A stretch of DNA of 64,000 nucleotides from Peptococcaceae bacterium (GCA_024655825.1 JANLFJ010000002.1:62001-126000); one strand, 5' to 3'; shown: positions 1 through 64,000, numbered from the stretch's first letter. Notes: a model not told the origin generated them from the letters alone. Made by a program: numbers and translations.

Positions 1-73
1 AAATGATCAGGTGTAATCAGTATACCGATCTATAATTTCGAGTAGTTTCGAAAACATTATGGGAGGGTTTTGC

Positions 74-523
74 ATGTATTGTCCCAAATGCGGAAGAGGT
101 TTAGAAGATACGGCGAAATTTTGCCCGAATTGCGGAACACCCGCTGCACCCGGAGCATCACAGGCTGCCAGCGCCTCGACAGGTCTGCCGGAAAACCTGG
201 CAGGATTGTTCTGTTATATCCTCGGTTGGCTCACCGGATTGGTTTTCTTTCTCATTGACAGGCGGTCTTTCGTGCGTTTTCATGCCATGCAGTCAATAAT
301 TACCTTCGGGTGCGTAACCATTCTCAATATCCTAATCAGCGCCCTGTCAGTGATAGGGTTCTGGTCTCTCTTTCACCTGCTGAACAATATCATCATGCTG
401 ATCGCCATGGTTGCCTGGGTCCTCTGCATGTTAAAGGCATACCAAGGCCAGCGCTATAAGCTTCCCTTCTTTGGCGATCTGGCCGAACGCTATGCGGGAA
501 CACAAACCCAAGTCGGGCAATAG
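74..523 (+). CDS. Zinc-ribbon, DUF4870-like small membrane protein
   Basis: A 149-residue protein. Residues 3-20 hold two CxxC pairs (CPKC and CPNC), a zinc-ribbon knuckle, followed by a short Ala/Ser-rich linker and about three hydrophobic helices over residues 40-130, the layout of zinc-ribbon plus DUF4870/Tic20-like proteins. An in-frame ATG lies 15 bases upstream at 59, but the GGGAGGG ribosome site at 61-67 overlaps it, so the ATG at 74 is the start. It ends 16 bases before the next gene and is probably co-transcribed with it. The cysteines suggest metal binding on the cytoplasmic side; no specific function can be assigned. Confidence 0.8.
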   Translation: MYCPKCGRGLEDTAKFCPNCGTPAAPGASQAASASTGLPENLAGLFCYILGWLTGLVFFLIDRRSFVRFHAMQSIITFGCVTILNILISALSVIGFWSLFHLLNNIIMLIAMVAWVLCMLKAYQGQRYKLPFFGDLAERYAGTQTQVGQ

Positions 524-539
524 GCGGAGGGGGGGACAA

Positions 540-1838
540 ATGAAAAAATTGCTTGTCTTTGTATTGATAATGCTTCTGATGTTTGCTACTTTTACAATTT
601 TTTTGATTCCGGCCCTGAGTGTTGCTCTCCCAGAAAGACTGGAAAACCAAGCCTTAAGCGCCAGACTGACCTGGACACCGCAGGAGCTTGTTCCCGGAAA
701 TAATGCCACTTTCACTCTATCTATCAAGAGTACAGCCGCATCAACCGTTTCCAACGTAAAGGTCAGGATATCAGGAAATTATTACCCGTTTACACCCGAA
801 GAACTCGGAAAACAACCGGCGCTTGCCGATACCTTTGACCTCCTCCTGCCCCAATTGACAGATGCTGAACGCAACAAGCTAACAGCCTTCAATATAGAAA
901 AAATCCTGCCCATACTGGCCGCGAACAGCCAGGAAAGTATCAGCCATACCTACAAGCTTCCTTCCACGAACCTGCTGCCTACACTTGTGGTGAGGGTGAA
1001 AATCGAAGGCCTCCCAGATAAAGAGGAAAAACGCTATATAATCCCCGTACAGGCTCCCGGGGTTAACGCAAAGATCTCATCATTCACCTCATCCAAGACG
1101 ACCGGCCTTACAAAAGGCCAGACCCTTACCTTTTCCGCCACTGTTAAAAACCTATCTAAAAGCTTATTCCCCGGGGTCCTTGGCCTCTATGCCGGTGATG
1201 CCCTGCTGCTGGAAAAGCCGCTGCTGCTGTCGGGCAATCAATCTTCCGTTATCGGGGCCTCCTGGACTGTGCCGGGACCAGGAGCATATAACATCAAGGC
1301 CGTTTTCAACAAGGCTTTCCTGCCGGAATTTCTCCATAGCCTGGCGGATTCACCTTCTTCTTTGACTCTGACGGTCCCCGATCTTAAGCCCGACCTGACC
1401 ATCACAAAGATCGAAACAGTCCCTGCCGGTGTGGTCCCGGGCTCGACTGCCAATATACAGGTTACTGTGCAAAACAAGGGGGGCACGAGCTGTCCTGCCG
1501 GAAGCAAATTAACACTGACGGCAGGCGGACAAAGTTCTGAGGCAAATCTTCCGGCCCTAAACAAAAATGCCAGCAAAACTGTCAACTTCAACAAATTTTT
1601 ATTTCCTTCCACGGAGAACTTTGTTATATCTGCCAAGGTAAATCCCCCACCCGGCACAGTTGAATCCGATGAAAAAAACAACTTCCTGGAATACACCCCT
1701 AATCTCCTTTTCCCGGATCTGGCGATTACAAAATTGACCATGACCCCATCCAGCGCAGCGCCGGGAGCCCCGGTAAAAATAACTGCCAGTGTAAAAAACA
1801 CCGGGGCCGGGCAGTGCCCCGCGGGGGGGGTATGTTGA
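540..1838 (+). CDS. Exported CARDB-repeat protein, N-terminal part (frameshifted)
   Basis: The start at 540 follows a GGAGGGGGGG ribosome site. The first 30 residues are a signal peptide (Lys-Lys, then a long hydrophobic core). Then come about 200 residues of beta-rich sequence and at least two CARDB-type domains, each opening with a PDLTI/PDLAI motif, which are immunoglobulin-like folds of bacterial surface proteins. The frame closes at 1836-1838 just after eight G residues at 1823-1830; removing one G continues smoothly (GYVELLCASREP) into the frame of the next entry. The two parts are therefore one gene of about 1,100 codons broken by a +1 shift, either a real mutation, phase variation or a sequencing error. 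Confidence 0.8.
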   Translation: MKKLLVFVLIMLLMFATFTIFLIPALSVALPERLENQALSARLTWTPQELVPGNNATFTLSIKSTAASTVSNVKVRISGNYYPFTPEELGKQPALADTFDLLLPQLTDAERNKLTAFNIEKILPILAANSQESISHTYKLPSTNLLPTLVVRVKIEGLPDKEEKRYIIPVQAPGVNAKISSFTSSKTTGLTKGQTLTFSATVKNLSKSLFPGVLGLYAGDALLLEKPLLLSGNQSSVIGASWTVPGPGAYNIKAVFNKAFLPEFLHSLADSPSSLTLTVPDLKPDLTITKIETVPAGVVPGSTANIQVTVQNKGGTSCPAGSKLTLTAGGQSSEANLPALNKNASKTVNFNKFLFPSTENFVISAKVNPPPGTVESDEKNNFLEYTPNLLFPDLAITKLTMTPSSAAPGAPVKITASVKNTGAGQCPAGGVC

Positions 1839-1863
1839 ACTCCTCTGCGCCAGCCGGGAGCCG

Positions 1864-3840
1864 GTGAGACTGATGCTCCCTGCCCTTGGTAAAAACTCTT
1901 ACAAAGACCTGGTCTTTAACAATTATCCCCTGCCTTTGAATGCGGTTGATGCAATCACAGCGAAAGCTTACCCCCCGGAAGGGATTAAAGAAATCTCCAC
2001 GGCTAACAATACCAGGACGCTAACGCCCAACCTGCTTTTGCCTTCCATCTCCATCGAATCTTTCACCGCTTCGGGGGCATGGCCTCAGGGGAAACCTGCC
2101 CTGGGCGACTGGATTATCCTCAAGACTACGGTCAAAAACACTTCCAACATCAAGGTTACAGGCCTGCCGGTCCATATCATCCGGGAAGGCCAGGTCATCA
2201 ACACTGCCCTGTTAAATATTGATCCGAAAAAATCGGCTTCCGCCGAATTTGCCCTGACGGTACCCCCCCTCTCCCTGCCGGCAAACCAGAACTCTATCGT
2301 TTATACCGCGGTAGTTAACCCCGCCGGGGCAGGAGGGCCTCCGACCAGCCCCGCCGAACTCCGCAAGGATTTGAACCTGGAAATCCTAAAGACAGGGCAG
2401 GTGCTCGTCAGCATCCGGGATGAAGACGATAATCCCCTGGAAGGGTTCACGGTAACCTGCACCGGCCATAATTATTATCAGCAGATTGAAAACGGCGAAA
2501 GGACCATAGCTGTCTTTACCAACGTTCCGATCGGTTACCCCTTTACCGTTACGGCATCCAAACCCGGCTATAACGGCTATAACGGCCAGCATACCTTCAG
2601 CGGCACACTGATGAACAGCGATACCAGGTGCCAGCTCTATTTTACCAACACGGGCACTGTTTCCGTCTCGGCCAAAAGCCAGGCTACGGGCAACACCCTG
2701 TCCGGCGTGGGTGTGGAAGTGGTTGGACCCGGCATGTGGGATCTGACCACCCAGGGAAGACCGGCCACCTTTACCCTGCCCAGCGGGACTTATACTTTTA
2801 AGCTTACCAAGCGGGGCTATGCGCCGACGACTATAACAGGATCAGTCACTGCCGGACAGAACACCATTGTCACGGGCAGTCTCCCCTATACGAGTATCAC
2901 TCACATCTCGGGCTATGTCTTAAACCAGCATGGCAACCCCATGCCCAACCAGCAGCTTAAAATCTATAAAGCCGTAGAGGACACCCAGGTAGCCTCCCTG
3001 CAGACCAACGCCAGCGGGTATTTCTCCATAGACCTGGACAACAGCGGGCTCTTCTATATGTACCTCAAGTCAACTTCAGGCAGCGCCAGCGGGCGGTCGG
3101 AACCCCAATGCTTCTGGCCGGGCCTGGATTACCGGGTTGACCTTATTGTAGCGCCGCCTCCGCCGCCGCCCCCCTCTTCCGGCTGGCATGAAACAGCGCG
3201 CAAGGGCTGTGCCCGGGCCCATGCCGCCAGTGTCCCCGATACCTTCTTTACCCAGGGTTGGGATGTCGATTCAGCTTTAGGCCTATTTGCCATTCGGATG
3301 AAATACAACAACCAGCAGTTCGACATCCGGGACATCCATATTGACCTTATCGGCGGACCGGCAGCCATTTATAATGTCCACACCACCTACAACCCAGGCA
3401 GCATACTGGGAGAAACCGGTGCCGCCGCCGCTCAGTCCCTGGCCCCCACCATGAGTGACAGCGCGGCCGACTTCCTCTCCTTCCTCATCGAGATGAGTGC
3501 TCCGGGTATAGACTTAAATGCCACCGGGTCACTGGGCCGGACCATCGCCTGCCTGGACCGGCTGGAAGTTATCGACCGCGACACCGGAGAGGTCCTCTGG
3601 TATTCCAACAACGGGTTTAACACTATGGACAGCGGTTACAACTGGCAGGGGAAGAGCTATAATGTCCCGGACCTCCCCTGGTCCAAGTCCGTTATCCGCG
3701 CCTATTTGTACCTGGATGGCAGCGACATGCTGGGACCGAACAGCGACCGCTGCAAGATGGTCAGCTGGGATGTGGCCAGGGGGAAACTGCGTTACTTCAA
3801 TGCTCCACGCAACCATCCCCGGTTTAACATTAACGATTAA
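1864..3840 (+). CDS. Exported CARDB/carboxypeptidase-regulatory-like protein, C-terminal part
   Basis: Continuation of the protein starting at 540; the open frame reaches back to the G run at 1823-1830, so the GTG at 1864 is only the first formal start and has no good ribosome site. It completes a CARDB-type domain, adds another (about residues 60-170), then three carboxypeptidase-regulatory-like repeats (about 175-430, with motifs such as GYVLNQHGNPMPNQQLKIYK), a polyproline linker at 3152-3176 and a C-terminal globular domain of about 220 residues that I do not recognise. It has no LPXTG or S-layer anchor. The product is probably a large secreted surface or adhesion protein, if the frame is restored. 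Confidence 0.75.
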   Translation: MRLMLPALGKNSYKDLVFNNYPLPLNAVDAITAKAYPPEGIKEISTANNTRTLTPNLLLPSISIESFTASGAWPQGKPALGDWIILKTTVKNTSNIKVTGLPVHIIREGQVINTALLNIDPKKSASAEFALTVPPLSLPANQNSIVYTAVVNPAGAGGPPTSPAELRKDLNLEILKTGQVLVSIRDEDDNPLEGFTVTCTGHNYYQQIENGERTIAVFTNVPIGYPFTVTASKPGYNGYNGQHTFSGTLMNSDTRCQLYFTNTGTVSVSAKSQATGNTLSGVGVEVVGPGMWDLTTQGRPATFTLPSGTYTFKLTKRGYAPTTITGSVTAGQNTIVTGSLPYTSITHISGYVLNQHGNPMPNQQLKIYKAVEDTQVASLQTNASGYFSIDLDNSGLFYMYLKSTSGSASGRSEPQCFWPGLDYRVDLIVAPPPPPPPSSGWHETARKGCARAHAASVPDTFFTQGWDVDSALGLFAIRMKYNNQQFDIRDIHIDLIGGPAAIYNVHTTYNPGSILGETGAAAAQSLAPTMSDSAADFLSFLIEMSAPGIDLNATGSLGRTIACLDRLEVIDRDTGEVLWYSNNGFNTMDSGYNWQGKSYNVPDLPWSKSVIRAYLYLDGSDMLGPNSDRCKMVSWDVARGKLRYFNAPRNHPRFNIND

Positions 3841-3863
3841 TGTCCAGAGGCGTGCATTATAAA

Positions 3864-3900
3864 AGAACCAAGCCTTTAATCCGGCCTGGTTCTTTTTTTT
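3864..3900 (+). terminator. Intrinsic terminator after the CARDB gene
   Basis: An 11-bp stem with one mismatch (AGAACCAAGCC against GGCCTGGTTCT, 3864-3874 and 3883-3893) is followed by eight T. It lies 24 bases after the stop at 3840. Confidence 0.9.
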
Positions 3901-3930
3901 AGGTCCATAAAAGACTTCCCGACGGTCAAG

Positions 3931-4088
3931 TTAAAGGCAAGCCAAAAGCCTGGCAACTGTATCGGCCAATAGCTCGGCGGGGGCTTGTCCGACAAATTCT
4001 GCATTTCTGGCCGAATAGTCTACGGCGCGGATTTGCTCTACCATGATGTATCCCTTGACCTGATCGTGTCCGCTTTTTATACCATGCA
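3931..4088 (-). pseudogene. MazF/PemK-type toxin, C-terminal remnant
   Basis: Read on the minus strand, the frame ending at TAA 3931-3933 gives about 50 residues: a GYIMVEQIRAVDYSARNAEF core followed by an Ala/Leu-rich helix. This matches the C-terminal third of MazF/PemK mRNA interferases, where a G-V-x-L-x-DQ-V-x-S/T-I-x-W-R-A-R segment precedes the last helix. The N-terminal two thirds are missing: upstream the sequence becomes the end of the AtuA-like small gene. No MazE-type antitoxin is seen. It is too short to be active, and homology is judged by eye. Confidence 0.6.
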
Positions 4089-4412
4089 GCGCCTACCGGG
4101 ATAGTCAATTTCAATCTCCAATAATGCAGAACTTAAAGACTTGCCGTGGGTGTCCAGGGCTAAAGACGACGTGACGCCGCCGGCCAGTGAATCTTCAAGG
4201 ACAAAATTGAAAGCGCAGATGTTGGGGAGTTCGTATCTAGTGATCCGGCCTTTAACCATGGGGCCAAAATGTTCCTTGACCACAGCAGGAGTGACGGTTT
4301 TGGCCAGCAGCTCATAATCTGCTTCATCATAAGGTATCAACGAGATGTTGGCGGCATTACCCTTATCGCCGGCCCTGGCATGCGCTATTTCCCACAATTT
4401 TATCCTGCTCAT
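4077..4412 (-). CDS. AtuA-related small protein (AtuA C-terminal domain type)
   Basis: 111 residues. The opening stretch after the initiator (LWEIAHARAGDKGNAANIS) is the signature of the ferredoxin-fold domain found at the C-terminus of long AtuA proteins and as a separate small partner protein beside short ones. Its ATG overlaps the stop of the upstream atuA-like gene (ATGA at 4409-4412), so the two are translationally coupled and probably form one complex. The last residues run directly into the MazF remnant, so the native C-terminus may have been altered. The substrate is unknown; the family name comes from acyclic terpene use in Pseudomonas, which is unlikely to be the role here. Confidence 0.8.
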   Translation of the reverse strand: MSRIKLWEIAHARAGDKGNAANISLIPYDEADYELLAKTVTPAVVKEHFGPMVKGRITRYELPNICAFNFVLEDSLAGGVTSSLALDTHGKSLSSALLEIEIDYPGRRCMV

Positions 4413-5767
4413 CCTTCATTCACCTCTTTGACCACCACTCGGCTTGCTACCGATTCCCGGGGGATAAAGGCTGAAACAATCGCAATTATTTCACTGACAT
4501 GCTTTCTTGCCCCTCCACCGCCAGCCGGCCCGTTGGTATACAATGTTTCCACTTCATTACCGATTAAAATAGCCTCCTCGCGGGTATCCGTTTTAGCCGC
4601 CACCCGCAGCCTTACTTCATAAGGCTTGCCGCTCGCCTTCCCGTCTGCTACCGCCCCATGCAGCGCGTCAACCCCGATCAGGTCATACCTGATTTCCCGG
4701 TAAGTCGCTCCGACAGCTTCCAACCTCTCTTTCACAATCTGCGCAGCCAACCTGCCTCTTTCTACAGCGCCGCTCCCAGCATAGCTTATCTCGCCCTCGC
4801 CAATATAACCCTGATGATAGCCGATGCTCACTTTCAGTGTAGGGGGACGCCTCCGGCCATCCCCCCCCGTTACGAGCACCTTGTCAGGCCCGATCTGTTT
4901 GAACCCTACCTTGGTAAAATCAGCCGTTACATCAGGCGTAAGATAGGCGGCAGGGTCTCCAATTTCATACAAGAGTTGTTCCTTGCACGTGGAAACATTG
5001 ACAATCCCCCCTGCTCCAGGCAGCTTGGTAATAATGCCGTCGCCATTTCCAGCAATGCAAGCTATTGGAAATCCCAGCCGGCCCAAACCAGGGACATCTT
5101 TTTTACCGGGTTCGGCATAATAACCGCCGGTAACCTGGCCGGCGCATTCCATCAGGTGCCCAATCACCGTACCTTTGCCCAGCAAAGTCCAGTTGTCTAA
5201 GCTCCAGCCGAACTCGTAAATCATTGGTGCCAAAAACAGGGAAGGATCGGCAACCCGTCCGGTGATAACAACATCCGCCCCGGTTTCCAAAGCCGGTATA
5301 ATGCTTTCCGCTCCTAGATACGCATTGGCCGAAACAAACGAACCCAGCGACTGGTTCAATTTTTGGCCGGTCTCTACCAGACAGGGATTAATTTCGCCAA
5401 TAATCCCGGAAACATCGTCGCCAATGACCGCCGCAATTTTCATTTTATCCAGGCCGTGTTTTCTGGCTATTTCTCTTGTCTTTTCCAGGGCCGCCAGAGG
5501 ATTGGCAGCGCCCATGTTTGTTATGATTTTAATTTTGTTCTGGTAACAGACCGGCAGAATTTTATCCAGACGGTAAGCGAGCAGGCTGTCATATCCCGCG
5601 CTAGGGTCGCGCAATTTCCGTAACTGGGCAAGGGCAATCGTTCTTTCAGCCAGGCATTCAAATACGATATAATCCAGATTCCCATGTTTGGCAAGTTCTA
5701 TCGCTGGTTCTACGCGGTCTCCGGCATAACCGGCGCCAGTGCCGATGACAAGCGTGTCATTTTTCAT
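4409..5767 (-). CDS. AtuA-family protein (DUF1446)
   Basis: 452 residues from the ATG at 5767, chosen because GGGGAGG lies eight bases upstream; a longer frame to 5797 lacks a site. The N-terminus has a glycine-rich GTGAGYAGDR loop, followed by segments typical of the family (FECLAERTIALAQLRKLRDP, TNMGAANPLAA, VITGRVADPSLFL). It lies between the CitMHS transporter and the small AtuA-like partner in one operon under a sigma-54 promoter. Members of this family occur beside acid transporters and CoA-dependent catabolic enzymes, so it probably acts on an acid taken up by the transporter. The reaction is not known. Confidence 0.85.
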   Translation of the reverse strand: MKNDTLVIGTGAGYAGDRVEPAIELAKHGNLDYIVFECLAERTIALAQLRKLRDPSAGYDSLLAYRLDKILPVCYQNKIKIITNMGAANPLAALEKTREIARKHGLDKMKIAAVIGDDVSGIIGEINPCLVETGQKLNQSLGSFVSANAYLGAESIIPALETGADVVITGRVADPSLFLAPMIYEFGWSLDNWTLLGKGTVIGHLMECAGQVTGGYYAEPGKKDVPGLGRLGFPIACIAGNGDGIITKLPGAGGIVNVSTCKEQLLYEIGDPAAYLTPDVTADFTKVGFKQIGPDKVLVTGGDGRRRPPTLKVSIGYHQGYIGEGEISYAGSGAVERGRLAAQIVKERLEAVGATYREIRYDLIGVDALHGAVADGKASGKPYEVRLRVAAKTDTREEAILIGNEVETLYTNGPAGGGGARKHVSEIIAIVSAFIPRESVASRVVVKEVNEG

Positions 5768-5819
5768 GTCGTCCTCCCCTATCCGTCTCGAAGTCAACCA
5801 ACTGGTATTGTTAACATGC

Positions 5820-7118
5820 CTAAATTCGGAATGCTCCTGTCAATAAAGCTACCACCGTCATGAGGACCGTTATGACAAATGCATACGGTATGGTGAATTT
5901 TTGATGGTCCCCGAGGTCCACCCCGGCCAAACCGATCAGCAAAAAGGTGGAAGCCGTCAACGGGCTGACGGGGAAACCTGTGGTCATTTGTCCTAAAATC
6001 GCGGCGCGCGCAACTTCTATCCCCGGAATGCCCATCGCATCTGAGGCTGAGGCCAGTACCGGCAGAACGCCGAAATAGTATGAATCTGGATCAAACAGCA
6101 GGCTTGCCGGCATTGAAGTTAGAGCAGTCAGCACCGGAAAATGGGCGCCCAGGCCCTTGGGGATCACTGCCACCAGGCTGGTGGCCATAGCCTTAAGCAT
6201 GCCAGACTTGCTTAACACTCCGGTGAATATGCCGGCGGCGAATATTATGGCCACCATGAGAATGGCCGTTTTGCCTTGCGCCACAATACGTTCCTGCTGA
6301 GCCTTGACATTGGGATAGTTGACGACCAGCGCAATAACCAGCGCCACCATGAACACAACCGGCAACGGCAGCAGCCCTTTGACCAGCGCAATGATTGACG
6401 CTGCCGTCAACAGCAGGTTGAACCACACCAGCCGCGGCCGCTTGAGGCTGGCGTCGCTATCTTCGTTGCTCAATGACGCCTGCACCGGGCCAGCGCTTTT
6501 GTCAACCCCCAGACGGGCCTTTTCTCTTTTACCCAACCAGTAGCTTATTGCCAGAACGCCGGCCAGGCCGGATAACAGCGCCGGTATGACGGGGTTAAAC
6601 AGCTCCGACATGTTTAACTGCAACGAAGTCGCCGCTCTAAGGGTCGGGCCTCCCCAGGGAAGCATGTTCATGGTCCCCGCCGCCAAAGCCACAGTGCAGG
6701 CTAAAACTTTACGATCAATGCCCAGCCGGTCATAAATAGGCAATACGGCCGGAACGGCAATCAAGAAGGTCGAGGCCCCGGACCCGTCAAGGTGGGCAAG
6801 CATCCCAATCAGCGCTGTTCCTATTACAACTTTGACCGGGTCCCCGCCGCCGAACTGGACAATTTTTTTGATTATGGGGTCAAACATTCCGGCGTCGTTC
6901 ATCAGCCCGAAATATAGAATCGCGAAGGTAAGCATAACGCCGGTTGGGGCTACGCTTTTAATTCCTTCCAGGGCAAACGTTCCGACTTTCGGCGCAAAGC
7001 CGGCCAGCACCCCGAACAGCAACGGGACTGCAATCAGGGCCACTATTACCGAAGTGCGCTTGGTCATCACCAGGAACAATAAAACCGCTATACTGCAGAA
7101 CCCAAAAAAGGCCAGCAT
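5820..7118 (-). CDS. CitMHS-family citrate/divalent-metal:H+ symporter
   Basis: 432 residues with about 11-12 hydrophobic helices. The family marks are visible: HLDGSGASTFLIAVPAVLPI in the first half and MNMLPWGGPTLRAAT in the middle; the second half has a Phe-Pro-Val-Ser-Pro-Leu segment near the end. The start at 7118 follows CAGGGGGT and gives the usual family length; the open frame runs 33 codons further to 7217, past the -24/-12 promoter, so the longer form is excluded. CitMHS proteins carry citrate or related tricarboxylates as metal complexes. It is the first gene of the operon with the two AtuA-type genes. Confidence 0.88.
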   Translation of the reverse strand: MLAFFGFCSIAVLLFLVMTKRTSVIVALIAVPLLFGVLAGFAPKVGTFALEGIKSVAPTGVMLTFAILYFGLMNDAGMFDPIIKKIVQFGGGDPVKVVIGTALIGMLAHLDGSGASTFLIAVPAVLPIYDRLGIDRKVLACTVALAAGTMNMLPWGGPTLRAATSLQLNMSELFNPVIPALLSGLAGVLAISYWLGKREKARLGVDKSAGPVQASLSNEDSDASLKRPRLVWFNLLLTAASIIALVKGLLPLPVVFMVALVIALVVNYPNVKAQQERIVAQGKTAILMVAIIFAAGIFTGVLSKSGMLKAMATSLVAVIPKGLGAHFPVLTALTSMPASLLFDPDSYYFGVLPVLASASDAMGIPGIEVARAAILGQMTTGFPVSPLTASTFLLIGLAGVDLGDHQKFTIPYAFVITVLMTVVALLTGAFRI

Positions 7119-7172
7119 AAAATTTACCCCCTGTTCAAATTGTTTTCTCCGCGCGGTCAAAAATAGAATAGT

Positions 7173-7188
7173 AGCAAAATCCATGCCA
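7173..7188 (-). promoter_or_regulatory. Sigma-54 (-24/-12) promoter of the CitMHS-atuA operon
   Basis: On the minus strand the sequence reads TGGCATG-GATT-TTGCT, matching the consensus TGGCACG-N4-TTGCA with the invariant GG and GC twelve bases apart. Transcription should begin near 7162, giving a leader of about 45 bases with the AGGGGGT ribosome site. The sigma-54 activator gene lies immediately upstream, which fits. Confidence 0.85.
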
Positions 7189-7264
7189 ATAGGGAAAAAA
7201 TAAAAAGCATTATCCAATGCTTATTTTTGTCCTGGGATGTCTTGATTTTTACTTAAATATATAT

Positions 7265-7294
7265 AACTATGATAACTATGCGTTTATCATAGTT
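7265..7294. promoter_or_regulatory. Inverted repeat, candidate activator site (UAS 1)
   Basis: Perfect 11-bp arms AACTATGATAA and TTATCATAGTT around an 8-base spacer, centred about 100 bp upstream of the -24/-12 promoter, a normal place for an enhancer-binding protein. The half-site shares a TGATAA core with the second repeat at 7371-7401. Confidence 0.6.
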
Positions 7295-7370
7295 GAGAAT
7301 ATAGAACGCGGTCCGCTGTCGATTTCTGTAATTGAATAAACCTATATCACACCTGGCTATTGTTTTTCAA

Positions 7371-7401
7371 AATTGATAAAACAGGCAAGTTTTTATCAAT
7401 T
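7371..7401. promoter_or_regulatory. Inverted repeat, candidate activator site (UAS 2) or weak terminator
   Basis: Perfect 11-bp arms AATTGATAAAA and TTTTATCAATT around a 9-base spacer. Its centre is about 107 bp (close to ten helical turns) from that of UAS 1. It lies 43 bases after the end of the regulator gene, so it could also be that gene's AT-rich terminator. Confidence 0.5.
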
Positions 7402-7443
7402 ATGAGAAGCCAATAATCTAATTCAGCACCGCAATCCGTATGT

Positions 7444-8838
7444 TTATTGAGATAACTTGCGGTACAATGTGGCCATAGATATGCCAAGCACCCGGCAAGC
7501 CTTCTTTTTGCCTTCCACGGAGTTTTCATAGTTCTGTAGCACGCTTTTTATAACTTCCTGTTCGTATTTTTTTATTTTGGCCTCCAGCGCATCCTCCGGT
7601 GCACCAATTTCCAGGCACCCCGCGGGCTTGTGGCCCATTATTGTTTTCCGGATGCGCTCCGGCAAATGCTCAAGCTTAATTTCGCGGTCTTCCGCCGCCA
7701 TGTTGCAGGCATATTCAATTGCGTTCTTCAACTCCCTTATGTTTCCAGGCCAGTCATAGTCCATAAACGCCGCCTTTACTTCCTCGGAAAATCTTACATT
7801 TGCCGTTTTGTTTTTATCATACTGGCCAGCGAAAAATTCGGCCAATAGCAAAATGTCTCTTTTCCTCTCGCGCAACGGCGGCAGGTTTATTGAAAAGACA
7901 TTGAGCCGGTAATACAAGTCCTGCCTAAACCGGCCGCTGTTTACCATGCTTTCCACGTTCTGGTTTGTGGCCGCAATAACCCGGATGTCTATCTTTTGCT
8001 CCGCCAGTTCGCCGATTCGCCTTACTTTCTGTTCCTGCAAAACCCGCAATATCTTGGCCTGTAACTCCAGGTCCATATCTCCAATCTCATCAAGGAAAAG
8101 AGTGCCCCTATCCGCAAGTTGGAAAAGCCCTATTTTACCGCCTTTTTTCGATCCGGTAAACGCGCCTTCGGCATACCCAAACATTTCGCTCTCCAATAGC
8201 ACGGCGGGAATAGCCGCACAGTTCACCGCCACAAAATAGCCGTCTTTTCTTGGGCTGGAATTGTGAATGCTTTGAGCCAGCAGCTCTTTTCCAGTCCCGC
8301 TTTCGCCCGTCAGTATTATATTGGAATTGCTTTGCGCCGCTTTTTTTGCCAGTTCGACAGTTTCTTTAAAATTGGGGCTGTCACCGATAAGTTGGTCGAA
8401 TGTGAAATGGGCGCGGAAAATATCTTTCATGGTCCCTTGAAGGTTCTTTAACCCGCTCTGGGCCTTTTTCAATTCCTCAGACAAGGCCTTAACTTCGGTG
8501 ATGTCTTTTACAATCGATACCCCTCCGATTATTTCACCGTTAACTATAATCGGGGCCATGTCTACAACATACTCCACCGTCCCCACCTTGCGGTAAACGC
8601 CGGAAAGAGGTTTTCCGGACTCAATAACCGACGGCAGCACCGCTCCCGGCCGCACTTCAGCCACCGGCTTGCCGATTACTTCTTCTGCTTTCATGCCTAT
8701 AATCCTTAGGTATTCCGGATTAACATACTGTATGACGCCCATTTTATCGGCTATGAGAAGACCGTCGCCGATTGCATTGAAAACATCAATCGACCATTCC
8801 TTCAACGTTTCGGGTTCGAGCAATGATTTTTGAGCCAT
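7444..8838 (-). CDS. PAS-domain sigma-54-dependent transcriptional activator
   Basis: 464 residues: a PAS domain (about 15-120) for ligand or redox sensing, a short coiled linker, an AAA+ domain (about 155-385) with Walker A GESGTGKE, a GAFTGS variant of the sigma-54 contact loop (GAFTGSKKGG, Ser for the usual Ala), Walker B FLDEIGDMD, and a C-terminal Fis-type helix-turn-helix (KKACRVLGISMATLYRKL). It has no receiver domain, so the signal is probably small and cytoplasmic. The start follows AAGGAGAGAGG. It lies just upstream of the CitMHS-atuA operon on the same strand and is its likely activator. Confidence 0.92.
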   Translation of the reverse strand: MAQKSLLEPETLKEWSIDVFNAIGDGLLIADKMGVIQYVNPEYLRIIGMKAEEVIGKPVAEVRPGAVLPSVIESGKPLSGVYRKVGTVEYVVDMAPIIVNGEIIGGVSIVKDITEVKALSEELKKAQSGLKNLQGTMKDIFRAHFTFDQLIGDSPNFKETVELAKKAAQSNSNIILTGESGTGKELLAQSIHNSSPRKDGYFVAVNCAAIPAVLLESEMFGYAEGAFTGSKKGGKIGLFQLADRGTLFLDEIGDMDLELQAKILRVLQEQKVRRIGELAEQKIDIRVIAATNQNVESMVNSGRFRQDLYYRLNVFSINLPPLRERKRDILLLAEFFAGQYDKNKTANVRFSEEVKAAFMDYDWPGNIRELKNAIEYACNMAAEDREIKLEHLPERIRKTIMGHKPAGCLEIGAPEDALEAKIKKYEQEVIKSVLQNYENSVEGKKKACRVLGISMATLYRKLSQ

Positions 8839-9028
8839 TCGCCTCTCTCCTTTGCGGAGCGCCTCCTCGATTGCGTGGTGTCAATATTTGCCTTAATTTT
8901 ATGTTTATTATCTCAATTAAATTATACCATCATTATTATGCTAAAAAAATTGCCGTTAATTGCCGGTACTAATTCTTGGACACCGAGGAATAATACAGTT
9001 AGTCGAATCACGGCGAGGGGTAATAATT

Positions 9029-9514
9029 GTGGAGAAAATAAAGGACAGGGTCGTTTTGGGGGTCGTGGCGGGGTTGGCGGGCAACGCAATAAAAACGACG
9101 ATAGATATGGCTTCGGTGCGGGCCAAAATATCCCAGCGCTCCTTCCGTCAAACCGCGGCGGGCGTGTGGGTTTCAAACCGCAAGGAAGCCAACAGCATAA
9201 AAGGTCAACTCCTGGGCGGACTGCTTGATTTTGGGATGGGCATCCTGGGGGGTATTGGAATGGCCTACCACCTGTCGCTGACAGGGAAAGACCACGCCGC
9301 GCTAAAAGGGATAGTCTCAGGAATAGCAATGGGCTCAGCCATAACTTATTTTATTGGCTGTACGCCCAACAACCAGCTCCGCCCGACAGACGCAACCAGC
9401 AACCTGTCGTACATGTTGAGCCACGCCGCCTACGGGCTAGTGGCAGCCGCTGTGGCGGCAGCCCTGGGAGACCCATCGTTGTTTGGCGCCAGCCGGCAGG
9501 ATGAAGGTCAATAA
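9029..9514 (+). CDS. Hypothetical small membrane protein
   Basis: 161 residues from a GTG at 9029, chosen because GAGGGG lies eight bases upstream and the longer frame to 8960 has no site. The protein has glycine-rich hydrophobic segments (about residues 8-22, 55-80, 88-108 and 133-150) with a basic amphipathic stretch between the first and second. It resembles conserved uncharacterised membrane proteins of Clostridia; I do not recognise a domain. Its last codons overlap the convergent methylase gene by seven bases. Confidence 0.65.
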   Translation: MEKIKDRVVLGVVAGLAGNAIKTTIDMASVRAKISQRSFRQTAAGVWVSNRKEANSIKGQLLGGLLDFGMGILGGIGMAYHLSLTGKDHAALKGIVSGIAMGSAITYFIGCTPNNQLRPTDATSNLSYMLSHAAYGLVAAAVAAALGDPSLFGASRQDEGQ

Positions 9515-10341
9515 TTCATCACCAGCAACTCGTCAATCTCGCCGCGTTTGTCAGCCCGGGAGTTGACCGGTCTCTTCGCTTTTATCACCACAGTTTTATA
9601 GCTTTTGTAAAGATCTTTAATAAACTCGGTGGCCGAGTTGGAAAGAATGAATTTTACTCCTCGCTCGTGGAGCTTGTCGCACGCTCTTTTCAGCCTCTTT
9701 TGCTCCTCCCGGTCGAACCCGCCCCGGTCGTATCCCGTGAAGCTGGCGGTATCCGAAACCGGGTCATACGGCGGGTCGAGATACACAAAGTCGCCGCACT
9801 TCACGTTATTTAACGCTTCTTCAAAATCAAGACTGGTGAAGGTGATGCGCGCCCAGTTGAAGTAATCGCTCACCGCCCTTAAGACGGCCTCGTTGACTAT
9901 GTTCGGCCGCGCGTACCCGCCGAACGGGGTGTTGAACTCCCCGGCCTTGTTGACCCTGAACAGCCCGTTGTAGCAAGTCTTGTTGAGGTAAATGACCCGC
10001 GAGGCCCGCTGGATGGCGGTCAGTCTCTCGTACTGTTCGCGGTCGCGGTCCTGTTCCCTGACCCGGTAATAATACGCTTCCTCGTTTTTGTGCTTTTTCA
10101 GGTCAATGATCAGTTCCTCCACGCTATCTTTTATCACCTGATACACGTTTATAAGTTCGCTGTTGATGTCATTGACCGCTGCCTCCGGGGGCTTAAGCTC
10201 AAACAGCAGGGCGCCGCCGCCCAGGAAAGGTTCGTGATAAACCGAAAAAGATTTGGGAACGTGCATTTTGATGTGTTTTAAGACCTGCCGCTTCCCGCCG
10301 GCCCACTTCAATACCGGCGCCACCAGCTTGCTGCCAGCCAT
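9508..10341 (-). CDS. Dam-type (D12 class) adenine-N6 DNA methyltransferase
   Basis: 277 residues, normal Dam length. Motif X/I are visible at the start (LKWAGGKRQ, then HEPFLGGGALLFEL) and the catalytic motif IV is DPPYDPVS near residue 190. It therefore transfers methyl from S-adenosylmethionine to adenine N6, with GATC as the family's usual target though not proven here. No restriction endonuclease gene is next to it, so it looks like an orphan methylase for gene control, repair or protection. The start follows GAGGGG with six bases spacing. Confidence 0.9.
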   Translation of the reverse strand: MAGSKLVAPVLKWAGGKRQVLKHIKMHVPKSFSVYHEPFLGGGALLFELKPPEAAVNDINSELINVYQVIKDSVEELIIDLKKHKNEEAYYYRVREQDRDREQYERLTAIQRASRVIYLNKTCYNGLFRVNKAGEFNTPFGGYARPNIVNEAVLRAVSDYFNWARITFTSLDFEEALNNVKCGDFVYLDPPYDPVSDTASFTGYDRGGFDREEQKRLKRACDKLHERGVKFILSNSATEFIKDLYKSYKTVVIKAKRPVNSRADKRGEIDELLVMNY

Positions 10342-10411
10342 CTTGGGCCCCTCACACCCTTCGTTCCCGGCGTAAACCGCGCCTGTTAGTAGCGTCTCAT
10401 GTCCTATATCG

Positions 10412-10440
10412 ATTATATTTTACCTTGGGATCAAAGACAA
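10412..10440 (-). promoter_or_regulatory. SigA-type promoter of the Dam-like gene
   Basis: Minus-strand TTGTCT (10440-10435) and TATAAT (10417-10412) are 17 bases apart. The first element overlaps the end of the upstream gene, suggesting separate expression of the methylase. Confidence 0.6.
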
Positions 10441-10961
10441 TCGGGGGCCGCCCCTTCTCCTCCATTTCTCCTGGCTACCAGCCCGGCCAGCAGGCAGGCA
10501 AAATAATAAATTGCCGCCGCTGACCCCAGCGTATACACCACAGCAGTGAATGCTCCCCGCAGGGGCCCGGTTGTCGCTGCTCCGGCCAGCGCCGCAGCAA
10601 ACGGAGCATCAGACTGGCTATAAATAATAATGATATGGAAAACAACAAACATGTGCACCAGCGCACCGACGGCCAGACGCAGGCTAAACCTCCAATCGCG
10701 CAAGCGCCGTCTGTTCCCGGGAGCGCACAGCGCTTCCAGCAAAAAAAGCACGCCCAGGGTAACATAAAAGGTGACCAGCACGGTTACGGCGATGATTGCC
10801 GCCCCTTTCAACAAGGGAGCACTGTCAAGCCACCCACGCAGGCAAATAAAGGCTTCTTGCCCTGCGGGCGGCAGCATCGCAGGGATCAGGCACCATCCCC
10901 AAAAGACGCCCAGCAGGATAAAGAAAACCAGATTAACAATCAATAATTTGAGTATCGGCAT
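10431..10961 (-). CDS. Hypothetical four-helix membrane protein
   Basis: 176 residues with about four transmembrane helices (residues 5-30, 53-78, 94-117 and 137-165) and a basic Arg-rich loop after helix 2. The ATG at 10961 overlaps the stop of the ornithine-cyclodeaminase-like gene (TGATG), so it is the last gene of the TAXI operon. No family is recognised; placement suggests an accessory role in the transport or catabolism carried out by that operon. Confidence 0.6.
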   Translation of the reverse strand: MPILKLLIVNLVFFILLGVFWGWCLIPAMLPPAGQEAFICLRGWLDSAPLLKGAAIIAVTVLVTFYVTLGVLFLLEALCAPGNRRRLRDWRFSLRLAVGALVHMFVVFHIIIIYSQSDAPFAAALAGAATTGPLRGAFTAVVYTLGSAAAIYYFACLLAGLVARRNGGEGAAPDCL

Positions 10962-11992
10962 CAAATGGCAAAAGGGTTATCCCAAAGAGTCAATTTTTGT
11001 CCCAAACCCAAGTCCAGGGCCTTCTGATAAACCTTGCTAGCCAGCGCAACATCTTCTATACCCATCCCTACCGTATTAAAATATATTTTCTCATCCCGGT
11101 TTTCACGCCCCGGCCTGGCTCCTGCCGCAATCATGCCGATTTCCGCGGTAATCGCGCTGTCATTAATAAGGCCTGCATTATACATGAGGGCAAGGCTCTC
11201 CACTCCCCTGTGCTTGATCTCTGCCCAATCATCAACAATTATTTTATCCATCTTCAAAATAGTCTCGAATTCGCACTCGTGGCTGCCGACATGGGAATAA
11301 AAAACTCCTTTTTCTATCCAGGACGGTTTAATAACCGGCTCTTTTGTCACCGTGGCCGTGACAAAGACATCAGCGCCGGCGACAGCGTCAAGAGCCCATT
11401 CAACTGCCTCAATTTTTTTGCCGGTCCATTCCCCCATCTCCCTGGCAAACGCAGAAGCCCTGTTTTTATCCAGATCGAAGATGCGGACTTCCTCTATTTC
11501 AGGGAGCACATAACAAAGCGCCAGCAGCTGCGTCCTGTTCTGGACACCTGCTCCTATCAATCCAACCGTTTTCGAATCCGGGCGGGCCAGGTATTTCGCC
11601 GCAACTCCCGTGTTCGCCCCGGTACGCGACGCGCTGATTACCGTCCCGTCCATAACAGCGATGGGAACCAGTGTTTCAGGATCGTTCAGGATGATAATGG
11701 CTGAAGCCCTGGGCAGTTTATGCCAAAAAGGGTTCCGGGGCGAACTGGCTATCCATTTGATCCCGACGGCGCCGATGTTTCCACCCACCCAGCCGGGCAT
11801 TGCGTTAATCCTGCCGCGGCTGGATTCGCTTTCAACATCTCCCCAGCGGAGAACGCATTTGGGAGGCAGTACGTATTCTCTGCGGTAGTGCAGTTTGAAG
11901 ACCTCTTCCATTGTCGGGACCGCTACGCTCATATCCAGCGCCCCGGCCGCCTTCACATCTTCCTGCGAAAGATAAAGCATCTCTGCTTTCAA
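10961..11992 (-). CDS. Ornithine cyclodeaminase / mu-crystallin family enzyme
   Basis: 343 residues from a TTG at 11992, which sits eight bases after AAAGGAGG; the frame reaches 12037 but has no site there. Family features are the substrate-side segment near residues 55-90 and a Rossmann fold with TVGLIGAGVQNRTQLLAL. Members either remove ammonia from ornithine to make proline or reduce cyclic imines and related imino acids with NAD(P)H. Its neighbour is an opine-dehydrogenase-like protein, so the pair may handle N-substituted amino acids or imino acids imported by the linked TRAP transporter. The exact substrate cannot be read from sequence. Confidence 0.88.
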   Translation of the reverse strand: MKAEMLYLSQEDVKAAGALDMSVAVPTMEEVFKLHYRREYVLPPKCVLRWGDVESESSRGRINAMPGWVGGNIGAVGIKWIASSPRNPFWHKLPRASAIIILNDPETLVPIAVMDGTVISASRTGANTGVAAKYLARPDSKTVGLIGAGVQNRTQLLALCYVLPEIEEVRIFDLDKNRASAFAREMGEWTGKKIEAVEWALDAVAGADVFVTATVTKEPVIKPSWIEKGVFYSHVGSHECEFETILKMDKIIVDDWAEIKHRGVESLALMYNAGLINDSAITAEIGMIAAGARPGRENRDEKIYFNTVGMGIEDVALASKVYQKALDLGLGQKLTLWDNPFAI

Positions 11993-12030
11993 GTTCGTGA
12001 CCTCCTTTGTTCCTTGATTACAGCCATTAA

Positions 12031-13107
12031 TCAGCATACGGCCAGCCTGAGTTCCTCCACGGTCATCCCTCTAATTCCCATTTTCTCCAACGTCCTCCCC
12101 AGCTTCCTGTACGGCGTGCCGTGCATCAATTCCGCAAGCCGGATTACACAGTCCATAACCGGTGTGTCCACACCCGCCAGCCTTCCCAGTTCGGCAAGAG
12201 GAACGAGACTCATCGGAACGTCTTCGGTTATATAACGGGTTCTAAGGTCTCCAGGGGCTTTAATCCCTGAATACACGGCGTTTTGCCTGATGGCTTCATA
12301 CAAATTGTTCCCCTTTGTCCCGTAGACAGCCTCAATCCATTCCACTGCCGATAAGGTAGGCACGTTCAAAGCTCTGGCAATCCTGACCCTCTCATCGTCC
12401 AGGGCTTCCAGGACCCTTGCCACGGAGGGCGAAATGCCCCCGTGATAATACTCGAAGACCCCCTTTTCTTCTTCGATGCGGGCGGCGTTCAGGATGGTCG
12501 GGGCGGGATGAAAAACAGCCCCGATGTTCAACAAACTTGTTTCCAATACGCTCCCCGCTGCTTTGAAACACCCCGGCAAGGCCTCATCCAGCAAGGCCCG
12601 CACGTTCCCGATCTCTGCGGCCGGAAGCGAAGAGACGGCAACCTCCTTTTTAATCCCGTAAATGGTCACTTCCGTTTCTCCTGTGGCCCTGCTGGCATAC
12701 AGCAGGGTTTGGGCTTCCGCAATAACCGCTTTTAAATCGGAACGCAGCTGCCTCAATACTTCGCGGCATTCCAGTGCTCCGCCGGTCCTACCGGGGTGAA
12801 GAACGACAACCTGGTTTTCCTGTAACAGGCAGCAGAGCTGCTGCATAATCTCCCGGTGAGCAAAAGCCGGAGTCACCACCATAATAAGCCTGGCCCCGGA
12901 TACGACCTCCTCCATTTCCGGGCTGGCTGATTCCACCGGAGTGAAACCATCCCCCAGAACCCCTTTCCTGTTTATCCCGCCTGCTTCCCGTATGCCGGAT
13001 AATGCCTGCTCGTACTTGTCATAAACAGAGACGCGGTGCCCGTTTAACGCAAGGTGAACGGCCATGGCCCGGCCGCCGTTGCCTGCGCCCAAAACCGCTG
13101 TTTTCAT
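12031..13107 (-). CDS. NAD/NADP octopine/nopaline-type dehydrogenase
   Basis: 358 residues. The N-terminal Rossmann fold opens with AVLGAGNGGRAMA, the GxGNGG form typical of opine dehydrogenases, and the C-terminal half is the helical octopine-dehydrogenase domain, with a conserved His-Pro (IGAVFHPAPTILNAA) and a downstream FEYYHGG motif. The family interconverts opines with an amino acid plus a 2-oxoacid. Its stop is 38 bases from the next start, and it overlaps the TRAP permease by four bases, so it is tightly coupled to transport. Most likely it oxidises an imported opine-like compound. Confidence 0.87.
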   Translation of the reverse strand: MKTAVLGAGNGGRAMAVHLALNGHRVSVYDKYEQALSGIREAGGINRKGVLGDGFTPVESASPEMEEVVSGARLIMVVTPAFAHREIMQQLCCLLQENQVVVLHPGRTGGALECREVLRQLRSDLKAVIAEAQTLLYASRATGETEVTIYGIKKEVAVSSLPAAEIGNVRALLDEALPGCFKAAGSVLETSLLNIGAVFHPAPTILNAARIEEEKGVFEYYHGGISPSVARVLEALDDERVRIARALNVPTLSAVEWIEAVYGTKGNNLYEAIRQNAVYSGIKAPGDLRTRYITEDVPMSLVPLAELGRLAGVDTPVMDCVIRLAELMHGTPYRKLGRTLEKMGIRGMTVEELRLAVC

Positions 13108-15065
13108 TTGGTCACCCCCGTTTTAAGCAAATCCTTGTCTTTGCCGCGCGCCCTGTACAGCTGCACCAGTAAAACGGCGGCAATTATCGCCAGACCGATC
13201 ACATCCGAAACCACCCCCGGTTTGATCAGGACCAGGGCGGCAATGAGCAGCAGCAAGCGCGCCGGCCCGTTAATTCTTTGAAAATTGTAGCCCTGAAGGC
13301 TCCAGGAAAGGGAAAACACCCCGATTACAGCAGTCAATATCACGCCCAACGTCTTGATGACCGTTGTATTTACTAAAAGCATCGCTGGAGAAAGCACAAA
13401 GATAAAAGGCATAAGAAAAGCCGTAGAGGTCAATTTCAAACCGTTGAGGGCGGTTTTAACCGGGTCTGCTTTGGCAATGGCCGCCGCCAGGTAGGAACTC
13501 AAGGCCACCGGCGGCGTAACCGCAGCGAAACATCCGTAATAGAAAATGAACAAATGCGCAGCTATCACCATCACGCCCATTTTTACCAGGGCCGGTGCCA
13601 CAATGGCTCCCAGGATAATATAAAGAGCGGTGGTGGGCATGCCCATGGACATCATTATCGCCGCCAGCATGGTCAGAAAAAGCGCTGCGTAAAGATTGCC
13701 CCCGGACAGGGTTATGATAAGATCGGCGAATTTTAATCCCAGTCCCGTAAGGGTTACGGAACCGACAATCAGCCCGGCAACGGCGCAGGCCGCTATAACG
13801 CTCAAGGCCCCCCTGGCGCCCCTGTCCAGGGCTTCCAGGGTTTTTTTAAGGTTAAGCCTGGTTTCTTTCTTAAACATGCTCGTCACTATGACTATGACCA
13901 CCGCAAAAAAAGAGGCTTTTATAGGAGAGTATCCCCTAATGAGCATATAAAAAATGCTGAGAGGGGCCAGGAGCAAAAAAGCCCCGTTTTTAAGCGTTTT
14001 CCAAAAATCCGGCAGCTGGTCTTTTTTCAATCCGGCCAGCCCCTGCCTGGCAGCTTCCAGATCCACCATTACAAAGACCGCCAGGTAATAAAGAAGCGCG
14101 GGAAGTGCGGCGTTTATAATCAGCTTCCCGTAAGGCACGCCTGTCATTTCCGCCATAATAAAGGCTGCGGCGCCCATAATCGGCGGCATGATCTGGCCAC
14201 CGGACGAAGCCGCAGCTTCTACCCCGCCGGCAAATTCAGGCCTGTACCCCACGCTCTTCATGAGCGGGATGGTGAATGTGCCTGTTCCCGCCACGTTGGC
14301 GAAAGAGCTTCCCGAAATCATGCCCATTAAACCGCTGCCCACCACGGCAGCCTTGGCAGGGCCTCCGCGGTAACGACCGGTTATAGAAAAAGCCAGGTCG
14401 ATAAACGATTGGGCCCCGCCGGTCACTCCCAAAAACGACCCGAGCAGGATAAAGATGATCACATATGTGGCCGTGACATAAATGGCAACTCCAAATATTC
14501 CTTCGCCGGTCAGGTACATGTGTTCAATAATCCTGGTAAGCTCATATCCTTTGTGTCCAAAATCCCCCGGTAAAAACTGTCCGAACACGGCATAACCAAG
14601 GAAGACAAGCGCAACGATCACCAGCGGCCAGCCCATTGTACGGCGGGTTGCTTCCAGCGTCAGGAGAATGGCGGCCCCTCCGAACATAATATCCACAGAA
14701 TTTGGAGCTCCCAGGCGATATACCAAATCCCAGTAAAATATAACGATATAAAGCCCAACAGCCGCTCCCAGGACTGTAAAAACCATGTCATACCAGGGGA
14801 AACGATTTCTGTCCTTCTTCCTGGCCGGATAGATGATAAAGGTAAGAGCAAGGGCAAATGCCAGGTGTATCGCTTTGTGCTGCGGTTGGGGAAGCATATA
14901 GAACCCCGCTGATACCAGGTGGTACAAGGACATGCAGACAGCAGCGGCGGTGGTTATCTTGGCCAGAGGACCCTTTAAGATGCGTGTTACTTCGAATTTT
15001 TCATTCAATATTTTAATTTTCTCTTCAGGACTGAGTTCAATTTTTTCCTTTTTCCTGAAAAACAT
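13104..15065 (-). CDS. TRAP transporter fused permease (TAXI type)
   Basis: 653 residues. It joins the small (4-helix DctQ-like) and large (DctM-like, 12-helix) subunits in one chain, as TAXI-TRAP systems do. Glycine-rich DctM motifs are visible, for example GSGLMGMISGSSFANVAGTG, EAAASSGGQIMPPIMGAAAF and MSMGMPTTALYIILGA. The N-terminal 50 residues are cytoplasmic and charged. It uses an ion gradient to import the solute captured by the TAXI protein encoded two genes upstream. The start follows GGGGGAACACCG and overlaps the DUF1850 gene by 29 bases. Confidence 0.93.
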   Translation of the reverse strand: MFFRKKEKIELSPEEKIKILNEKFEVTRILKGPLAKITTAAAVCMSLYHLVSAGFYMLPQPQHKAIHLAFALALTFIIYPARKKDRNRFPWYDMVFTVLGAAVGLYIVIFYWDLVYRLGAPNSVDIMFGGAAILLTLEATRRTMGWPLVIVALVFLGYAVFGQFLPGDFGHKGYELTRIIEHMYLTGEGIFGVAIYVTATYVIIFILLGSFLGVTGGAQSFIDLAFSITGRYRGGPAKAAVVGSGLMGMISGSSFANVAGTGTFTIPLMKSVGYRPEFAGGVEAAASSGGQIMPPIMGAAAFIMAEMTGVPYGKLIINAALPALLYYLAVFVMVDLEAARQGLAGLKKDQLPDFWKTLKNGAFLLLAPLSIFYMLIRGYSPIKASFFAVVIVIVTSMFKKETRLNLKKTLEALDRGARGALSVIAACAVAGLIVGSVTLTGLGLKFADLIITLSGGNLYAALFLTMLAAIMMSMGMPTTALYIILGAIVAPALVKMGVMVIAAHLFIFYYGCFAAVTPPVALSSYLAAAIAKADPVKTALNGLKLTSTAFLMPFIFVLSPAMLLVNTTVIKTLGVILTAVIGVFSLSWSLQGYNFQRINGPARLLLLIAALVLIKPGVVSDVIGLAIIAAVLLVQLYRARGKDKDLLKTGVTK

Positions 15066-15567
15066 CGGTGTTCCCCCTTAATATCCTGTATAACCAGGGC
15101 TCCTTATCGATATGGATTTTTAAAAGTTGACCGTCAGGGACGAATTCGTCCAGCGTTATTTCCTTTTCTTTAACCATGAGTCTTGGTTCGGCCAGGTAAC
15201 TGACGCGAAAAAACAGTGCGTTCAGCCTGCGGTTGATGTTTTCCATGACCATAAATCCTTCGGTAAAGGTCACGGGGCCCTGCAGGGTTGACGGCATACC
15301 CCAGCCCAGGTCCTGCAAAGACGTTTTCGTCACAACAAGGCTCCCGTCCGGTTCCACGCGGTAGAACTCATAAACCGGCGTCCTCTGCACGGAATGGCGG
15401 ATCATGGTGTAAAACTCAAAGCCGGGTTCAACTCCGCAAGAAAACATCAGTTTTCCAGAATCGGCATCCTCAATTTTAAAAACAAGAAAAGAGGGCCTGC
15501 AGGCAAGGTACAAAAGCAGGATTAATACAGCGATACCAGCGCGAAATAAATTGCGGCGCTCGTTCAT
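15037..15567 (-). CDS. DUF1850 protein of the TAXI-TRAP locus
   Basis: 176 residues: one N-terminal membrane helix (about 9-25), then an extracytoplasmic domain with the family pattern FEFYTMIRHSVQRTPVYEFY and a conserved GWGMPS segment. DUF1850 genes are regularly found between TAXI-binding-protein and fused-permease genes, as here. The role is unknown; a docking or assembly function is possible. The ATG at 15567 is preceded by a G-rich ribosome site. Confidence 0.85.
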   Translation of the reverse strand: MNERRNLFRAGIAVLILLLYLACRPSFLVFKIEDADSGKLMFSCGVEPGFEFYTMIRHSVQRTPVYEFYRVEPDGSLVVTKTSLQDLGWGMPSTLQGPVTFTEGFMVMENINRRLNALFFRVSYLAEPRLMVKEKEITLDEFVPDGQLLKIHIDKEPWLYRILRGNTDVFQEKGKN

Positions 15568-15601
15568 CACAAGGCCCCCCCTTTCTCAGCTTGGTTTAGC
15601 G

Positions 15602-16588
15602 CTATTTAAGCAGCCCTTTTTCTTTATAAAACTTTTCGGCGCCGGGGTGAAGCGGGATAGACATGCCCTTGAGCGCGGTGTCAAGCGTGACGTTTTTACC
15701 CTGGGCATGAGCGCTTTTGATTTCATCCAGGTGTGAGAAAATGGCTTTTGTTATCTGATAAACCATTTCCGCGTCCATATCCTTGTGGGTCGTCAGGAGA
15801 GCAGGACTGGCCACCGTCGTAATATCTTTGTTGACGCCTTTGTAGGTCCCTTCCGGGATAGTGACCACCGTGAGATCCGGGTTGTCTGCGGCGATCTTTT
15901 TAAAAGCTTCCGGATCAATGGATAAAAGGTTTATTTCCAGCGTCGCGGAAGCATCAACCACCGCCGAAGTCGGGATTCCGGAACCGACTATGGCGCAGTC
16001 AACCAGGCGGTCCTTCAGGGCTGTCACCCCTTCGCCGAAGGAAAGGAACTGGGGTTTTATGTCTTCATAATCGATCCCGTGGGCCGTAAGCAGCAGTTTG
16101 GCCGTGCGTTCCGTCCCGCTGCCCGGCGCCCCAACCACCACGCGCTTGCCTTTCAGGTCGTAGATGGTCTGCAGCCCGGAGCTTTTTAACACCACGAACT
16201 GGAATGTTTCCGGGTAGAGGGAAGTAATCCCGCGAATGTTGTCAATGGGTTTTTCAAAGGGAGCTTCTCCCTTGAAGGCCGAAAGCGTAGTATTCGCGGC
16301 TCCCATGATGAAGTCGACTTTCTTTTCCGCAATCATTTTCAGGTTGGCCACGGAAGCTCCGGTCGACTCCGCAGTCGCCTCGACCCCCGGCACATACTTA
16401 GTAATGATGGCCGTAATAGCCGCCCCGATGGGATAATAAGTTCCCGCGGTCCCCCCGGTGGCGATCGAAACCTTCTTGGCTGGTGCGGGCGTCTCCTTCT
16501 TGGCCTCTTTGCTTGTCCCGCAGGCCGATAGGAACGCCAGGCACACGCTGATTGCTAACCCAAGGGCAACCAGTTTCCTTTTGTTCAT
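15602..16588 (-). CDS. TAXI-family TRAP solute-binding lipoprotein
   Basis: 328 residues from the ATG at 16588, placed eight bases after AAAGGAGG. Residues 1-22 form a lipoprotein signal with the lipobox LSAC, so the mature protein is tethered outside the membrane by its Cys. The TAXI fold signature follows (SIATGGTAGTYYPIGAAI), with GAPGSGTERTA in the second lobe. It is the first gene of the operon and directly follows the sigma-54 promoter. TAXI proteins bind amino acids, dicarboxylates and similar anions; the linked opine-type enzymes point to an amino-acid derivative. Confidence 0.93.
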   Translation of the reverse strand: MNKRKLVALGLAISVCLAFLSACGTSKEAKKETPAPAKKVSIATGGTAGTYYPIGAAITAIITKYVPGVEATAESTGASVANLKMIAEKKVDFIMGAANTTLSAFKGEAPFEKPIDNIRGITSLYPETFQFVVLKSSGLQTIYDLKGKRVVVGAPGSGTERTAKLLLTAHGIDYEDIKPQFLSFGEGVTALKDRLVDCAIVGSGIPTSAVVDASATLEINLLSIDPEAFKKIAADNPDLTVVTIPEGTYKGVNKDITTVASPALLTTHKDMDAEMVYQITKAIFSHLDEIKSAHAQGKNVTLDTALKGMSIPLHPGAEKFYKEKGLLK

Positions 16589-16657
16589 TTTTTTACCTCC
16601 TTTGTTAATCCAGACCACGTTTGAACGCTGGTCCGCTTTTTAATTTCCATTTGTAAT

Positions 16658-16673
16658 TGCAAGGAATGTGCCA
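16658..16673 (-). promoter_or_regulatory. Sigma-54 (-24/-12) promoter of the TAXI-TRAP operon
   Basis: Minus strand reads TGGCACA-TTCC-TTGCA, one base from the consensus TGGCACG-N4-TTGCA. Predicted start near 16647, about 60 bases before the TAXI gene. The NtrC-type response regulator gene lies immediately upstream. Confidence 0.9.
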
Positions 16674-16700
16674 TTTTTAGTAATGACAAAAAAACCCGCA

Positions 16701-16749
16701 AAAGAGCCTCTCTTTCACAGGTTGTAAACACAAGTGTGCAATTTTTGCA
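16701..16749. promoter_or_regulatory. Two short inverted repeats, candidate NtrC-type regulator sites
   Basis: AAAGAG-cct-CTCTTT at 16701-16715 and TGCAA-ttt-TTGCA at 16737-16749 lie 30-90 bp upstream of the -24/-12 promoter, between it and the regulator gene. They are short, so each alone could be chance. Confidence 0.4.
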
Positions 16750-16794
16750 AGCTTTTCGTTTCCTTGTATGAATTTTTTGCATAACGGCATGTCC

Positions 16795-18147
16795 TTACAC
16801 GCCGTATTCCCTGATTTTATAATGTAAGCCTCTTTCACTTATTCCGAGCATTTCCGCAGTTCTCCGCTTGTTCCCGCCGCACGCCTCAAGGGTTTTTTGG
16901 ATCAGCTTCATCTCTACATCGCGCAGCGTCTCCCCGACCCGGACCGTGAAAAAAGGGCCGCTTGCTTGCGCGTGGAACGCCGATTTCCTCAGGTGAGGCG
17001 GCAGGTCCCCGCAAGTAATGGTTGGGCCGGAACTTAAAGCCACCGCCCTTTCTATAATGTTTTCCAGTTCCCGCACGTTTCCCCTGTAATCATAATTTTC
17101 CAGCATCTCCAGGGCATCCTTTTCAATGCTGGCGATCTTCTTTCGGAAAGCGCCGCCGTATTGATTAATGAATTTGTCGACAAGCAGGGGGATGTCTTCC
17201 CGTCTTTCCCTAAGCGGCGGCAGTTTTATATGAATGACGTTGATGCGGTAAAAAAGGTCAGGCCGGAACGTCCCCTTTTCTATTTCCGCTTCAAGGTCCT
17301 TGTTGGTTGCCGATATCAACCGGACATCGATCTTGCGCCTGTTATTGGAACCAAGCGGCGTAATCTCTTTATCCTGTAAAACGCGCAGCACTTTCGACTG
17401 CAGGTTGTAATCCATATCTCCTATCTCATCGAGAAAAATCGTCCCCTTGTCCGCCAGCTCAAATTTGCCCGCTTTTCTGTTTGCCGCTCCGGTAAAAGCG
17501 CCTTTTTCATATCCGAAAAGCTCGCTTTCCAGAAGGGCGGAAGGTATGGCCGCGCAATTGACCACTTCGAAATGGTGCTCGCCTCTTCTCCCCAGGTAAT
17601 GAAGGGCCTTGGCGACCAGCTCTTTGCCCGTCCCGCTTTCCCCGGTGATCAAGACGTTGGAATCAATGTCTTTTATTTTTTCAATAAGTTCAAACACCTG
17701 CCTCATGCTCTGGGATTTGCCAATAATATTAGCCAGGCTGTATTTCTGCTTGACCTCTTTGTTCAAATAATTCAGTTCGGTATTCAGGCGCCTGTATTCA
17801 AGCGCTTTTTGCGTCAGAACCTTCAGTTCTTCAATTTCAATGGGTTTTGTCAGGTAGTAATAAGCGCCTTCTTTTATCGCTTCCACGGTGGACTTTATAC
17901 TCCCAAACGCCGTCATGATAATTACCGGCGTATCTTTATAACCGTCGCAAATCCGGCGCAACAAATCAAGACCGTTCTCCGGCCCGAGCTTCAGATCAAG
18001 CAGGACAAGGTCGATTTCGTTTGCGTTCAGGATCTCCAGGGCCTCCTTCGACCCTCTCGCCGTGAAAACAGAGTAGTCACGGTTCAACGCATATTTTAAT
18101 GATGAACAAATGGCTTTTTCATCATCGACGACCAGTATGCTATTCAT
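16795..18147 (-). CDS. NtrC-family response regulator (sigma-54 activator)
   Basis: 450 residues. Receiver domain at about 1-120 (VVDDEKAICSSL, phospho-acceptor Asp in LVLLDLKLG, MTAFGS, Lys in YLTKP), AAA+ domain at about 140-375 (Walker A GESGTGKELVA, exact GAFTGA loop, Walker B IFLDEIGDMD), and a Fis-type helix-turn-helix at the end (KRRTAEMLGISERGLHYKI). The ATG at 18147 is preferred because AAGGA lies eight bases upstream. Its start overlaps the histidine kinase gene, so the two form a pair. It should activate the adjacent -24/-12 promoter of the TAXI operon. Confidence 0.94.
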   Translation of the reverse strand: MNSILVVDDEKAICSSLKYALNRDYSVFTARGSKEALEILNANEIDLVLLDLKLGPENGLDLLRRICDGYKDTPVIIMTAFGSIKSTVEAIKEGAYYYLTKPIEIEELKVLTQKALEYRRLNTELNYLNKEVKQKYSLANIIGKSQSMRQVFELIEKIKDIDSNVLITGESGTGKELVAKALHYLGRRGEHHFEVVNCAAIPSALLESELFGYEKGAFTGAANRKAGKFELADKGTIFLDEIGDMDYNLQSKVLRVLQDKEITPLGSNNRRKIDVRLISATNKDLEAEIEKGTFRPDLFYRINVIHIKLPPLRERREDIPLLVDKFINQYGGAFRKKIASIEKDALEMLENYDYRGNVRELENIIERAVALSSGPTITCGDLPPHLRKSAFHAQASGPFFTVRVGETLRDVEMKLIQKTLEACGGNKRRTAEMLGISERGLHYKIREYGV

Positions 18148-20146
18148 CTGCATCATCCTTTTTCTCCCGGGGCAAGATGACCGTCACTCTTGTACCCTCG
18201 TTTTCTTGGCTGTCAATACTGATCTCGCCGCCGTGTTCCTTGACCAGCTGGTAACATATGGAGAGGCCCAGCCCCGTTCCATCCTTTTTCAACGAAAAAA
18301 AAGGGTCCATCACTTTGTCCAGCAATTGGGCAGGTATTCCCTTGCCCGAATCGCTCACCTCAATTACTGTCTTCATCTCGGCTTCAGATGCTTTGAGGCT
18401 GATCTTGCCTCTGGATTCAACGGCCTGGATCGCGTTCAGCATCAGGTTGATGATGATCTGCTTGAACTGCTGCCTGTCGGCATAAGCCAGGACGTTCTCG
18501 CCCGCTTCCACCTTTATCTCGATTCCCTTTTCAAGGCACTCATTGTGGAAAAGAGAAAGAACCTCCAGGAGGAATAATTTTACCGGGATCATTTCCTTAT
18601 TGGCTTTGCGCGGCCGCGCGTAATCGAGCAGGTCCGTGGCCAGGCGGTTCAACCGGTCCAGTTCCTGCGGGACATATTCCAGCATTTCTTTTTGAAAGCT
18701 GCGGTCCTCCAGACGGGAGGGGAGCAGTTTGACAAACGTTTTAACAGCCATCAGCGGGTTGCGGATCTCATGGGCAATTGCAGCCACCAGCTGCCCGAGG
18801 GCTTGCATCTTATCTTTTTGTCGCAGGGTTTCCTGCAGCCTTCTTTCGCCGGTAACATCCCGGAAACTGATAATGGCCCCGTTTATGGCATCAGAACCTG
18901 CGCGCAAAGGAAACAGGCTATAACTTATGACCTTGTCCTCGCCGTTGGTGCGCATGGTTTTCTCCTGGTTGAAAAATGTTTCACCGTTTTCAAGCACCAG
19001 GCGCAGCTTTTCCATATCAATAAACCTGTCCAGGGGCAAGTCCCGGATGTTGGCCCCAACCACCTCCATATCCTTTTCCGTTTTCAACTGGCGCCAGGAA
19101 TGGGTATTGCAAAAACTCACCATCCCGTCGCGTCTAACGGTCATCACGCCCTGAAAGACGCTTTCCAGGATTTGAATTTTAAAACCGTGTTCCTTGTTTA
19201 TTCTTTCATTCTGCTCCTGGAGCATCCTGTTAGCATCGGCGAGTTCCTGGGTTCGTTTTCTTACTTCTTGTTTAAGAAGCTGGTTCCACCTCAAAACAAC
19301 AAGCACAAGCAGTCCGGCGCCGCCCAGGACGAAAAACAGCCGGCGCATGACGTTTCCCCATATCTCACCGGGAGTCTGAATGATTTCGCCAAACCATTTT
19401 TTGTATATTTTATCGTAGGTCCCATTGGCTTTTATCTGTTTCAGCCCCCTGTTAAAAACCTCCAAAAACTCCGTATTACCCTTTTTAACAGCCAGAGAAT
19501 ACTTGGCAGGCTCTATTTCGCCGCCGACAAGCTTGATGAAATTGGTCTGCTTCCATTTTTGAATAGTGTATAAGCCAACCATTTTATTGCCCACAAAGGC
19601 ATCGACATTACCCATCATCAAAAGAAGGATGCCCTGCTGCTGGTTATCAACGTAATAAAGAGACTCCGGTGTTTTGTACCGGAGAAGAGCCGGGGGGACA
19701 TTCCCTTTTTGGACGGCCACGCGCACGTGCTGCAAGTCTTCGATATCCGCTATGAAGTTGTTGTCGTGCCTGACAAAAATGCACCTGGAAATAGTAAGAT
19801 AGGGTTCGGAAAAATCATACATCTTTTTTCGTTCATCAGTCTGTGTCATCCCCTGAATGGCGTCAATATCGCCCTTTTCAATGGATGCGGGTAGCATATA
19901 CAAGGGCATGGGGTGAAGTTCTATATCCAAACCCGATTGAATAGCTATGGCGTGCATTATATCGACGTTAAACCCCTTATAGATACCGTTATCATTAACA
20001 TATTCGTAAGGGGGGAGGTGATTGTCTCCTCCGACTTTTATGGAGCGCTGGGTAATCACCTCCGCGCCGGGCAGGGGTTCTGGTATTGCTGTAAAGAAAA
20101 GAAAAAGGCATAAGCCAAAAACATATTTTATATTTTTTTTTCGCAA
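18140..20146 (-). CDS. Sensor histidine kinase with amino-acid-binding-type extracellular domain
   Basis: 668 residues: signal peptide (1-28), a family-3 solute-binding domain (about 33-255, opening with IKVGGDNHLPPYEY), one membrane helix near 268-285, a short coiled coil, a PAS domain (about 325-435), HisKA with the phospho-accepting His in AAIAHEIRNPLMAV, and a HATPase domain with GKGIP and GTGLGLSICYQLV. The start is a TTG six bases after GGGAGGG. Fusion of a periplasmic-type binding domain to a kinase means the ligand is sensed directly outside the cell; this domain family usually binds amino acids or opines, which fits the catabolic operon next door. Confidence 0.93.
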   Translation of the reverse strand: MRKKNIKYVFGLCLFLFFTAIPEPLPGAEVITQRSIKVGGDNHLPPYEYVNDNGIYKGFNVDIMHAIAIQSGLDIELHPMPLYMLPASIEKGDIDAIQGMTQTDERKKMYDFSEPYLTISRCIFVRHDNNFIADIEDLQHVRVAVQKGNVPPALLRYKTPESLYYVDNQQQGILLLMMGNVDAFVGNKMVGLYTIQKWKQTNFIKLVGGEIEPAKYSLAVKKGNTEFLEVFNRGLKQIKANGTYDKIYKKWFGEIIQTPGEIWGNVMRRLFFVLGGAGLLVLVVLRWNQLLKQEVRKRTQELADANRMLQEQNERINKEHGFKIQILESVFQGVMTVRRDGMVSFCNTHSWRQLKTEKDMEVVGANIRDLPLDRFIDMEKLRLVLENGETFFNQEKTMRTNGEDKVISYSLFPLRAGSDAINGAIISFRDVTGERRLQETLRQKDKMQALGQLVAAIAHEIRNPLMAVKTFVKLLPSRLEDRSFQKEMLEYVPQELDRLNRLATDLLDYARPRKANKEMIPVKLFLLEVLSLFHNECLEKGIEIKVEAGENVLAYADRQQFKQIIINLMLNAIQAVESRGKISLKASEAEMKTVIEVSDSGKGIPAQLLDKVMDPFFSLKKDGTGLGLSICYQLVKEHGGEISIDSQENEGTRVTVILPREKKDDADE

Positions 20147-20314
20147 AACAGACCCTCCCTTTTATTCAATATAATCATATCATGTTTAACAAACTAACCT
20201 CAACTTACTAATAACAGCTGATAGTGTCCCAATACTGTTGGAATTACCTCGTAAAACTCATAGAGGTAAAAAAGTCTCTCGAAATAACACAAATATTTGT
20301 CAAATTTTAGGAGT

Positions 20315-20355
20315 AAAAAAATAAAATGCATTTGGTCGAATTTCTGTAGCCAAAC
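20315..20355 (-). terminator. Possible terminator of the cbiMQO operon
   Basis: On the minus strand GTTTGG (20355-20350) can pair with CCAAAT (20335-20330), followed by a T-rich run down to 20315. The stem is only six pairs, so this is tentative. Confidence 0.4.
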
Positions 20356-20364
20356 TACCTTGCA

Positions 20365-21147
20365 TTATAAGGAGGCATTCTTCCAAATACCTATATTTTT
20401 CTCTCCACAGACAGGGCAGTTTTGGAGAGCCAGCGGCAATTCAAGGCCACATTCATCCAGCAATTCTGCATTCGTAAGAATTTCTGAAGTATGTCCATCT
20501 GCCGCGATTTTTCCATCTTTTATCACAATGGTTCTTTCGCAAAGCTCAAATACCATATCTAAATCATGGCTTGTAATGATTTTTGTATGTGTAAAGCTTT
20601 TAAGCAATTTTATGACCCGCCGCCTTGATTGGGGATCGAGTGCAGCGGTCGGTTCATCCATCACGAGAATATCAGGTTGCATCGAAAGCACAGAGGCAAT
20701 GGCTGCAGCCCGCTTCTCACCTTCTGACAATTTGAAGGGAGCACGGTCTTTCAGATGAAGGATTCCCACCATCTCCAATGCTTGTATGACACGCTTTTCT
20801 ACTTCTTTTTCATCCAGCTTGTAATTGCGCGGGCCAAAAGCCACATCATCATAGACCGTGGTCATGAACAACTGGTCATCCGGATCCTGAAAAACCATGC
20901 CGAGTCTTTGCCGGATCATGGAAAGTGTCTTTTTTGTCACTTGAACTTCACCCACCCGAACTTCTCCCTGGCAAGGAAAAAGAACACCTAATAACAGCAT
21001 CAACAGCGTTGATTTTCCTGCGCCATTAGCACCAATGATTCCCACCGCCTCCCCGTGATGGATTCGGAAAGACAAACCATTTATGGCTTGGTGCCCATCG
21101 GGATAAGTGTAATGCACATCTATTACCTCTGTTATATGGTGACTCAT
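20365..21147 (-). CDS. cbiO: Cobalt/nickel ECF transporter ATPase
   Basis: 260 residues with Walker A GANGAGKST, Q-loop VFQDPDDQLF (the family's ECF-type form), signature LSEGEKRAAAIA and Walker B ILVMDEPTAALD. After the ATPase core there is a C-terminal tail with a CPVC pair, a possible metal-contact or regulatory element. The ATG overlaps the CbiQ stop (ATGA). It energises uptake through CbiQ and CbiM. Confidence 0.93.
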   Translation of the reverse strand: MSHHITEVIDVHYTYPDGHQAINGLSFRIHHGEAVGIIGANGAGKSTLLMLLLGVLFPCQGEVRVGEVQVTKKTLSMIRQRLGMVFQDPDDQLFMTTVYDDVAFGPRNYKLDEKEVEKRVIQALEMVGILHLKDRAPFKLSEGEKRAAAIASVLSMQPDILVMDEPTAALDPQSRRRVIKLLKSFTHTKIITSHDLDMVFELCERTIVIKDGKIAADGHTSEILTNAELLDECGLELPLALQNCPVCGEKNIGIWKNASL

Positions 21148-21953
21148 CTTCCCACCCCTGTTATCAATGAACCTATCAACATCGGGATATTATAAATTCT
21201 TGCTACGGCAAAAAACATAACCCATCCTGCTAGATATATCCAATCGGAGGCTTTAATCTTTCGGCAGCTTTCTGTATTATATTCCCCCGCAAAACCTCTT
21301 AAGCACATCGCCTGATAAATACGCTGCGCCCTTGCAAATGTTTTTAGCAACAGTTGCCCTGCCAGAGATCCCCAAACGCCCGGGTGAATACCCTTTTGCT
21401 GAGGAGCCCGCAGGGAATAAGCACTTACTATCCGGGTAACCTCCACCATCAGCACCGAGATATATCGATATGTCAAAAGAAGCTGCAGGACAAACAAACG
21501 TGGGATTTTCAGCATCCTCAGAGCCGAGGCAAGGCTGTCCATCCCCGTGGTCGCAATAAGGATAAGCGCGGCTGTAACCGTGAATCCGCACTTTAAAAAG
21601 ATGGAAAAAAAGGTGATCCACCCTCTCGAAAGGATGAACCCGCTAAGAATAAAGGCCTGGTGATCAAATAAAGGGTTTAATATACCTATACCAATGATAA
21701 AAGGTTCGACCAGTAGTATTCTTTTTAATATCGGTTTTATCGGAAGCTCCGCCAGTACCAACACCAGCAAAGGATAAAAAATAAGCGGAAATAATCCAAT
21801 TATCTCATATCGATCAAAGGATACAACCACAGTCAGGTAAACGACTGTGGTCAAAAGTTTCACAAGTGGATGTATCCTGTGAATAATGGTTTCTTTCCGA
21901 GCTAGGTCGTCCAGAAGCCGTATATTATATAAGGAATTCGTGATGTTCGCCAT
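21144..21953 (-). CDS. cbiQ: Cobalt/nickel ECF transporter coupling permease
   Basis: 269 residues with about five to six membrane helices and the CbiQ/EcfT features: an N-terminal DDLARKETIIHRIHPLVKLL segment and a cytoplasmic coupling region including SLRAPQQKG and the second coupling helix near AQRIYQAMCLRGF. It links the ATPase to the substrate-capture protein. The ATG at 21953 has no strong ribosome site; a TTG at 21965 is the alternative. Confidence 0.9.
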   Translation of the reverse strand: MANITNSLYNIRLLDDLARKETIIHRIHPLVKLLTTVVYLTVVVSFDRYEIIGLFPLIFYPLLVLVLAELPIKPILKRILLVEPFIIGIGILNPLFDHQAFILSGFILSRGWITFFSIFLKCGFTVTAALILIATTGMDSLASALRMLKIPRLFVLQLLLTYRYISVLMVEVTRIVSAYSLRAPQQKGIHPGVWGSLAGQLLLKTFARAQRIYQAMCLRGFAGEYNTESCRKIKASDWIYLAGWVMFFAVARIYNIPMLIGSLITGVGR

Positions 21954-22016
21954 ATCAATAACCAAATCCTAACCAAAAGATATTAAGCATAGTTGTTGAT
22001 ACTGCCCCGGATATCT

Positions 22017-23069
22017 TCAAGCGGACACATCTTGCTTTCTTCTTTTGATCAGGCTGATAATAAACCCGGTAAGAGCTGCCAGCGCAAGCGTCATACCGCC
22101 GCCAACCAACCCTGAAAGGCTGGTGCCGCCACTCACGGCAGGCCAGGACTCTTGGCCTTCCCCGGTATTCTGTTCCTTCTCATTCTCAGGTGTTTTAAAA
22201 CTATAATCGGGTAAAAAGGCGATCTTGCTTTGGATTTCAGAAAATACATGATGAATGCCATCTTTCGCTTCAAGCTCCTCTATTCCTGCGGTCTTGAACA
22301 TAGACCATTCCAAACCATCAGGATTTGCTGAAGCAAACCACGAGAAGATTCCCCCTGTAATCACCGCAGCAATAGCAAGGCCAGTCAAAACTTTTTTTAT
22401 GGAGAGGTTGCCCAGCGCTTTACCCAATGCAGCCTTCTCAATGATTTCCGGTTGCGCCTTCCAGACAAATGTTACAATAACTGCAGTGACAAGGCCTTCC
22501 ACCACACCTATCGCCAAATGAATGGGTTGCATCAGCATGACGAAGGTGCTGAAAGGCAATTCAGTCTTCCCGGAAAAAAATGTTTCAAGTACGACCCCGA
22601 AAGCTCCAAGCTGAAGGCCTATAATGGCAGATAGCATTGCTGCACCAAAAATACGATTGGGGGAATAGCCTTTACCCATGATCTGCTTATAAACAAGCGG
22701 ATAGGCAATAAAACATGTGAAAAAACCAAGATTAAATACATTACAGCCTAGCGCCAACAAGCCTCCATCGGCAAAGAACAAGGCTTGTATGACAAGAATT
22801 GAGGCCATGGTAAGGAATCCGGCATAAGGGCCAAGTAGAATAGAAAGAAGCAGACCCCCTCCAAGGTGACCACTGGAACCGGTGCCTGGAATTGAAAAAT
22901 TAATCATCTGGGCGGCAAAAACAAAAGCGCCCATAACTCCCATCAACGGAATTTTCTTCTCATCCATATCATCCTGAATTTTTTTGATCGAATAAGCCGC
23001 AACTCCTGCAGTAGCTGTCCACATGGCTCCACCCACTACAGGCGAGATTAAAGCATCCGCCATATGCAT
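22017..23069 (-). CDS. cbiM: Cobalt/nickel ECF substrate-capture protein, CbiM with fused PDGLE domain
   Basis: 350 residues. The start at 23069 leaves an N-terminus Met-His-Met-Ala-Asp, the motif in which the amino group and His-2 bind the metal in CbiM/NikM; AGAGGAG lies nine bases upstream. About seven helices follow, then from residue 235 a helix, the motif NPDGLEWS, an extracellular linker, and a final helix: the PDGLE/CbiN-like part fused to the same chain. Together with CbiQ and CbiO it forms a complete Co2+ or Ni2+ importer. No cobalamin riboswitch box is seen upstream, so the metal cannot be decided. Confidence 0.92.
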   Translation of the reverse strand: MHMADALISPVVGGAMWTATAGVAAYSIKKIQDDMDEKKIPLMGVMGAFVFAAQMINFSIPGTGSSGHLGGGLLLSILLGPYAGFLTMASILVIQALFFADGGLLALGCNVFNLGFFTCFIAYPLVYKQIMGKGYSPNRIFGAAMLSAIIGLQLGAFGVVLETFFSGKTELPFSTFVMLMQPIHLAIGVVEGLVTAVIVTFVWKAQPEIIEKAALGKALGNLSIKKVLTGLAIAAVITGGIFSWFASANPDGLEWSMFKTAGIEELEAKDGIHHVFSEIQSKIAFLPDYSFKTPENEKEQNTGEGQESWPAVSGGTSLSGLVGGGMTLALAALTGFIISLIKRRKQDVSA

Positions 23070-23094
23070 GATTATCAACTCCTCTAAAAATAAT

Positions 23095-23136
23095 AACCCA
23101 TGAAGGTTGAATAATAATTCATCCCCTTCATGGGTT
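23095..23136 (-). promoter_or_regulatory. Leader hairpin with U-rich tail upstream of cbiM (possible attenuator)
   Basis: Perfect 12-bp arms AACCCATGAAGG and CCTTCATGGGTT around an 18-base loop. In the cbiM transcript the stem is followed by TATTATTTTT and then the ribosome site, so the structure resembles an intrinsic terminator placed inside the leader, about 26 bases before the start codon. Confidence 0.55.
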
Positions 23137-23191
23137 TGCTGTACATTTCTTCAGAAGTGCGAACAAAATCTTCACAACTTTGCCTGACAAT

Positions 23192-23236
23192 AATATATCA
23201 CAGTTCTTGAACGCAAGTCAAACATATATGTATGAC
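23192..23236 (-). promoter_or_regulatory. cbiM promoter with overlapping palindromic operator
   Basis: Minus strand TTGACT (23221-23216) and TATATT (23197-23192) with an 18-base spacer. Positions 23217-23236 form a 20-bp near-perfect palindrome with half-sites GTCAAACATA and GTCATACATA that covers the -35 element: the classic place for a repressor, presumably metal-dependent. From 23237 to 23417 I see no gene. Confidence 0.65.
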
Positions 23237-23417
23237 TTCTATGTGCGGCACTACTTTTCGTATTTTTTGTTTTGTTGCCCCTTGTGATTACTGGCCTCTT
23301 CGGTTATATTGTGCCCATTTTGAATATTGGGCTGTCAAACTCAAGTCTAATAGTTATGCCCTTGATATTTCTTCATGGTACTCCACTGTAGCTTTCCTCA
23401 AATTAAATGTATTTTCA

Positions 23418-23426
23418 TGGTATAAT
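23418..23426 (+). promoter_or_regulatory. Extended -10 promoter of the EndoQ-helicase gene
   Basis: TGG-TATAAT, an extended -10 element, lies 37 bases before the start codon. The -35 region is poor, which an extended -10 can offset. Confidence 0.55.
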
Positions 23427-23462
23427 ATAACTTAATTTTATAAAAAGAACAGGTGTATTATC

Positions 23463-26400
23463 ATGTTTATTGCTGATTTTCATATACATTCAAAATACTC
23501 AAGAGCCACAAGCAGGGAATGTGTACCTGAAATGCTTGAAATGTGGGCGAGACGTAAAGGGATTGACGTTATAGGGACAGGCGATTTCACCCATCCGGCC
23601 TGGCGTGAAGAATTAAAGGAGAAGCTTGTTCCTTCAGGAGAAGGCCTTTATGTCCTTAAAAGCGATTACCGCAAAGAGGATAAAGTCGCAGGAAGAGATT
23701 GTAATCCTCAATTCATTGTTTCCGGCGAAATCAGTTCCATATACAAAAAGAATGGAAGGGTAAGAAAGGTTCACAACCTGATACTGCTGCCCGGCTTGGA
23801 ACATGCCGAATCAATAGCGCGCCGGCTTGAGGCCGTAGGTAATTTGCATTCCGACGGCAGGCCGATATTGGGCCTCGACAGCAGGGATCTGCTTGAGATA
23901 GTGCTCGATATGTGCCCAGAGGCCATATTTATTCCTGCTCATATCTGGACCCCGCATTTTTCCTTGTACGGTGCCTATTCCGGCTTTGACGATATCAAGG
24001 AGTGTTTCGAAGATTTAACAGGCTGTATCTATGCCCTCGAAACGGGTCTTTCCTCAAACCCTCCCATGAACTGGCGCCTTTCCGCGCTGGATGAATTCAT
24101 GCTGGTTTCCAATTCGGATGCGCATTCTCCGGCCAACCTGGGAAGAGAAGCAAACATTTTTGACACCGGGCTTTCTTACAGGGGCATCTTGCAGGCTTTA
24201 AAAAACCGCAGTACAAAGGAATTCTACGGTACCATAGAGTTTTTTCCGGAAGAAGGAAAATACCACTACGACGGGCACAGGGCGTGCAAGGTATGCTGGA
24301 AGCCTGCGGATACAAAAACTGCGGCAGGCATATGCCCTGTATGCGGCGAAAGGATTACAGTGGGTGTGCTTCACCGGGTTGAAGCGCTTGCAGACAGGGA
24401 AGAGGGCTTTGTCCCTCCGGCGGCAAAGCATTTTGAAAGCCTTGTTCCGCTTCATGAGGTGATAGCTTCCTCCATAGGCCATACTGCTGCCGGCGTGAAG
24501 GTGAAGGAAAAGTACGATGACCTGATACGGAGCCTGGGGCCGGAGCTGTTTATACTCCGCGAGGCGCCGCTAAAGGATATTGAACTGGCGGCAGGCCCCT
24601 GTATAGCTGAAGGCATCCGCAGGCTGAGATGCGGCAAGGTGGAAATACAACCCGGATTTGATGGAGAATACGGCAGAATTAAAATAATGGACAAAAGCGA
24701 AATAGATACGCTTTCCGGCCAGTTATGCTTTCTTAACGATAAAATTAATGATATTAAAAGTCAATCCATATCCAAAACGATTGAGGATAAAAAAGGTTCA
24801 GCCAGGAAAGCCGCCCTGGCGCCGATTTTAGCAGATGCCTGCCCGCTAAATGGTAGTGAGGACACGATGAAAACTGCTCCCGCAGACACTCTCTATGGGT
24901 TGAACCAGGAACAGTGGGAAGCAGTTTCATCCTCCAACCAGACAATTGCGGTCATGGCCGGTCCCGGAACCGGCAAAACAAAAACACTGGTGTGCCGTAT
25001 CGCCTATCTTGTTGAAAAATGTGGCGTACATCCCTCGCAGGTAACAGCCGTTACCTTTACCAATAAGGCTGCAAATGAGATGCGCGTCCGTCTGGAGAAG
25101 CATTTCGGGGACAAGCGGACCGCGCGAGCCATAACCATAGGGACATTTCACTCCATCTGTCTGCAGATTTTATCCAGATGGAAGGGCAAGCATAACATCA
25201 CGATTATTGATGAATGTAATGCCGTTTCAATCGTCGAGGAAATATTAAAGGGCATCAAATTGAAAATTTCTCCCCGGGATGTCATGAGAGGGATATCACT
25301 GATTAAAAGCGGCGCGGCCCTGGCGGGAGATCAGAAAAAATCGGATGTTCCAGCCGATGTATACGGTTTATACTGCTCACAGCTTGCGCGTTACGGTGTC
25401 ATGGACTATGACGATATTCTCCTGGAAGTACTCAAACGGTTCGAGGGTACGAACCAAGGGGATATGGCGGACGGGAGCCTGGGAAACTCTTTCTCCCATC
25501 TTCTGGTGGATGAGTTTCAGGATATCAACGAGATCCAATACCGCTTGCTAAAAGAATGGAGCAGGAAAAGCAAGAGTATTTTTATTATAGGCGACCCTGA
25601 CCAGTCGATTTATGGTTTCAGGGGTTCGGATTTCCGCTATTTTGAAAGGTTTAAAGAGGATTTCCCCGACATCCGGCACGTCCGGTTAACGCAGAATTAC
25701 CGTTCCACGCCCGAGATCATCGTTTGCGCCCGGGCGGTAATCTCGAAGGAGAAGGCGGGCGGCCCCGCCCGTTCCCTGGAAACGAAAAGGAAAAACGGCG
25801 CCAAAGTACGCCTGGTAGCAACCAATGACGAATTCTCCGAGGCGCTGTTGGTGGCCAAGGAAATAAACCGGATGGTCGGCGGGATCGATATGCTCGATGC
25901 GCAGGCGCTGCCGGCCCCCAATAGAAAAAGATCTGCGGCGGAGCACCCGCGAGGCTTTTCCGATATCGCCGTGCTATACCGCACCAACCGTCAGGCGGAA
26001 ATTCTGGAACAGTGCCTTCTTAAAGAAAGCATCCCCTATGTGGTCGTCGGGCGAGACGAGTTCCTTTCTGAGGAGCCGGTCCGCAAAACCATCGCCTTTT
26101 TCAAATTTTTGCTCAACCCAGGGGATATTGCCTCACTATGGGTATGCCTTAAAACCGGAAACATATACCCGGCAGACCTCACACAAAAGGTCCTGGAAAG
26201 TTACGCCGCAGTTGAGAGAAGCGTGTCATCCCTTGCCAGGATAATGGAAAGGGTCCAAGCGCCGCCTGTACCGGACAAGCCCAGGAAATTTATTGAAATG
26301 CTGAAGAAGTATGAACCTGTTATCCGCAAACAAAAACCGGGGACGATTATCGATTCCTGGATAAGCGACAACAACCTGTCAGGACTGAAGTGCATGGACC

Positions 26401-26813
26401 TGCTTTTAAATACAGCCGTAATGCATCACAATCTGAATTCTTTTATCCACAACCTTGTGCTGGGGCGCGAAAGCGATATCGTCCGCAGCGGCCGCAGGGC
26501 GTATTCCCCGGATGCCGTTTCGTTGATGACCCTGCATGGGGCAAAAGGTCTTGAATTCCCAGTAGTGTTCCTGTGCGGCGCAAACGACGGGATTATTCCG
26601 TTAAGGACCCCCGGCCGCGACTTCAATTTGGACGAGGAAAGACGGCTTTTCTATGTCGGGATGACAAGAGCGCAGGATGAACTCATCCTGCTGACCTCCC
26701 GCGCCCCTTCTCCTTTTATTGCCGACATACCTGAAGAACACCTGGCAACAGAAAATGCATTTGCGCGAAAGCAAGCGCCTCAATTCAAGCAAGTCAGCCT
26801 TTTTGACCTATAG
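23463..26813 (+). CDS. Endonuclease Q (PHP) fused to UvrD/Rep-type DNA helicase
   Basis: 1,116 residues in two halves. Residues 1-420 match endonuclease Q: a PHP metal centre with FHIHSKYS, GTGDFTHP, PAHIWTPH and SNSDAHSP, and a four-Cys zinc motif (CKVC and CPVC, about 280-305). EndoQ cuts DNA 5' of deaminated or abasic bases. After a linker, residues 475-1090 are a superfamily-1A helicase: Walker A GPGTGKTKT, Walker B LVDEFQDINE, GDPDQSIYGFRGSD, TLHGAKGLEF and YVGMTRAQDEL. The C-terminal residues QVSLFDL fit the bacterial sliding-clamp-binding motif. A repair protein that nicks at a damaged base and then unwinds from the nick is the natural reading. Confidence 0.9.
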   Translation: MFIADFHIHSKYSRATSRECVPEMLEMWARRKGIDVIGTGDFTHPAWREELKEKLVPSGEGLYVLKSDYRKEDKVAGRDCNPQFIVSGEISSIYKKNGRVRKVHNLILLPGLEHAESIARRLEAVGNLHSDGRPILGLDSRDLLEIVLDMCPEAIFIPAHIWTPHFSLYGAYSGFDDIKECFEDLTGCIYALETGLSSNPPMNWRLSALDEFMLVSNSDAHSPANLGREANIFDTGLSYRGILQALKNRSTKEFYGTIEFFPEEGKYHYDGHRACKVCWKPADTKTAAGICPVCGERITVGVLHRVEALADREEGFVPPAAKHFESLVPLHEVIASSIGHTAAGVKVKEKYDDLIRSLGPELFILREAPLKDIELAAGPCIAEGIRRLRCGKVEIQPGFDGEYGRIKIMDKSEIDTLSGQLCFLNDKINDIKSQSISKTIEDKKGSARKAALAPILADACPLNGSEDTMKTAPADTLYGLNQEQWEAVSSSNQTIAVMAGPGTGKTKTLVCRIAYLVEKCGVHPSQVTAVTFTNKAANEMRVRLEKHFGDKRTARAITIGTFHSICLQILSRWKGKHNITIIDECNAVSIVEEILKGIKLKISPRDVMRGISLIKSGAALAGDQKKSDVPADVYGLYCSQLARYGVMDYDDILLEVLKRFEGTNQGDMADGSLGNSFSHLLVDEFQDINEIQYRLLKEWSRKSKSIFIIGDPDQSIYGFRGSDFRYFERFKEDFPDIRHVRLTQNYRSTPEIIVCARAVISKEKAGGPARSLETKRKNGAKVRLVATNDEFSEALLVAKEINRMVGGIDMLDAQALPAPNRKRSAAEHPRGFSDIAVLYRTNRQAEILEQCLLKESIPYVVVGRDEFLSEEPVRKTIAFFKFLLNPGDIASLWVCLKTGNIYPADLTQKVLESYAAVERSVSSLARIMERVQAPPVPDKPRKFIEMLKKYEPVIRKQKPGTIIDSWISDNNLSGLKCMDLLLNTAVMHHNLNSFIHNLVLGRESDIVRSGRRAYSPDAVSLMTLHGAKGLEFPVVFLCGANDGIIPLRTPGRDFNLDEERRLFYVGMTRAQDELILLTSRAPSPFIADIPEEHLATENAFARKQAPQFKQVSLFDL

Positions 26814-27478
26814 CCCAAAATCGATAATAGAACCTTAACCAGGCAAAAAAACAATGCGGTGAAAAACGGGTTCAAGGCAGGGACAGCCGCAATTTTGCCG
26901 ATTACATACAAAATATAAACATAGAGCGGCGGATAGTCCAACCGGGTATTCGAATAAACTGAAAAAAGATCGTTTGCGGCCGCGGCAGCCCAGCTTTTGA
27001 AAGTATTTATATCATAAGGGTGCCCACTAATTAAAACCGCGCAGGTGACCCGCAAAACGAGCCCAACCCCCAACAGGGTAAGCAACAACAATCTGACATT
27101 GCCCTGAAAAATCTTTGTCTTTTGATTTATTAAAAAATAGTAGGCTATAATGATTAACAACCAAAAAGCAATTGAGTAGATAATCAGGCAAGGATCATAC
27201 TGAATGCCTCCCCCTGCCGCTCCCAATTCTCTTCTCCCCAGGCCACCGTTAGGCCGCCCCGTCGGACGGTTCGTCCCGCCCGGATTCGGCCTCAGTGCCG
27301 GTTGGCTTGCATTGTCATCGCGGTTAAATCGGTGGGGCAGAATATTCCCCTGCCCGGTCTCGCTTTGAGTAACGGCGCTCGTCCCATGGCTATCCCAAAT
27401 TGTATAGACACACATAATTCCTGCCGCCAGCGCTGTCAAAACCAAGACTGCGCCCAACAGCCGCTTTTTCAGAATCAC
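26780..27478 (-). CDS. Truncated GT-C type membrane glycosyltransferase
   Basis: 232 residues from a GTG at 27478 (AAAGGAG ten bases upstream; the longer frame runs back into galE). It has a first helix, a Gly/Pro/Asn-rich linker, then helices flanking a luminal loop with PYDINTFKSW and DYPPLYVYILY, as in Gpi18-like/GT39-like dolichol- or undecaprenyl-phosphate-sugar transferases. Such proteins have 450-700 residues; this one stops after only about four helices, and its last 34 bases overlap the convergent helicase gene. It is probably a 3'-truncated, non-functional member of the glycosylation operon. Confidence 0.6.
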   Translation of the reverse strand: MILKKRLLGAVLVLTALAAGIMCVYTIWDSHGTSAVTQSETGQGNILPHRFNRDDNASQPALRPNPGGTNRPTGRPNGGLGRRELGAAGGGIQYDPCLIIYSIAFWLLIIIAYYFLINQKTKIFQGNVRLLLLTLLGVGLVLRVTCAVLISGHPYDINTFKSWAAAAANDLFSVYSNTRLDYPPLYVYILYVIGKIAAVPALNPFFTALFFCLVKVLLSILGYRSKRLTCLN

Positions 27479-27494
27479 CTCGCAACCGCTCCTT

Positions 27495-28508
27495 TCAATG
27501 GCGTTTCCGGCCAGGCCCCTGTTCTCCGTAGCCATAGGGATGGGCGCTGTGCCAGCGCAGGGCGCTTGATAATATCGTGTCCAGATCGCTGTGTTCTGGC
27601 TCCCAACCAAAAACGCTCTTCATGGCGGAGTTGTCGGCCACCAGGCTATGCGGGTCTCCTGCCCGGCGTTCTACATATTCAACAGGGAGCTTATCCCCAA
27701 TGAGAGCCTCTGCTTTTTGAATAATCTCCATCACCGAAAACCCTCGGCCCGTGCCAACATTCAAAGCCCTGCCTGGCAGTCCATTCTCCAGGGCGCCGAG
27801 AGCAAGAATATGAGCTTTGGCCAGGTCCAGCACATGGATATAATCGCGAATGCAGGTGCCGTCAGGTGTATCATAGTCCGTGCCGTATACATAAAGCCTC
27901 TGCCGCAGCCCCAGGGCTGTTTGCAGCATCAGGGGAACGAGGTGCATCTCCGGCCGGTGGTCTTCGCCAAGCTGACCGTCCAGCGCCGCTCCCGCGGCAT
28001 TAAAATAGCGCAGGGCTATCCAGCCGATCCCATGCGCCCTGCCCATCCACTGCAGGTATTCTTCAATCATGCGCTTGGAAGCGCCATAGGGGTTAATCGG
28101 CTCAAGCGGGGACCCCTCGCTGATCGGGACGGCCTCAGGAATCCCATATACAGCAGCGGTGGACGAAAGGACCACCTGCTTTACGCCGGCCTTCACGGCT
28201 TCTTCCAGGAACGCAAAGGACTGGGCCGTATTTTCACGAAAATACAGTTCCGGTTGGGCATAGGATTCGCTGACCAGACTCTTGGCGGCAAAATGGATCA
28301 CCGAACCAATCTCATGGGTTTCGATAATAAACCTCACCAGCTCAAGGTCAGCTATATCCCCCTCGTAAAAATGCCGGCTGGCGACAGCCTCCCGGTGGCC
28401 GGTGGACAGGTTATCCAGAACCGCCACCGGCACTCCTGCCTTAATTAGCTCGGCAACCGTGTGACTGCCGATATAGCCCGCGCCGCCTGTCACCAAAACC
28501 GGCTTCAT
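27495..28508 (-). CDS. galE: UDP-glucose 4-epimerase
   Basis: 337 residues. Rossmann motif VTGGAGYIGSH at the N-terminus, catalytic Ser-x-Tyr-x3-Lys seen as SSTAAVYG and NPYGASK, and the family's GTGRGFSVMEII near residue 245. It interconverts UDP-glucose and UDP-galactose. The start at 28508 follows GGGAGG; the open frame to 28649 is excluded. It works with GalU just upstream to supply nucleotide sugars for the surface glycosylation genes. Confidence 0.93.
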   Translation of the reverse strand: MKPVLVTGGAGYIGSHTVAELIKAGVPVAVLDNLSTGHREAVASRHFYEGDIADLELVRFIIETHEIGSVIHFAAKSLVSESYAQPELYFRENTAQSFAFLEEAVKAGVKQVVLSSTAAVYGIPEAVPISEGSPLEPINPYGASKRMIEEYLQWMGRAHGIGWIALRYFNAAGAALDGQLGEDHRPEMHLVPLMLQTALGLRQRLYVYGTDYDTPDGTCIRDYIHVLDLAKAHILALGALENGLPGRALNVGTGRGFSVMEIIQKAEALIGDKLPVEYVERRAGDPHSLVADNSAMKSVFGWEPEHSDLDTILSSALRWHSAHPYGYGEQGPGRKRH

Positions 28509-29418
28509 ATATAACCTCCCGCTTCCTGCAGATCCGTTTTTCTTCAAACAATACTTCTTCCATATAGGCCAGCAAATCAGAGTACAATTCCGGGCGGGCC
28601 AAGGCCAGTTTGATTCCGGCCTGCAGATAGCCCAGCTTATCCCCCACATCGAAACGCCTGCCTGCCAAGGGCAGCGCCAGCAGCGGGCGCTCCCGGCACA
28701 CTTCCTTAAGCGCGTCTGTCAACTGGAACTCTCCGCCGCGGCCCGGTTTTAACTGTTCGAGGACCGGAAAGATGGATGGCTTTAAGATATAGCGCCCAAT
28801 AACCGCAAGATTAGACGGAGCCTCCTCCACGGCCGGTTTTTCCACCAAATCGTTAATCCAAAACGCTTCTCCCGGGTCCTGCAGATTGCCATATTGGGGA
28901 CAAACAATGCCGTACCTCTTAACGTCCCGGGGGTCTACCCGTTGGACCCCGACCACTTCCGTATCATGCTTTTCGTAAACCTCCATCAACTGCCGCAAAG
29001 CCGGCTTTTCGGATACCACGATATCGTCGCCCAGGAGCACGGCAAATGGTTCATCTCCGACAAATTCCCGGGCGCACAACACTGCATGCCCTAAGCCCAA
29101 GGGTTCCTGCTGGCGAACGTAGTGGATATGCGCCATTTGAGCAATCCCGCGAATTGTATTGAGGGTGTCCGTATCGCCGCTGGCGGCCAGCGTCCTCTCC
29201 AATTCAACGGACCTGTCGAAGTGGTCCTCGATGGCTCGCTTATTTCTTCCCGTTATGATAACGATGCTTTCGATTCCGGACTGCACAATCTCTTCAACAA
29301 TATATTGAATGGCCGGTTTATCGACTATAGGCAGCATTTCTTTCGGTTGGGCCTTTGTAGCGGGAAGAAACCTGATGCCCAGTCCTGCTGCGGGAATTAC
29401 GGCTTTCCTAATTTTCAC
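28441..29418 (-). CDS. galU: UTP-glucose-1-phosphate uridylyltransferase
   Basis: 325 residues from a GTG at 29418 (GAGAGG eight bases upstream). The pyrophosphorylase signature is clear: AVIPAAGLGIRFLPATKAQP, then LPIVDKPAIQYIVEE, LLGDDIV and LVEKPAVEEAPSN. It makes UDP-glucose from UTP and glucose-1-phosphate. The frame runs 68 bases into galE and ends in a basic, atypical tail (after EEVLFEEKRI), which suggests that the ancestral stop was lost. Confidence 0.93.
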   Translation of the reverse strand: MKIRKAVIPAAGLGIRFLPATKAQPKEMLPIVDKPAIQYIVEEIVQSGIESIVIITGRNKRAIEDHFDRSVELERTLAASGDTDTLNTIRGIAQMAHIHYVRQQEPLGLGHAVLCAREFVGDEPFAVLLGDDIVVSEKPALRQLMEVYEKHDTEVVGVQRVDPRDVKRYGIVCPQYGNLQDPGEAFWINDLVEKPAVEEAPSNLAVIGRYILKPSIFPVLEQLKPGRGGEFQLTDALKEVCRERPLLALPLAGRRFDVGDKLGYLQAGIKLALARPELYSDLLAYMEEVLFEEKRICRKREVIYEAGFGDRRRGLYRQSHGCRAN

Positions 29419-29878
29419 AGAGATCACCTCTCACCTGTTTTTCTTTAAAAACCCAGCAACGGCTGCCAATATAGTTTATCGCCATGCCTGCCCCGGTGGC
29501 TGCGAGCTTGCTGGACCAAAGAGCCAGCCGCAGGGAATCCCGGCAGATGAACAACAGCGCTGCCGATACCAGCAGGGCAAGCCCGTTTACCGTGCCAAAC
29601 TTGACCGCCTCCCAAAAGACAGTATTGCCGGCGGCCCTGAAGGTCCACTGGCGATTAAAATAAAAGCTGTTTACTACCCCTGCGGAATAAGCGACCCCTT
29701 GCGCCAGGAGGTGCGGCAGTCCGGCATGAGTCAGGATAAAAAAGACGATAAAATCAACTGCCGTATTGCCTGCCCCTACGGTACAAAAACGCAGGAACTC
29801 GAAAAAATTCTGTTTGTTGATGGGCACCCTATTCACCCCTTCATCTTCAGTATAATTATCTCCGGTTTCCAACTTCAT
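29408..29878 (-). CDS. GtrA-family membrane protein (lipid-linked sugar flippase candidate)
   Basis: 156 residues with four helices; the opening FLRFCTVGAGNTAVDF and the C-terminal INYIGSRCWVFKE are GtrA/DPMS signatures. GtrA-like proteins are thought to move undecaprenyl-phosphate-linked sugar across the membrane or support the GT2 enzyme. The ATG at 29878 overlaps the GT2 gene by 23 bases; a GTG at 29827, eight bases after AAGGGG, would give a more usual N-terminus and may be the true start. Confidence 0.88.
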   Translation of the reverse strand: MKLETGDNYTEDEGVNRVPINKQNFFEFLRFCTVGAGNTAVDFIVFFILTHAGLPHLLAQGVAYSAGVVNSFYFNRQWTFRAAGNTVFWEAVKFGTVNGLALLVSAALLFICRDSLRLALWSSKLAATGAGMAINYIGSRCWVFKEKQVRGDLCEN

Positions 29879-30803
29879 CTTCGTTCCGGAGAAGGTAGAG
29901 CGGCCTGTTTTTCACTTCGTCATAAATCCTGCCGACATACTCTCCCATTATCCCAAGGGCAATCAGGATCACGCCGTCCAGCAGGAAAAGGCCGGCAAAA
30001 AGAACCGCCCATCCCGCGGCCGGATCGCCTTTGAAAAGCGCCAGGGCTACAGACGCAACCAGGCAGACGAAACCGGCAAAAGAGATCGCCAACCCCAGAT
30101 GCATCGCCAGCTTCAACGGCTTATGAGAAAAGGAAGCGATTCCGTCTGCGGCGAAGCGAAGCATTTTTTTCAGCGGGTATTTTGTCTCCCCGGCGAAACG
30201 CTCCTCCCGGACGTACTCCACGGCAGTCTGGGAAAACCCCACCCAGCTGACCAGGCCGCGGACAAAACGGTTTTTCTCCCGGATGCTTTTCATGGCCTCG
30301 CATACCTTACGGTCTATCAGCCGGAAGTCACCGGTATCAAGAGGAATATCCACTTCCGCCAGGGCGCGGAGTGTCCGATAGAAAACTGCTGCGGTCCATT
30401 TTTTGAACAGGGTCTCCCCATTCCGTTTTACCCGCCTGGCATAGACCACATCATAACCTGCCTGCCATTTCTCAATCATCCGGGGAATCACCTCAGGGGG
30501 GTCCTGCAAATCGGCATCAATGATCACCACGGCATCCCCGCGGGCATAATCCATGCCCGCCGTTATCGCCATCTGATGTCCGAAATTGCGCGAGAAATCC
30601 AGCAGCCTTACCCTGTCATCCTGTTGGGCGAACTCCCTGATCAGGCTTGCCGTCTGATCACTGCTTCCGTCGTTGACGAAAAGCAGTTCATAAGTGTCCC
30701 CTATCGATTCCATCACCAGTGTCAGCCGGCGGTAAGTTTCGTTTACCACGGCTTCTTCGTTGTAAACAGGAACGATGACGGTATAACGAACGGTGCCTTC
30801 CAT
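29856..30803 (-). CDS. GT2 glycosyltransferase (polyprenyl-phosphate sugar synthase type)
   Basis: 315 residues. GT-A domain with VIVPVYNEEAVV, LFVNDGSSDQT, the DADLQDPPE motif (metal/nucleotide-sugar binding) and a QMAITAGMDYARGD segment, followed by two C-terminal helices (about 235-295), the layout of YkcC/CsbB/ArnC-type enzymes that load a sugar onto undecaprenyl phosphate. AAGGAGG seven bases before the ATG. It follows the GT-C gene by 34 bases; the pair resembles YkcB-YkcC of Bacillus. Confidence 0.92.
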   Translation of the reverse strand: MEGTVRYTVIVPVYNEEAVVNETYRRLTLVMESIGDTYELLFVNDGSSDQTASLIREFAQQDDRVRLLDFSRNFGHQMAITAGMDYARGDAVVIIDADLQDPPEVIPRMIEKWQAGYDVVYARRVKRNGETLFKKWTAAVFYRTLRALAEVDIPLDTGDFRLIDRKVCEAMKSIREKNRFVRGLVSWVGFSQTAVEYVREERFAGETKYPLKKMLRFAADGIASFSHKPLKLAMHLGLAISFAGFVCLVASVALALFKGDPAAGWAVLFAGLFLLDGVILIALGIMGEYVGRIYDEVKNRPLYLLRNEDEVGNRR

Positions 30804-30837
30804 TGCGCCGCCTCCTTGTGTTAATTAATCAACAGCC

Positions 30838-32919
30838 TTATGGATCGACTCTATACAACGTATTGGCATCTCCCATACCCCTGGGGCCATCGAAAAAACC
30901 ATTCCCCTGCCACTCTTCCCTGGGAACCTCGGTGCCGTGAGCGCGGATCCATGCCAGCACAGAGCTTCCGCCGCCTCCGAAGCCGGAGCCGGATGAAATG
31001 AGGAAGTACTTGATTTCTTTATTTGCCACCATTTTTTCCAGTTTCTCCACCGTAAGAATGGGATCCGAACCGCTGAAACCTCCCATAGCCATGACTGCCT
31101 TGCCTGTTTGAATGATATAGTTTTGCGCCGAGCTTGCGTTGGGAACGGCAAAGAGGTATTTTTCCCCGGTGTTGTTTTTGGTTACATAATCAAGCAGCCT
31201 GGTATTGATTCCGGAATCCATGTTTCTTCCCCCCACGCCCTGTCGGGGGCCAAAACCCGTTTGCCCCGGACCGGCTTGGGGCAACATGCCGTTGTCGCCG
31301 TAAAGAAGGGGCGTGGCTGACCAGTACAGGGGCGCTATCAGCAATACAAGCATTCCGGCCGTTGCGGCCAGGGCAGTCAGCCTCTCTTTTTTAGCGCCGA
31401 CGAACAATACCAGGGCTAAGCCTATGCCAGCGCTTCCGATGCCAATCGTCCAGCCCGCGCCAATTTGCTGCTGGTAAGGCCGCAGGATATATAACTCAAA
31501 AAGAGTGGTGATCAGCAGGCCTGAGGGTAGCAGCCAAGTCTTCCAGCCCTCTTTTTCGCGATACAAGTTCCAGAGCTCGACCCAGCCTGCCCCGGCCAGG
31601 GCGGCGATGGGCGGCGCCAGCATAATCAGGTAGTAGTGATGGAAAAACCGCGCCGCACTGAAAAAGACCATCCCTGGCACAAGCCAGCCCAGCCAGAAAA
31701 GAGATTCCAATTGTTTATCCGAAAGCGGCTCTTTCCGGCGCAAACCGGACAGCAAACCTGCGCCTGCCAGGGCCACAAACGGCAAGAGCCAGCTGATTTG
31801 ACCGGACAACTCTCTCTGGAAAAGGCGCAGGGGACCTGGTTGACCTGTGCCGAAGGCGCCGCCCCGGCCTTGTGGTCCACCCCCTGCGAAGCCGCCCATT
31901 TGTCCTTGCCTGCCACTGCCGTCAGGGCGTAAGGCTCCGGGAGGCATGTTGCTGCCGTTTGGCTGCATCTGCTGCGGGTTAGGCACAGCAGTTCCATTAT
32001 CCGTTCCTTGAGCCGGGGTGAGGACTGTGTTCACTCCCGGTCGTGTTGGCTGCTGGCCTGACACGTTTGGGCCGTCCTGGTTTATTGGCTGGCGGTTGGG
32101 AGCGGCGCCTCCCGGCCCACCGCCCCTGTTCATGCCCGTAAGGCGGGACAGCCCGTTGTAGCCGAAAGCCAGTTCCAGGACGGAATTAGTCTGGCTGCTA
32201 CCGATGTAAGGCCGGTTTTCCGGCGGGATCAAGTCGACAACCACGCCCCAAGACAGGGATATGCCGGTCATAATTACCGTTGCCGCTATCAAACCGGCCA
32301 GTTTCTTTTTCCACGGGCCTTTGAAGGCCAGCAGGTATAAGAGGTAAAATGCCGGCACCACCAGGTAGGCCTGGAGCATCTTAATATTAAAGCCCACCCC
32401 GATCATGGCGAAGGCCGCCAAAACCAAAGAAATCTTGCCGCGCTTAATGCCCTTGAACAACAACCAGGAAGCCAACAGGAGGGCAAAGACCAGGAGGCTG
32501 TCAATATTGTTGGTTCGGCTAACGGCAACGGCGATGGGTGAACAGGCCATTACCAGCGAGGCAATCCTGGCCGCCGTTTTCCCGAAGGTCGGCTTGACCA
32601 GAATATACACCATCAGGACCGAACCGATCCCCGCCAGGGCCTGAGGAAGAATTACGCTCCAACCGTGAACTCCGAAGACATAAGCAAAAACGGTCTGGAC
32701 CCAGAAAGCCACCGGCGGTTTATCCACCGTAACAAACCCGGCTGGGTCAAAGGAAGCGAAGAAAAAGTTATGAAAACTCTGCAGCATGCTGGTTACGGCT
32801 GCCGTGTAATACGCGTTGGAGTATTGCTCCTTCCAGATATTAAAAATATTTAAAAAAGCGGAGAGCAAAACGATGGGGGCCAGAATTATATCGAAACGAA
32901 AACCATTCTTGGGCCTCAT
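30838..32919 (-). CDS. YkcB/ArnT-like GT-C membrane glycosyltransferase
   Basis: 693 residues. About 12 helices; the first outer loop carries the catalytic-type FDPAGFVTVDKPPVAFW (Asp residues and a Lys-Pro-Pro motif), as in ArnT/PMT-like enzymes that use a lipid-phosphate sugar donor. A Gly/Pro/Gln/Asn-rich loop of about 100 residues (265-365) interrupts the helices, as seen in YkcB homologues. The start at 32919 is chosen because AAAGGGG precedes it and the predicted transcript begins near 32950; an ATG at 32940 would leave almost no leader. It heads the glycosylation operon and probably transfers the sugar to an acceptor outside the membrane. Confidence 0.9.
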   Translation of the reverse strand: MRPKNGFRFDIILAPIVLLSAFLNIFNIWKEQYSNAYYTAAVTSMLQSFHNFFFASFDPAGFVTVDKPPVAFWVQTVFAYVFGVHGWSVILPQALAGIGSVLMVYILVKPTFGKTAARIASLVMACSPIAVAVSRTNNIDSLLVFALLLASWLLFKGIKRGKISLVLAAFAMIGVGFNIKMLQAYLVVPAFYLLYLLAFKGPWKKKLAGLIAATVIMTGISLSWGVVVDLIPPENRPYIGSSQTNSVLELAFGYNGLSRLTGMNRGGGPGGAAPNRQPINQDGPNVSGQQPTRPGVNTVLTPAQGTDNGTAVPNPQQMQPNGSNMPPGALRPDGSGRQGQMGGFAGGGPQGRGGAFGTGQPGPLRLFQRELSGQISWLLPFVALAGAGLLSGLRRKEPLSDKQLESLFWLGWLVPGMVFFSAARFFHHYYLIMLAPPIAALAGAGWVELWNLYREKEGWKTWLLPSGLLITTLFELYILRPYQQQIGAGWTIGIGSAGIGLALVLFVGAKKERLTALAATAGMLVLLIAPLYWSATPLLYGDNGMLPQAGPGQTGFGPRQGVGGRNMDSGINTRLLDYVTKNNTGEKYLFAVPNASSAQNYIIQTGKAVMAMGGFSGSDPILTVEKLEKMVANKEIKYFLISSGSGFGGGGSSVLAWIRAHGTEVPREEWQGNGFFDGPRGMGDANTLYRVDP

Positions 32920-32956
32920 TGGATTGATTACCCCTTTCATTTCCGGCGTCGTTACA

Positions 32957-33032
32957 ATAATACCCTTCTTAGCTGAATTGTCCCTTAACCGCAGCTGAAT
33001 ATTAAATGATAAACAACTGAAGATCCGCTGAA
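32957..33032 (-). promoter_or_regulatory. Promoter of the glycosylation operon with 11-bp-phased CTGAA repeats
   Basis: On the plus strand CTGAA occurs at 32973, 32995, 33017 and 33028, with CTTAA at 32984: all on one 11-bp grid. On the coding strand these are TTCAG-N6 direct repeats, followed after exactly ten bases by TATTAT (32962-32957) as -10. The -35 position is poor, so this looks like a PhoB/OmpR-type activator site. Confidence 0.75.
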
Positions 33033-33301
33033 AACATCGGCACCAGCACGCTTCCGTTTATATTTATGGGGGCTGGGGAAAAAACCTTTTCAGCACCGTT
33101 TATGTAAACCTTAATCGTCGCAGGACCATTATTATCAGCAGGTGGTTGTGGCTTTTTGGAGTCATCTCTTTTGGGCATAAGTTCCATAATCTTATCAACT
33201 ACGCTTTGAGTTGTGATTCCTTTATTGACGAGTTCAGCCCACATGCTGTTTCTTTCTTGCCTGGACTGTTCTATATACTTCCGGCGTTCTTCCTCACTCA
33301 T
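33002..33301 (-). CDS. Small protein with partial copper-amine-oxidase-N-like domain
   Basis: 99 residues: a charged helical N-terminus (about 1-50, rich in Glu/Arg/Lys), a Pro/Asn linker, then IKVYINGAEKVF and PININGSVLVPM, the first two strands of a copper-amine-oxidase N-terminal-like domain common in Clostridia surface proteins. The domain stops right after VLVPM, where the CTGAA repeats of the next promoter begin, and there is no signal peptide. The frame is also open upstream with coding-like sequence (to TAA near 33355). It is probably a remnant, though it has its own regulated promoter. Confidence 0.5.
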   Translation of the reverse strand: MSEEERRKYIEQSRQERNSMWAELVNKGITTQSVVDKIMELMPKRDDSKKPQPPADNNGPATIKVYINGAEKVFSPAPININGSVLVPMFSADLQLFII

Positions 33302-33352
33302 GTTTTTCGTCTTTTCAAATGTCGCCTTTTGCTGTTCCTCTTGTTCCAGAAC

Positions 33353-33417
33353 ATATTACCCCCCAAAGCTGAATCAGCTCTGAACAATTACTGAAATTTG
33401 AATAAGTAACAGCTGAA
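33353..33417 (-). promoter_or_regulatory. Promoter with 11-bp-phased CTGAA repeats upstream of the small protein
   Basis: Plus-strand CTGAA at 33369, 33380, 33391 and 33413 (one step skipped at 33402). On the coding strand the last TTCAG is followed after ten bases by TAATAT (33358-33353). Same architecture as the promoters at 32957 and 35689. Confidence 0.7.
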
Positions 33418-33498
33418 AATTAGCTTAAAAAAGGCATTCATACGCAAAAACACTACGCATGAATGCCGTCACTCTGTTGAGCCTGCCAATGTGAATAT

Positions 33499-34965
33499 TC
33501 AAACGGGAAGCCAGACCTGAAAAGTGCTTCCCTCCCCCTCCCGGCTTACAACACTGATTGTTCCCCCGTGGGCGTCCACGATGTGTTTGGTAATCGCCAA
33601 CCCCAAACCGGAACCTCCGTGCTTGCGAGTCCTGGAAGTATCGCTGCGATAAAAGCGGTCAAAAATATGGGGCAAATGTTCTGCAGCGATCCCTGGGCCG
33701 TTATCCTGAACGGTGAATAGGACTCCGTTGTTTGCTGCGGCCAAAGAAATCCGGATCTCCCCTTTTTCAGGATCAGTGTGCTGCACTGCGTTTTGAAACA
33801 GGTTTAAGATCACCTGTTTGATTTTATCGACATCATATTTGCATTTCATATCCGGCTCAATCTCTAGGCTAAGCCTTCTTAAACCGGCCAATATGGTAAA
33901 CTGCGGCTCCATTTCCCGGATAACAGCATCGAGTGAGCCTTCGGCCAGTTCCAAACAGGGTTCCCGTTCCAGCTTCGCCAGCAGCAGGAGGTCATGGACC
34001 AGTTTATTGAGCCGTTCCGACTCACTGCGCATGCTTTTCAACGCTTTAAAAAGCTGCTCCGGCTGCTGCGCCGCGCCCCTAAACAGCACATCCAGGAATC
34101 CCCGGATGGAGGTCAACGGGGTGCGCAGCTCATGAGAGGCATCGGCGATGAACCGCCGCATCTGTTCCTTGGTTTCCCTTTCAGCCGCAAAGGAGGTCTC
34201 CAGCCGCTCCAGCATGCCGTTAAAGGATTCCGCCAGGCGGTCAATTTCCGTTTGCCCCTGCCGGATCGGAAAGCGCCGGTCCAAATTGCCGGCATCAATT
34301 TGTTCAGCTGTCTTCACCATGTTGGACAACGGCACCAGGGTTTTCCGCAGCACCGGCAAAAACACAAACAGCCCCCCCACCATGGCCAAGAGGGACAGGA
34401 GCAAGAATTGAAGCAACTGCCCAGCCAGCAATTCTCTCAGCGGCCCTGTGGGAGTGCTTACCTGGATGAGGCCCAGCACGCGGCCCGGCCCTGCGGCAAT
34501 CGGCTCCAGCACCACTAATTGCTGGATTCCTCCGTCGTTGACCACCCGGTAATTAGGCTCCCCCCTTCTGGACGGTTTCTTGTTCAATATTACGTCTAAA
34601 TACTCCCTAGCCTCCAGTTGGGGCGGGTTTACGCCGTCCGGGCCGTTCATCAGGATGGTAAAACTGCCGTCGGCATCAATCAGGGCCAGGTTTGCGCCGG
34701 GGATGAAAAAAAAGGGCTGGCGGGGGGGGGCGCTTCCGACGCCCAGACCCAACTGCAGCCAGGCATTGGCGGGAACGGACATGATCTGGGTCTGAATGGT
34801 GGCAGCCCTGTTTCTATAGACCACATCCCGCATGAAAACATATTGCAACAAACCGATCAGCACCAGCAAAACAGCCAGGATCAGCAGCGACCGGTATAAC
34901 AGCTGATTCTTCAGCGAGTTGGGAGATAACAGGGACTTAAGGCGAACAACAACTTTTTTGTTCAT
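33499..34965 (-). CDS. PhoR-type membrane sensor histidine kinase
   Basis: 488 residues: helix 1 (about 23-45), an extracytoplasmic domain of about 130 residues, helix 2 (about 185-207), HAMP, HisKA with the phospho-accepting His in DASHELRTPLTSIRGF, and a HATPase domain with DNGPGIAAEHLPHIFDRFYR and GGSGLGLAI. The start overlaps the response regulator stop by four bases. It reports an envelope signal to the OmpR-type regulator, and the shared repeats tie it to the glycosylation operon. Confidence 0.94.
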   Translation of the reverse strand: MNKKVVVRLKSLLSPNSLKNQLLYRSLLILAVLLVLIGLLQYVFMRDVVYRNRAATIQTQIMSVPANAWLQLGLGVGSAPPRQPFFFIPGANLALIDADGSFTILMNGPDGVNPPQLEAREYLDVILNKKPSRRGEPNYRVVNDGGIQQLVVLEPIAAGPGRVLGLIQVSTPTGPLRELLAGQLLQFLLLSLLAMVGGLFVFLPVLRKTLVPLSNMVKTAEQIDAGNLDRRFPIRQGQTEIDRLAESFNGMLERLETSFAAERETKEQMRRFIADASHELRTPLTSIRGFLDVLFRGAAQQPEQLFKALKSMRSESERLNKLVHDLLLLAKLEREPCLELAEGSLDAVIREMEPQFTILAGLRRLSLEIEPDMKCKYDVDKIKQVILNLFQNAVQHTDPEKGEIRISLAAANNGVLFTVQDNGPGIAAEHLPHIFDRFYRSDTSRTRKHGGSGLGLAITKHIVDAHGGTISVVSREGEGSTFQVWLPV

Positions 34966-35645
34966 GGCAGATCAACCCGGTATCCCGACCCGCGGACAGT
35001 CCTGATAATACGATGGTCTTTATCGTTTAACTTCTCCCGCAGCAACCTAATATAGACTTCGACTATGTTCTCGTCCCCGACAAAATTAATCCCCCAAACC
35101 CGATCAAGTATCATTGTTTTACTTAATACCAGCCCGTGATTAAGCAGCAGGTATTTTAGAAGTTCATACTCCGTGGGGGACAATTCCAAAACCCTGTTTT
35201 CAAGTTTGATTTCCTTGCGGCGGTCATCCAACTGAAAAGGCCCGATCACCACTTCCCCAAACAAATTGGGAAACTGGTTGCGGACCCGGGCATAGATTCT
35301 GGCCAACAGTTCTTCGAAGCTAAAAGGTTTTACTACATAATCATCTGCCCCCAACATGAGGCCCTTAACCCGGTCATCAACCTCATCCCTGGCCGTCAGC
35401 ATAATCACTGATACATTTTCTATTTTCTTAAGCATCTTACATACCTCGAACCCGTCCATTCCGGGCATCATGACATCAAGGACCGCTACATGGGGTTTGA
35501 ACTCTTTAACCAGCGTTATGGCCGTCACGCCATCCTGGGCCGTTTTAACTTCAAATCCCTCGTTCTGCAGGCCCAGCTCTAGAAACTGCAAGATATTCGG
35601 TTCATCATCCACCAATAATACTTTAATTCCCTTGAGCTGTTCCAT
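34962..35645 (-). CDS. OmpR/PhoB-family response regulator
   Basis: 227 residues: receiver domain (LLVDDEPNILQFLE, Asp in VAVLDVMMPGMDG, MLTARDE, Lys in YVVKPFSFEELLAR) and a winged-helix DNA-binding domain (LSPTEYELLKYLLLNHG, ending VRGSGYRVDLP). Regulators of this class bind as tandem dimers to direct repeats spaced 11 bp, exactly the pattern seen upstream of this gene and two others, so it is probably autoregulated and controls the glycosylation operon. Confidence 0.95.
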   Translation of the reverse strand: MEQLKGIKVLLVDDEPNILQFLELGLQNEGFEVKTAQDGVTAITLVKEFKPHVAVLDVMMPGMDGFEVCKMLKKIENVSVIMLTARDEVDDRVKGLMLGADDYVVKPFSFEELLARIYARVRNQFPNLFGEVVIGPFQLDDRRKEIKLENRVLELSPTEYELLKYLLLNHGLVLSKTMILDRVWGINFVGDENIVEVYIRLLREKLNDKDHRIIRTVRGSGYRVDLP

Positions 35646-35688
35646 TCTTGATTACCACTTCTCTTCACGCCTGATTATCTGTTTTAAT

Positions 35689-35731
35689 ATTATCCTCTTT
35701 ACAGCTGAAATTGTACTGAAGAGAAACTGAA
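35689..35731 (-). promoter_or_regulatory. Promoter of the two-component operon with 11-bp-phased CTGAA repeats
   Basis: Plus-strand CTGAA at 35705, 35716 and 35727, exactly 11 bp apart. On the coding strand the last TTCAG is followed after ten bases by GATAAT (35694-35689). Start near 35682, about 37 bases before the regulator gene. Confidence 0.75.
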
Positions 35732-35747
35732 AATTTGTTTAAGGTTT

Positions 35748-35906
35748 CTATAATTTTTCTATGCTCTTTATCAGTTCATATGCAATATTAGGGCTATCAA
35801 GCCGCATGATACTTTCTTCAGCACTTCCAAAACTTAAGCGGTCTCCAAACTTTTTTGCTGATGTGTAGACGGAACGGCTAAGCCCACCTGCTACAACTAA
35901 ATCCGG
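35748..35906 (-). pseudogene. 5'-truncated gene fragment, unknown family
   Basis: On the minus strand an uninterrupted 52-codon frame ends at TAG 35748-35750 and reads like a real protein end (DLVVAGGLSRSVYTSAKKFG, then an acidic helix and Ser-Ile-Glu-Lys-Leu). A stop lies directly upstream and there is no plausible start, so it is the tail of a lost gene. I do not recognise the family. From 35907 to 35978 I see nothing. Confidence 0.4.
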
Positions 35907-35978
35907 CTAGTATATCAAGCCATGAATATAACCTAATCGCCGCACCAGCCCCCATAATGTTCCTCTGCTGGACTTATA

Positions 35979-36989
35979 CTAAAGGCTGCTTCTCTTCGCC
36001 CCAGTCCATACCCAGCCCATGTGGTCCGTCACGCTAACAAAGCCAAAACCGTGTGCGGCATACCATTCGACCATCTCCCGGCGGGAAAGTTCGCCGTCCG
36101 AGCGGTCTGAATGGCTGTGGAGGTTACCGCGCAGCCACACTCCTTCACCGGTATAAGGATTACTAACACATCCAGGTCCGTCAACGAAGAAAGGCTGGGT
36201 AAACACCCATGCCGGTCCCGGAAACTCAACCTCGACCCGCACGTACCCTTCGTCTCCTTGGGGGAGATACTCAGCCCGGGTTCCCATTCCCCTGGCCAGC
36301 ACCTTGCCTCCAAGTCCCACGAACCTCAGTTTCCCAGGTTGCTCCAGTAGGATAACCACGCGGCCGCCCTCCAGGCCCAAATCCCGCAGCAAAGGTCCCG
36401 TACTGGCATAGAACCGACCCGCCCGCAACGCCTCCAACACCGACTGCTCGTCTGGCCCCGCGCACTTCGCCACCACAAAGCGGCGACCCATGCTGGATTC
36501 GTCATGGGCATCATCCGAGGCTACGCCCCATACCGGCGGCCCCCCAGTACGAATCCTTTCCGCTAGCAGGCCGTCCCAAATGGCCAGAGAGGCGTCCTCT
36601 CCCGGTAGGATTTCCATGGCAAATGGGCCTCCCAGCAGAAAGAGTGCCTCCGGCTGGTCAAAAACCCTGCCCACCCAAGGGTGGGCAACTATGGGAACAC
36701 CCCCGTCGTGCAGGACGTAGTCGATTACTTCCTGAACAGTACCCGACGATTGGAATAGATTCATCCCCCCTGTTGCCTTGAGCGCCCCCGACAGCCACAG
36801 TCTAGTTGGAGGCAGTCCTACCACTACGAGATGCAACTCGTTTGCAGTAAGCTCGCTGCCGGGCAGGATCACTATCTCCTGGGGCAGAGTACCACCCCCG
36901 CCATACCACCAGAACACAAACGGTATGGCAAACAGAAAGATCCATAACCAGGAACCGGGGTGGAGCCAGGCTGATCTTATGATCCTCAT
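35979..36989 (-). CDS. CehA/McbA-like PHP metallohydrolase with permuted domain order
   Basis: 336 residues. After one N-terminal helix (about 12-30) the chain begins in mid-domain with EIVILPGSELTANELHLVVVG, then VPIVAHPWVG, GVASDDAHD and RAGRFYASTGP, and the usual end (AWVFTQPFFV). Only then comes what is normally the start of the PHP domain: NPYTGEGVWLRGNLHSHSD with the HxH metal motif and VSVTDH. All parts are present once but rotated. Start at 36989 with AAGGAGG upstream. The region is more GC-rich than its surroundings, suggesting transfer. Likely a membrane-anchored phosphoesterase or hydrolase. Confidence 0.7.
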   Translation of the reverse strand: MRIIRSAWLHPGSWLWIFLFAIPFVFWWYGGGGTLPQEIVILPGSELTANELHLVVVGLPPTRLWLSGALKATGGMNLFQSSGTVQEVIDYVLHDGGVPIVAHPWVGRVFDQPEALFLLGGPFAMEILPGEDASLAIWDGLLAERIRTGGPPVWGVASDDAHDESSMGRRFVVAKCAGPDEQSVLEALRAGRFYASTGPLLRDLGLEGGRVVILLEQPGKLRFVGLGGKVLARGMGTRAEYLPQGDEGYVRVEVEFPGPAWVFTQPFFVDGPGCVSNPYTGEGVWLRGNLHSHSDRSDGELSRREMVEWYAAHGFGFVSVTDHMGWVWTGAKRSSL

Positions 36990-37171
36990 CTCCAGTAGCT
37001 TCCTCCTTCACAACGGCCGGTAGATAGTACCAGCATACCATGGTTTCCTATGGCCAGATAAACTCCCGCCGGATAAAACGTACCCAGCCCAAAAAAGAGA
37101 AGCACCGCCAGATGCGCCGCGGACCACGGAGCCGTCTTTGTTTTTGCGTTGCACAGTTCGAATGTACATGC
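36986..37171 (-). pseudogene. C-terminal fragment of a membrane protein gene
   Basis: A 61-codon minus-strand frame whose TGA overlaps the ATG of the PHP gene (ATGA). It contains a hydrophobic stretch AHLAVLLFFGLGTFYPAGVY followed by LAIGNHGMLVL. There is no start codon or upstream continuation, so it looks like the end of a gene cut off near 37171. From 37172 to 37392 the sequence is AT-rich with no gene that I can support. Confidence 0.45.
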
Positions 37172-37392
37172 TTACGTTATTCGACGCAAGTTAGCTAATT
37201 CCTGCTGGCAAATTAAAAATGTGTGCCTACGGCTTTTTGCGTTTTCTCTAGTTTTGCGCCCGGTAAAGGCTTGCTATTGCTAGATCGTGGTTTCTGTATG
37301 TGCCTCAAAACTGTCGAACTCGGCGTTGAATGAGGCCTCTGAAAAACCTCTATATCATCTTTTTAGGCCATTTGCGGTTCTAATTTGATTTT

Positions 37393-37680
37393 TTGCGCCA
37401 TTTTTTTCGCATTGAGGCATATATATGTACCGAAAAAGATAAACCTTTATCGCCAAAATACTACCGAAAAAAGAAATATTACCCAGTCTTGGAGCAGTTA
37501 AGCATTAAGAAACTAAGCCCTCATGCTTGTCGGCATACTTTTGCCAGTTTAATGGCTAGGGCTAAAGTGGACCCGCTCTATATAAAAAAGATAATCGGTC
37601 ATTCAAACTATGCTTTTATGGCCAATACCTATACTCACACTGACATTGAAGAACTTAAAAAAGCAATAAACACTATATAA
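37393..37680 (+). pseudogene. Tyrosine recombinase (phage-type integrase), C-terminal remnant
   Basis: About 90 codons with the last catalytic motifs of tyrosine recombinases: HACRHTFASLMA (His-x-x-Arg), IGHSN (His) and the nucleophile in ANTYTHT. The N-terminal DNA-binding domain and the first catalytic Arg are missing, and the sequence before about 37420 does not look coding. It lies 130 bp from the 3' end of tRNA-Val, the usual attachment place, so it marks an old integrated element. Confidence 0.8.
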
Positions 37681-37760
37681 TTTTTGTTAGTTACTTGTTA
37701 GTTACCGCCCTAATTTTCAGCGATTTACAGAGACTTTTTGCCTATATGGTAGAATATGTT

Positions 37761-37794
37761 AAAAGCCTACAATCCTTTAGGACTGTGGGCTTTT
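37761..37794 (-). terminator. Terminator after tRNA-Val
   Basis: A 15-bp imperfect stem (AAAAGCCTACAATCC against GGACTGTGGGCTTTT) with a four-base loop, 13 bases beyond the 3' end of tRNA-Val. Confidence 0.65.
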
Positions 37795-37806
37795 GGGTTT
37801 TCTTTA

Positions 37807-37884
37807 TGGTGGGCGGTACTGGGTTCGAACCAGTGACCCCATGCATGTCAAGCATGTACTCTAACCAGACTGAGCTAACCGCCC
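37807..37884 (-). tRNA. tRNA-Val(GAC)
   Basis: Minus strand: acceptor GGGCGGT/ACCGCCC, D-arm with TTAGCTCAG, anticodon stem CATGC/GCATG around TTGACAT (anticodon GAC, reading GUC/GUU), T-arm with GGTTCGAACC, discriminator A and encoded CCA at 37809-37807. Confidence 0.95.
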
Positions 37885-37911
37885 GTATTCTTGACATAAT
37901 GCCTATGCTTT

Positions 37912-37940
37912 ATTATAATTTGGTAGGCGGCTGTTGTCAA
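37912..37940 (-). promoter_or_regulatory. tRNA-Val promoter
   Basis: Consensus TTGACA (37940-37935) and TATAAT (37917-37912) on the minus strand with a 17-base spacer. Confidence 0.85.
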
Positions 37941-37988
37941 ATGAGAATCATTTACTTCTTTTGCAATGTGTAGTCCAAAAACAACCAA

Positions 37989-38017
37989 TTGCATAGAAGA
38001 AAGAACACTGTTATAAT
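37989..38017 (+). promoter_or_regulatory. tRNA-His promoter
   Basis: TTGCAT (37989-37994) and TATAAT (38012-38017) with a 17-base spacer, 17 bases before the tRNA. Confidence 0.8.
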
Positions 38018-38034
38018 AAGGACAAGCATGAAAA

Positions 38035-38107
38035 GGGGATTGTGGTGCAGAGGTCGCACTCAGGTTCGTGGCACCTGAATACGTGGGTTCGATTCCCACC
38101 GGTCCTC
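38035..38107 (+). tRNA. tRNA-His(GTG), divergent
   Basis: Cloverleaf: extra G(-1) at 38035 facing C73 at 38107 (the histidine identity pair), acceptor GGGATTG/CGGTCCT with three G-U pairs, D-stem GTGC/GCAC with GG in the loop, anticodon stem CAGGT/ACCTG around TCGTGGC (anticodon GTG), variable loop AATAC, T-arm GTGGG-TTCGATT-CCCAC. Position 33 is C, not the near-universal U, and CCA is not encoded. It has a good promoter and terminator, so it is expressed, but function is uncertain. Confidence 0.7.
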
Positions 38108-38140
38108 TTCGGCGCATCTTATCATGGATGCGTTGTTTTG

Positions 38141-38171
38141 AAACCCTTTTGAAAGGGTTTTATTTTTTTTT
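38141..38171 (+). terminator. Terminator after tRNA-His
   Basis: AAACCCTTT and AAAGGGTTT form a nine-pair stem followed by a run of ten T broken by one A. Confidence 0.85.
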
Positions 38172-38249
38172 GCTCATGGCAGGAATATTATGTAAATATG
38201 TTAAATATTACCATTATGTGCTTTTATATGCTTTCGGAGGTGCCCGTCT

Positions 38250-39503
38250 GTGATACCTGCTTTAAAAAAAATAATCCCCGGCTCAGCCTTCTTCTTAACG
38301 CTGGTCCTGTTCTTGTTTTCCCCAGCTTTGCCGGCGGCCAATTCCCCCTGGGAAATTGAAAAGGGAGAAAAAATGATTGAAGGGATCTTGCTTTCCCTCG
38401 ACAGCGAACGTGTCCGGATAAAAACCTTCCGGCACCATCAAGATTTTCCGCTGGCTCCTGATGCGCTCCTCGCTCTCATGGGCAGGCAGTCGGGACGGCT
38501 TGTCTCGCATGTTCATTTTCCCACAAACATTGAGGTAGAACTGTACATAAACGCCTCGGGCGCCGTCAGGGCTATCCGCAACAGGCAGGTCTCCCTTAAA
38601 CTTCCTGAAGGTGCAGCGCTGCAGGGCTGGGGCCATCAAGCCTTATTGAGTCCCGATGGCCAATATTACTTGCTGTACCACCGGGAAACCGGTCTTCACC
38701 TGTACAGTAAACAGCAGGCGCAGCCTTCAGCCTTTCTCGCCGGCAGCCCCACGGCGGACTGGAACGCAAGCGGCGAGATAGCCCTGGGCTTGCCCGATAA
38801 AATCATGATTTACAACCCCCGCAAAAAAACGAAAAAAAATTTGCCCTTACCCGCTTTGCCAAAAGGAACTTCACGCGTCATCACAGCTTTAAAATGGAAC
38901 TGCGCAGGAAACAAGCTTTTTTACGTCGCTGTTGAAGATGTACCCGATACCGGGAGCGACCTCTGTTCGCTGGCCGTCATGGATAAAAACGGCTGCCTGC
39001 TGGGAAGCAAGCCGGTCGCCAACCTTGGCCCAGCCGTTTGGTTGAAAAACGACCGCATTCTCTATATCTCTTATGAAAATATGGACGGTGACAGGGGCCG
39101 GATCATGCTCTGGGATTATCTTTCAGAACAGGAGGAATTCTTTTGGGCAGGCAGGGAGGAAGACTGCACCGGCCTGGCCTATAACCCGAAGACTGAGGTC
39201 CTGGCTTTTACCGCCAAAAAATTTGCGGGAGAAAGCCTTTACCTGCTCAAGGCCAACAGCGGAAAACCGGTCCTTGCCCTAAGCTGGCCGTTTCCGCTTC
39301 GCAACCTGCAGTGGTCGCCGGGTGGCGCTCTCTTTTTCTGGGATGAATACAACAACTGCGTTTATGAACTGCAAAACGAGGACCAGCTTGCGCTTCCCCG
39401 CGCCGCCGGCTATCTTCCCCCGGCCGGGACAGGAAAAGACGGGTTTGTCTACTTCCTGTCGGAGCCCCTGGAAGAACCCCAGCAGCCTTTTTTCAAGCAA
39501 TAA
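38250..39503 (+). CDS. Exported beta-propeller-like protein
   Basis: 417 residues from a GTG at 38250 (CGGAGG upstream). Residues 1-30 are a signal peptide ending in Ala-Leu-Pro-Ala-Ala. The rest contains repeated strands with Ser-Pro-Asp-Gly-type turns (LLSPDGQYYLLYH, TADWNASGEIALG, NLQWSPGGALFFW), as in TolB/WD40-like propellers. No enzyme motif is seen. It lies 102 bases upstream of the PqqD-like gene on the same strand and may belong to the RiPP locus, for example in sensing or immunity, but this is only position-based. Confidence 0.6.
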   Translation: MIPALKKIIPGSAFFLTLVLFLFSPALPAANSPWEIEKGEKMIEGILLSLDSERVRIKTFRHHQDFPLAPDALLALMGRQSGRLVSHVHFPTNIEVELYINASGAVRAIRNRQVSLKLPEGAALQGWGHQALLSPDGQYYLLYHRETGLHLYSKQQAQPSAFLAGSPTADWNASGEIALGLPDKIMIYNPRKKTKKNLPLPALPKGTSRVITALKWNCAGNKLFYVAVEDVPDTGSDLCSLAVMDKNGCLLGSKPVANLGPAVWLKNDRILYISYENMDGDRGRIMLWDYLSEQEEFFWAGREEDCTGLAYNPKTEVLAFTAKKFAGESLYLLKANSGKPVLALSWPFPLRNLQWSPGGALFFWDEYNNCVYELQNEDQLALPRAAGYLPPAGTGKDGFVYFLSEPLEEPQQPFFKQ

Positions 39504-39605
39504 AAACAACGGAAAAGGTAATGGCAACTTTATGGCGAATATAACTTATTGAATCCGTAATCATACTTTCATCTTTTAGACCGAAATGAAAGGAGCCATA
39601 AAATT

Positions 39606-39905
39606 TTGAAGAATACCATAAGTTGTGAAAGCTTCCCCTTAAAAAAACCAGACGCGGCTTACCGGACAATCCTTTCTGAATTAATCCTCTTAAACCTGGA
39701 CAACGGCTTTTACTACAGTGCCAACGAAGTTGGCTCAAGACTGTGGGAGCTTTGTGACGGCAAAAGACCCGTAAAGGACCTCATCGCCATAATCAGCGAG
39801 GAATACGAGGTTGCTGAAGAAGAGGCGGCAGGCGACGTGCTTGAATTCATAGGTGATTTGTACCGTGAAGGACTTATCACGCTCCAAGATGAACCGGAAA
39901 ATTAA
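39606..39905 (+). CDS. PqqD-like RiPP recognition element (lasso B1-type)
   Basis: 99 residues from a TTG ten bases after AAAGGAG. The PqqD fold is recognisable: LILLNLDNGFYYSANEVGSR, LWELCDGKRPVKDLIAII, then an acidic helix and a C-terminal LYREGLITL. Free-standing PqqD-like proteins grip the leader of a RiPP precursor and present it to the B2 peptidase. The gene overlaps the B2 gene by 17 bases. The expected partner, a leader with YxxP.L spacing, is encoded at 44913-45029. Confidence 0.9.
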   Translation: MKNTISCESFPLKKPDAAYRTILSELILLNLDNGFYYSANEVGSRLWELCDGKRPVKDLIAIISEEYEVAEEEAAGDVLEFIGDLYREGLITLQDEPEN

Positions 39906-40317
39906 AGATGCGCCCCGCATAATTTGGTTTTGCCTGCGCGTATTCATGGCAGCTCTCCTGCTTTCTGCTCTTCTTCCGGCAATCAAGTTCCCGCGCCTGC
40001 TGAAAATCATTCACTACAGGCAAACGGCCGCGCCTGAAAAAAGAATTGATTCCCAAGACATTATCCGGATAGTCAATTTCGTTGCCCGGTTAAAATATTT
40101 TGTTATCAGGAACAATTGCCTGAAAAAATCTCTTCTTCTATACTATTTCCTGGGAAAAACCGGCTTAAAAAACCTCGAACTCGTAATCGGCGTGAAAAAA
40201 AACACCGGCCGGCTGTCGGGCCACAGCTGGCTTGCCCTGGACAGCCGTCCATTTCTCGAGGACTGGGATTCCATAAAGGAGTTCCAAATTATTTATTCGT
40301 CAGGAGCCAGAAAGTGA
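39889..40317 (+). CDS. Lasso-type B2 leader peptidase (transglutaminase-like fold)
   Basis: 142 residues from the ATG at 39889. One N-terminal hydrophobic segment (about 10-30), then the catalytic Cys in NNCLKKSLLLYYFL, the His in GHSWLALD and a following Asp, the triad of McjB-C/B2 cysteine proteases. It cuts the leader from the precursor after the B1 protein has bound it. The GTG of the next gene overlaps its stop. An ATG at 39853 is open in frame but would overlap the B1 gene more. Confidence 0.9.
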   Translation: MNRKIKDAPRIIWFCLRVFMAALLLSALLPAIKFPRLLKIIHYRQTAAPEKRIDSQDIIRIVNFVARLKYFVIRNNCLKKSLLLYYFLGKTGLKNLELVIGVKKNTGRLSGHSWLALDSRPFLEDWDSIKEFQIIYSSGARK

Positions 40318-41288
40318 GCAAGACTTATAAACATCATTATTTTGAAATCGGGCCTATCGCGCTAAAAATCGGTTCGGACTCCGGCGCTTTGCTTGAAGCC
40401 GTCCGCTCATGGCTGCAGCCCTTTGCCTGCGATAAACAGACCCAGCGTGCACAAATCAGCGCTCTTTTGCTCAGCTGCGACGAGGATAGAGCCGTGCCCT
40501 TCAAGCTTCCAAAAGACATTCCCTGTTTCTTTGAAGGGCCATCGACCAGGTATTTTTCATATAAAGGCCTGCTGGTGGCCGACTTCCCGAAGTTGGGAAA
40601 GGCCGTGATTAACAGGGAGCAGGGAAAATTTTTGGGTTTGGCTTATACCTCCCGCCTCCTGGCGTCTCCCTGGGACCTCGAGCACTTCCTTCACCCCATC
40701 TGGGAACTCCTGCGGCAAAAAGGAGTCTACCAGTACCATGCGGGCGCGGTTTGCCTGAATGAGCGGGGCCTGCTTCTGGCCGGAAAATCGGGCCAGGGAA
40801 AAACCACCTTAACCCTTGACCTTATCTCGCGGGGGTTCCTTTTCCTGGCCGATGATACCTGTTTTTTGCGCAATGCGGAAACGGGCGTTGAGGTCATCGG
40901 GTTTGGCGAACCCGTGCGCGTTTTTCCCGAAAACGTATCCCACATCAAAGAGTTGGCCTGCCTGAAAAGCGGCCAGCGAAACGACAAGATCAGCCTGGCT
41001 GTGGAACAACATTATCCTGAAGCGAATAAAAAAAGCTGCTCTCTCAGCGGCATCCTCTTCCCCTCCTGGGTTCCCGGCGAAAAAAGCCGGTTGGTGGCAC
41101 TATCCCCCGCCCAGGCCGCGCTGGAACTGCTGCCGCTTACGATGGTCTGCTTTGACGCCGGCACGTCACGGCGGCATTTTGACCTCAACTGCCGTCTTGT
41201 TTCAGAACTCCCCTGCGCCGTATTAAAAATGGGGAAGGACAGAGAACGCTGGCATCCTCTGGTCCTGGACTTTATTGAAAACCGCTAG
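40314..41288 (+). CDS. HprK-like kinase of a lasso-type RiPP locus
   Basis: 324 residues from a GTG at 40314 with AGGAG seven bases upstream; the frame open to 40116 is inside the B2 gene. The C-terminal half has the HPr-kinase/PEPCK-like P-loop GKSGQGKTTLTL near residue 162, after a YQYHAGAVCL segment, and a FLADDT motif (Walker B-like). HprK-like kinases in lasso clusters such as paeninodin phosphorylate the C-terminal Ser of the precursor. Here the precursor core contains two Ser residues. Alternative: a self-protection or regulatory kinase. Confidence 0.85.
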   Translation: MSKTYKHHYFEIGPIALKIGSDSGALLEAVRSWLQPFACDKQTQRAQISALLLSCDEDRAVPFKLPKDIPCFFEGPSTRYFSYKGLLVADFPKLGKAVINREQGKFLGLAYTSRLLASPWDLEHFLHPIWELLRQKGVYQYHAGAVCLNERGLLLAGKSGQGKTTLTLDLISRGFLFLADDTCFLRNAETGVEVIGFGEPVRVFPENVSHIKELACLKSGQRNDKISLAVEQHYPEANKKSCSLSGILFPSWVPGEKSRLVALSPAQAALELLPLTMVCFDAGTSRRHFDLNCRLVSELPCAVLKMGKDRERWHPLVLDFIENR

Positions 41289-41317
41289 ACATTTTCCTTA
41301 GAAGCTGGTGTCAGTAA

Positions 41318-42277
41318 ATGTTGTTTGACCCAACAGCAAAAAGCGAAGCGGGCTGGTACGCCCCCATGTTTTTATACAGCCTGCATCCCGCCGCATTCCC
41401 CCTGGAAAAAGACGGTGAGGAAATAAGGAACACCATGCGGCAGATCGGGCTTCGAAACCTGAGCCTGGAAAAAGAACTCGCCGGCATCTTAAAAGCGCTG
41501 GAAACCGTCCATGTTCCCGTCATTCTCCTCAAGGGATGCCACCTCGTCCAGGCAATATACCCATGGGACGTCAGACCCGTAGGGGATATGGACCTGCTTA
41601 TCAAGCGGGAGGATTTTCCCAGGGCGCACAAGGTCATCAGGGATTTGGGCTACCAACCCTGGATGGAAAATTTTCCCCTGTGGATTCACTGCCACTTCTC
41701 AGGCAAGCTCACCTATACGCGCTCGCGGGAAAAAGAACCTTTCATTCCCCTGGACCTTCACTTTTCCTTGGGCCCCTACCCTTATCTCGCCCGTATAGAG
41801 CCACCTGTCCTGTGGAACAAAGCCCGCGAAATACAGATTAACGGCCATAAGGCCTACACCCTTTGCCCCGAACACCTTCTCATCCATCTTAGCCTTCATC
41901 TCCTGCAGCACACTCCCGACCACTGGCCGGTATGCGGCTGCGACATCGCCGCCTTAATCCATCATGAAGGAAGCCGGTTTCCCTGGGAAGGTTTCCTGGT
42001 GGAAACAAAAAAAGCGGGTGTTAACCGGCCGGTACGTTTTGCTCTGGAAAAAGTCGGCGAAATGTTCGGCGAGCTTGTTCCCGAAGAGATTCTTAACCGC
42101 CTGGCCAAACTCCCGCCCGGCAAGCCGGGCTGGAACCTGAACCTGCACTTCGCCTGCCAGAAAAGCGAAGTCAAAAAATACTTGCTCCAGTTTTTAAGCA
42201 CCCCCGGCTGGCGGGCAAAACTGGGCTGCTTCCCTTACATCCTGCCATTTTTCCTGCGGAGGTTAAAAAACCGTTGA
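41318..42277 (+). CDS. Nucleotidyltransferase-family protein of the RiPP locus
   Basis: 319 residues. The nucleotidyltransferase core reads VILLKGCHLVQAIY, RPVGDMDLLIKREDFPRA (catalytic Asp-x-Asp) and LDLHFSL (third Asp), followed by a helical domain with HLLIHLSLHLLQH. Proteins of this family accompany HprK-like kinases in lasso clusters, where they are proposed to extend or modify the phosphorylated peptide. It overlaps the ABC ATPase gene by four bases. Confidence 0.85.
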   Translation: MLFDPTAKSEAGWYAPMFLYSLHPAAFPLEKDGEEIRNTMRQIGLRNLSLEKELAGILKALETVHVPVILLKGCHLVQAIYPWDVRPVGDMDLLIKREDFPRAHKVIRDLGYQPWMENFPLWIHCHFSGKLTYTRSREKEPFIPLDLHFSLGPYPYLARIEPPVLWNKAREIQINGHKAYTLCPEHLLIHLSLHLLQHTPDHWPVCGCDIAALIHHEGSRFPWEGFLVETKKAGVNRPVRFALEKVGEMFGELVPEEILNRLAKLPPGKPGWNLNLHFACQKSEVKKYLLQFLSTPGWRAKLGCFPYILPFFLRRLKNR

Positions 42278-43050
42278 ATTATGCCCTCTCACTCAGTAAT
42301 GTGTCCAAAACATACCAGGTTTCGCGGCTGCCTTTTGGCCGGAAAACCGTTTATACGGCCCTTTCCGGCATTTCGCTCAATATTATGCGGGGAGAGGTTT
42401 TCGCCCTGCTGGGGCCTAATGGAGCCGGCAAAACCACCCTGATCAAGATCATCTGCGGCCTGATCCGGCCAACTGAAGGAAGTGTTAAGATCAACGGGCA
42501 CGATGCCCTCAGGGATGAGGTTGAGGCCAAAAAAAGCATCGGCTGCTGCCTGGAAAGCGAGCGAAGTTTTTATTACCGGATTTCCGGCAGGCAAAACCTC
42601 GCTTTTTTTGCCTCCCTGGACAACCTGAAAAGAAAAGAGGCCGCCGAAAAGGCGGGCGCTTTATTAAAGGTCCTGGACCTGGACAGTGTCGCCGACACGC
42701 CGTTTATGCACTATTCCTCCGGGCAAAGGCAGCGTCTTAACTTGGCCCGCGCCCTCCTGAAGGACCCGTCTATAATCATCCTTGATGAACCCACAAAAAG
42801 CCTGGACCCCGGAGCTGCCGAAAACTTCTGGAAGGTCTTGAAAGAATGGGTGGCAAACGAACCTGAAAGAACGGTCCTTTTCTCAACCCACAGCCTGGAA
42901 GAAGCGGAAAGATTCGGCACCAGCCTGGCTTTCCTCGACGAAGGCAAAGTCAAGGCTCACGGAAGCCTTCAAGAAATTAGGCGGCGGTTCAAACAGGAAA
43001 GCCTGCGGGCCGTATACCGGCAGGTAATTGATAAAGGAGGGCTGGATTGA
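42274..43050 (+). CDS. ABC exporter ATPase
   Basis: 258 residues from a TTG overlapping the upstream stop. Walker A GPNGAGKTT, signature YSSGQRQRLNLARALL, Walker B IIILDEPTKSLDP and the switch His in FSTHSLEEA. It belongs to the DrrA/CcmA-like group that pairs with ABC-2 permeases, here the next gene, and probably powers export of the mature peptide or immunity. Confidence 0.92.
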   Translation: MNYALSLSNVSKTYQVSRLPFGRKTVYTALSGISLNIMRGEVFALLGPNGAGKTTLIKIICGLIRPTEGSVKINGHDALRDEVEAKKSIGCCLESERSFYYRISGRQNLAFFASLDNLKRKEAAEKAGALLKVLDLDSVADTPFMHYSSGQRQRLNLARALLKDPSIIILDEPTKSLDPGAAENFWKVLKEWVANEPERTVLFSTHSLEEAERFGTSLAFLDEGKVKAHGSLQEIRRRFKQESLRAVYRQVIDKGGLD

Positions 43051-43051
43051 C

Positions 43052-43828
43052 TTGCTGGAAAGAGGGATAGCGTTTATAAAACGCGATTTTTTAATTGATA
43101 CCAGTTACCGGGTTAATTTTCTCTTGAACATATTGAACACCTTTTTCCGCGTATCTTTTTTTTATTTCTTTTCACTTTTTATTGGTGTGGAAAATTATTT
43201 TCCTTTTGTTCTGGTGGGCATAGCCCTCTTTGATTATTTTTCTGTTCTTACCCGTTCCTTTTCGGAAACCCTGCGGGAAGCCCAGCAGGAAGGGACGCTG
43301 GAAGCATTGGCCTCAACCTTAACGCCCCTTTTCATTTGTATTGTTTTTTCCGGTCTTTACCCGCTCCTGTACACTGTTTTCCAAATTCTTTTGTACTTTA
43401 TCATCGGCGCCAGCTTCTATCACCTTTCTTTGGCCGGCGCGAATTATCCCGCCGCCCTGCTCGTCATGCTCACCGCCACTTTTTCTTTTGCCGGGTTCGG
43501 CCTTCTCTCCAGCATTTTCGTCCTTGTTTACAAACGCGGCGACCCGCTGATCTGGGTGTTAAACAGCCTCTCCTGGCTGCTTTCGGGAACACTGTATCCC
43601 GTTGCCGTGCTGCCCGGCTGGCTGCAGCAGGCCACAAAACTGCTGCCGCTCACCCACGCCCTCCAGGCCCTGCGGCTTACTCTTCTTGAGGGCGCTCCCC
43701 TCAGTAAGGCAGCCGTCCCCCTGGCTTTCCTGGCCGCCCTTTTCTTCATTACCAGTTCTCTGTTTATTTTCTTGTTTCCACGCGCCCTAAAAAAAGTAAA
43801 AAACGCGGCAGGCCTTTCCCAGTATTAG
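43052..43828 (+). CDS. ABC-2 type permease
   Basis: 258 residues from a TTG at 43052 after AAAGGAGG (the ribosome site lies inside the end of the ATPase gene). Six hydrophobic helices with the ABC-2 pattern, including a short amphipathic N-terminus, a LREAQQEGTLEALASTLTP coupling segment and a late LSGTLYPVAVLPGWLQ motif. It ends one base before the convergent glycosyltransferase gene. Confidence 0.88.
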   Translation: MLERGIAFIKRDFLIDTSYRVNFLLNILNTFFRVSFFYFFSLFIGVENYFPFVLVGIALFDYFSVLTRSFSETLREAQQEGTLEALASTLTPLFICIVFSGLYPLLYTVFQILLYFIIGASFYHLSLAGANYPAALLVMLTATFSFAGFGLLSSIFVLVYKRGDPLIWVLNSLSWLLSGTLYPVAVLPGWLQQATKLLPLTHALQALRLTLLEGAPLSKAAVPLAFLAALFFITSSLFIFLFPRALKKVKNAAGLSQY

Positions 43829-43829
43829 T

Positions 43830-44837
43830 TCAATGTTCGCCAACAGATTTTTTCAACAACCTGCAAACCTCAGGCATCATTTGATCATCTAAAGGCCAGG
43901 CAGTATTGTCCATTTCAAAAAGCCGCAGGCTATCTTGCACGTCTTCAAGCGCTTTCCTCGCTCGCTTTCCAACCTTAACCATAACGACTTCCCTGCATAC
44001 TTTAAGCTCGATGCTGGAAGGAAAAATGGCGAGCCCCTTTTCAATCGCCTCCATGATTTCTTCATTGGCGTACTTTTGACTTTCAATCATCGTCATGACT
44101 TTACTGATGTGTGTAAACCGCAGGTATGTCTCCTTCCTAAACGAATTGTATTGTAAGGCTGCCTCCAGGTGAAACATGGCCTTTTCCCAGTCCCCGGCGA
44201 GCCGGTGCATGTCGGCGAGATAAAAGTGTATCTCCCCGTCAGCGGAGTCTTTTTTCAACTCCTTTAAAAGCAAGGAAACGTTTCTTCCATATTTATTTTT
44301 ATCCTTCATTTTCTCCTGGTCGTAGCCGCTATGAAAAATGCCGACCTCGCGCCGGTAATCGGCGCAGCTCAACTCTCTTTCCGCATGGAACAGGTACTCG
44401 TGAACCGGGCGGCGGTAACGTATCCGGCTGTCGTTTTTAAAAATCCTGGCAACGCCTCCCCCGTAAACCGGCCCGTTCTCCTGGATGCCCAGGTTATACA
44501 AGGCGCAAAGAAGCACATCTTTCGTTTCGGCTGCCAGCGCTTTTTTGAGCCATGCCGCATCGGCCCGCAAATACTCGTCGGCGTCAAGAAAGACAACCCA
44601 ATCGCCCTTTGCTTGCTCCAGGGCATAATTGCGGGCTGAGGAAAAATCGTCGGCCCATTTAATACGGTGGATTTCCGCGCCGTGTTCCCTTGCTATCTCC
44701 AGCGTCCCGTCTCGCGAACCGGTATCGACCACCACCAGCCGGTCCGCCACTTCGCTTAGGCTTGACAGGCACTCGCCCAGCGTTTTTTCGTCGTCCCGGG
44801 ACATTACGCATCCGGTTATTGTCATCTGCAGCCTCAT
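43830..44837 (-). CDS. GT2 glycosyltransferase with TPR-like C-terminus (SunS-like)
   Basis: 335 residues from the ATG at 44837 (GAAGG eight bases upstream). GT-A core: TGCVMSRDDEKTLGECL, VVVDTGSRDGT, DFSSARNYAL and the metal motif FLDADEYL; then HSGYDQ typical of the SunS/WaaE-like group. Residues 185-330 are helices with a TPR repeat (IHFYLADMHRLAGDWEKAMF). SunS, of this build, glycosylates a RiPP precursor. Here the gene follows the candidate precursor gene on the same strand, so peptide glycosylation is a natural idea, but cell-surface roles also exist in this family. Confidence 0.85.
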   Translation of the reverse strand: MRLQMTITGCVMSRDDEKTLGECLSSLSEVADRLVVVDTGSRDGTLEIAREHGAEIHRIKWADDFSSARNYALEQAKGDWVVFLDADEYLRADAAWLKKALAAETKDVLLCALYNLGIQENGPVYGGGVARIFKNDSRIRYRRPVHEYLFHAERELSCADYRREVGIFHSGYDQEKMKDKNKYGRNVSLLLKELKKDSADGEIHFYLADMHRLAGDWEKAMFHLEAALQYNSFRKETYLRFTHISKVMTMIESQKYANEEIMEAIEKGLAIFPSSIELKVCREVVMVKVGKRARKALEDVQDSLRLFEMDNTAWPLDDQMMPEVCRLLKKSVGEH

Positions 44838-44860
44838 CTCGCTTGCCTTCAATTAAAAGC

Positions 44861-44886
44861 AACCCACCTGTAGATGCAGGTGGGTT
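44861..44886 (-). terminator. Intrinsic terminator/attenuator between precursor and glycosyltransferase genes
   Basis: Perfect ten-pair stem AACCCACCTG/CAGGTGGGTT with a six-base loop, followed on the minus strand by GCTTTTAATT. It lies 27 bases after the precursor stop. Such a partial terminator would make precursor mRNA more abundant than enzyme mRNA. Confidence 0.8.
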
Positions 44887-44912
44887 CAAGGTCACAGTTC
44901 ATATATGCTTGT

Positions 44913-45029
44913 TTACCCTACCGGGGACGGTCTGGGGTGTCCGCTCCGCAAAGTTACCTCCCTGAGCTGTTCATGTTTAACCAGGCTGGGCTTTATATAT
45001 CTCTTTTTTTTACTTTCCCTTTTTTGCAT
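44913..45029 (-). CDS. Candidate RiPP precursor peptide with lasso-type leader
   Basis: 38 residues from an ATG eight bases after GGGAGG. The leader is basic, then has Tyr-x2-Pro-x-Leu-x3-Glu-x-Leu-x3-Thr (YIKPSLVKHEQLREVT), which keeps the spacing of the lasso leader rule YxxPxLxxxGxFxxxT; Glu and Leu replace Gly and Phe. The Thr should be the residue two before the cut, leaving the core RSGHPRPSPVG. The core has no Asp or Glu for a lasso ring and is rich in Pro with two Ser. A consensus-like promoter, a terminator behind it and B1/B2/kinase genes across the strand support it. Confidence 0.75.
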   Translation of the reverse strand: MQKRESKKKRYIKPSLVKHEQLREVTLRSGHPRPSPVG

Positions 45030-45114
45030 TTCGGTTTCCTCCCGATTTTTATTAAGAATAATAGGCATAAGTTTAGAATATGCCGGTCTTTTCTTCGTCT
45101 GCCTGTATATTACT

Positions 45115-45143
45115 ATAATACCAGTAAGTTTAGTTTTTTTCAA
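45115..45143 (-). promoter_or_regulatory. Promoter of the candidate precursor gene
   Basis: Minus strand TTGAAA (45143-45138) and TATTAT (45120-45115) with a 17-base spacer. Start near 45108, giving a leader of about 80 bases. Confidence 0.7.
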
Positions 45144-45220
45144 TCTTTTTTACTTTTCATTATATTACATATTAATGCTTAAGGTATTCAGGGGCCATAA
45201 ACGTTTTATACACGGGGCAA

Positions 45221-45319
45221 AAACAGGCTGGCGGTCGGGACTAACTATCGGCAAGCTTATGCGCAAGCCAGCTGCAAATGCCGCCTCGCCAGCCCAAAGG
45301 AACAACCGCCAGCCTGTTT
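45221..45319. repeat. 99-bp element with 15-bp perfect inverted ends
   Basis: AAACAGGCTGGCGGT (45221-45235) and its exact complement (45305-45319) enclose 69 bases. The inner part carries a second CGCCAGCC (45286-45293), so the left arm has two competing partners. T runs follow on both strands. It lies between the ECF S-component gene (ending at 45387) and the precursor promoter. It could be a two-way terminator, a structured RNA or a small mobile element. Confidence 0.6.
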
Positions 45320-45386
45320 CTATTTTTCCCTTTTCCCCGGACCATATGACGCGGCAAGCCGTGCAGATATTGCCTGGTATGGCATA

Positions 45387-45875
45387 CTATCCCTTCTTCA
45401 ACCAGCTGAGGGCTTTCAATAACACCAGCGCCAGGACGCCGCCGCCCAGGGCGGTAAAAAGCTGCGGGGTGGTGAGCATATCCACGATTTTAGGCGGCAG
45501 GTTGATTTTCAGCAGCAAGGGCAGCAGATAATATACCCCCAGCGTCATTACGCCATATTTGGCCACTGCGGCGGCAATCATGCCCAGGTAAGGGTTTTTG
45601 GGCAGGTAGCCGAAAACCAGGGCCAGCGTGACGTTTCCCAGGATAATCACCGGTACGGCAGGAGCCAAAGGCATGATCCCGAAAGCGAAAGCAATAACCG
45701 GTGTGCACAACCCGATCAGCGCGGCGCTGACCGGGCCTATCAGACTCGCGGCCAGAAAAAGCAGGGCATTGACAACCGGTCCCGTGACAAACTGCGGCAT
45801 CCTGACGCTTTGCACGGCAATAGCCAGCGCTAGAATTAAAGCGCTGCGGGTAATCATTTTTGTGGTTATTTTCAT
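45387..45875 (-). CDS. ECF transporter S component, substrate unknown
   Basis: 162 residues, six hydrophobic helices, with an N-terminal basic MKITTKMITRSALILALAIA segment and an Ala/Gly/Pro-rich first half, as in ECF-type vitamin-capture subunits. No ATPase or T subunit is adjacent, so it would share the cell's common module. It is followed upstream by the TM1266-type gene with only 50 bases between, which suggests a cofactor precursor linked to hydrogenase. GGGAGG ten bases before the ATG. Confidence 0.75.
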   Translation of the reverse strand: MKITTKMITRSALILALAIAVQSVRMPQFVTGPVVNALLFLAASLIGPVSAALIGLCTPVIAFAFGIMPLAPAVPVIILGNVTLALVFGYLPKNPYLGMIAAAVAKYGVMTLGVYYLLPLLLKINLPPKIVDMLTTPQLFTALGGGVLALVLLKALSWLKKG

Positions 45876-45925
45876 AATCCAAACGACCTCCCGTTAAAAT
45901 ACAAAACTTTCAATTCAGCCGGGCT

Positions 45926-46180
45926 TCAACCTTCGCTTATCTTGGTCAAAGCCGATTTGACAATAACCCCTTTTAAACTTCCCAGTTTTCCCGTCAAGGC
46001 CCCGATTTCGTCCGTTGTTCCATCAACTATTAACGAAATGACGGAAATCCCTCTCTTGTTGTACGGTACGCCCATACGCCCGACGATGCACTCGCTGAAT
46101 TCGCTTAAAACAGCATTCAGCCGCGGCACATTTTCCTTGCTTTTGACCACTATCCCCACCACGCCGAGCCTTTTTTCCAT
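45926..46180 (-). CDS. TM1266-family putative regulator of the iron-only hydrogenase system
   Basis: 84 residues with the whole-length family pattern: RLGVVGIVV, a central CIVGRMGVPY, GISVISLIVDGTTDEIGALTGKLG and a final Val-Lys-Ser-Ala. It is an ACT-like small fold. Members are found with hydE/hydF/hydG maturation genes; none is in this window. GGAGG lies nine bases before the ATG. Confidence 0.9.
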   Translation of the reverse strand: MEKRLGVVGIVVKSKENVPRLNAVLSEFSECIVGRMGVPYNKRGISVISLIVDGTTDEIGALTGKLGSLKGVIVKSALTKISEG

Positions 46181-46376
46181 ACTGTCATTCCTCCATCCAT
46201 TAAAAATGAAGAAAGACTACCTGCCGAAGCGACCGAGCCTCACGGGTAATCTTTATTGAACACGCGCATAATTATGATTCCCCCTTTATCTCAGGTTATC
46301 CCTCAACTGCAGGGACCGTTTTAATTTTCCTTTCCTGTCGGCCAGCATGCCTCCATGTCCGGATAAGTTTATTATA

Positions 46377-46997
46377 CTATAGTTTTATAAGTTTTGTTAC
46401 CCCCAACAGCAAGATTATGCCGCCTGGAAGCAGGCATAATTCATTTCGCAGCCCGCCGGCGGCAAAATTTTTGCCGATAAAAAGCCCCAGGGAAACGAGT
46501 AAAAACTTGCTGGCGGCCACGACAACCGGCGTCCAGAAAGGATCGAACCCCGACAGGGCGGCGCCAAAACCCGCTCCTAGGGCATCCATCGCCAGGGCCG
46601 CGCCCAAAAGCGCCGCCTCTTTCAGTTCGATCGTCCCCGAACGGTCCAGGTCGGCCTCGGCAGGTTCTTTCAGTATACTGATGGCCAGTCCGAGGCCCGG
46701 CAGCCTGAAGTGGTAAATCCGTGCCGGTACAAGGTATAGGATAAAATTCTGCATGATGATCCAACCGCCGAGCACGATTAAAAAAAGGCCGCCCGCAATG
46801 CTGGCCAGCCAGGCTGGCAAGAATGAGGCCACCGCGCTCCCGGCCAGCATGGAAACCGCCACGGCCGCCGCCGAAGACAAGCAAATGACTGCAAAAGAAA
46901 GCACGCGAATTTTTATCTTCTGAAGCCCGTAAGAAAGCCCTACCCCCAAACCGTCCAGGCTCAGAGCCAGTGAAAAAAGAACCGTCGTCCAGAACAA
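46377..46997 (-). CDS. ytaF: Sporulation membrane protein YtaF
   Basis: 206 residues with five to six helices in the MntP/YtaF arrangement: SLALSLDGLGVGLSYGLQKI at the N-terminus and a second half-repeat ALAMDALGAGFGAALSGF. It starts at a TTG after AGGGGGAA. YtaF is made during endospore formation; its presence supports a spore-forming host. Between 46180 and 46377 I see no gene. Confidence 0.88.
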   Translation of the reverse strand: MFWTTVLFSLALSLDGLGVGLSYGLQKIKIRVLSFAVICLSSAAAVAVSMLAGSAVASFLPAWLASIAGGLFLIVLGGWIIMQNFILYLVPARIYHFRLPGLGLAISILKEPAEADLDRSGTIELKEAALLGAALAMDALGAGFGAALSGFDPFWTPVVVAASKFLLVSLGLFIGKNFAAGGLRNELCLLPGGIILLLGVTKLIKL

Positions 46998-47037
46998 AAG
47001 CTTTTCCCCCTTACTCCGAGTTCTGACTTACTATATG

Positions 47038-50000
47038 TCAAAACTCGCGGGGAGGTGCATTTATTATTTTTTTGCCTTCCGCCACCGCATAGACGGCAGG
47101 TATGACCACCATCGTCAGCAGAGTGGCCACTACCAAACCGCTCATCAGGGATACGGCCATAGGCACAAAGAGTGTGCCGCTCATGGCCAGCGGAATTAGT
47201 CCCAGGACAGTCGTGGCCGTTGTCATGAGAATAGGCCTGAACCGCTTTTCCACTGCACTCCGGCAGGCTTCTTCCATCTCCATGCCCCTTGAACGTTCAG
47301 AATTGATATAATCCAGCATGATAATGGCATTGTTCACCACCACACCGATCAGGCTTACCACTCCCAGGAGGGCCATGAACGAAAGCGGCTGCCTGAAAAG
47401 AAAAAGTCCGATTACAGAACCTATTGCGGAAAGCGGGATGGTGGTCATGATTATCAGCGGCTGCACCAGTGAGTTGAACTGTATCAGCATGATCAGATAA
47501 ATGATCAGGGCGGCAAAAACAGAGGCCGTTCCCAGGTTGCCGAAATGGTACCTTATTTTTTCCCTTTCCCCGTTGAAAACAACCCGGACATCGCTCAAAT
47601 CCAGTCCCCTCAGCTCTTGCTCCAACCGGTCCTCTGTGGTTACCGCGCTGTATCCGGGTTTTACATCGCTCAAAACCTTTATCGTTCTTTCCCTGTTGTA
47701 CCGCTTGATGGTGGGAAGCTCAGATGCCAGCTTGATTTCCGCCACCTGCTTTATAAGCGCCTTGTTTCCGGTCGCCGCCGCCTTTACCGCCAGGTTTTCC
47801 AGCTCCTCCTTGGTTTTGATGTCTCCTTTCACTATAATATCGTATTCTTCGCCGCCCTGCCTGAAAACGGAAGCGGTTTTACCCTCAAGAGCGGCGTTAA
47901 TCTCCCTTTGAATATCAAACCTGGTAAGCCCGAGAAGAGCGGCTTTGCCGGTGTCTATCTCCACCTCGTACTCGTAAAACTCGTCACTGCCGTCGTCCCT
48001 GACGTTGATCGTTCCTTCCATCCTGCCGAGCATTTCTTTCAGCCTTTCTGCTGCGGAAGAAACAGACTCGTAACGCTCACCCGTGACCAGGACCTGCACA
48101 GGCGCCTCCACTGGCTCCGCCAGTTCAAGCTGCTTTACCGTTGCCGTCCCCCCCGCGATTCTCTCATCGAGAACCTGCTGGAGATAATCGGCAAACTCCG
48201 TATTACTGCCAAACCTCTTTCCTTCGCGCAGGTCAAGCTGGATGAGCACCTGCCCGAAGTCCGGCGATTGGATCGCCAAAGGGACGGTCATGAAAAATTT
48301 GGGCAGGCCGGAGCCGACGGCGCTGGTGTATTTCACCACTTCCTTTTGTTCTCGCAAGACCTCCTCCACCTCTTTCACCAGCTCTTCGGTCTTTGACAAA
48401 TCGGCGGCTTTTTCCGCCGAAATATTGATATACACAATGTTTTTATCGTCCTTGGGGAAAAAAACCAGCGGCAGGTTCAGGGCCAATAAAAGAGTAAAAA
48501 CCAGCGCGGCGGCAATAACGGCGAACATCCCCCTTTTTTTCGCCAGCGCCTTGTCCAGAAGCGCTTTGAAGTAACGCCAGAATAAAAAGATTCTCGCTTC
48601 CCTCTTGCCCTTCTTGAAAAAGAGAAAAGCCATGGTGGGTGTAAACAAAAGCGCGACCAGGTAAGAGGCGCTCAAGGAAATAATGACCACCTGGGGAATA
48701 CCCCGAATATAGTCGCCGGCAACCCCCGGCAGGGTTGCCAGGGGAATGTAAGCGGCCACCGTGGTCAGCGTGGATGATAAAACGGGGATAGCCACATCCT
48801 TGGTTCCCAGTACGCAAGCCTGCATCCTCTCTTCTTCCCGGTCCAACCTGACCTGGATGGCGTCGCTGATCACGATGGCGTTGTCTACAAGCATACCAAG
48901 CGCAATTATCAAGCCGGCAATGGTGATCTGGTGGATTTTCAGGCCGAGAAAACCCATCGAGCCGAACGCGATGAGGATGGAAAGGGGGATTGCCGTGGAG
49001 ATGATGCTGGCATTGCGCATCCCCATCCCGAAAAAAACGACCAGCGCCACGATCACCATGCCCAAAACAAGGTTTTTCATAAAATCGGTTACTGATTCGT
49101 GAATATCGCGGGGCTGGAAAATCACCTCATCCACTTTAAGATCCTGGGGAAGCCGCTTCCTCACAGAATCAAGCCTTTCTTTTACTTCCTTTCCCACCAG
49201 GACGATATTCTTATTATCCTGGAAATAGCCGGTCAACAAAACGGCGTTTTCCCCGTTTTCCCTGATCTTGCAGTTGCCGTCTTCATCTTCCAGCGAAACC
49301 CTGGCAATGTCTCTGACCCTTAAAACAGAACCGTTTTCCGGTGACACATCCAGTATCGTGTTCCTAATATCCTCCAGGCTGGTGAATTTCCCCGGAGCCT
49401 GCACGCCAATCTTTGTCCCGCCGTCCTGAATGTTGCCGGGTGGTATCTCCGTGTTTTGCGCCGCCAGGATTTGCGAGACATCTTCCAACGAAAGCCTGGT
49501 CTGGTTGAGGCAGGCCGTGTCTATTTCCACATGAACCTCTTTTTCCTGCTTGCCCGATACTTCGAAACGGGAAACCCCTTTTACGACTGCAAGTTCTTTC
49601 TTGATTTCTTCGGCAAAATAGGCCAGTTCCTCATAAGAATAATTGTCGCCGGAAAGGCTGATGATCATTCCCGCCGTTTCAGCCAGCTCCGTGTTAACCT
49701 CAACGGCGCTGCAGCCTGCGGGCAGTTTTCCCTCCAGGTCATCCATCTTCTGGCGCAATTTGCTCCAGGCCTTTTCGACATCGGCATCGTTTTCCAGCCA
49801 GATGATCACCTTGGAAAGACTGTTCCTGGAATATGACTCGCAGTAGTCAAAACCATTGATCCCGGTAAGTTCGTCCTCGATTTTGCCAGTCACGTTCTTC
49901 TCGATCTCTTCCGGCGAGGCGCCGGGATAAGTAACCGTTATCATGGCTACAGGAACGTTCATATCCGGGTTTTCCTGTTTGGGGATCAGGTAATAGCTGT

Positions 50001-50085
50001 ATAAACCGAATATTACCGCGAGCAGGACAAAAAAAATGGTTACTTTCCTGTTTTCGATCGCTTTGGCGATAACTGCTTTCAACAT
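47038..50085 (-). CDS. RND efflux permease (HAE1/AcrB type)
   Basis: 1,015 residues. Twelve helices with two large extracytoplasmic loops (after helices 1 and 7). Typical motifs are VTYPGASPEEIEKNVT in the first loop, GMLVDNAIVISDAIQ in helix 4 (proton-relay Asp residues) and LLGVVSLIGVVVNNAIIMLD in helices 10-11. It exports hydrophobic compounds with the adaptor encoded upstream, 18 bases away. No outer-membrane channel gene is present, as usual in Bacillota. Confidence 0.95.
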   Translation of the reverse strand: MLKAVIAKAIENRKVTIFFVLLAVIFGLYSYYLIPKQENPDMNVPVAMITVTYPGASPEEIEKNVTGKIEDELTGINGFDYCESYSRNSLSKVIIWLENDADVEKAWSKLRQKMDDLEGKLPAGCSAVEVNTELAETAGMIISLSGDNYSYEELAYFAEEIKKELAVVKGVSRFEVSGKQEKEVHVEIDTACLNQTRLSLEDVSQILAAQNTEIPPGNIQDGGTKIGVQAPGKFTSLEDIRNTILDVSPENGSVLRVRDIARVSLEDEDGNCKIRENGENAVLLTGYFQDNKNIVLVGKEVKERLDSVRKRLPQDLKVDEVIFQPRDIHESVTDFMKNLVLGMVIVALVVFFGMGMRNASIISTAIPLSILIAFGSMGFLGLKIHQITIAGLIIALGMLVDNAIVISDAIQVRLDREEERMQACVLGTKDVAIPVLSSTLTTVAAYIPLATLPGVAGDYIRGIPQVVIISLSASYLVALLFTPTMAFLFFKKGKREARIFLFWRYFKALLDKALAKKRGMFAVIAAALVFTLLLALNLPLVFFPKDDKNIVYINISAEKAADLSKTEELVKEVEEVLREQKEVVKYTSAVGSGLPKFFMTVPLAIQSPDFGQVLIQLDLREGKRFGSNTEFADYLQQVLDERIAGGTATVKQLELAEPVEAPVQVLVTGERYESVSSAAERLKEMLGRMEGTINVRDDGSDEFYEYEVEIDTGKAALLGLTRFDIQREINAALEGKTASVFRQGGEEYDIIVKGDIKTKEELENLAVKAAATGNKALIKQVAEIKLASELPTIKRYNRERTIKVLSDVKPGYSAVTTEDRLEQELRGLDLSDVRVVFNGEREKIRYHFGNLGTASVFAALIIYLIMLIQFNSLVQPLIIMTTIPLSAIGSVIGLFLFRQPLSFMALLGVVSLIGVVVNNAIIMLDYINSERSRGMEMEEACRSAVEKRFRPILMTTATTVLGLIPLAMSGTLFVPMAVSLMSGLVVATLLTMVVIPAVYAVAEGKKIINAPPREF

Positions 50086-50103
50086 GCCAGCCAGTTCTCC
50101 CTT

Positions 50104-51150
50104 CTAAGGCTGGATCGTCACCTTGTCTTTGTCCTCCAGCCTCTTCATTCCCTCCACCACCAGTTTCTCACCGTCTTTCAGCCCGAAGACCATAACCTGC
50201 GTACCCCTGACTGTCCCAAGGGTCACTTCTCTTTTTACCGCTTTCCCTTCCTCAACAACAAAGACAAAGTCCCGGCCGCTTTTCAGGATGCAGGTGATGG
50301 GAATAAAAACGCCGCGTTCTTCCCCCACTTTCAGGACAGCCCGCGCCGCGGCACCGGCAGGAAAATCCTTTCTCTCTATTTCTACTTTCACCTCGTAAGC
50401 GCGGCTCTGCGAATCGGGCAGCTGGGCGATTTCCGTAACCTTGCCCGTCGTTTCGCTGCCGTCAACAATCACCCTTGCCGTCATGCCGGGGCTTATCCTG
50501 CCCACATCCTGCTGCGGCACGCCTACCCGCGCTATAAGGTTTTCGCTTCTCACCGCGACGGCAGGGTAACCCGCAGCCGCAATTTCTCCCTCCTTGACAA
50601 AGATGCCAGCCACAAACCCGTCCATCTCCGTCCTGATTTCGCTGTCATTAAGAATATTCCGTTTGTTTTCCAGGTCGATTTCCGCATTTTTGTAAGCCGC
50701 TTCCTGCACGGCCAAATCAAGCCTTGCCCGGTCGGCATCCTGCCTGGAAATGGCACCGGCCTCCAGCAGCGATTTATACTTTTCATAATTATCCCGCGAA
50801 AACTCGTAAGCCCTTCTGGCCTGGTCCAGGGTATTCTCAGCCGCCTTTACGGCCAGTACAAGCTCCGTGCCGTCGAGGGAAACCAAAAGATCGTTTCTTT
50901 TCACCGCCTGCCCGTCGGAAACCTGGACCCTGCCGACTCTGCCGGAAATTTTAAAGCCGTATTTTTTCAATTTGCCCGGTTGGATGGAACCAACATATTC
51001 AAGATATACCGGGTACGTCTCTTCCTTTAATTCCACCACTTTTACCGGTTTTGTCTTCTCCTTCAGAGCGCTGTCATCAGCCGCACACCCTGAAATGACC
51101 GCACTGCCCGTGATTAACACCAGTAAACCGGCAAACAACGCGCGCCTCAT
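50104..51150 (-). CDS. RND/HlyD-type periplasmic adaptor lipoprotein
   Basis: 348 residues from the ATG at 51150, eight bases after GGGAGGAGG. A signal with lipobox ISGC anchors it; then come the lipoyl half-motif (GRVGRVQVSDGQAVKRNDLL), a helical hairpin (about 90-160), the second lipoyl half and beta-barrel segments ending with VEGMKRLEDKDKV. It links the RND permease to the outside. It follows the TetR gene directly. Confidence 0.93.
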   Translation of the reverse strand: MRRALFAGLLVLITGSAVISGCAADDSALKEKTKPVKVVELKEETYPVYLEYVGSIQPGKLKKYGFKISGRVGRVQVSDGQAVKRNDLLVSLDGTELVLAVKAAENTLDQARRAYEFSRDNYEKYKSLLEAGAISRQDADRARLDLAVQEAAYKNAEIDLENKRNILNDSEIRTEMDGFVAGIFVKEGEIAAAGYPAVAVRSENLIARVGVPQQDVGRISPGMTARVIVDGSETTGKVTEIAQLPDSQSRAYEVKVEIERKDFPAGAAARAVLKVGEERGVFIPITCILKSGRDFVFVVEEGKAVKREVTLGTVRGTQVMVFGLKDGEKLVVEGMKRLEDKDKVTIQP

Positions 51151-51151
51151 A

Positions 51152-51724
51152 TTAAGCGCCTCCTCCCGTTCTGGCAAGAATCCCAAAGACGAAGATGTCC
51201 CGGACCTGTTCAACCAGCTGGTGGGCGGTCATTTCATGCTTCTGCAAGAAATTCAGGTCCAGCAGGTTGTCAAGCGACTTATCGAGAACGGATGTAATAA
51301 CGTCCGGGTGCAGGCACGAATTAATCTCGCCTGTTTTGGCCCCCTGTTCCAGCAGGCTGTATACCAGTTCCTTCTTGAACCTGCGGAATTCTTCCACCTT
51401 GGCCCACTCTTCAGGGAAAAAACGCTGCAGTTCTCCCAGCAGCCAGAGCGGTATCTTGTACTCCGAATAAAGAAAAAAGACGGCGTTGAGCCTGTCAAGC
51501 CACGACTTTGACTTTCTGTCCTGGAACGCCTCTATTGTTGCGGCCCGCTCACTCTTGATATAATCGTCAACCACCGCGCTGACAATTTCCCGCTTGCCCT
51601 TAAAAAACTTGTAAACCGTCTTCTTGCTGATTCCCATAGCCTCGGCGATGCCGTCTATTGTAAATTTTCTGAACCCGTACCGGCCGATTTCTTCGCCGGC
51701 ATGCTGGATAATTCTTTCCTTCAT
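51152..51724 (-). CDS. TetR/AcrR-family transcriptional regulator
   Basis: 190 residues. N-terminal helix-turn-helix IGRYGFRKFTIDGIAEAMGI with SKKTVYKFFKGKREI, the TetR recognition pattern; the C-terminal helical domain binds ligand. Its stop nearly touches the start of the adaptor gene, so it represses its own operon, probably through the palindrome just upstream, and is released by the pumped compounds. Confidence 0.93.
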   Translation of the reverse strand: MKERIIQHAGEEIGRYGFRKFTIDGIAEAMGISKKTVYKFFKGKREIVSAVVDDYIKSERAATIEAFQDRKSKSWLDRLNAVFFLYSEYKIPLWLLGELQRFFPEEWAKVEEFRRFKKELVYSLLEQGAKTGEINSCLHPDVITSVLDKSLDNLLDLNFLQKHEMTAHQLVEQVRDIFVFGILARTGGGA

Positions 51725-51736
51725 GTTGTCTCCTTT

Positions 51737-51764
51737 GGAAACTTATTTGGTTTCTATAGTTTCC
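51737..51764. promoter_or_regulatory. Candidate TetR operator
   Basis: GGAAACT (51737-51743) and AGTTTCC (51758-51764) are an exact inverted pair with a 14-base centre that contains a further GAAAC/GTTTC-type pairing. It begins 12 bases upstream of the regulator's start codon. Confidence 0.6.
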
Positions 51765-51889
51765 TCACTTTCTAATTTTACACTATCTGGTAACAAAGTC
51801 AATCGCAAAGCATAATCCTGGATAAATATTACATAATATATTCCTAAATATTTCGTATTCATCGAATGCCTGCTTTCGCTGCCGCCCAA

Positions 51890-51918
51890 TTGACAAAGCG
51901 TTTGTCCAATTATATAAT
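51890..51918 (+). promoter_or_regulatory. Consensus SigA promoter of the liv operon
   Basis: TTGACA (51890-51895) and TATAAT (51913-51918) with a 17-base spacer. Start near 51925, giving a leader of about 175 bases; I see no T-box or known riboswitch in it. Confidence 0.85.
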
Positions 51919-52099
51919 TATTCCGACATTGGAAATCATAAGGCGTTGCAGGCTTAGAAAAGGCGAGCGCTTTTATATTTTTTGCACCGGCCGAATAAAA
52001 GAATGGGGGTGGTTTGCCGAAAACATTTCCACAACGACGGGTTCGTTACGGCAACAATCATTTAGAAAATAATTGGAAAATAAGGGGAGGTTAATTCTA

Positions 52100-53287
52100 A
52101 TGAGGTTAAACAAAAAGATCGTCCTGGTTATCCTGGTGGCTTTTGTTTTGACTATTGCGGCAGGGTGCAGCGGCACACCGAAGAAAGAGGCACCTGCCCC
52201 GGAAAAACCCAAAGAAATCGTGATTGGCGCCAACTTTGAACTGTCCGGTAACGTGGCAACTTTTGGCCAGTCCATCATGAACGCCATGGAAATGGCTATC
52301 GCGGAAATAAACGCTTCGGGCGGAGTCCTTGGCGCTAATCTTAAAATGGTCAAGGCGGACAATAAATCGGATGCGGCCGAATCAACGAACTGCGCGACCA
52401 AGCTGATAACGCAGGACAAGGTTGTAGCCCTGCTGGGACCAGTAACCAGCACAAACGTTCTGGCCGCTTCTCCCGTGGCTGAACAATATAAAATCCCCCT
52501 GCTGACACCGACCGGCACGGCTTCCAAACTGACTGTTGACGACAGCGGGAAAACAAAACCGTACATTTTCAGAAACTGTTTTATTGACCCGTTCCAGGGC
52601 CTTGTCGGCGCAAACTTCGCTCTGAATACCCTGAAAGCAAAGACCGCGGCCATCTTCATTGAAAAGAACAGCGACTATGCGAAGGGCTTGTGCGAGGTCT
52701 TTGAAAAGACCTTCACTGAAAAAGGCGGCAAAATCGTGGCCAAGGAAGCCTTCGTCACCGAAGACAAGGATTTCCGCGCGCCTCTTACCAAGATAAAATC
52801 AACCAATCCCGATGTCCTCTATGTGCCTTCTTATTACGAACAGGACGGACTCATCGCCAAACAAGCCCGTGAACTCGGTTATACAAATCCCATTGTGGGC
52901 GCTGACGGTTGGGATTCCAGCAAGCTGTTGGAAATCGCCGGGGCCAAGGCGCTGCAAAAGGTGTACTTTACCAACCATTACTCTGCTTTCAGTACCGATC
53001 CGAAAGTGGTCAAGTTCGTTAACGACTATAAGGCCAAGTACGGTTCAGTTCCCGATGCCCTGGCGGCTCTTGGCTATGACGCCACCTACCTGATGGCTGA
53101 CGCGATCAAGCGGGCCGGTGCTCCCGACCCGGCGAAAATAAGGGACGCCCTGGAAAACACCAAAGGTTTTCAGGGGGTTACCGGAACAATAACCATGGAT
53201 GACAAGCACAATCCTGTCAAGTCGGCCGTTATCCTTTCCTTTGACAAAGATGGAAATCAGATATTCGTAGAGTCGGTCAATCCGTAA
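52100..53287 (+). CDS. Branched-chain amino acid ABC transporter binding lipoprotein
   Basis: 395 residues from the ATG at 52100 after GGGGAGG. Signal peptide with lipobox AAGC, then the LivJ/LivK-like periplasmic fold: IVIGANFELSGNVATFGQS, a GPVTSTNVLAASPVAEQ segment and VPSYYEQDGLIAKQARELGY. It catches leucine, isoleucine, valine or a related amino acid for the permeases encoded next. It is first in a five-gene transporter operon. Confidence 0.93.
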   Translation: MRLNKKIVLVILVAFVLTIAAGCSGTPKKEAPAPEKPKEIVIGANFELSGNVATFGQSIMNAMEMAIAEINASGGVLGANLKMVKADNKSDAAESTNCATKLITQDKVVALLGPVTSTNVLAASPVAEQYKIPLLTPTGTASKLTVDDSGKTKPYIFRNCFIDPFQGLVGANFALNTLKAKTAAIFIEKNSDYAKGLCEVFEKTFTEKGGKIVAKEAFVTEDKDFRAPLTKIKSTNPDVLYVPSYYEQDGLIAKQARELGYTNPIVGADGWDSSKLLEIAGAKALQKVYFTNHYSAFSTDPKVVKFVNDYKAKYGSVPDALAALGYDATYLMADAIKRAGAPDPAKIRDALENTKGFQGVTGTITMDDKHNPVKSAVILSFDKDGNQIFVESVNP

Positions 53288-53314
53288 ATCAACCAAACAG
53301 CAGCACCGTTAATA

Positions 53315-53332
53315 GGGGGGATCATTCCCCCC
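53315..53332 (+). promoter_or_regulatory. Intergenic hairpin between binding-protein and permease genes
   Basis: GGGGGG-atcatt-CCCCCC, followed by TGTTCTCTGTTT. It may act as a partial terminator or an mRNA 3' stabiliser that raises binding-protein levels over the permeases. Confidence 0.6.
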
Positions 53333-53383
53333 TGTTCTCTGTTTCACTGCCCTTGATATTTTCATGAACTGGAGTTGCAAAAC

Positions 53384-54277
53384 ATGGAACAATTTTACAC
53401 ATTCTTACAACAAGTGATTAACGGTGTCTCCCTGGGAAGCATTTACGCCCTAATCGCACTTGGCTATACCATGGTCTATGGCATCATAAAGCTGATAAAC
53501 TTTGCCCATGGAGATATCTACATGGCGGGAGCATACGTGGGCTTTTTTGCCATAACCATTTTTGATATGGGGTTTTTCCCTGCTCTGCTGTCTTCCATGT
53601 TTTTTTGCTCGGTCCTGGGAGTAATTATCGAACGTTTTGCCTACAAACCGCTGCGGAATTCAACCAGGATTGCGGCCCTGATAACGGCGATAGGCGTCTC
53701 GCTGTTTTTGGAGTACGGCGGAATGCTCATCGTCACTCCGCAGCCCAGGGCCTTCCCCAATGTGTTCCCCCAAACCAAGATAAATTTTTGGGCAGGCAAC
53801 GTCTATATTACAAACCAGCAGATCGTTATCCTGGCAGTAACGGTTTTACTCATGATAATCCTCCAGTACATCGTCTTTAGAACGCAAGTCGGCAAGGCCA
53901 TGCGCGCTGTTTCCTTTGACAAAGAAGCCGCACAGCTAATGGGAATCAATGTGGATACGACTATATCCGCAACGTTTGCCATCGGTTCGGCCCTTGCCGG
54001 TGCCGCCGGAGTACTGGTAGGAATCTATTACACCTCCATCACGCCTCTGATGGGCATAATTCCCGGCCTTAAAGCCTTTGTCGCCGCCGTCCTGGGAGGG
54101 ATCGGCAGTATACCGGGCGCGGCCGTTGGCGGTCTTTTGATGGGGATAATAGAAGCCATGGTCAGCGGCTACTGGAGTTCTACTCTGCGCGACGCCGTTG
54201 CCTTTGGGATCCTTATTCTAATTCTCATCATAAAACCGTCCGGCATTTTCGGCTCAAATATCCGGGAGAAAGTGTAG
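53384..54277 (+). CDS. livH: Branched-chain amino acid ABC permease LivH
   Basis: 297 residues from the ATG at 53384 (GGAG nine bases upstream). LivH pattern: NGVSLGSIYALIALGYTMVY near the start, GIIKLINFAHGDIYM, and VLGGIGSIPGAAVGGLLMG in the ATPase-contact loop. About eight helices. Confidence 0.93.
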   Translation: MEQFYTFLQQVINGVSLGSIYALIALGYTMVYGIIKLINFAHGDIYMAGAYVGFFAITIFDMGFFPALLSSMFFCSVLGVIIERFAYKPLRNSTRIAALITAIGVSLFLEYGGMLIVTPQPRAFPNVFPQTKINFWAGNVYITNQQIVILAVTVLLMIILQYIVFRTQVGKAMRAVSFDKEAAQLMGINVDTTISATFAIGSALAGAAGVLVGIYYTSITPLMGIIPGLKAFVAAVLGGIGSIPGAAVGGLLMGIIEAMVSGYWSSTLRDAVAFGILILILIIKPSGIFGSNIREKV

Positions 54278-55252
54278 GTGGACCTCATGCGGGAAATCTT
54301 CAACAAAAAGATGCTGGCAACCGTTTTCGCCATATGCCTGCTTTATGGTTCCATCCAGTTTTCCATTGCCGCAGGAAAACTGAACCCGTTTTACGAACTC
54401 AACGCCGTTCTGATCTGCATAAACATAATACTCGCTGTCAGCTTGAACCTGATCAACGGGTTCACCGGCCAGTTCTCCATTGGTCATGCCGGGTTCATGG
54501 CCATTGGCGCATATGCTTCGGCTATCTTAACAGTCAAGTTTCACCAGCCTTTCTTTCTAGCCATTCTGGCAGGAGCAGCCGCAGCCGCATTCATCGGCTT
54601 CCTGATCGGCCTCCCCACATTACGGTTAAAGGGAGATTACCTGGCCATAGCCACCCTGGGGTTTGGAGAAATAATCAAGGTGCTGTTCATCAACTTTGAA
54701 TATGTCGGAGGAGCCAGCGGTTTCCACGGCATACCTCACATTACAACCTGGACGTGGTCATTTTTCCTGGCCGTCTTCACTGTCTTGTTTATTAAAAACT
54801 TTATCAACTCCACGCACGGCCGGGCCTGTATCGCCATCCGGGAAGATGAAATTGCGGCTGAAACCATGGGCATAAACACGACAAAATACAAGGTCATGGC
54901 TTTTACTATCGGGGCATTCTTTGCCGGGGTTGCCGGAGCGCTTTTTGCCCATTACTTCTATATTCTACAGCCCAACAACTTTGGCTTTTTGAGGTCCGTA
55001 GACTATCTGGTCATGGTTGTGCTTGGCGGTCTCGGCAGCATTACCGGTTCCATCCTTGCTGCCGTGGGTCTAACAATCATCAACGCTGCCCTGCAGAGCG
55101 TGGCTGAACTGCGGATGGTAATTTACTCCATTCTCCTGATAATCATCATGCTGTTCCGTCCCCAGGGTCTAATGGGCAACAGGGAAATCAGCATGCAACT
55201 ATTTGCGCGCCTGGGAAGGAGGGAAAAGTATGGCACTCCTGGCAATAACTAA
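54278..55252 (+). CDS. livM: Branched-chain amino acid ABC permease LivM
   Basis: 324 residues, with LAVSLNLINGFTGQFSIGHA, the LPTLRLKGDYLAIATLGFGE segment and VVLGGLGSITGSI contact loop that define LivM. The GTG at 54278 directly follows the LivH stop; an ATG three codons later (54287) is an equally likely start. It overlaps the livG gene by 23 bases. Confidence 0.93.
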   Translation: MDLMREIFNKKMLATVFAICLLYGSIQFSIAAGKLNPFYELNAVLICINIILAVSLNLINGFTGQFSIGHAGFMAIGAYASAILTVKFHQPFFLAILAGAAAAAFIGFLIGLPTLRLKGDYLAIATLGFGEIIKVLFINFEYVGGASGFHGIPHITTWTWSFFLAVFTVLFIKNFINSTHGRACIAIREDEIAAETMGINTTKYKVMAFTIGAFFAGVAGALFAHYFYILQPNNFGFLRSVDYLVMVVLGGLGSITGSILAAVGLTIINAALQSVAELRMVIYSILLIIIMLFRPQGLMGNREISMQLFARLGRREKYGTPGNN

Positions 55253-56003
55253 TTTGAGCAAGTCTTTTGGCGGCTTAAGCGCAGTCAGCAATTTCAACCT
55301 GGAACTCCAGCCCGGCGAACTGGTGGGGCTTATTGGCCCCAACGGGGCGGGAAAAACGACCGTCTTTAACCTGCTTACCGGGGTATACGAACCAACCGAA
55401 GGAGATATCGAATTCAACAACGAAAGCATCATCGGATTAAAGCCTTACGAAATAACGCAGCGCGGCATTGCGCGCACCTTCCAGAACATCAGGCTCTTCG
55501 GAAACCTGAGCGTGCTCGACAACGTACGCATTGCCTACCATTCACACGTCAAATACAGCCCGGCCTCGGCGGTGCTGCGCCTGGCCTCCTATCACCGGGA
55601 AGAGGAAATGCTGACCAGGAAGGCTGTCGACTTTTTGAAGATTTTTAACCTGGACGGCAAAAAGGACGAAACAGCCAAAAACCTCCCTTACGGCCAGCAA
55701 AGACGCCTGGAAATAGCCCGGGCCCTGGCCGCCCAGCCCAAACTGCTCCTGCTGGACGAGCCTGCAGCCGGGATGAACCCTCACGAAACACAGGAACTGA
55801 TGAACCTGATCAAGTGGATTCGCCAGGAATTCGACCTGACGATCCTGCTCATCGAACATGACATGTCCCTGGTCATGGGAGCATGCGAGAGGATCTACGT
55901 TCTTGACTACGGCCTGATCATCGCCCACGGCAGCCCGCAGGAAATCAAATCCAATCCCAGGGTTATCGAAGCCTACCTGGGCGAGGAGGTGGCTTATGCT
56001 TAA
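55230..56003 (+). CDS. livG: Branched-chain amino acid ABC ATPase LivG
   Basis: 257 residues from the ATG at 55230 (GGAGGG six bases upstream). Walker A GPNGAGKTTVFNLLTG, signature LPYGQQRRLEIARAL, Walker B LLLLDEPAAGMNP and a GIARTFQNIRLF Q-loop, the LivG form. Confidence 0.94.
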   Translation: MALLAITNLSKSFGGLSAVSNFNLELQPGELVGLIGPNGAGKTTVFNLLTGVYEPTEGDIEFNNESIIGLKPYEITQRGIARTFQNIRLFGNLSVLDNVRIAYHSHVKYSPASAVLRLASYHREEEMLTRKAVDFLKIFNLDGKKDETAKNLPYGQQRRLEIARALAAQPKLLLLDEPAAGMNPHETQELMNLIKWIRQEFDLTILLIEHDMSLVMGACERIYVLDYGLIIAHGSPQEIKSNPRVIEAYLGEEVAYA

Positions 56004-56700
56004 GCTGGACGACATCAACGTTTATTACGGCGCGATCCACGCCGTCAAGGGAATCTCCCTGGAAGTAAAAGAGGGGCAAATCGTGACCCTTATCGGGGCA
56101 AACGGCGCCGGCAAGAGCACCATTTTGAAAACAATTTCCGGTCTCCTGCGTCCCAAAACCGGAGAAATATATTTCGAAAATATGAAGCTTAACGCCATGC
56201 AGGCCCAGGACATCGTCAAAGCCGGTGTGTGCCAAGTGCCGGAAGGGCGGCGGGTTTTCGCCAACATGTCCGTCCTGGAGAACCTCGAACTCGGCGCCTT
56301 CCTGGAAAAAGACAAAAAGAAAGTTAAGAAAAACCTGGAACACGTTTTTGAAAAATTTCCCCGGCTGAAAGAGCGGCTTCACCAGCTGGCAGGGACTTTG
56401 AGCGGCGGGGAGCAGCAGATGCTGGCTATTGGTCGCTCCATGATGTCAAAGCCCAAACTGATGCTGCTGGACGAGCCGTCCATGGGACTGGCCCCGCTTC
56501 TGGTCAAGGAAATATTTTCGATCATAAAAGAAATCAACGAGGGCGGCACCACCATCCTGCTGGTCGAGCAAAACGCCCACATGGCCCTCTCGATTGCAAA
56601 CTATGCCTATGTCCTGGAAACAGGAAAGATTGTTCTTGAAGGAACGGCCAGGGAACTGGCTGAATCCGAAGAGGTAAAGAAGGCTTATCTCGGCGGGTAA
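55996..56700 (+). CDS. livF: Branched-chain amino acid ABC ATPase LivF
   Basis: 234 residues. Walker A GANGAGKSTILKTISG, a QVPEGRRVFANMSVLENL Q-loop, signature LSGGEQQMLAIGRSMM and Walker B LMLLDEPSMGLAP, all in the LivF form. It overlaps livG by eight bases and completes the transporter. Confidence 0.94.
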   Translation: MLKLDDINVYYGAIHAVKGISLEVKEGQIVTLIGANGAGKSTILKTISGLLRPKTGEIYFENMKLNAMQAQDIVKAGVCQVPEGRRVFANMSVLENLELGAFLEKDKKKVKKNLEHVFEKFPRLKERLHQLAGTLSGGEQQMLAIGRSMMSKPKLMLLDEPSMGLAPLLVKEIFSIIKEINEGGTTILLVEQNAHMALSIANYAYVLETGKIVLEGTARELAESEEVKKAYLGG

Positions 56701-56731
56701 CCCCATTACTCAAACAGGTGGTGAACCATGT

Positions 56732-57385
56732 ATGCTGGTAAAAGAAAAAATGACGCCCAACCCGATCACGATCACCAGGCAGGCGACGATAGCCCAGGCC
56801 CTGGAAATAATGCGTCAAAACAAGATAAGACGGCTTCCTGTCATGGACAAAGATAGCCTTGTCGGCATAGTAACCGACCGCGACCTGAGCGAAGTCAGCC
56901 CTTCCCGCGCCACGTCCCTGAGCATCTTCGAATTGAACTACCTTCTTTCCAAAACCAAAATCGGTGACATCCTTTCCCCCAAACAAAAACTCATAACGAT
57001 TAGCCCCGACGCCTTTCTGGAAGAAGCGGCTCTCCTCATGCGAAACCATAAAATAGGCGGTATCCCGGTAGTGGAAAACGGCAAACTGGTAGGCATCATC
57101 ACTGAAACCAACATATTCGACGCCTTTATCGAGATAATGGGATTGCGGCAGGAAGGCTTCCGCCTCACCGTCAAACTGGTTGAGGATAAACCCGGCGTCC
57201 TGGCCGAGGTCGTCAGCGCCATCGCTTCCTGCGGCGGCAACATCACCCACATCAGCACGTATCCGGCCGGCGGGCATGCCCTGATCGTCTTCCGGATCAA
57301 CCGGGGCTCGGCGCAAGATATACAGGAGGCCTTGGGCAAGCTAGGGTACGAGGTATACGTCCACCAGCAAAACAATGTCCAATAA
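56732..57385 (+). CDS. CBS-pair and ACT-domain protein (AcuB-like)
   Basis: 217 residues: two CBS motifs (about 7-60 and 78-130; IRRLPVMDKDSLVGIVTDRD and IGGIPVVENGKLVGIITE) and an ACT domain (about 138-215; LTVKLVEDKPGVLAEVVSAI). CBS pairs bind adenine nucleotides and ACT domains bind amino acids, so it may sense energy and branched-chain amino acids. It follows livF by 31 bases and ends at a strong terminator, so it belongs to the liv operon. Confidence 0.88.
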   Translation: MLVKEKMTPNPITITRQATIAQALEIMRQNKIRRLPVMDKDSLVGIVTDRDLSEVSPSRATSLSIFELNYLLSKTKIGDILSPKQKLITISPDAFLEEAALLMRNHKIGGIPVVENGKLVGIITETNIFDAFIEIMGLRQEGFRLTVKLVEDKPGVLAEVVSAIASCGGNITHISTYPAGGHALIVFRINRGSAQDIQEALGKLGYEVYVHQQNNVQ

Positions 57386-57392
57386 GGCAAAA

Positions 57393-57422
57393 CGGAACTC
57401 CTCCCTGGTGGGAGGAGTTCCG
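57393..57422. terminator. Bidirectional terminator between the liv and glycan operons
   Basis: A perfect 13-pair stem, CGGAACTCCTCCC with its complement, around a TGGT loop; T-rich on the plus side and usable by the convergent minus-strand operon. Confidence 0.9.
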
Positions 57423-57431
57423 CTGTTTTAT

Positions 57432-58196
57432 TCATATATCCAGGTAATCCTCCGGCGCCCGGTAAAAAAGAAACCCGTTTTCCGCCGCCGCCTTTTTGGC
57501 CAGGCGAAGGCGTTCGCCAGGCTGTTTTCCTTCCATCAAGAGCAGCACTTTGAGTCCCGCCTTCTCTTGCAGCGCTTTCAAGCGGTTCATCACCGCCTCA
57601 AGCCACGCTTTGCTTTTCGTCTCCGCAAACGGCGGGTTTTCCCAGCAAATCCCGTCAACCAGCCGTGCCGTGTAAAGGCACAACCTCTCCAGCCCGTTGT
57701 TCTGGACGAAGACATGACCCTCGTATTCTTCCCTGAATTCTTTGAGCAGGTTGACAGCCGCCATTATTAAACCGTCCCTGCACTCCGGCGAAAGAGCCGG
57801 GTGCTCCACATTCCCGATGGTATCAAGGAAAAGCCCGTCATATCCCGAAGACAGCAGGCTGCTCGCCTTGCGGCGAAGCAGCCTGTTCCATCTTTCCGAC
57901 CGCAAATCAGCCATCCTGTTGCCGTATATCCCGTTGATCAGCGGTACGCCTCCGCCGGCCGACAAAAAATCCTCCTTTTGCAGCGCCTCAAATTCACCGG
58001 CGCCTGGAGAAATTTCTATTGCACTTAAATAAGCCAGGACAAGGGTTCCCGCTTCCCGCATCGTTTTAAGAGACGCCTGAGCCTGGCCCGAAGGTTCAAC
58101 AACGGCCAGGTCGAAACGGGCCAGTTCCTCTGCCCTGCCCCGGCCGTAATACAACGCGAAATTCCTTATCCCCGCAAAAGCTTTTCTCCTTTCCAA
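57432..58196 (-). CDS. GH114-type glycoside hydrolase (polygalactosaminidase-like)
   Basis: 254 residues in the TIM-barrel fold of GH114/TM1410-like proteins: LVLAYLSAIEISPG, then GYDGLFLDTIGN with the catalytic-type Asp, a conserved VQNNGLE strand and DGICWENPPF. Characterised members cut alpha-1,4-linked galactosamine polymers. No signal peptide is seen, so it may act in the cytoplasm or be exported in another way. It starts from a TTG ten bases after the HD-GYP gene and ends the minus-strand glycan operon. Confidence 0.75.
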   Translation of the reverse strand: MERRKAFAGIRNFALYYGRGRAEELARFDLAVVEPSGQAQASLKTMREAGTLVLAYLSAIEISPGAGEFEALQKEDFLSAGGGVPLINGIYGNRMADLRSERWNRLLRRKASSLLSSGYDGLFLDTIGNVEHPALSPECRDGLIMAAVNLLKEFREEYEGHVFVQNNGLERLCLYTARLVDGICWENPPFAETKSKAWLEAVMNRLKALQEKAGLKVLLLMEGKQPGERLRLAKKAAAENGFLFYRAPEDYLDI

Positions 58197-58205
58197 ACCC
58201 CAGGC

Positions 58206-60119
58206 TCACCCCAACAGCTTGTCAAATTTCGGACCCATCCTGTACAGGTATTCCGTGTAAACAAAACAGGTCGCGCAGGCGTTCCCGTGAGCCTCGCACA
58301 TAACGCCTTCCACCTCCCAGCAATTGCGGTCAGTCCTGCCGAAAGCCGGGCATTTTGCGCAAATGCCCGGAGGCGCGCACCTCATCTCCCAGCAAGCCCC
58401 CAGGGACCGTCCCCTGGACGCCGGCTGCGCCTGCTTCTTTTTGAACCAGCCAACAAGCGCGTTGACGGCATCCGGGTCAAGCTGTGTCCCCGCAGCCGTC
58501 TTCAATAGTTCCATGGCTTTTTCGAAGGGCAGCGGGTCCCTGTACTGCCGGCCGCTTATTTTGGCCAAAAAAGTTTGAACCACGGCCACGATCCTGGCAC
58601 CCAGGGGAATGTCCTCCCCTTTTAAGCCGGCCGGGTAACCGTTGCCGTCCATTCTTTCATGGTGATACCTGATATAATCGGCCACTCTCTTATTGCCCAG
58701 TGTCGCCTCCACAATCGCCGCGCCCACTTCGCTGTGCAGCTTCATGGTCTCGTACTCCGAATCCGAGTACTGCCCAGGCTTCAACAGCAGGTCGTTGGGG
58801 AAACCCAGGACACCGATGTTGCTTAAGGCTGCCGCCAGGACAACATCCTGAATTTCCTCCTTGTCCAGGTTCATTTCCCTGGCAATAATTCCCGCGTAAC
58901 GGGCCATCAGCTCGGAATAGCCCGTTGTATGCGGGTTCAGGTTGTCTATCGCCTCGGCCATCATTTTCAACATATCCAGGTAAGACCTGGATAGTTCGTC
59001 AAACTTTTGTTTGCTGTCCAGTATGTCGGAGACCCTTTTGATCATAAGTTGAAGGCCGGTAAACCGACGAAGCTCAACCTGCGGCGCCTCGTTGTACCAG
59101 AAAACCGCGATCCCCCTTTTCTTTTGGGCTGGCACGTTGACCAGAATGACCACCTCGATGCCGCCGGCGCTTAAAAACGAGGGCAGCTCGTAAAAATCTC
59201 GGTCCTCCCTTGTCAGGGCGCGCAGGTCCTCCTTGGCCAGGACCCTGTCGATTGCCCCGTGCCCGGCGGTATTGACTCGAAAAACCTCGCCGGCCTGGTC
59301 TCCCGTCCTGCTGAGATAAACAACGTCGTACCCGTCGGGTTTTGAAACCAGCAAGGCCCCTCCGCTTGCCGCGATCATGTTTATAGCCAGCTCCATCATC
59401 ATGCCGATTGTGCCCGCATAATCCATGGTTGCCTGGGCAACGTTATGCATGGCCAGGGTGGAGGCTGTTTGAATATCAACCCTGTTTTTAAGGCCTTCCA
59501 TATCGATCAGGACATCGATGACGGGCTGCAGCGACCTGCTGATATAATTGAGCATCTCTTTGTTTTTCCGGGCCACGCCTTTCACCGGGCCGATGCGCAC
59601 AAGCGCCCTCCCGCCCTGCACGGGAACCACGAGCAAGGGGATCGCGCCTTCCTTAACCTGGGTAATAGTGGAAGGCTGGGAATTGACCGGCAGGGAAAGC
59701 GGCGGCAGGTACTCTTCCTTTTTATACGGCAAAAGCCCGCTGTAAGCGGGGCCTGCCTTCCCTTCCCCGTCTTCGGCGTGCCTGACGGCTTTTAGGACAA
59801 AACTGTCTTTTTGGGGATCGCGGATATAAAAATAGTACCCTCCGGCCCTTACCAGCGGCTCAAAGATTTCCAGCAGTTCGGAGGCGTTCTCTTCCACCCC
59901 CTTGGACAGTTTGAAACTCGCCACTATCCTGTCCAAAACCTCGCGCTGCCTGCGGGCTTTTTGGGCCCTTCCCCTCTGGTATAAACAGAGAAACAGCAAA
60001 ACAAGCGCGGTTATGGACAAGCCCTGCACATAATAGCCCTCGTCAACACGGCCAAGCAGGCCTTTGAAATACTGCAGCTGGTTTATTACAGCGCTGGCAG
60101 CCGCCTCACCTGCCGTCAT
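58206..60119 (-). CDS. GAF / degenerate HD-GYP membrane protein with C-terminal Cys-rich (two-CW) domain
   Basis: 637 residues from the ATG at 60119 (GAGGTGG upstream). One helix near 30-48, two GAF-like regions (about 70-205 and 215-365), an HD-GYP domain (about 375-555) and a C-terminal Cys-rich module (about 575-625, with CWEMRCAPPGICAKCPA and a second NCW motif). The HHERMDGNGYP element is intact, but the catalytic HD pair is Ser-Asn (AALSNIGVLGFP) and the second Asp of ADxFDA is Gln (VVQTFLA). It should bind, not cleave, cyclic dinucleotides. Confidence 0.85.
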   Translation of the reverse strand: MTAGEAAASAVINQLQYFKGLLGRVDEGYYVQGLSITALVLLFLCLYQRGRAQKARRQREVLDRIVASFKLSKGVEENASELLEIFEPLVRAGGYYFYIRDPQKDSFVLKAVRHAEDGEGKAGPAYSGLLPYKKEEYLPPLSLPVNSQPSTITQVKEGAIPLLVVPVQGGRALVRIGPVKGVARKNKEMLNYISRSLQPVIDVLIDMEGLKNRVDIQTASTLAMHNVAQATMDYAGTIGMMMELAINMIAASGGALLVSKPDGYDVVYLSRTGDQAGEVFRVNTAGHGAIDRVLAKEDLRALTREDRDFYELPSFLSAGGIEVVILVNVPAQKKRGIAVFWYNEAPQVELRRFTGLQLMIKRVSDILDSKQKFDELSRSYLDMLKMMAEAIDNLNPHTTGYSELMARYAGIIAREMNLDKEEIQDVVLAAALSNIGVLGFPNDLLLKPGQYSDSEYETMKLHSEVGAAIVEATLGNKRVADYIRYHHERMDGNGYPAGLKGEDIPLGARIVAVVQTFLAKISGRQYRDPLPFEKAMELLKTAAGTQLDPDAVNALVGWFKKKQAQPASRGRSLGACWEMRCAPPGICAKCPAFGRTDRNCWEVEGVMCEAHGNACATCFVYTEYLYRMGPKFDKLLG

Positions 60120-60477
60120 ATTCTTCCACCTCATCTCCTTGAACAAAGCGGTCCATTTGTTCGATGGCCAACCGCTGAGTTAGCTCCTTGACCCTTTCCT
60201 GCAGCACGGAAATTTGGATGGACTGGTGCAGCGTAATAAACAGGATGACAAGTATCGACAGCAGGAACAACAAGGTGGGAGGGTACTTGACGCCGGCCAG
60301 GTCGGCCATTATTTCCAGCGTATCCGGCATCGTGGAAAAAACCAGTATGGCCAGCGCCCCGCAAAGCCAGAACAGGGAATTGCGCTCGTTTATTTTCCTT
60401 TTAACCAGCAGGTAGAAAACCGCGCACACTGCGCTCAAGCCTGTAAATAGAATGACGATTCTTAACGTGCTGCCCAT
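60106..60477 (-). CDS. DUF2304 membrane protein (second copy)
   Basis: 123 residues: three hydrophobic helices (about 6-25, 34-50 and 65-85) with NERNSLFWLCGALAILVF between the first two, then a coiled C-terminal helix. DUF2304 proteins sit beside DPM1-like GT2 genes and probably help them at the membrane. It begins five bases after its GT2 partner. Confidence 0.85.
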   Translation of the reverse strand: MGSTLRIVILFTGLSAVCAVFYLLVKRKINERNSLFWLCGALAILVFSTMPDTLEIMADLAGVKYPPTLLFLLSILVILFITLHQSIQISVLQERVKELTQRLAIEQMDRFVQGDEVEEYDGR

Positions 60478-60481
60478 AACC

Positions 60482-61195
60482 CTATCCCCCCCGCTTCAAT
60501 TTCGGTCGCAGCAAAACCACCAGGATACTGACCAGCATCTTTATAAAATAGAAGAGCGGCCGCAGTCCCGCGTGCATGCTCCTCCCGTATTCCCTTCCCC
60601 GTATGTTGGCCGGAAATTCGACCACTTTGAACCCCGATAGAATCATCTGGATCAGGACATCGGCATCCGGGTAGTCCGGCGGGAAGTGGCCTATCTCGCT
60701 GTAATGGCGAAACGTCCTCCGGCTGAGTCCCTGGAGGCCGGAAGAGGGATCGGTTACCTTCACCCCGGTGGAAGCTTTGATTACCAGCCTGAAAACGTTG
60801 ATGGCCATCCTTTTCAGGAAGCCGGTCTTAAAAGCGCCGCGGCCCAAAAAGCGCGAGCCGATAACGATGTCGTACCCTTTTTCCAGCAAATTCAGGATTG
60901 TTTTGATGTCTTCCGGGTCATGCTGCCCGTCGCCGTCGAACTGGACGACATACCTGTACCCTTCCGAAACGGCGTATTTAAACCCGGCCTGCAGCGCTCC
61001 CCCGTAACCCAGGTTAAAGGGCAGCGAAATCAACCTGACCTTTTCCGCTCTAACCACGGCTTCCGTATTATCGGTTGAGCCGTCATTTACAACCAGTATG
61101 TCGATGTATGGGTTCGTCTTTTTTAAACCAGTTAGAACCTTCTTAATATTACCGCCTTCGTTGTACGCCGGAATTATAACAAGACAGTCCCTCAC
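60482..61195 (-). CDS. DPM1-like GT2 glycosyltransferase (second copy)
   Basis: 237 residues: VIIPAYNEGGNIKKVL, ILVVNDGSTDNT, the metal motif QFDGDGQHDPED and GSRFLGRGAFKTGFLKR, as in polyprenyl-phosphate sugar synthases. It has no C-terminal membrane helices of its own, which the DUF2304 partner may supply. Related to the gene at 63215-63967. Confidence 0.92.
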   Translation of the reverse strand: MRDCLVIIPAYNEGGNIKKVLTGLKKTNPYIDILVVNDGSTDNTEAVVRAEKVRLISLPFNLGYGGALQAGFKYAVSEGYRYVVQFDGDGQHDPEDIKTILNLLEKGYDIVIGSRFLGRGAFKTGFLKRMAINVFRLVIKASTGVKVTDPSSGLQGLSRRTFRHYSEIGHFPPDYPDADVLIQMILSGFKVVEFPANIRGREYGRSMHAGLRPLFYFIKMLVSILVVLLRPKLKRGG

Positions 61196-61281
61196 CAGGG
61201 AATCCCCCTTATTAAGTATAATATAGCAGACAGGGCAAAAGTTTTAAAGAAAAACCCGCACCTCAATACCAATTTATGGTG

Positions 61282-62859
61282 CTAAATGATTTTAAAATAA
61301 CGCAGCCCGCTCAAGTATCCAATACCGGCCAGCAGGACAACCAAAACCGCATACAAGGCGCGGACCAGAAAGCCGCTTTCCTGGGGCCAAAAATTCCAGG
61401 CGTAAGCGCAAATTAAGGCGATGACCAGCACAATTAAATTAGCCCCAAGGACCCTGGCGACCTTTGACATGCCGTTTTTGAAAGACAATCCGAGTCTTTT
61501 TTTCAATGCCAAAAGCAAAACAGCCGCATCAAGGGTCGCTCCCACCGCCAGCCCGTATCCCAGGCCTGCCGAACCCAGCCTATTGACCAGGAAAAAGTTT
61601 AAGGCGATGCTTGTCGACGCCGCCAGGGACGTGGTCAAAAGCGGCAGCAGCATCCTGCCCATGGCCAGGCATACCCTGTGGCAGATATACTCGGTGGCAA
61701 GACCTGCAACTGCCAGGGAATACCCGGCTAATATGCCCGAGGTGATGGCCAGCGAATCGTGTCCAAAAGCGCCCCTTTGCAGGAGAATGGAAACGATAGG
61801 GACCCGCAGGACATGGAGGATGATCGAAAGGGGGAGAGAAACAATTATAACCAGCCAGAAAGCGCTGGCAAAAGTTGCCCTGAATTCACTGGTATCTCCC
61901 AATCCTTTGGACCTGGACATGGACGGCAGGATAACCATGCCCACCGCGGCGACAAAAACCCAGACGGGAAACTGGGCCAGCCTGTAGGCGTAGTTCAGCC
62001 CGGCAATCGCCCCCACTTCCAGGTATGAGGCCAGGTACCGTTCGCTGAACAAAACGCTTTGAGCGGCAAGCAGGATCAGCAGGTAAGGAACAAAAGCGGA
62101 CAAAACCTGCCGCATCCCCTCCAATATCGCCGCCCGGTTATCGAAAAAAGAACGGAAAACTGCAACAGCCGGAAATTTGATTTTGCCCTTGAAAAACAAC
62201 CCGCCCCAGGTCAAAACGGACATGGAGAGGACGGCAATGACGATAAAATAAGCAACAACGTACACGCCCCTTGCTGCCGGCATTTTCAAAAACACCATGG
62301 CCAGGATGCCGGCTAAATAAACGCCGTTATAGAGGACAGGAGCAAAAGCGGAAACAACAAAACGGCCGTGCGCCTGCAGCAAAGAATTGCCGGCCGCGGC
62401 AGCAGGAGCGAAAACAATTATCGGCAAAAAAATAGCGAAAAAGTCAAGGCACAAGTGTTTTGCTTCCGGTGAAAGCCCGCTTCCCAGGACATCAATGATG
62501 TTTACCCTGAAGATGTCGAACAGTCCGAACACAAACAGCGAGATGAGCAACAGGAAAGCAGTCGTGTAAGCTGCGCACAGGCCCATCAAGCCCTTATTCC
62601 TGGCATGTATTTGGGAGTACAAGGGCACGCAGGAGGCAACAATCGAGGCGGATAAAAGATTCATCCCCACCATGTCGGGAAGAAAAAAGGCCAGCAGGAA
62701 AACGTCGGCATACAAAGTCGTGCCCAGGTATGAAGCCAGAGCAATGTCCCGCGTAACAGCAACCATACTCAAAAGTATATTGATCATTATGATCGGGGCG
62801 ACATCGCTTTTTGCATATTCTTTTATTATTTCGGCGGTTTTGTTAATACAGCTTTTCAA
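61282..62859 (-). CDS. MurJ/MviN-like lipid-linked glycan flippase
   Basis: 525 residues with about 14 helices; N-terminal TRDIALASYLGTTLYADVF, then NLLSASIVASCVPLYSQI, match the MurJ/MviN branch of the MOP superfamily. As it lies between two GT2/DUF2304 pairs it is more likely to flip a surface-glycan intermediate than lipid II, but the main MurJ role is not excluded. TTG start after GAGGT. Confidence 0.85.
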   Translation of the reverse strand: MKSCINKTAEIIKEYAKSDVAPIIMINILLSMVAVTRDIALASYLGTTLYADVFLLAFFLPDMVGMNLLSASIVASCVPLYSQIHARNKGLMGLCAAYTTAFLLLISLFVFGLFDIFRVNIIDVLGSGLSPEAKHLCLDFFAIFLPIIVFAPAAAAGNSLLQAHGRFVVSAFAPVLYNGVYLAGILAMVFLKMPAARGVYVVAYFIVIAVLSMSVLTWGGLFFKGKIKFPAVAVFRSFFDNRAAILEGMRQVLSAFVPYLLILLAAQSVLFSERYLASYLEVGAIAGLNYAYRLAQFPVWVFVAAVGMVILPSMSRSKGLGDTSEFRATFASAFWLVIIVSLPLSIILHVLRVPIVSILLQRGAFGHDSLAITSGILAGYSLAVAGLATEYICHRVCLAMGRMLLPLLTTSLAASTSIALNFFLVNRLGSAGLGYGLAVGATLDAAVLLLALKKRLGLSFKNGMSKVARVLGANLIVLVIALICAYAWNFWPQESGFLVRALYAVLVVLLAGIGYLSGLRYFKII

Positions 62860-62883
62860 GACGATACCTCAAATTGCATAATA

Positions 62884-63246
62884 CTAAGAATTGCGGGAAA
62901 GACCCTGGGCTAATCTTTCCAGTTCAATTTTCAATAAAGCTGTTTCCTGGGTCAGGTTTCTTATTCTTCTCGAACTCCTGGACAGGGCAACAGTCAAACT
63001 GAACACAATCGCTATCAAAAAAAGATTGCCTGCAAGAAAGAGCATGTTGAGACGGTCAGCTATGCCGAACAAATCCGCCAGGCCGCTCAGTACCAGCGGG
63101 TTTACAGCGAGAAAAACGAGACAAACGCCTGAAAACAGCCAGAGCAAGGAATATTTCAGTTCAAGCAGTTCTTTTTTTATTAAATGAACCACGGAAAACG
63201 TAAAAAAAAGAGAACTAACCGCCATAATTATTTGTATTCTTTTCAT
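62884..63246 (-). CDS. DUF2304 membrane protein (first copy)
   Basis: 120 residues, three helices and a coiled C-terminus, with the same design as the protein at 60106-60477 (LELKYSLLWLFSGVCLVFLA between the first two helices). Its start overlaps the end of the GT2 gene by 32 bases. Confidence 0.85.
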   Translation of the reverse strand: MKRIQIIMAVSSLFFTFSVVHLIKKELLELKYSLLWLFSGVCLVFLAVNPLVLSGLADLFGIADRLNMLFLAGNLFLIAIVFSLTVALSRSSRRIRNLTQETALLKIELERLAQGLSRNS

Positions 63247-63967
63247 AAACCCCTAACCTCCGGTTTATCTTTTTGGGTGCCTTCATCAAACTGAAAAAAA
63301 CAGCCAGGCTCACCTTGATCATATAATAAACAGCTTTGCCGCGGCTGATCGAAGAAACCCCGGCAGTCCGTTCGGCCATTGTAACCGGGACTTCGCTGAT
63401 CCGCAGACCATTTCTGAGGGAATCGATGATCGATTCAACGGATGCGTAGTCGGCAGGGTAATTAAATGCAAAATGCTCTATGGCCGCCCTGCCGCACACC
63501 CGGAAACCGGAAGTGGGATCGTAAATCTTCACCCCTGTTAATATTTTAATGAGAAATGAAAAGTAATAAATCCCTATTCTTCTGACCAGGGTGGATTTAA
63601 ACCCTCCCTGGTTAATAAACCTGGACCCGATTACGATATCGCTTTTCTTATCCTGCAGTGCCTTTATCATTGCCGGTATTTCACTTGAACTGTGCTGGCC
63701 GTCCCCATCTATTTGCACGACAATGTCGTAACCATGTTTCAAAGCAAACTTATACCCTGTTTGCAGGGCACCCCCGATCCCAAGGTTGTTTGAAAGATCC
63801 AACACCATTACCTGTTCTTTTCTGGCCGCTTCTCCCGTTCGATCAACCGACCCGTCATTGACAACAAGTATATCGCCGCCCGGGAGGCTCCGCTTTACCT
63901 GAACTATAACTCCCGCAATGTTCTCCTCCTCGTTGTACGCTGGTATTACAACCAAGATTCTACTCAT
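63215..63967 (-). CDS. DPM1-like GT2 glycosyltransferase (first copy)
   Basis: 250 residues: VVIPAYNEEENIAGVI, ILVVNDGSVDRT, QIDGDGQHSSSEI and GSRFINQGGFKSTLVRR, then TSGFRVCGRAAIEHF, typical of polyprenyl-phosphate sugar synthases. GGTGGAGAAG lies just before the ATG. It is the first gene of the operon visible here, although upstream members may lie beyond the window. Confidence 0.92.
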   Translation of the reverse strand: MSRILVVIPAYNEEENIAGVIVQVKRSLPGGDILVVNDGSVDRTGEAARKEQVMVLDLSNNLGIGGALQTGYKFALKHGYDIVVQIDGDGQHSSSEIPAMIKALQDKKSDIVIGSRFINQGGFKSTLVRRIGIYYFSFLIKILTGVKIYDPTSGFRVCGRAAIEHFAFNYPADYASVESIIDSLRNGLRISEVPVTMAERTAGVSSISRGKAVYYMIKVSLAVFFSLMKAPKKINRRLGVYEKNTNNYGG

Positions 63968-64000
63968 AGAACTTCTCCACCTTTTGTAAAAGCTATCTCC

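Follow-up and report, generated by a model that had tools for sequence, protein, structure and literature searches.

Can the leader-binding and leader-removal module of lasso peptide biosynthesis serve a peptide that carries no ring? This question is raised by a locus of a Peptococcaceae bacterium, located within a stretch of 64,000 nucleotides that was analysed as a whole (GCA_024655825.1 JANLFJ010000002.1:62001-126000; the window). Here, genes for B1, B2, an HprK-like kinase, a nucleotidyltransferase (NTase) and an ABC-2 exporter pair are tightly packed on the plus strand (39606-43828), while a 38-codon precursor gene occupies the facing strand (Table 1). The named enzyme genes and the short facing gene of the first-pass annotation are all confirmed by family profiles, gene overlaps and a ribosome site. 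The annotation had taken the full stretch from 38250 to 45143 as one machinery, which holds for the enzyme run but is uncertain for the first gene, encoding an exported protein, as no counterpart of it is seen in the related locus of Paenibacillus darwinianus. Within the run, the likely start codon of B2, the ATG at 39889, falls within the 3′ end of B1, and the GTG start of the kinase overlaps the B2 stop as GTGA; from these gene overlaps, the run looks translationally coupled. The peptidase residues Cys, His and Asp are all present in B2; a search of its profile against solved structures returned no match. Both B1 and B2 are single-copy in a whole-genome search. The P-loop of the kinase reads GKSGQGKT, and the enzyme probably acts on a Ser of a peptide, while the NTase, which contains GDMDLL, is a possible modifier of the resulting phosphate. 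We consider it probable that the cluster directs biosynthesis of a linear RiPP with a lasso-type leader, where the RRE protein B1 binds the precursor, the kinase modifies it, B2 cleaves it and the ABC-2 transporter exports it.

Table 1. Features of the cluster and its surroundings, in window coordinates.
Feature	Position	Strand	Basis
Exported beta-propeller-like protein, cluster membership uncertain	38250..39503	+	WD40-type matches, all below cut-off
B1, stand-alone PqqD-like RRE, predicted leader binder	39606..39905	+	PF05402, E=7e-21
B2, lasso-type Cys peptidase, predicted leader removal	39889..40317	+	NF033537, 51.6 bits (cut-off 33)
HprK-like kinase	40314..41288	+	PF07475, just above cut-off
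PF14907 nucleotidyltransferase	41318..42277	+	138 bits
ABC exporter ATPase, DrrA-like	42274..43050	+	
ABC-2 permease	43028..43828	+	PF01061, 34 bits
GT2-TPR glycosyltransferase, SunS-like, membership uncertain	43830..44852	-	TIGR04195, 86 bits (cut-off 350)
Intrinsic terminator directly 3′ of precursor	44861..44886	-	10-pair stem, 6 G-C, T-rich tail
Precursor peptide MQKRESKKKRYIKPSLVKHEQLREVTLRSGHPRPSPVG	44913..45029	-	Ribosome site, leader motif, P. darwinianus homologue
Promoter-like site of precursor gene	45115..45143	-	TTGAAA-17-TATTAT, extended -10, 10/12

The precursor gene starts at the ATG at 45029, with GGGAGG 8 nt 5′ of it, while the TTG at 45143 is a mechanical start only. Preceded by a promoter-like site and a ribosome site and followed by a terminator, the gene looks like a single-gene transcript; both promoter and terminator are called from consensus alone. 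As first read, the predicted core, RSGHPRPSPVG, contains neither Asp nor Glu for ring closure, and thus lacks the acidic residue at position 7-9 that defines a lasso core. A precursor profile search of the bacterium's own genome found no second precursor; since the profile contained the window peptide itself, this result is informative only on the absence of other precursors.

Among 25 genomes of the order, no other B2 was found above the cut-off, and relatives were therefore sought further away. One is a locus of P. darwinianus (L082) that has the B1-B2-kinase-NTase order of the window, no cyclase, and a precursor on the opposite strand. This 56-residue precursor contains YEKPVLTKHARLKEVTLSS, identical to the window leader YIKPSLVKHEQLREVTLRS at 12 of 19 positions, a match with a score of 58, where none of 60 shuffles exceeded 35. 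Its leader Thr is followed by 28 residues, including an Asp able to close an 8-residue ring if cleavage occurs after T-L. A Pelotomaculum contig (L083) keeps B1-B2-kinase-NTase-ABC, with an ABC ATPase homologue in the equivalent position (E=6.5e-66), and in both relatives the NTase follows the kinase. The first-pass annotation had made its reading depend in part on the 38-codon gene being conserved in relatives that keep B1 and B2. P. darwinianus, which keeps both, encodes a homologous precursor, and the reading survives this comparison; the short Pelotomaculum contig stops after the ABC gene, too early to be informative. In the kinase tree, the window, Pelotomaculum and P. darwinianus enzymes form one clade (support 100/99), separate from paeninodin kinases, with the branches of Scalindua and of kinases like those of linear polyphosphorylated peptides (LPP) being long and unsure in placement. 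Searching genome contigs directly for B1 gave no match, and a profile of the window-clade kinases found none in 399 genomes of the G392 class, a set that lacks a positive control and so proves little. When plasmids were searched with the kinase of P. darwinianus, only partial matches appeared, all below 60% identity.

The absence of a cyclase, initially observed for the window, extends to the whole genome. The cyclase model (NF033535) has no match over its cut-off in the 64-kb window or anywhere in the 3.16-Mb assembly, which is 99.5% complete; the genome search for a cyclase and for other precursors, suggested in the first-pass annotation, thus found neither. Encoded elsewhere in this genome are four full-length AsnB-type proteins, all of which start MCGI and so keep the glutaminase Cys (Cys2), and three of their genes, judged from the translations of their neighbours, are located among polysaccharide genes. 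The top NF033535 score in the genome is 235 bits, versus 329-368 bits for the paeninodin-type cyclases of three control genomes, whose N-termini read MSAI, not MCG. Similarly, no lasso cyclase was found in P. darwinianus, where both full AsnB matches are of the MCG type, and in eight related genomes the model has no match whatever, which, within the completeness of these assemblies, excludes a trans-acting AsnB. A true lasso peptide, with its ring closed in trans by an AsnB encoded elsewhere in the genome, could draw on the four proteins present and on the Asp at a possible ring position of the P. darwinianus tail. However, retention of Cys2 in all four, the polysaccharide setting of three, a window core devoid of Asp and Glu, and the eight genomes that lack such a protein make this highly improbable.

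More distant loci, gathered by scanning genome contigs with a B2 profile and by kinase searches, form a sister group from Syntrophomonas, Smithella, Syntrophaceae, another deltaproteobacterial MAG, an Atribacteria MAG and Bacillota MAGs. Most of these loci carry an additional B12-binding radical SAM enzyme and a DUF362 protein, and each encodes one to seven tiny precursors. Across 13 genomes (the window, P. darwinianus and 11 further), 35 precursors have the spacing [YF]..P.[LIVMA].....[LMIC]...T, every one of them on the strand opposite the enzymes. The tails after the leader Thr span about 6-14 residues, P. darwinianus (28) apart; all 35 contain Ser and none contains Cys. Ser is distributed among the tails more evenly than in all 20,000 permutations, where precursors from the same locus are not independent, and its position in sister-group tails is not fixed. 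A profile built solely from sister-group precursors places the window peptide at E=1.3, which is not significant, while inclusion of the P. darwinianus leader brings it to E=2.6e-4, with the next best match at 0.37. Because the sister-only profile misses the window peptide, the link between window and sister group rests on the enzymes, gene arrangement and leader pattern. It is an evenly balanced question whether the two constitute one family, spanning Bacillota, Thermodesulfobacteriota and Atribacterota, that uses B1 and B2 without a cyclase to make Ser-modified, linear, short-tailed peptides, which in the sister group would also be modified by the B12 radical SAM and DUF362 proteins. If true, this would imply chemistry not yet described.

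Instead of being secreted as a free product, the modified peptide could also become attached to a cell-surface polysaccharide or take part in its assembly. Loci L062, L073 and L087 are found among polysaccharide genes, as read from ORF translations, and LPP clusters have the same location (PMC13381572); the many leaders that are almost identical yet bear tiny, variable tails would fit such a role as well. The window cluster, however, lies outside any clear polysaccharide locus, and we regard this fate of the peptide as unlikely.

Several other arrangements were observed alongside these loci. L075 (4855-9032) and L077 (7603-8942) contain seven and six near-identical tiny precursors, respectively, with hypervariable tails and all on one strand. 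In Candidatus Scalindua (L081, 6060-11785), a kinase, a SPASM-type radical SAM enzyme, B1, B2 and an NTase occur with no cyclase nearby, and the motif used found no YxxP peptide. Tandem pairs of HprK-like kinase genes without B1/B2 are present amid glycosyltransferase-like genes in L063 (9020-11336) and L064 (8726-10929); tandem HprK-like pairs of G014 and G068 were set aside for their lack of B1/B2. In one genome, an LPP-like set adjoins a paeninodin-type cluster (L065, 10843-17915) and comprises an RRE, a SipW-like peptidase below the curated cut-off, and short peptides with YxKP...FET. A motif match in L073 (3238-3315), on the same strand and outside a cluster, was dropped as chance.

The window also has a glycosyltransferase gene beside the precursor, which the first-pass annotation described as SunS-like. 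The gene stands, but its score, far under the TIGR04195 cut-off, does not place it in the SunS family. It is single-copy in the genome, with best matches within the order that are 29-39% identical. Its position 3′ of the precursor on the shared strand, and its uniqueness, could suggest a real precursor whose defining modification is glycosylation by this adjacent enzyme, in a glycocin-like manner. Yet a terminator separates the two genes, the P. darwinianus locus has no glycosyltransferase, and the peptide has no Cys; with a likeness limited to distant GT2 similarity and an enzyme that is not conserved, the system sits outside the glycocins, and we find such a modification improbable. From the linear, phosphorylated or glycosylated product first envisaged, phospho-Ser is retained as the predicted modification, suggested by a kinase and an NTase in a cluster without cyclase, while glycosylation by the SunS-like enzyme is not.

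Upstream of the cluster, at 37393-38108, tRNA-Val and tRNA-His adjoin a C-terminal phage-integrase fragment (PF00589) in DNA with a GC content of 0.415, below that of the window, which is likely an island boundary. The tRNAs and integrase remnant, along with the lack of another B2 in the order's genomes, make horizontal acquisition likely, while the GC content of the cluster (0.517) matches that of the window (0.51), and its composition is thus not visibly foreign. Such surroundings could also fit a decayed paeninodin-type lasso cluster that has lost its cyclase and yields no useful product, for the window enzymes are the paeninodin set minus the cyclase. Decay is nonetheless very unlikely: the cluster genes are all intact and coupled, P. 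darwinianus, Pelotomaculum and the sister group have the cyclase-less set as well, eight of the related genomes give no match to the cyclase model, the kinase is apart from paeninodin kinases, and the core has no Asp or Glu.

How might a linear, phosphorylated RiPP be made by this cluster? In LppB, D70 fixes the leader Tyr and N33 the Pro kink; RREs of paeninodin systems accommodate Trp and differ. The window B1 has Asn40 and Asp77 aligned with N33 and D70, where paeninodin B1s have Gly and Gln; the other cyclase-less B1s also have the Asn/Asp pair, except the Pelotomaculum fragment (Ser for Asn) and Scalindua (Asp missing). These pocket residues suggest that B1, as a stand-alone RRE, would bind the 38-residue precursor via YIKP.L. 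The kinase would then phosphorylate a tail Ser, most likely three residues past the leader Thr, by analogy with LppK, which phosphorylates core Ser3 at this distance (PMC13381572), and with BsfK of Bradymonas, which acts on Ser3 and is aided by a B1 that also aids B2 (PMC10368454). The PF14907 enzyme may extend or glycosylate the Ser phosphate, as the homologue PsmN is required for hexoses on phospho-Ser in pseudomycoidin; since loss of LppN changed nothing in the LPP study (PMC13381572), this step is the least certain. B2 is predicted to cut at the leader Thr or one residue later, leaving about RSGHPRPSPVG, which would stay linear because no cyclase exists, and the ABC-2 transporter would export the product. 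In essence, this scheme would be an LPP-like pathway with the signal-peptidase-type protease swapped for the lasso Cys peptidase B2.

B2, regarded as a lasso enzyme, is thereby suggested to serve ring-less systems too. Of the almost 8,000 lasso-type RRE matches reported by RRE-Finder, only about 4,000 co-occur with a peptidase and cyclase, and the remainder were taken as possible false positives (PMC7470986); clusters like the one described here could explain part of this gap. The window cluster also provides a compact gene set to study how B1, kinase and peptidase cooperate. In syntrophic anaerobes, the B12 radical SAM enzyme of the sister group and its loci of up to seven tiny precursors hint at unexplored peptide chemistry.

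Among known systems, lasso peptides share the B1/B2 pair for leader binding and proteolysis. Phosphorylated lasso peptides of the paeninodin/pseudomycoidin type additionally share the HprK-like kinase, the NTase and a [Y/W]xxP leader with Thr, but the window differs in having no macrolactam cyclase in the genome, no core Asp/Glu, a Tyr-type B1 pocket and a kinase of a different clade. The Bsf phosphorylated lasso peptide has a YxxPxL leader and the B1/B2/kinase set, yet also a cyclase, a Gly1-Asp8 ring and Ile at -2 (PMC10368454). LPPs are closest in design: without a cyclase and with a lasso-type leader (Popov et al. 2026; PMC13381572), they combine a stand-alone RRE, HprK-like kinase, NTP transferase and exporter with a Tyr-type YxxP leader, in which Thr marks the end where cleavage occurs and a Ser follows three residues later. 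Relative to the LPP consensus YxxPxVLxHQxIxFETxxS, the window leader shares Y, P, H, T and S but not F and E, the rest being conservative. With LPPs reported in 2026, cyclase-less linear phosphopeptides with lasso-type leaders are no longer new, and the proposal of a wholly new RiPP class does not hold. No description of a B2-type cyclase-less system was found in the open-access literature, a coverage mostly outside subscription journals and preprints. The two differ in exporter, MsbA-like in LPPs and ABC-2 type in the window, and in peptidase, where LPPs use a SipW-like signal peptidase (SpI) and the window gene run has none, with B2 in its place. The window system is therefore outside the lasso definition at the cyclase and core acid, and outside the LPP definition at the peptidase; its new part is B2 in place of a signal-peptidase-like enzyme, and 'B2-type linear peptide system' is the most fitting name for it.
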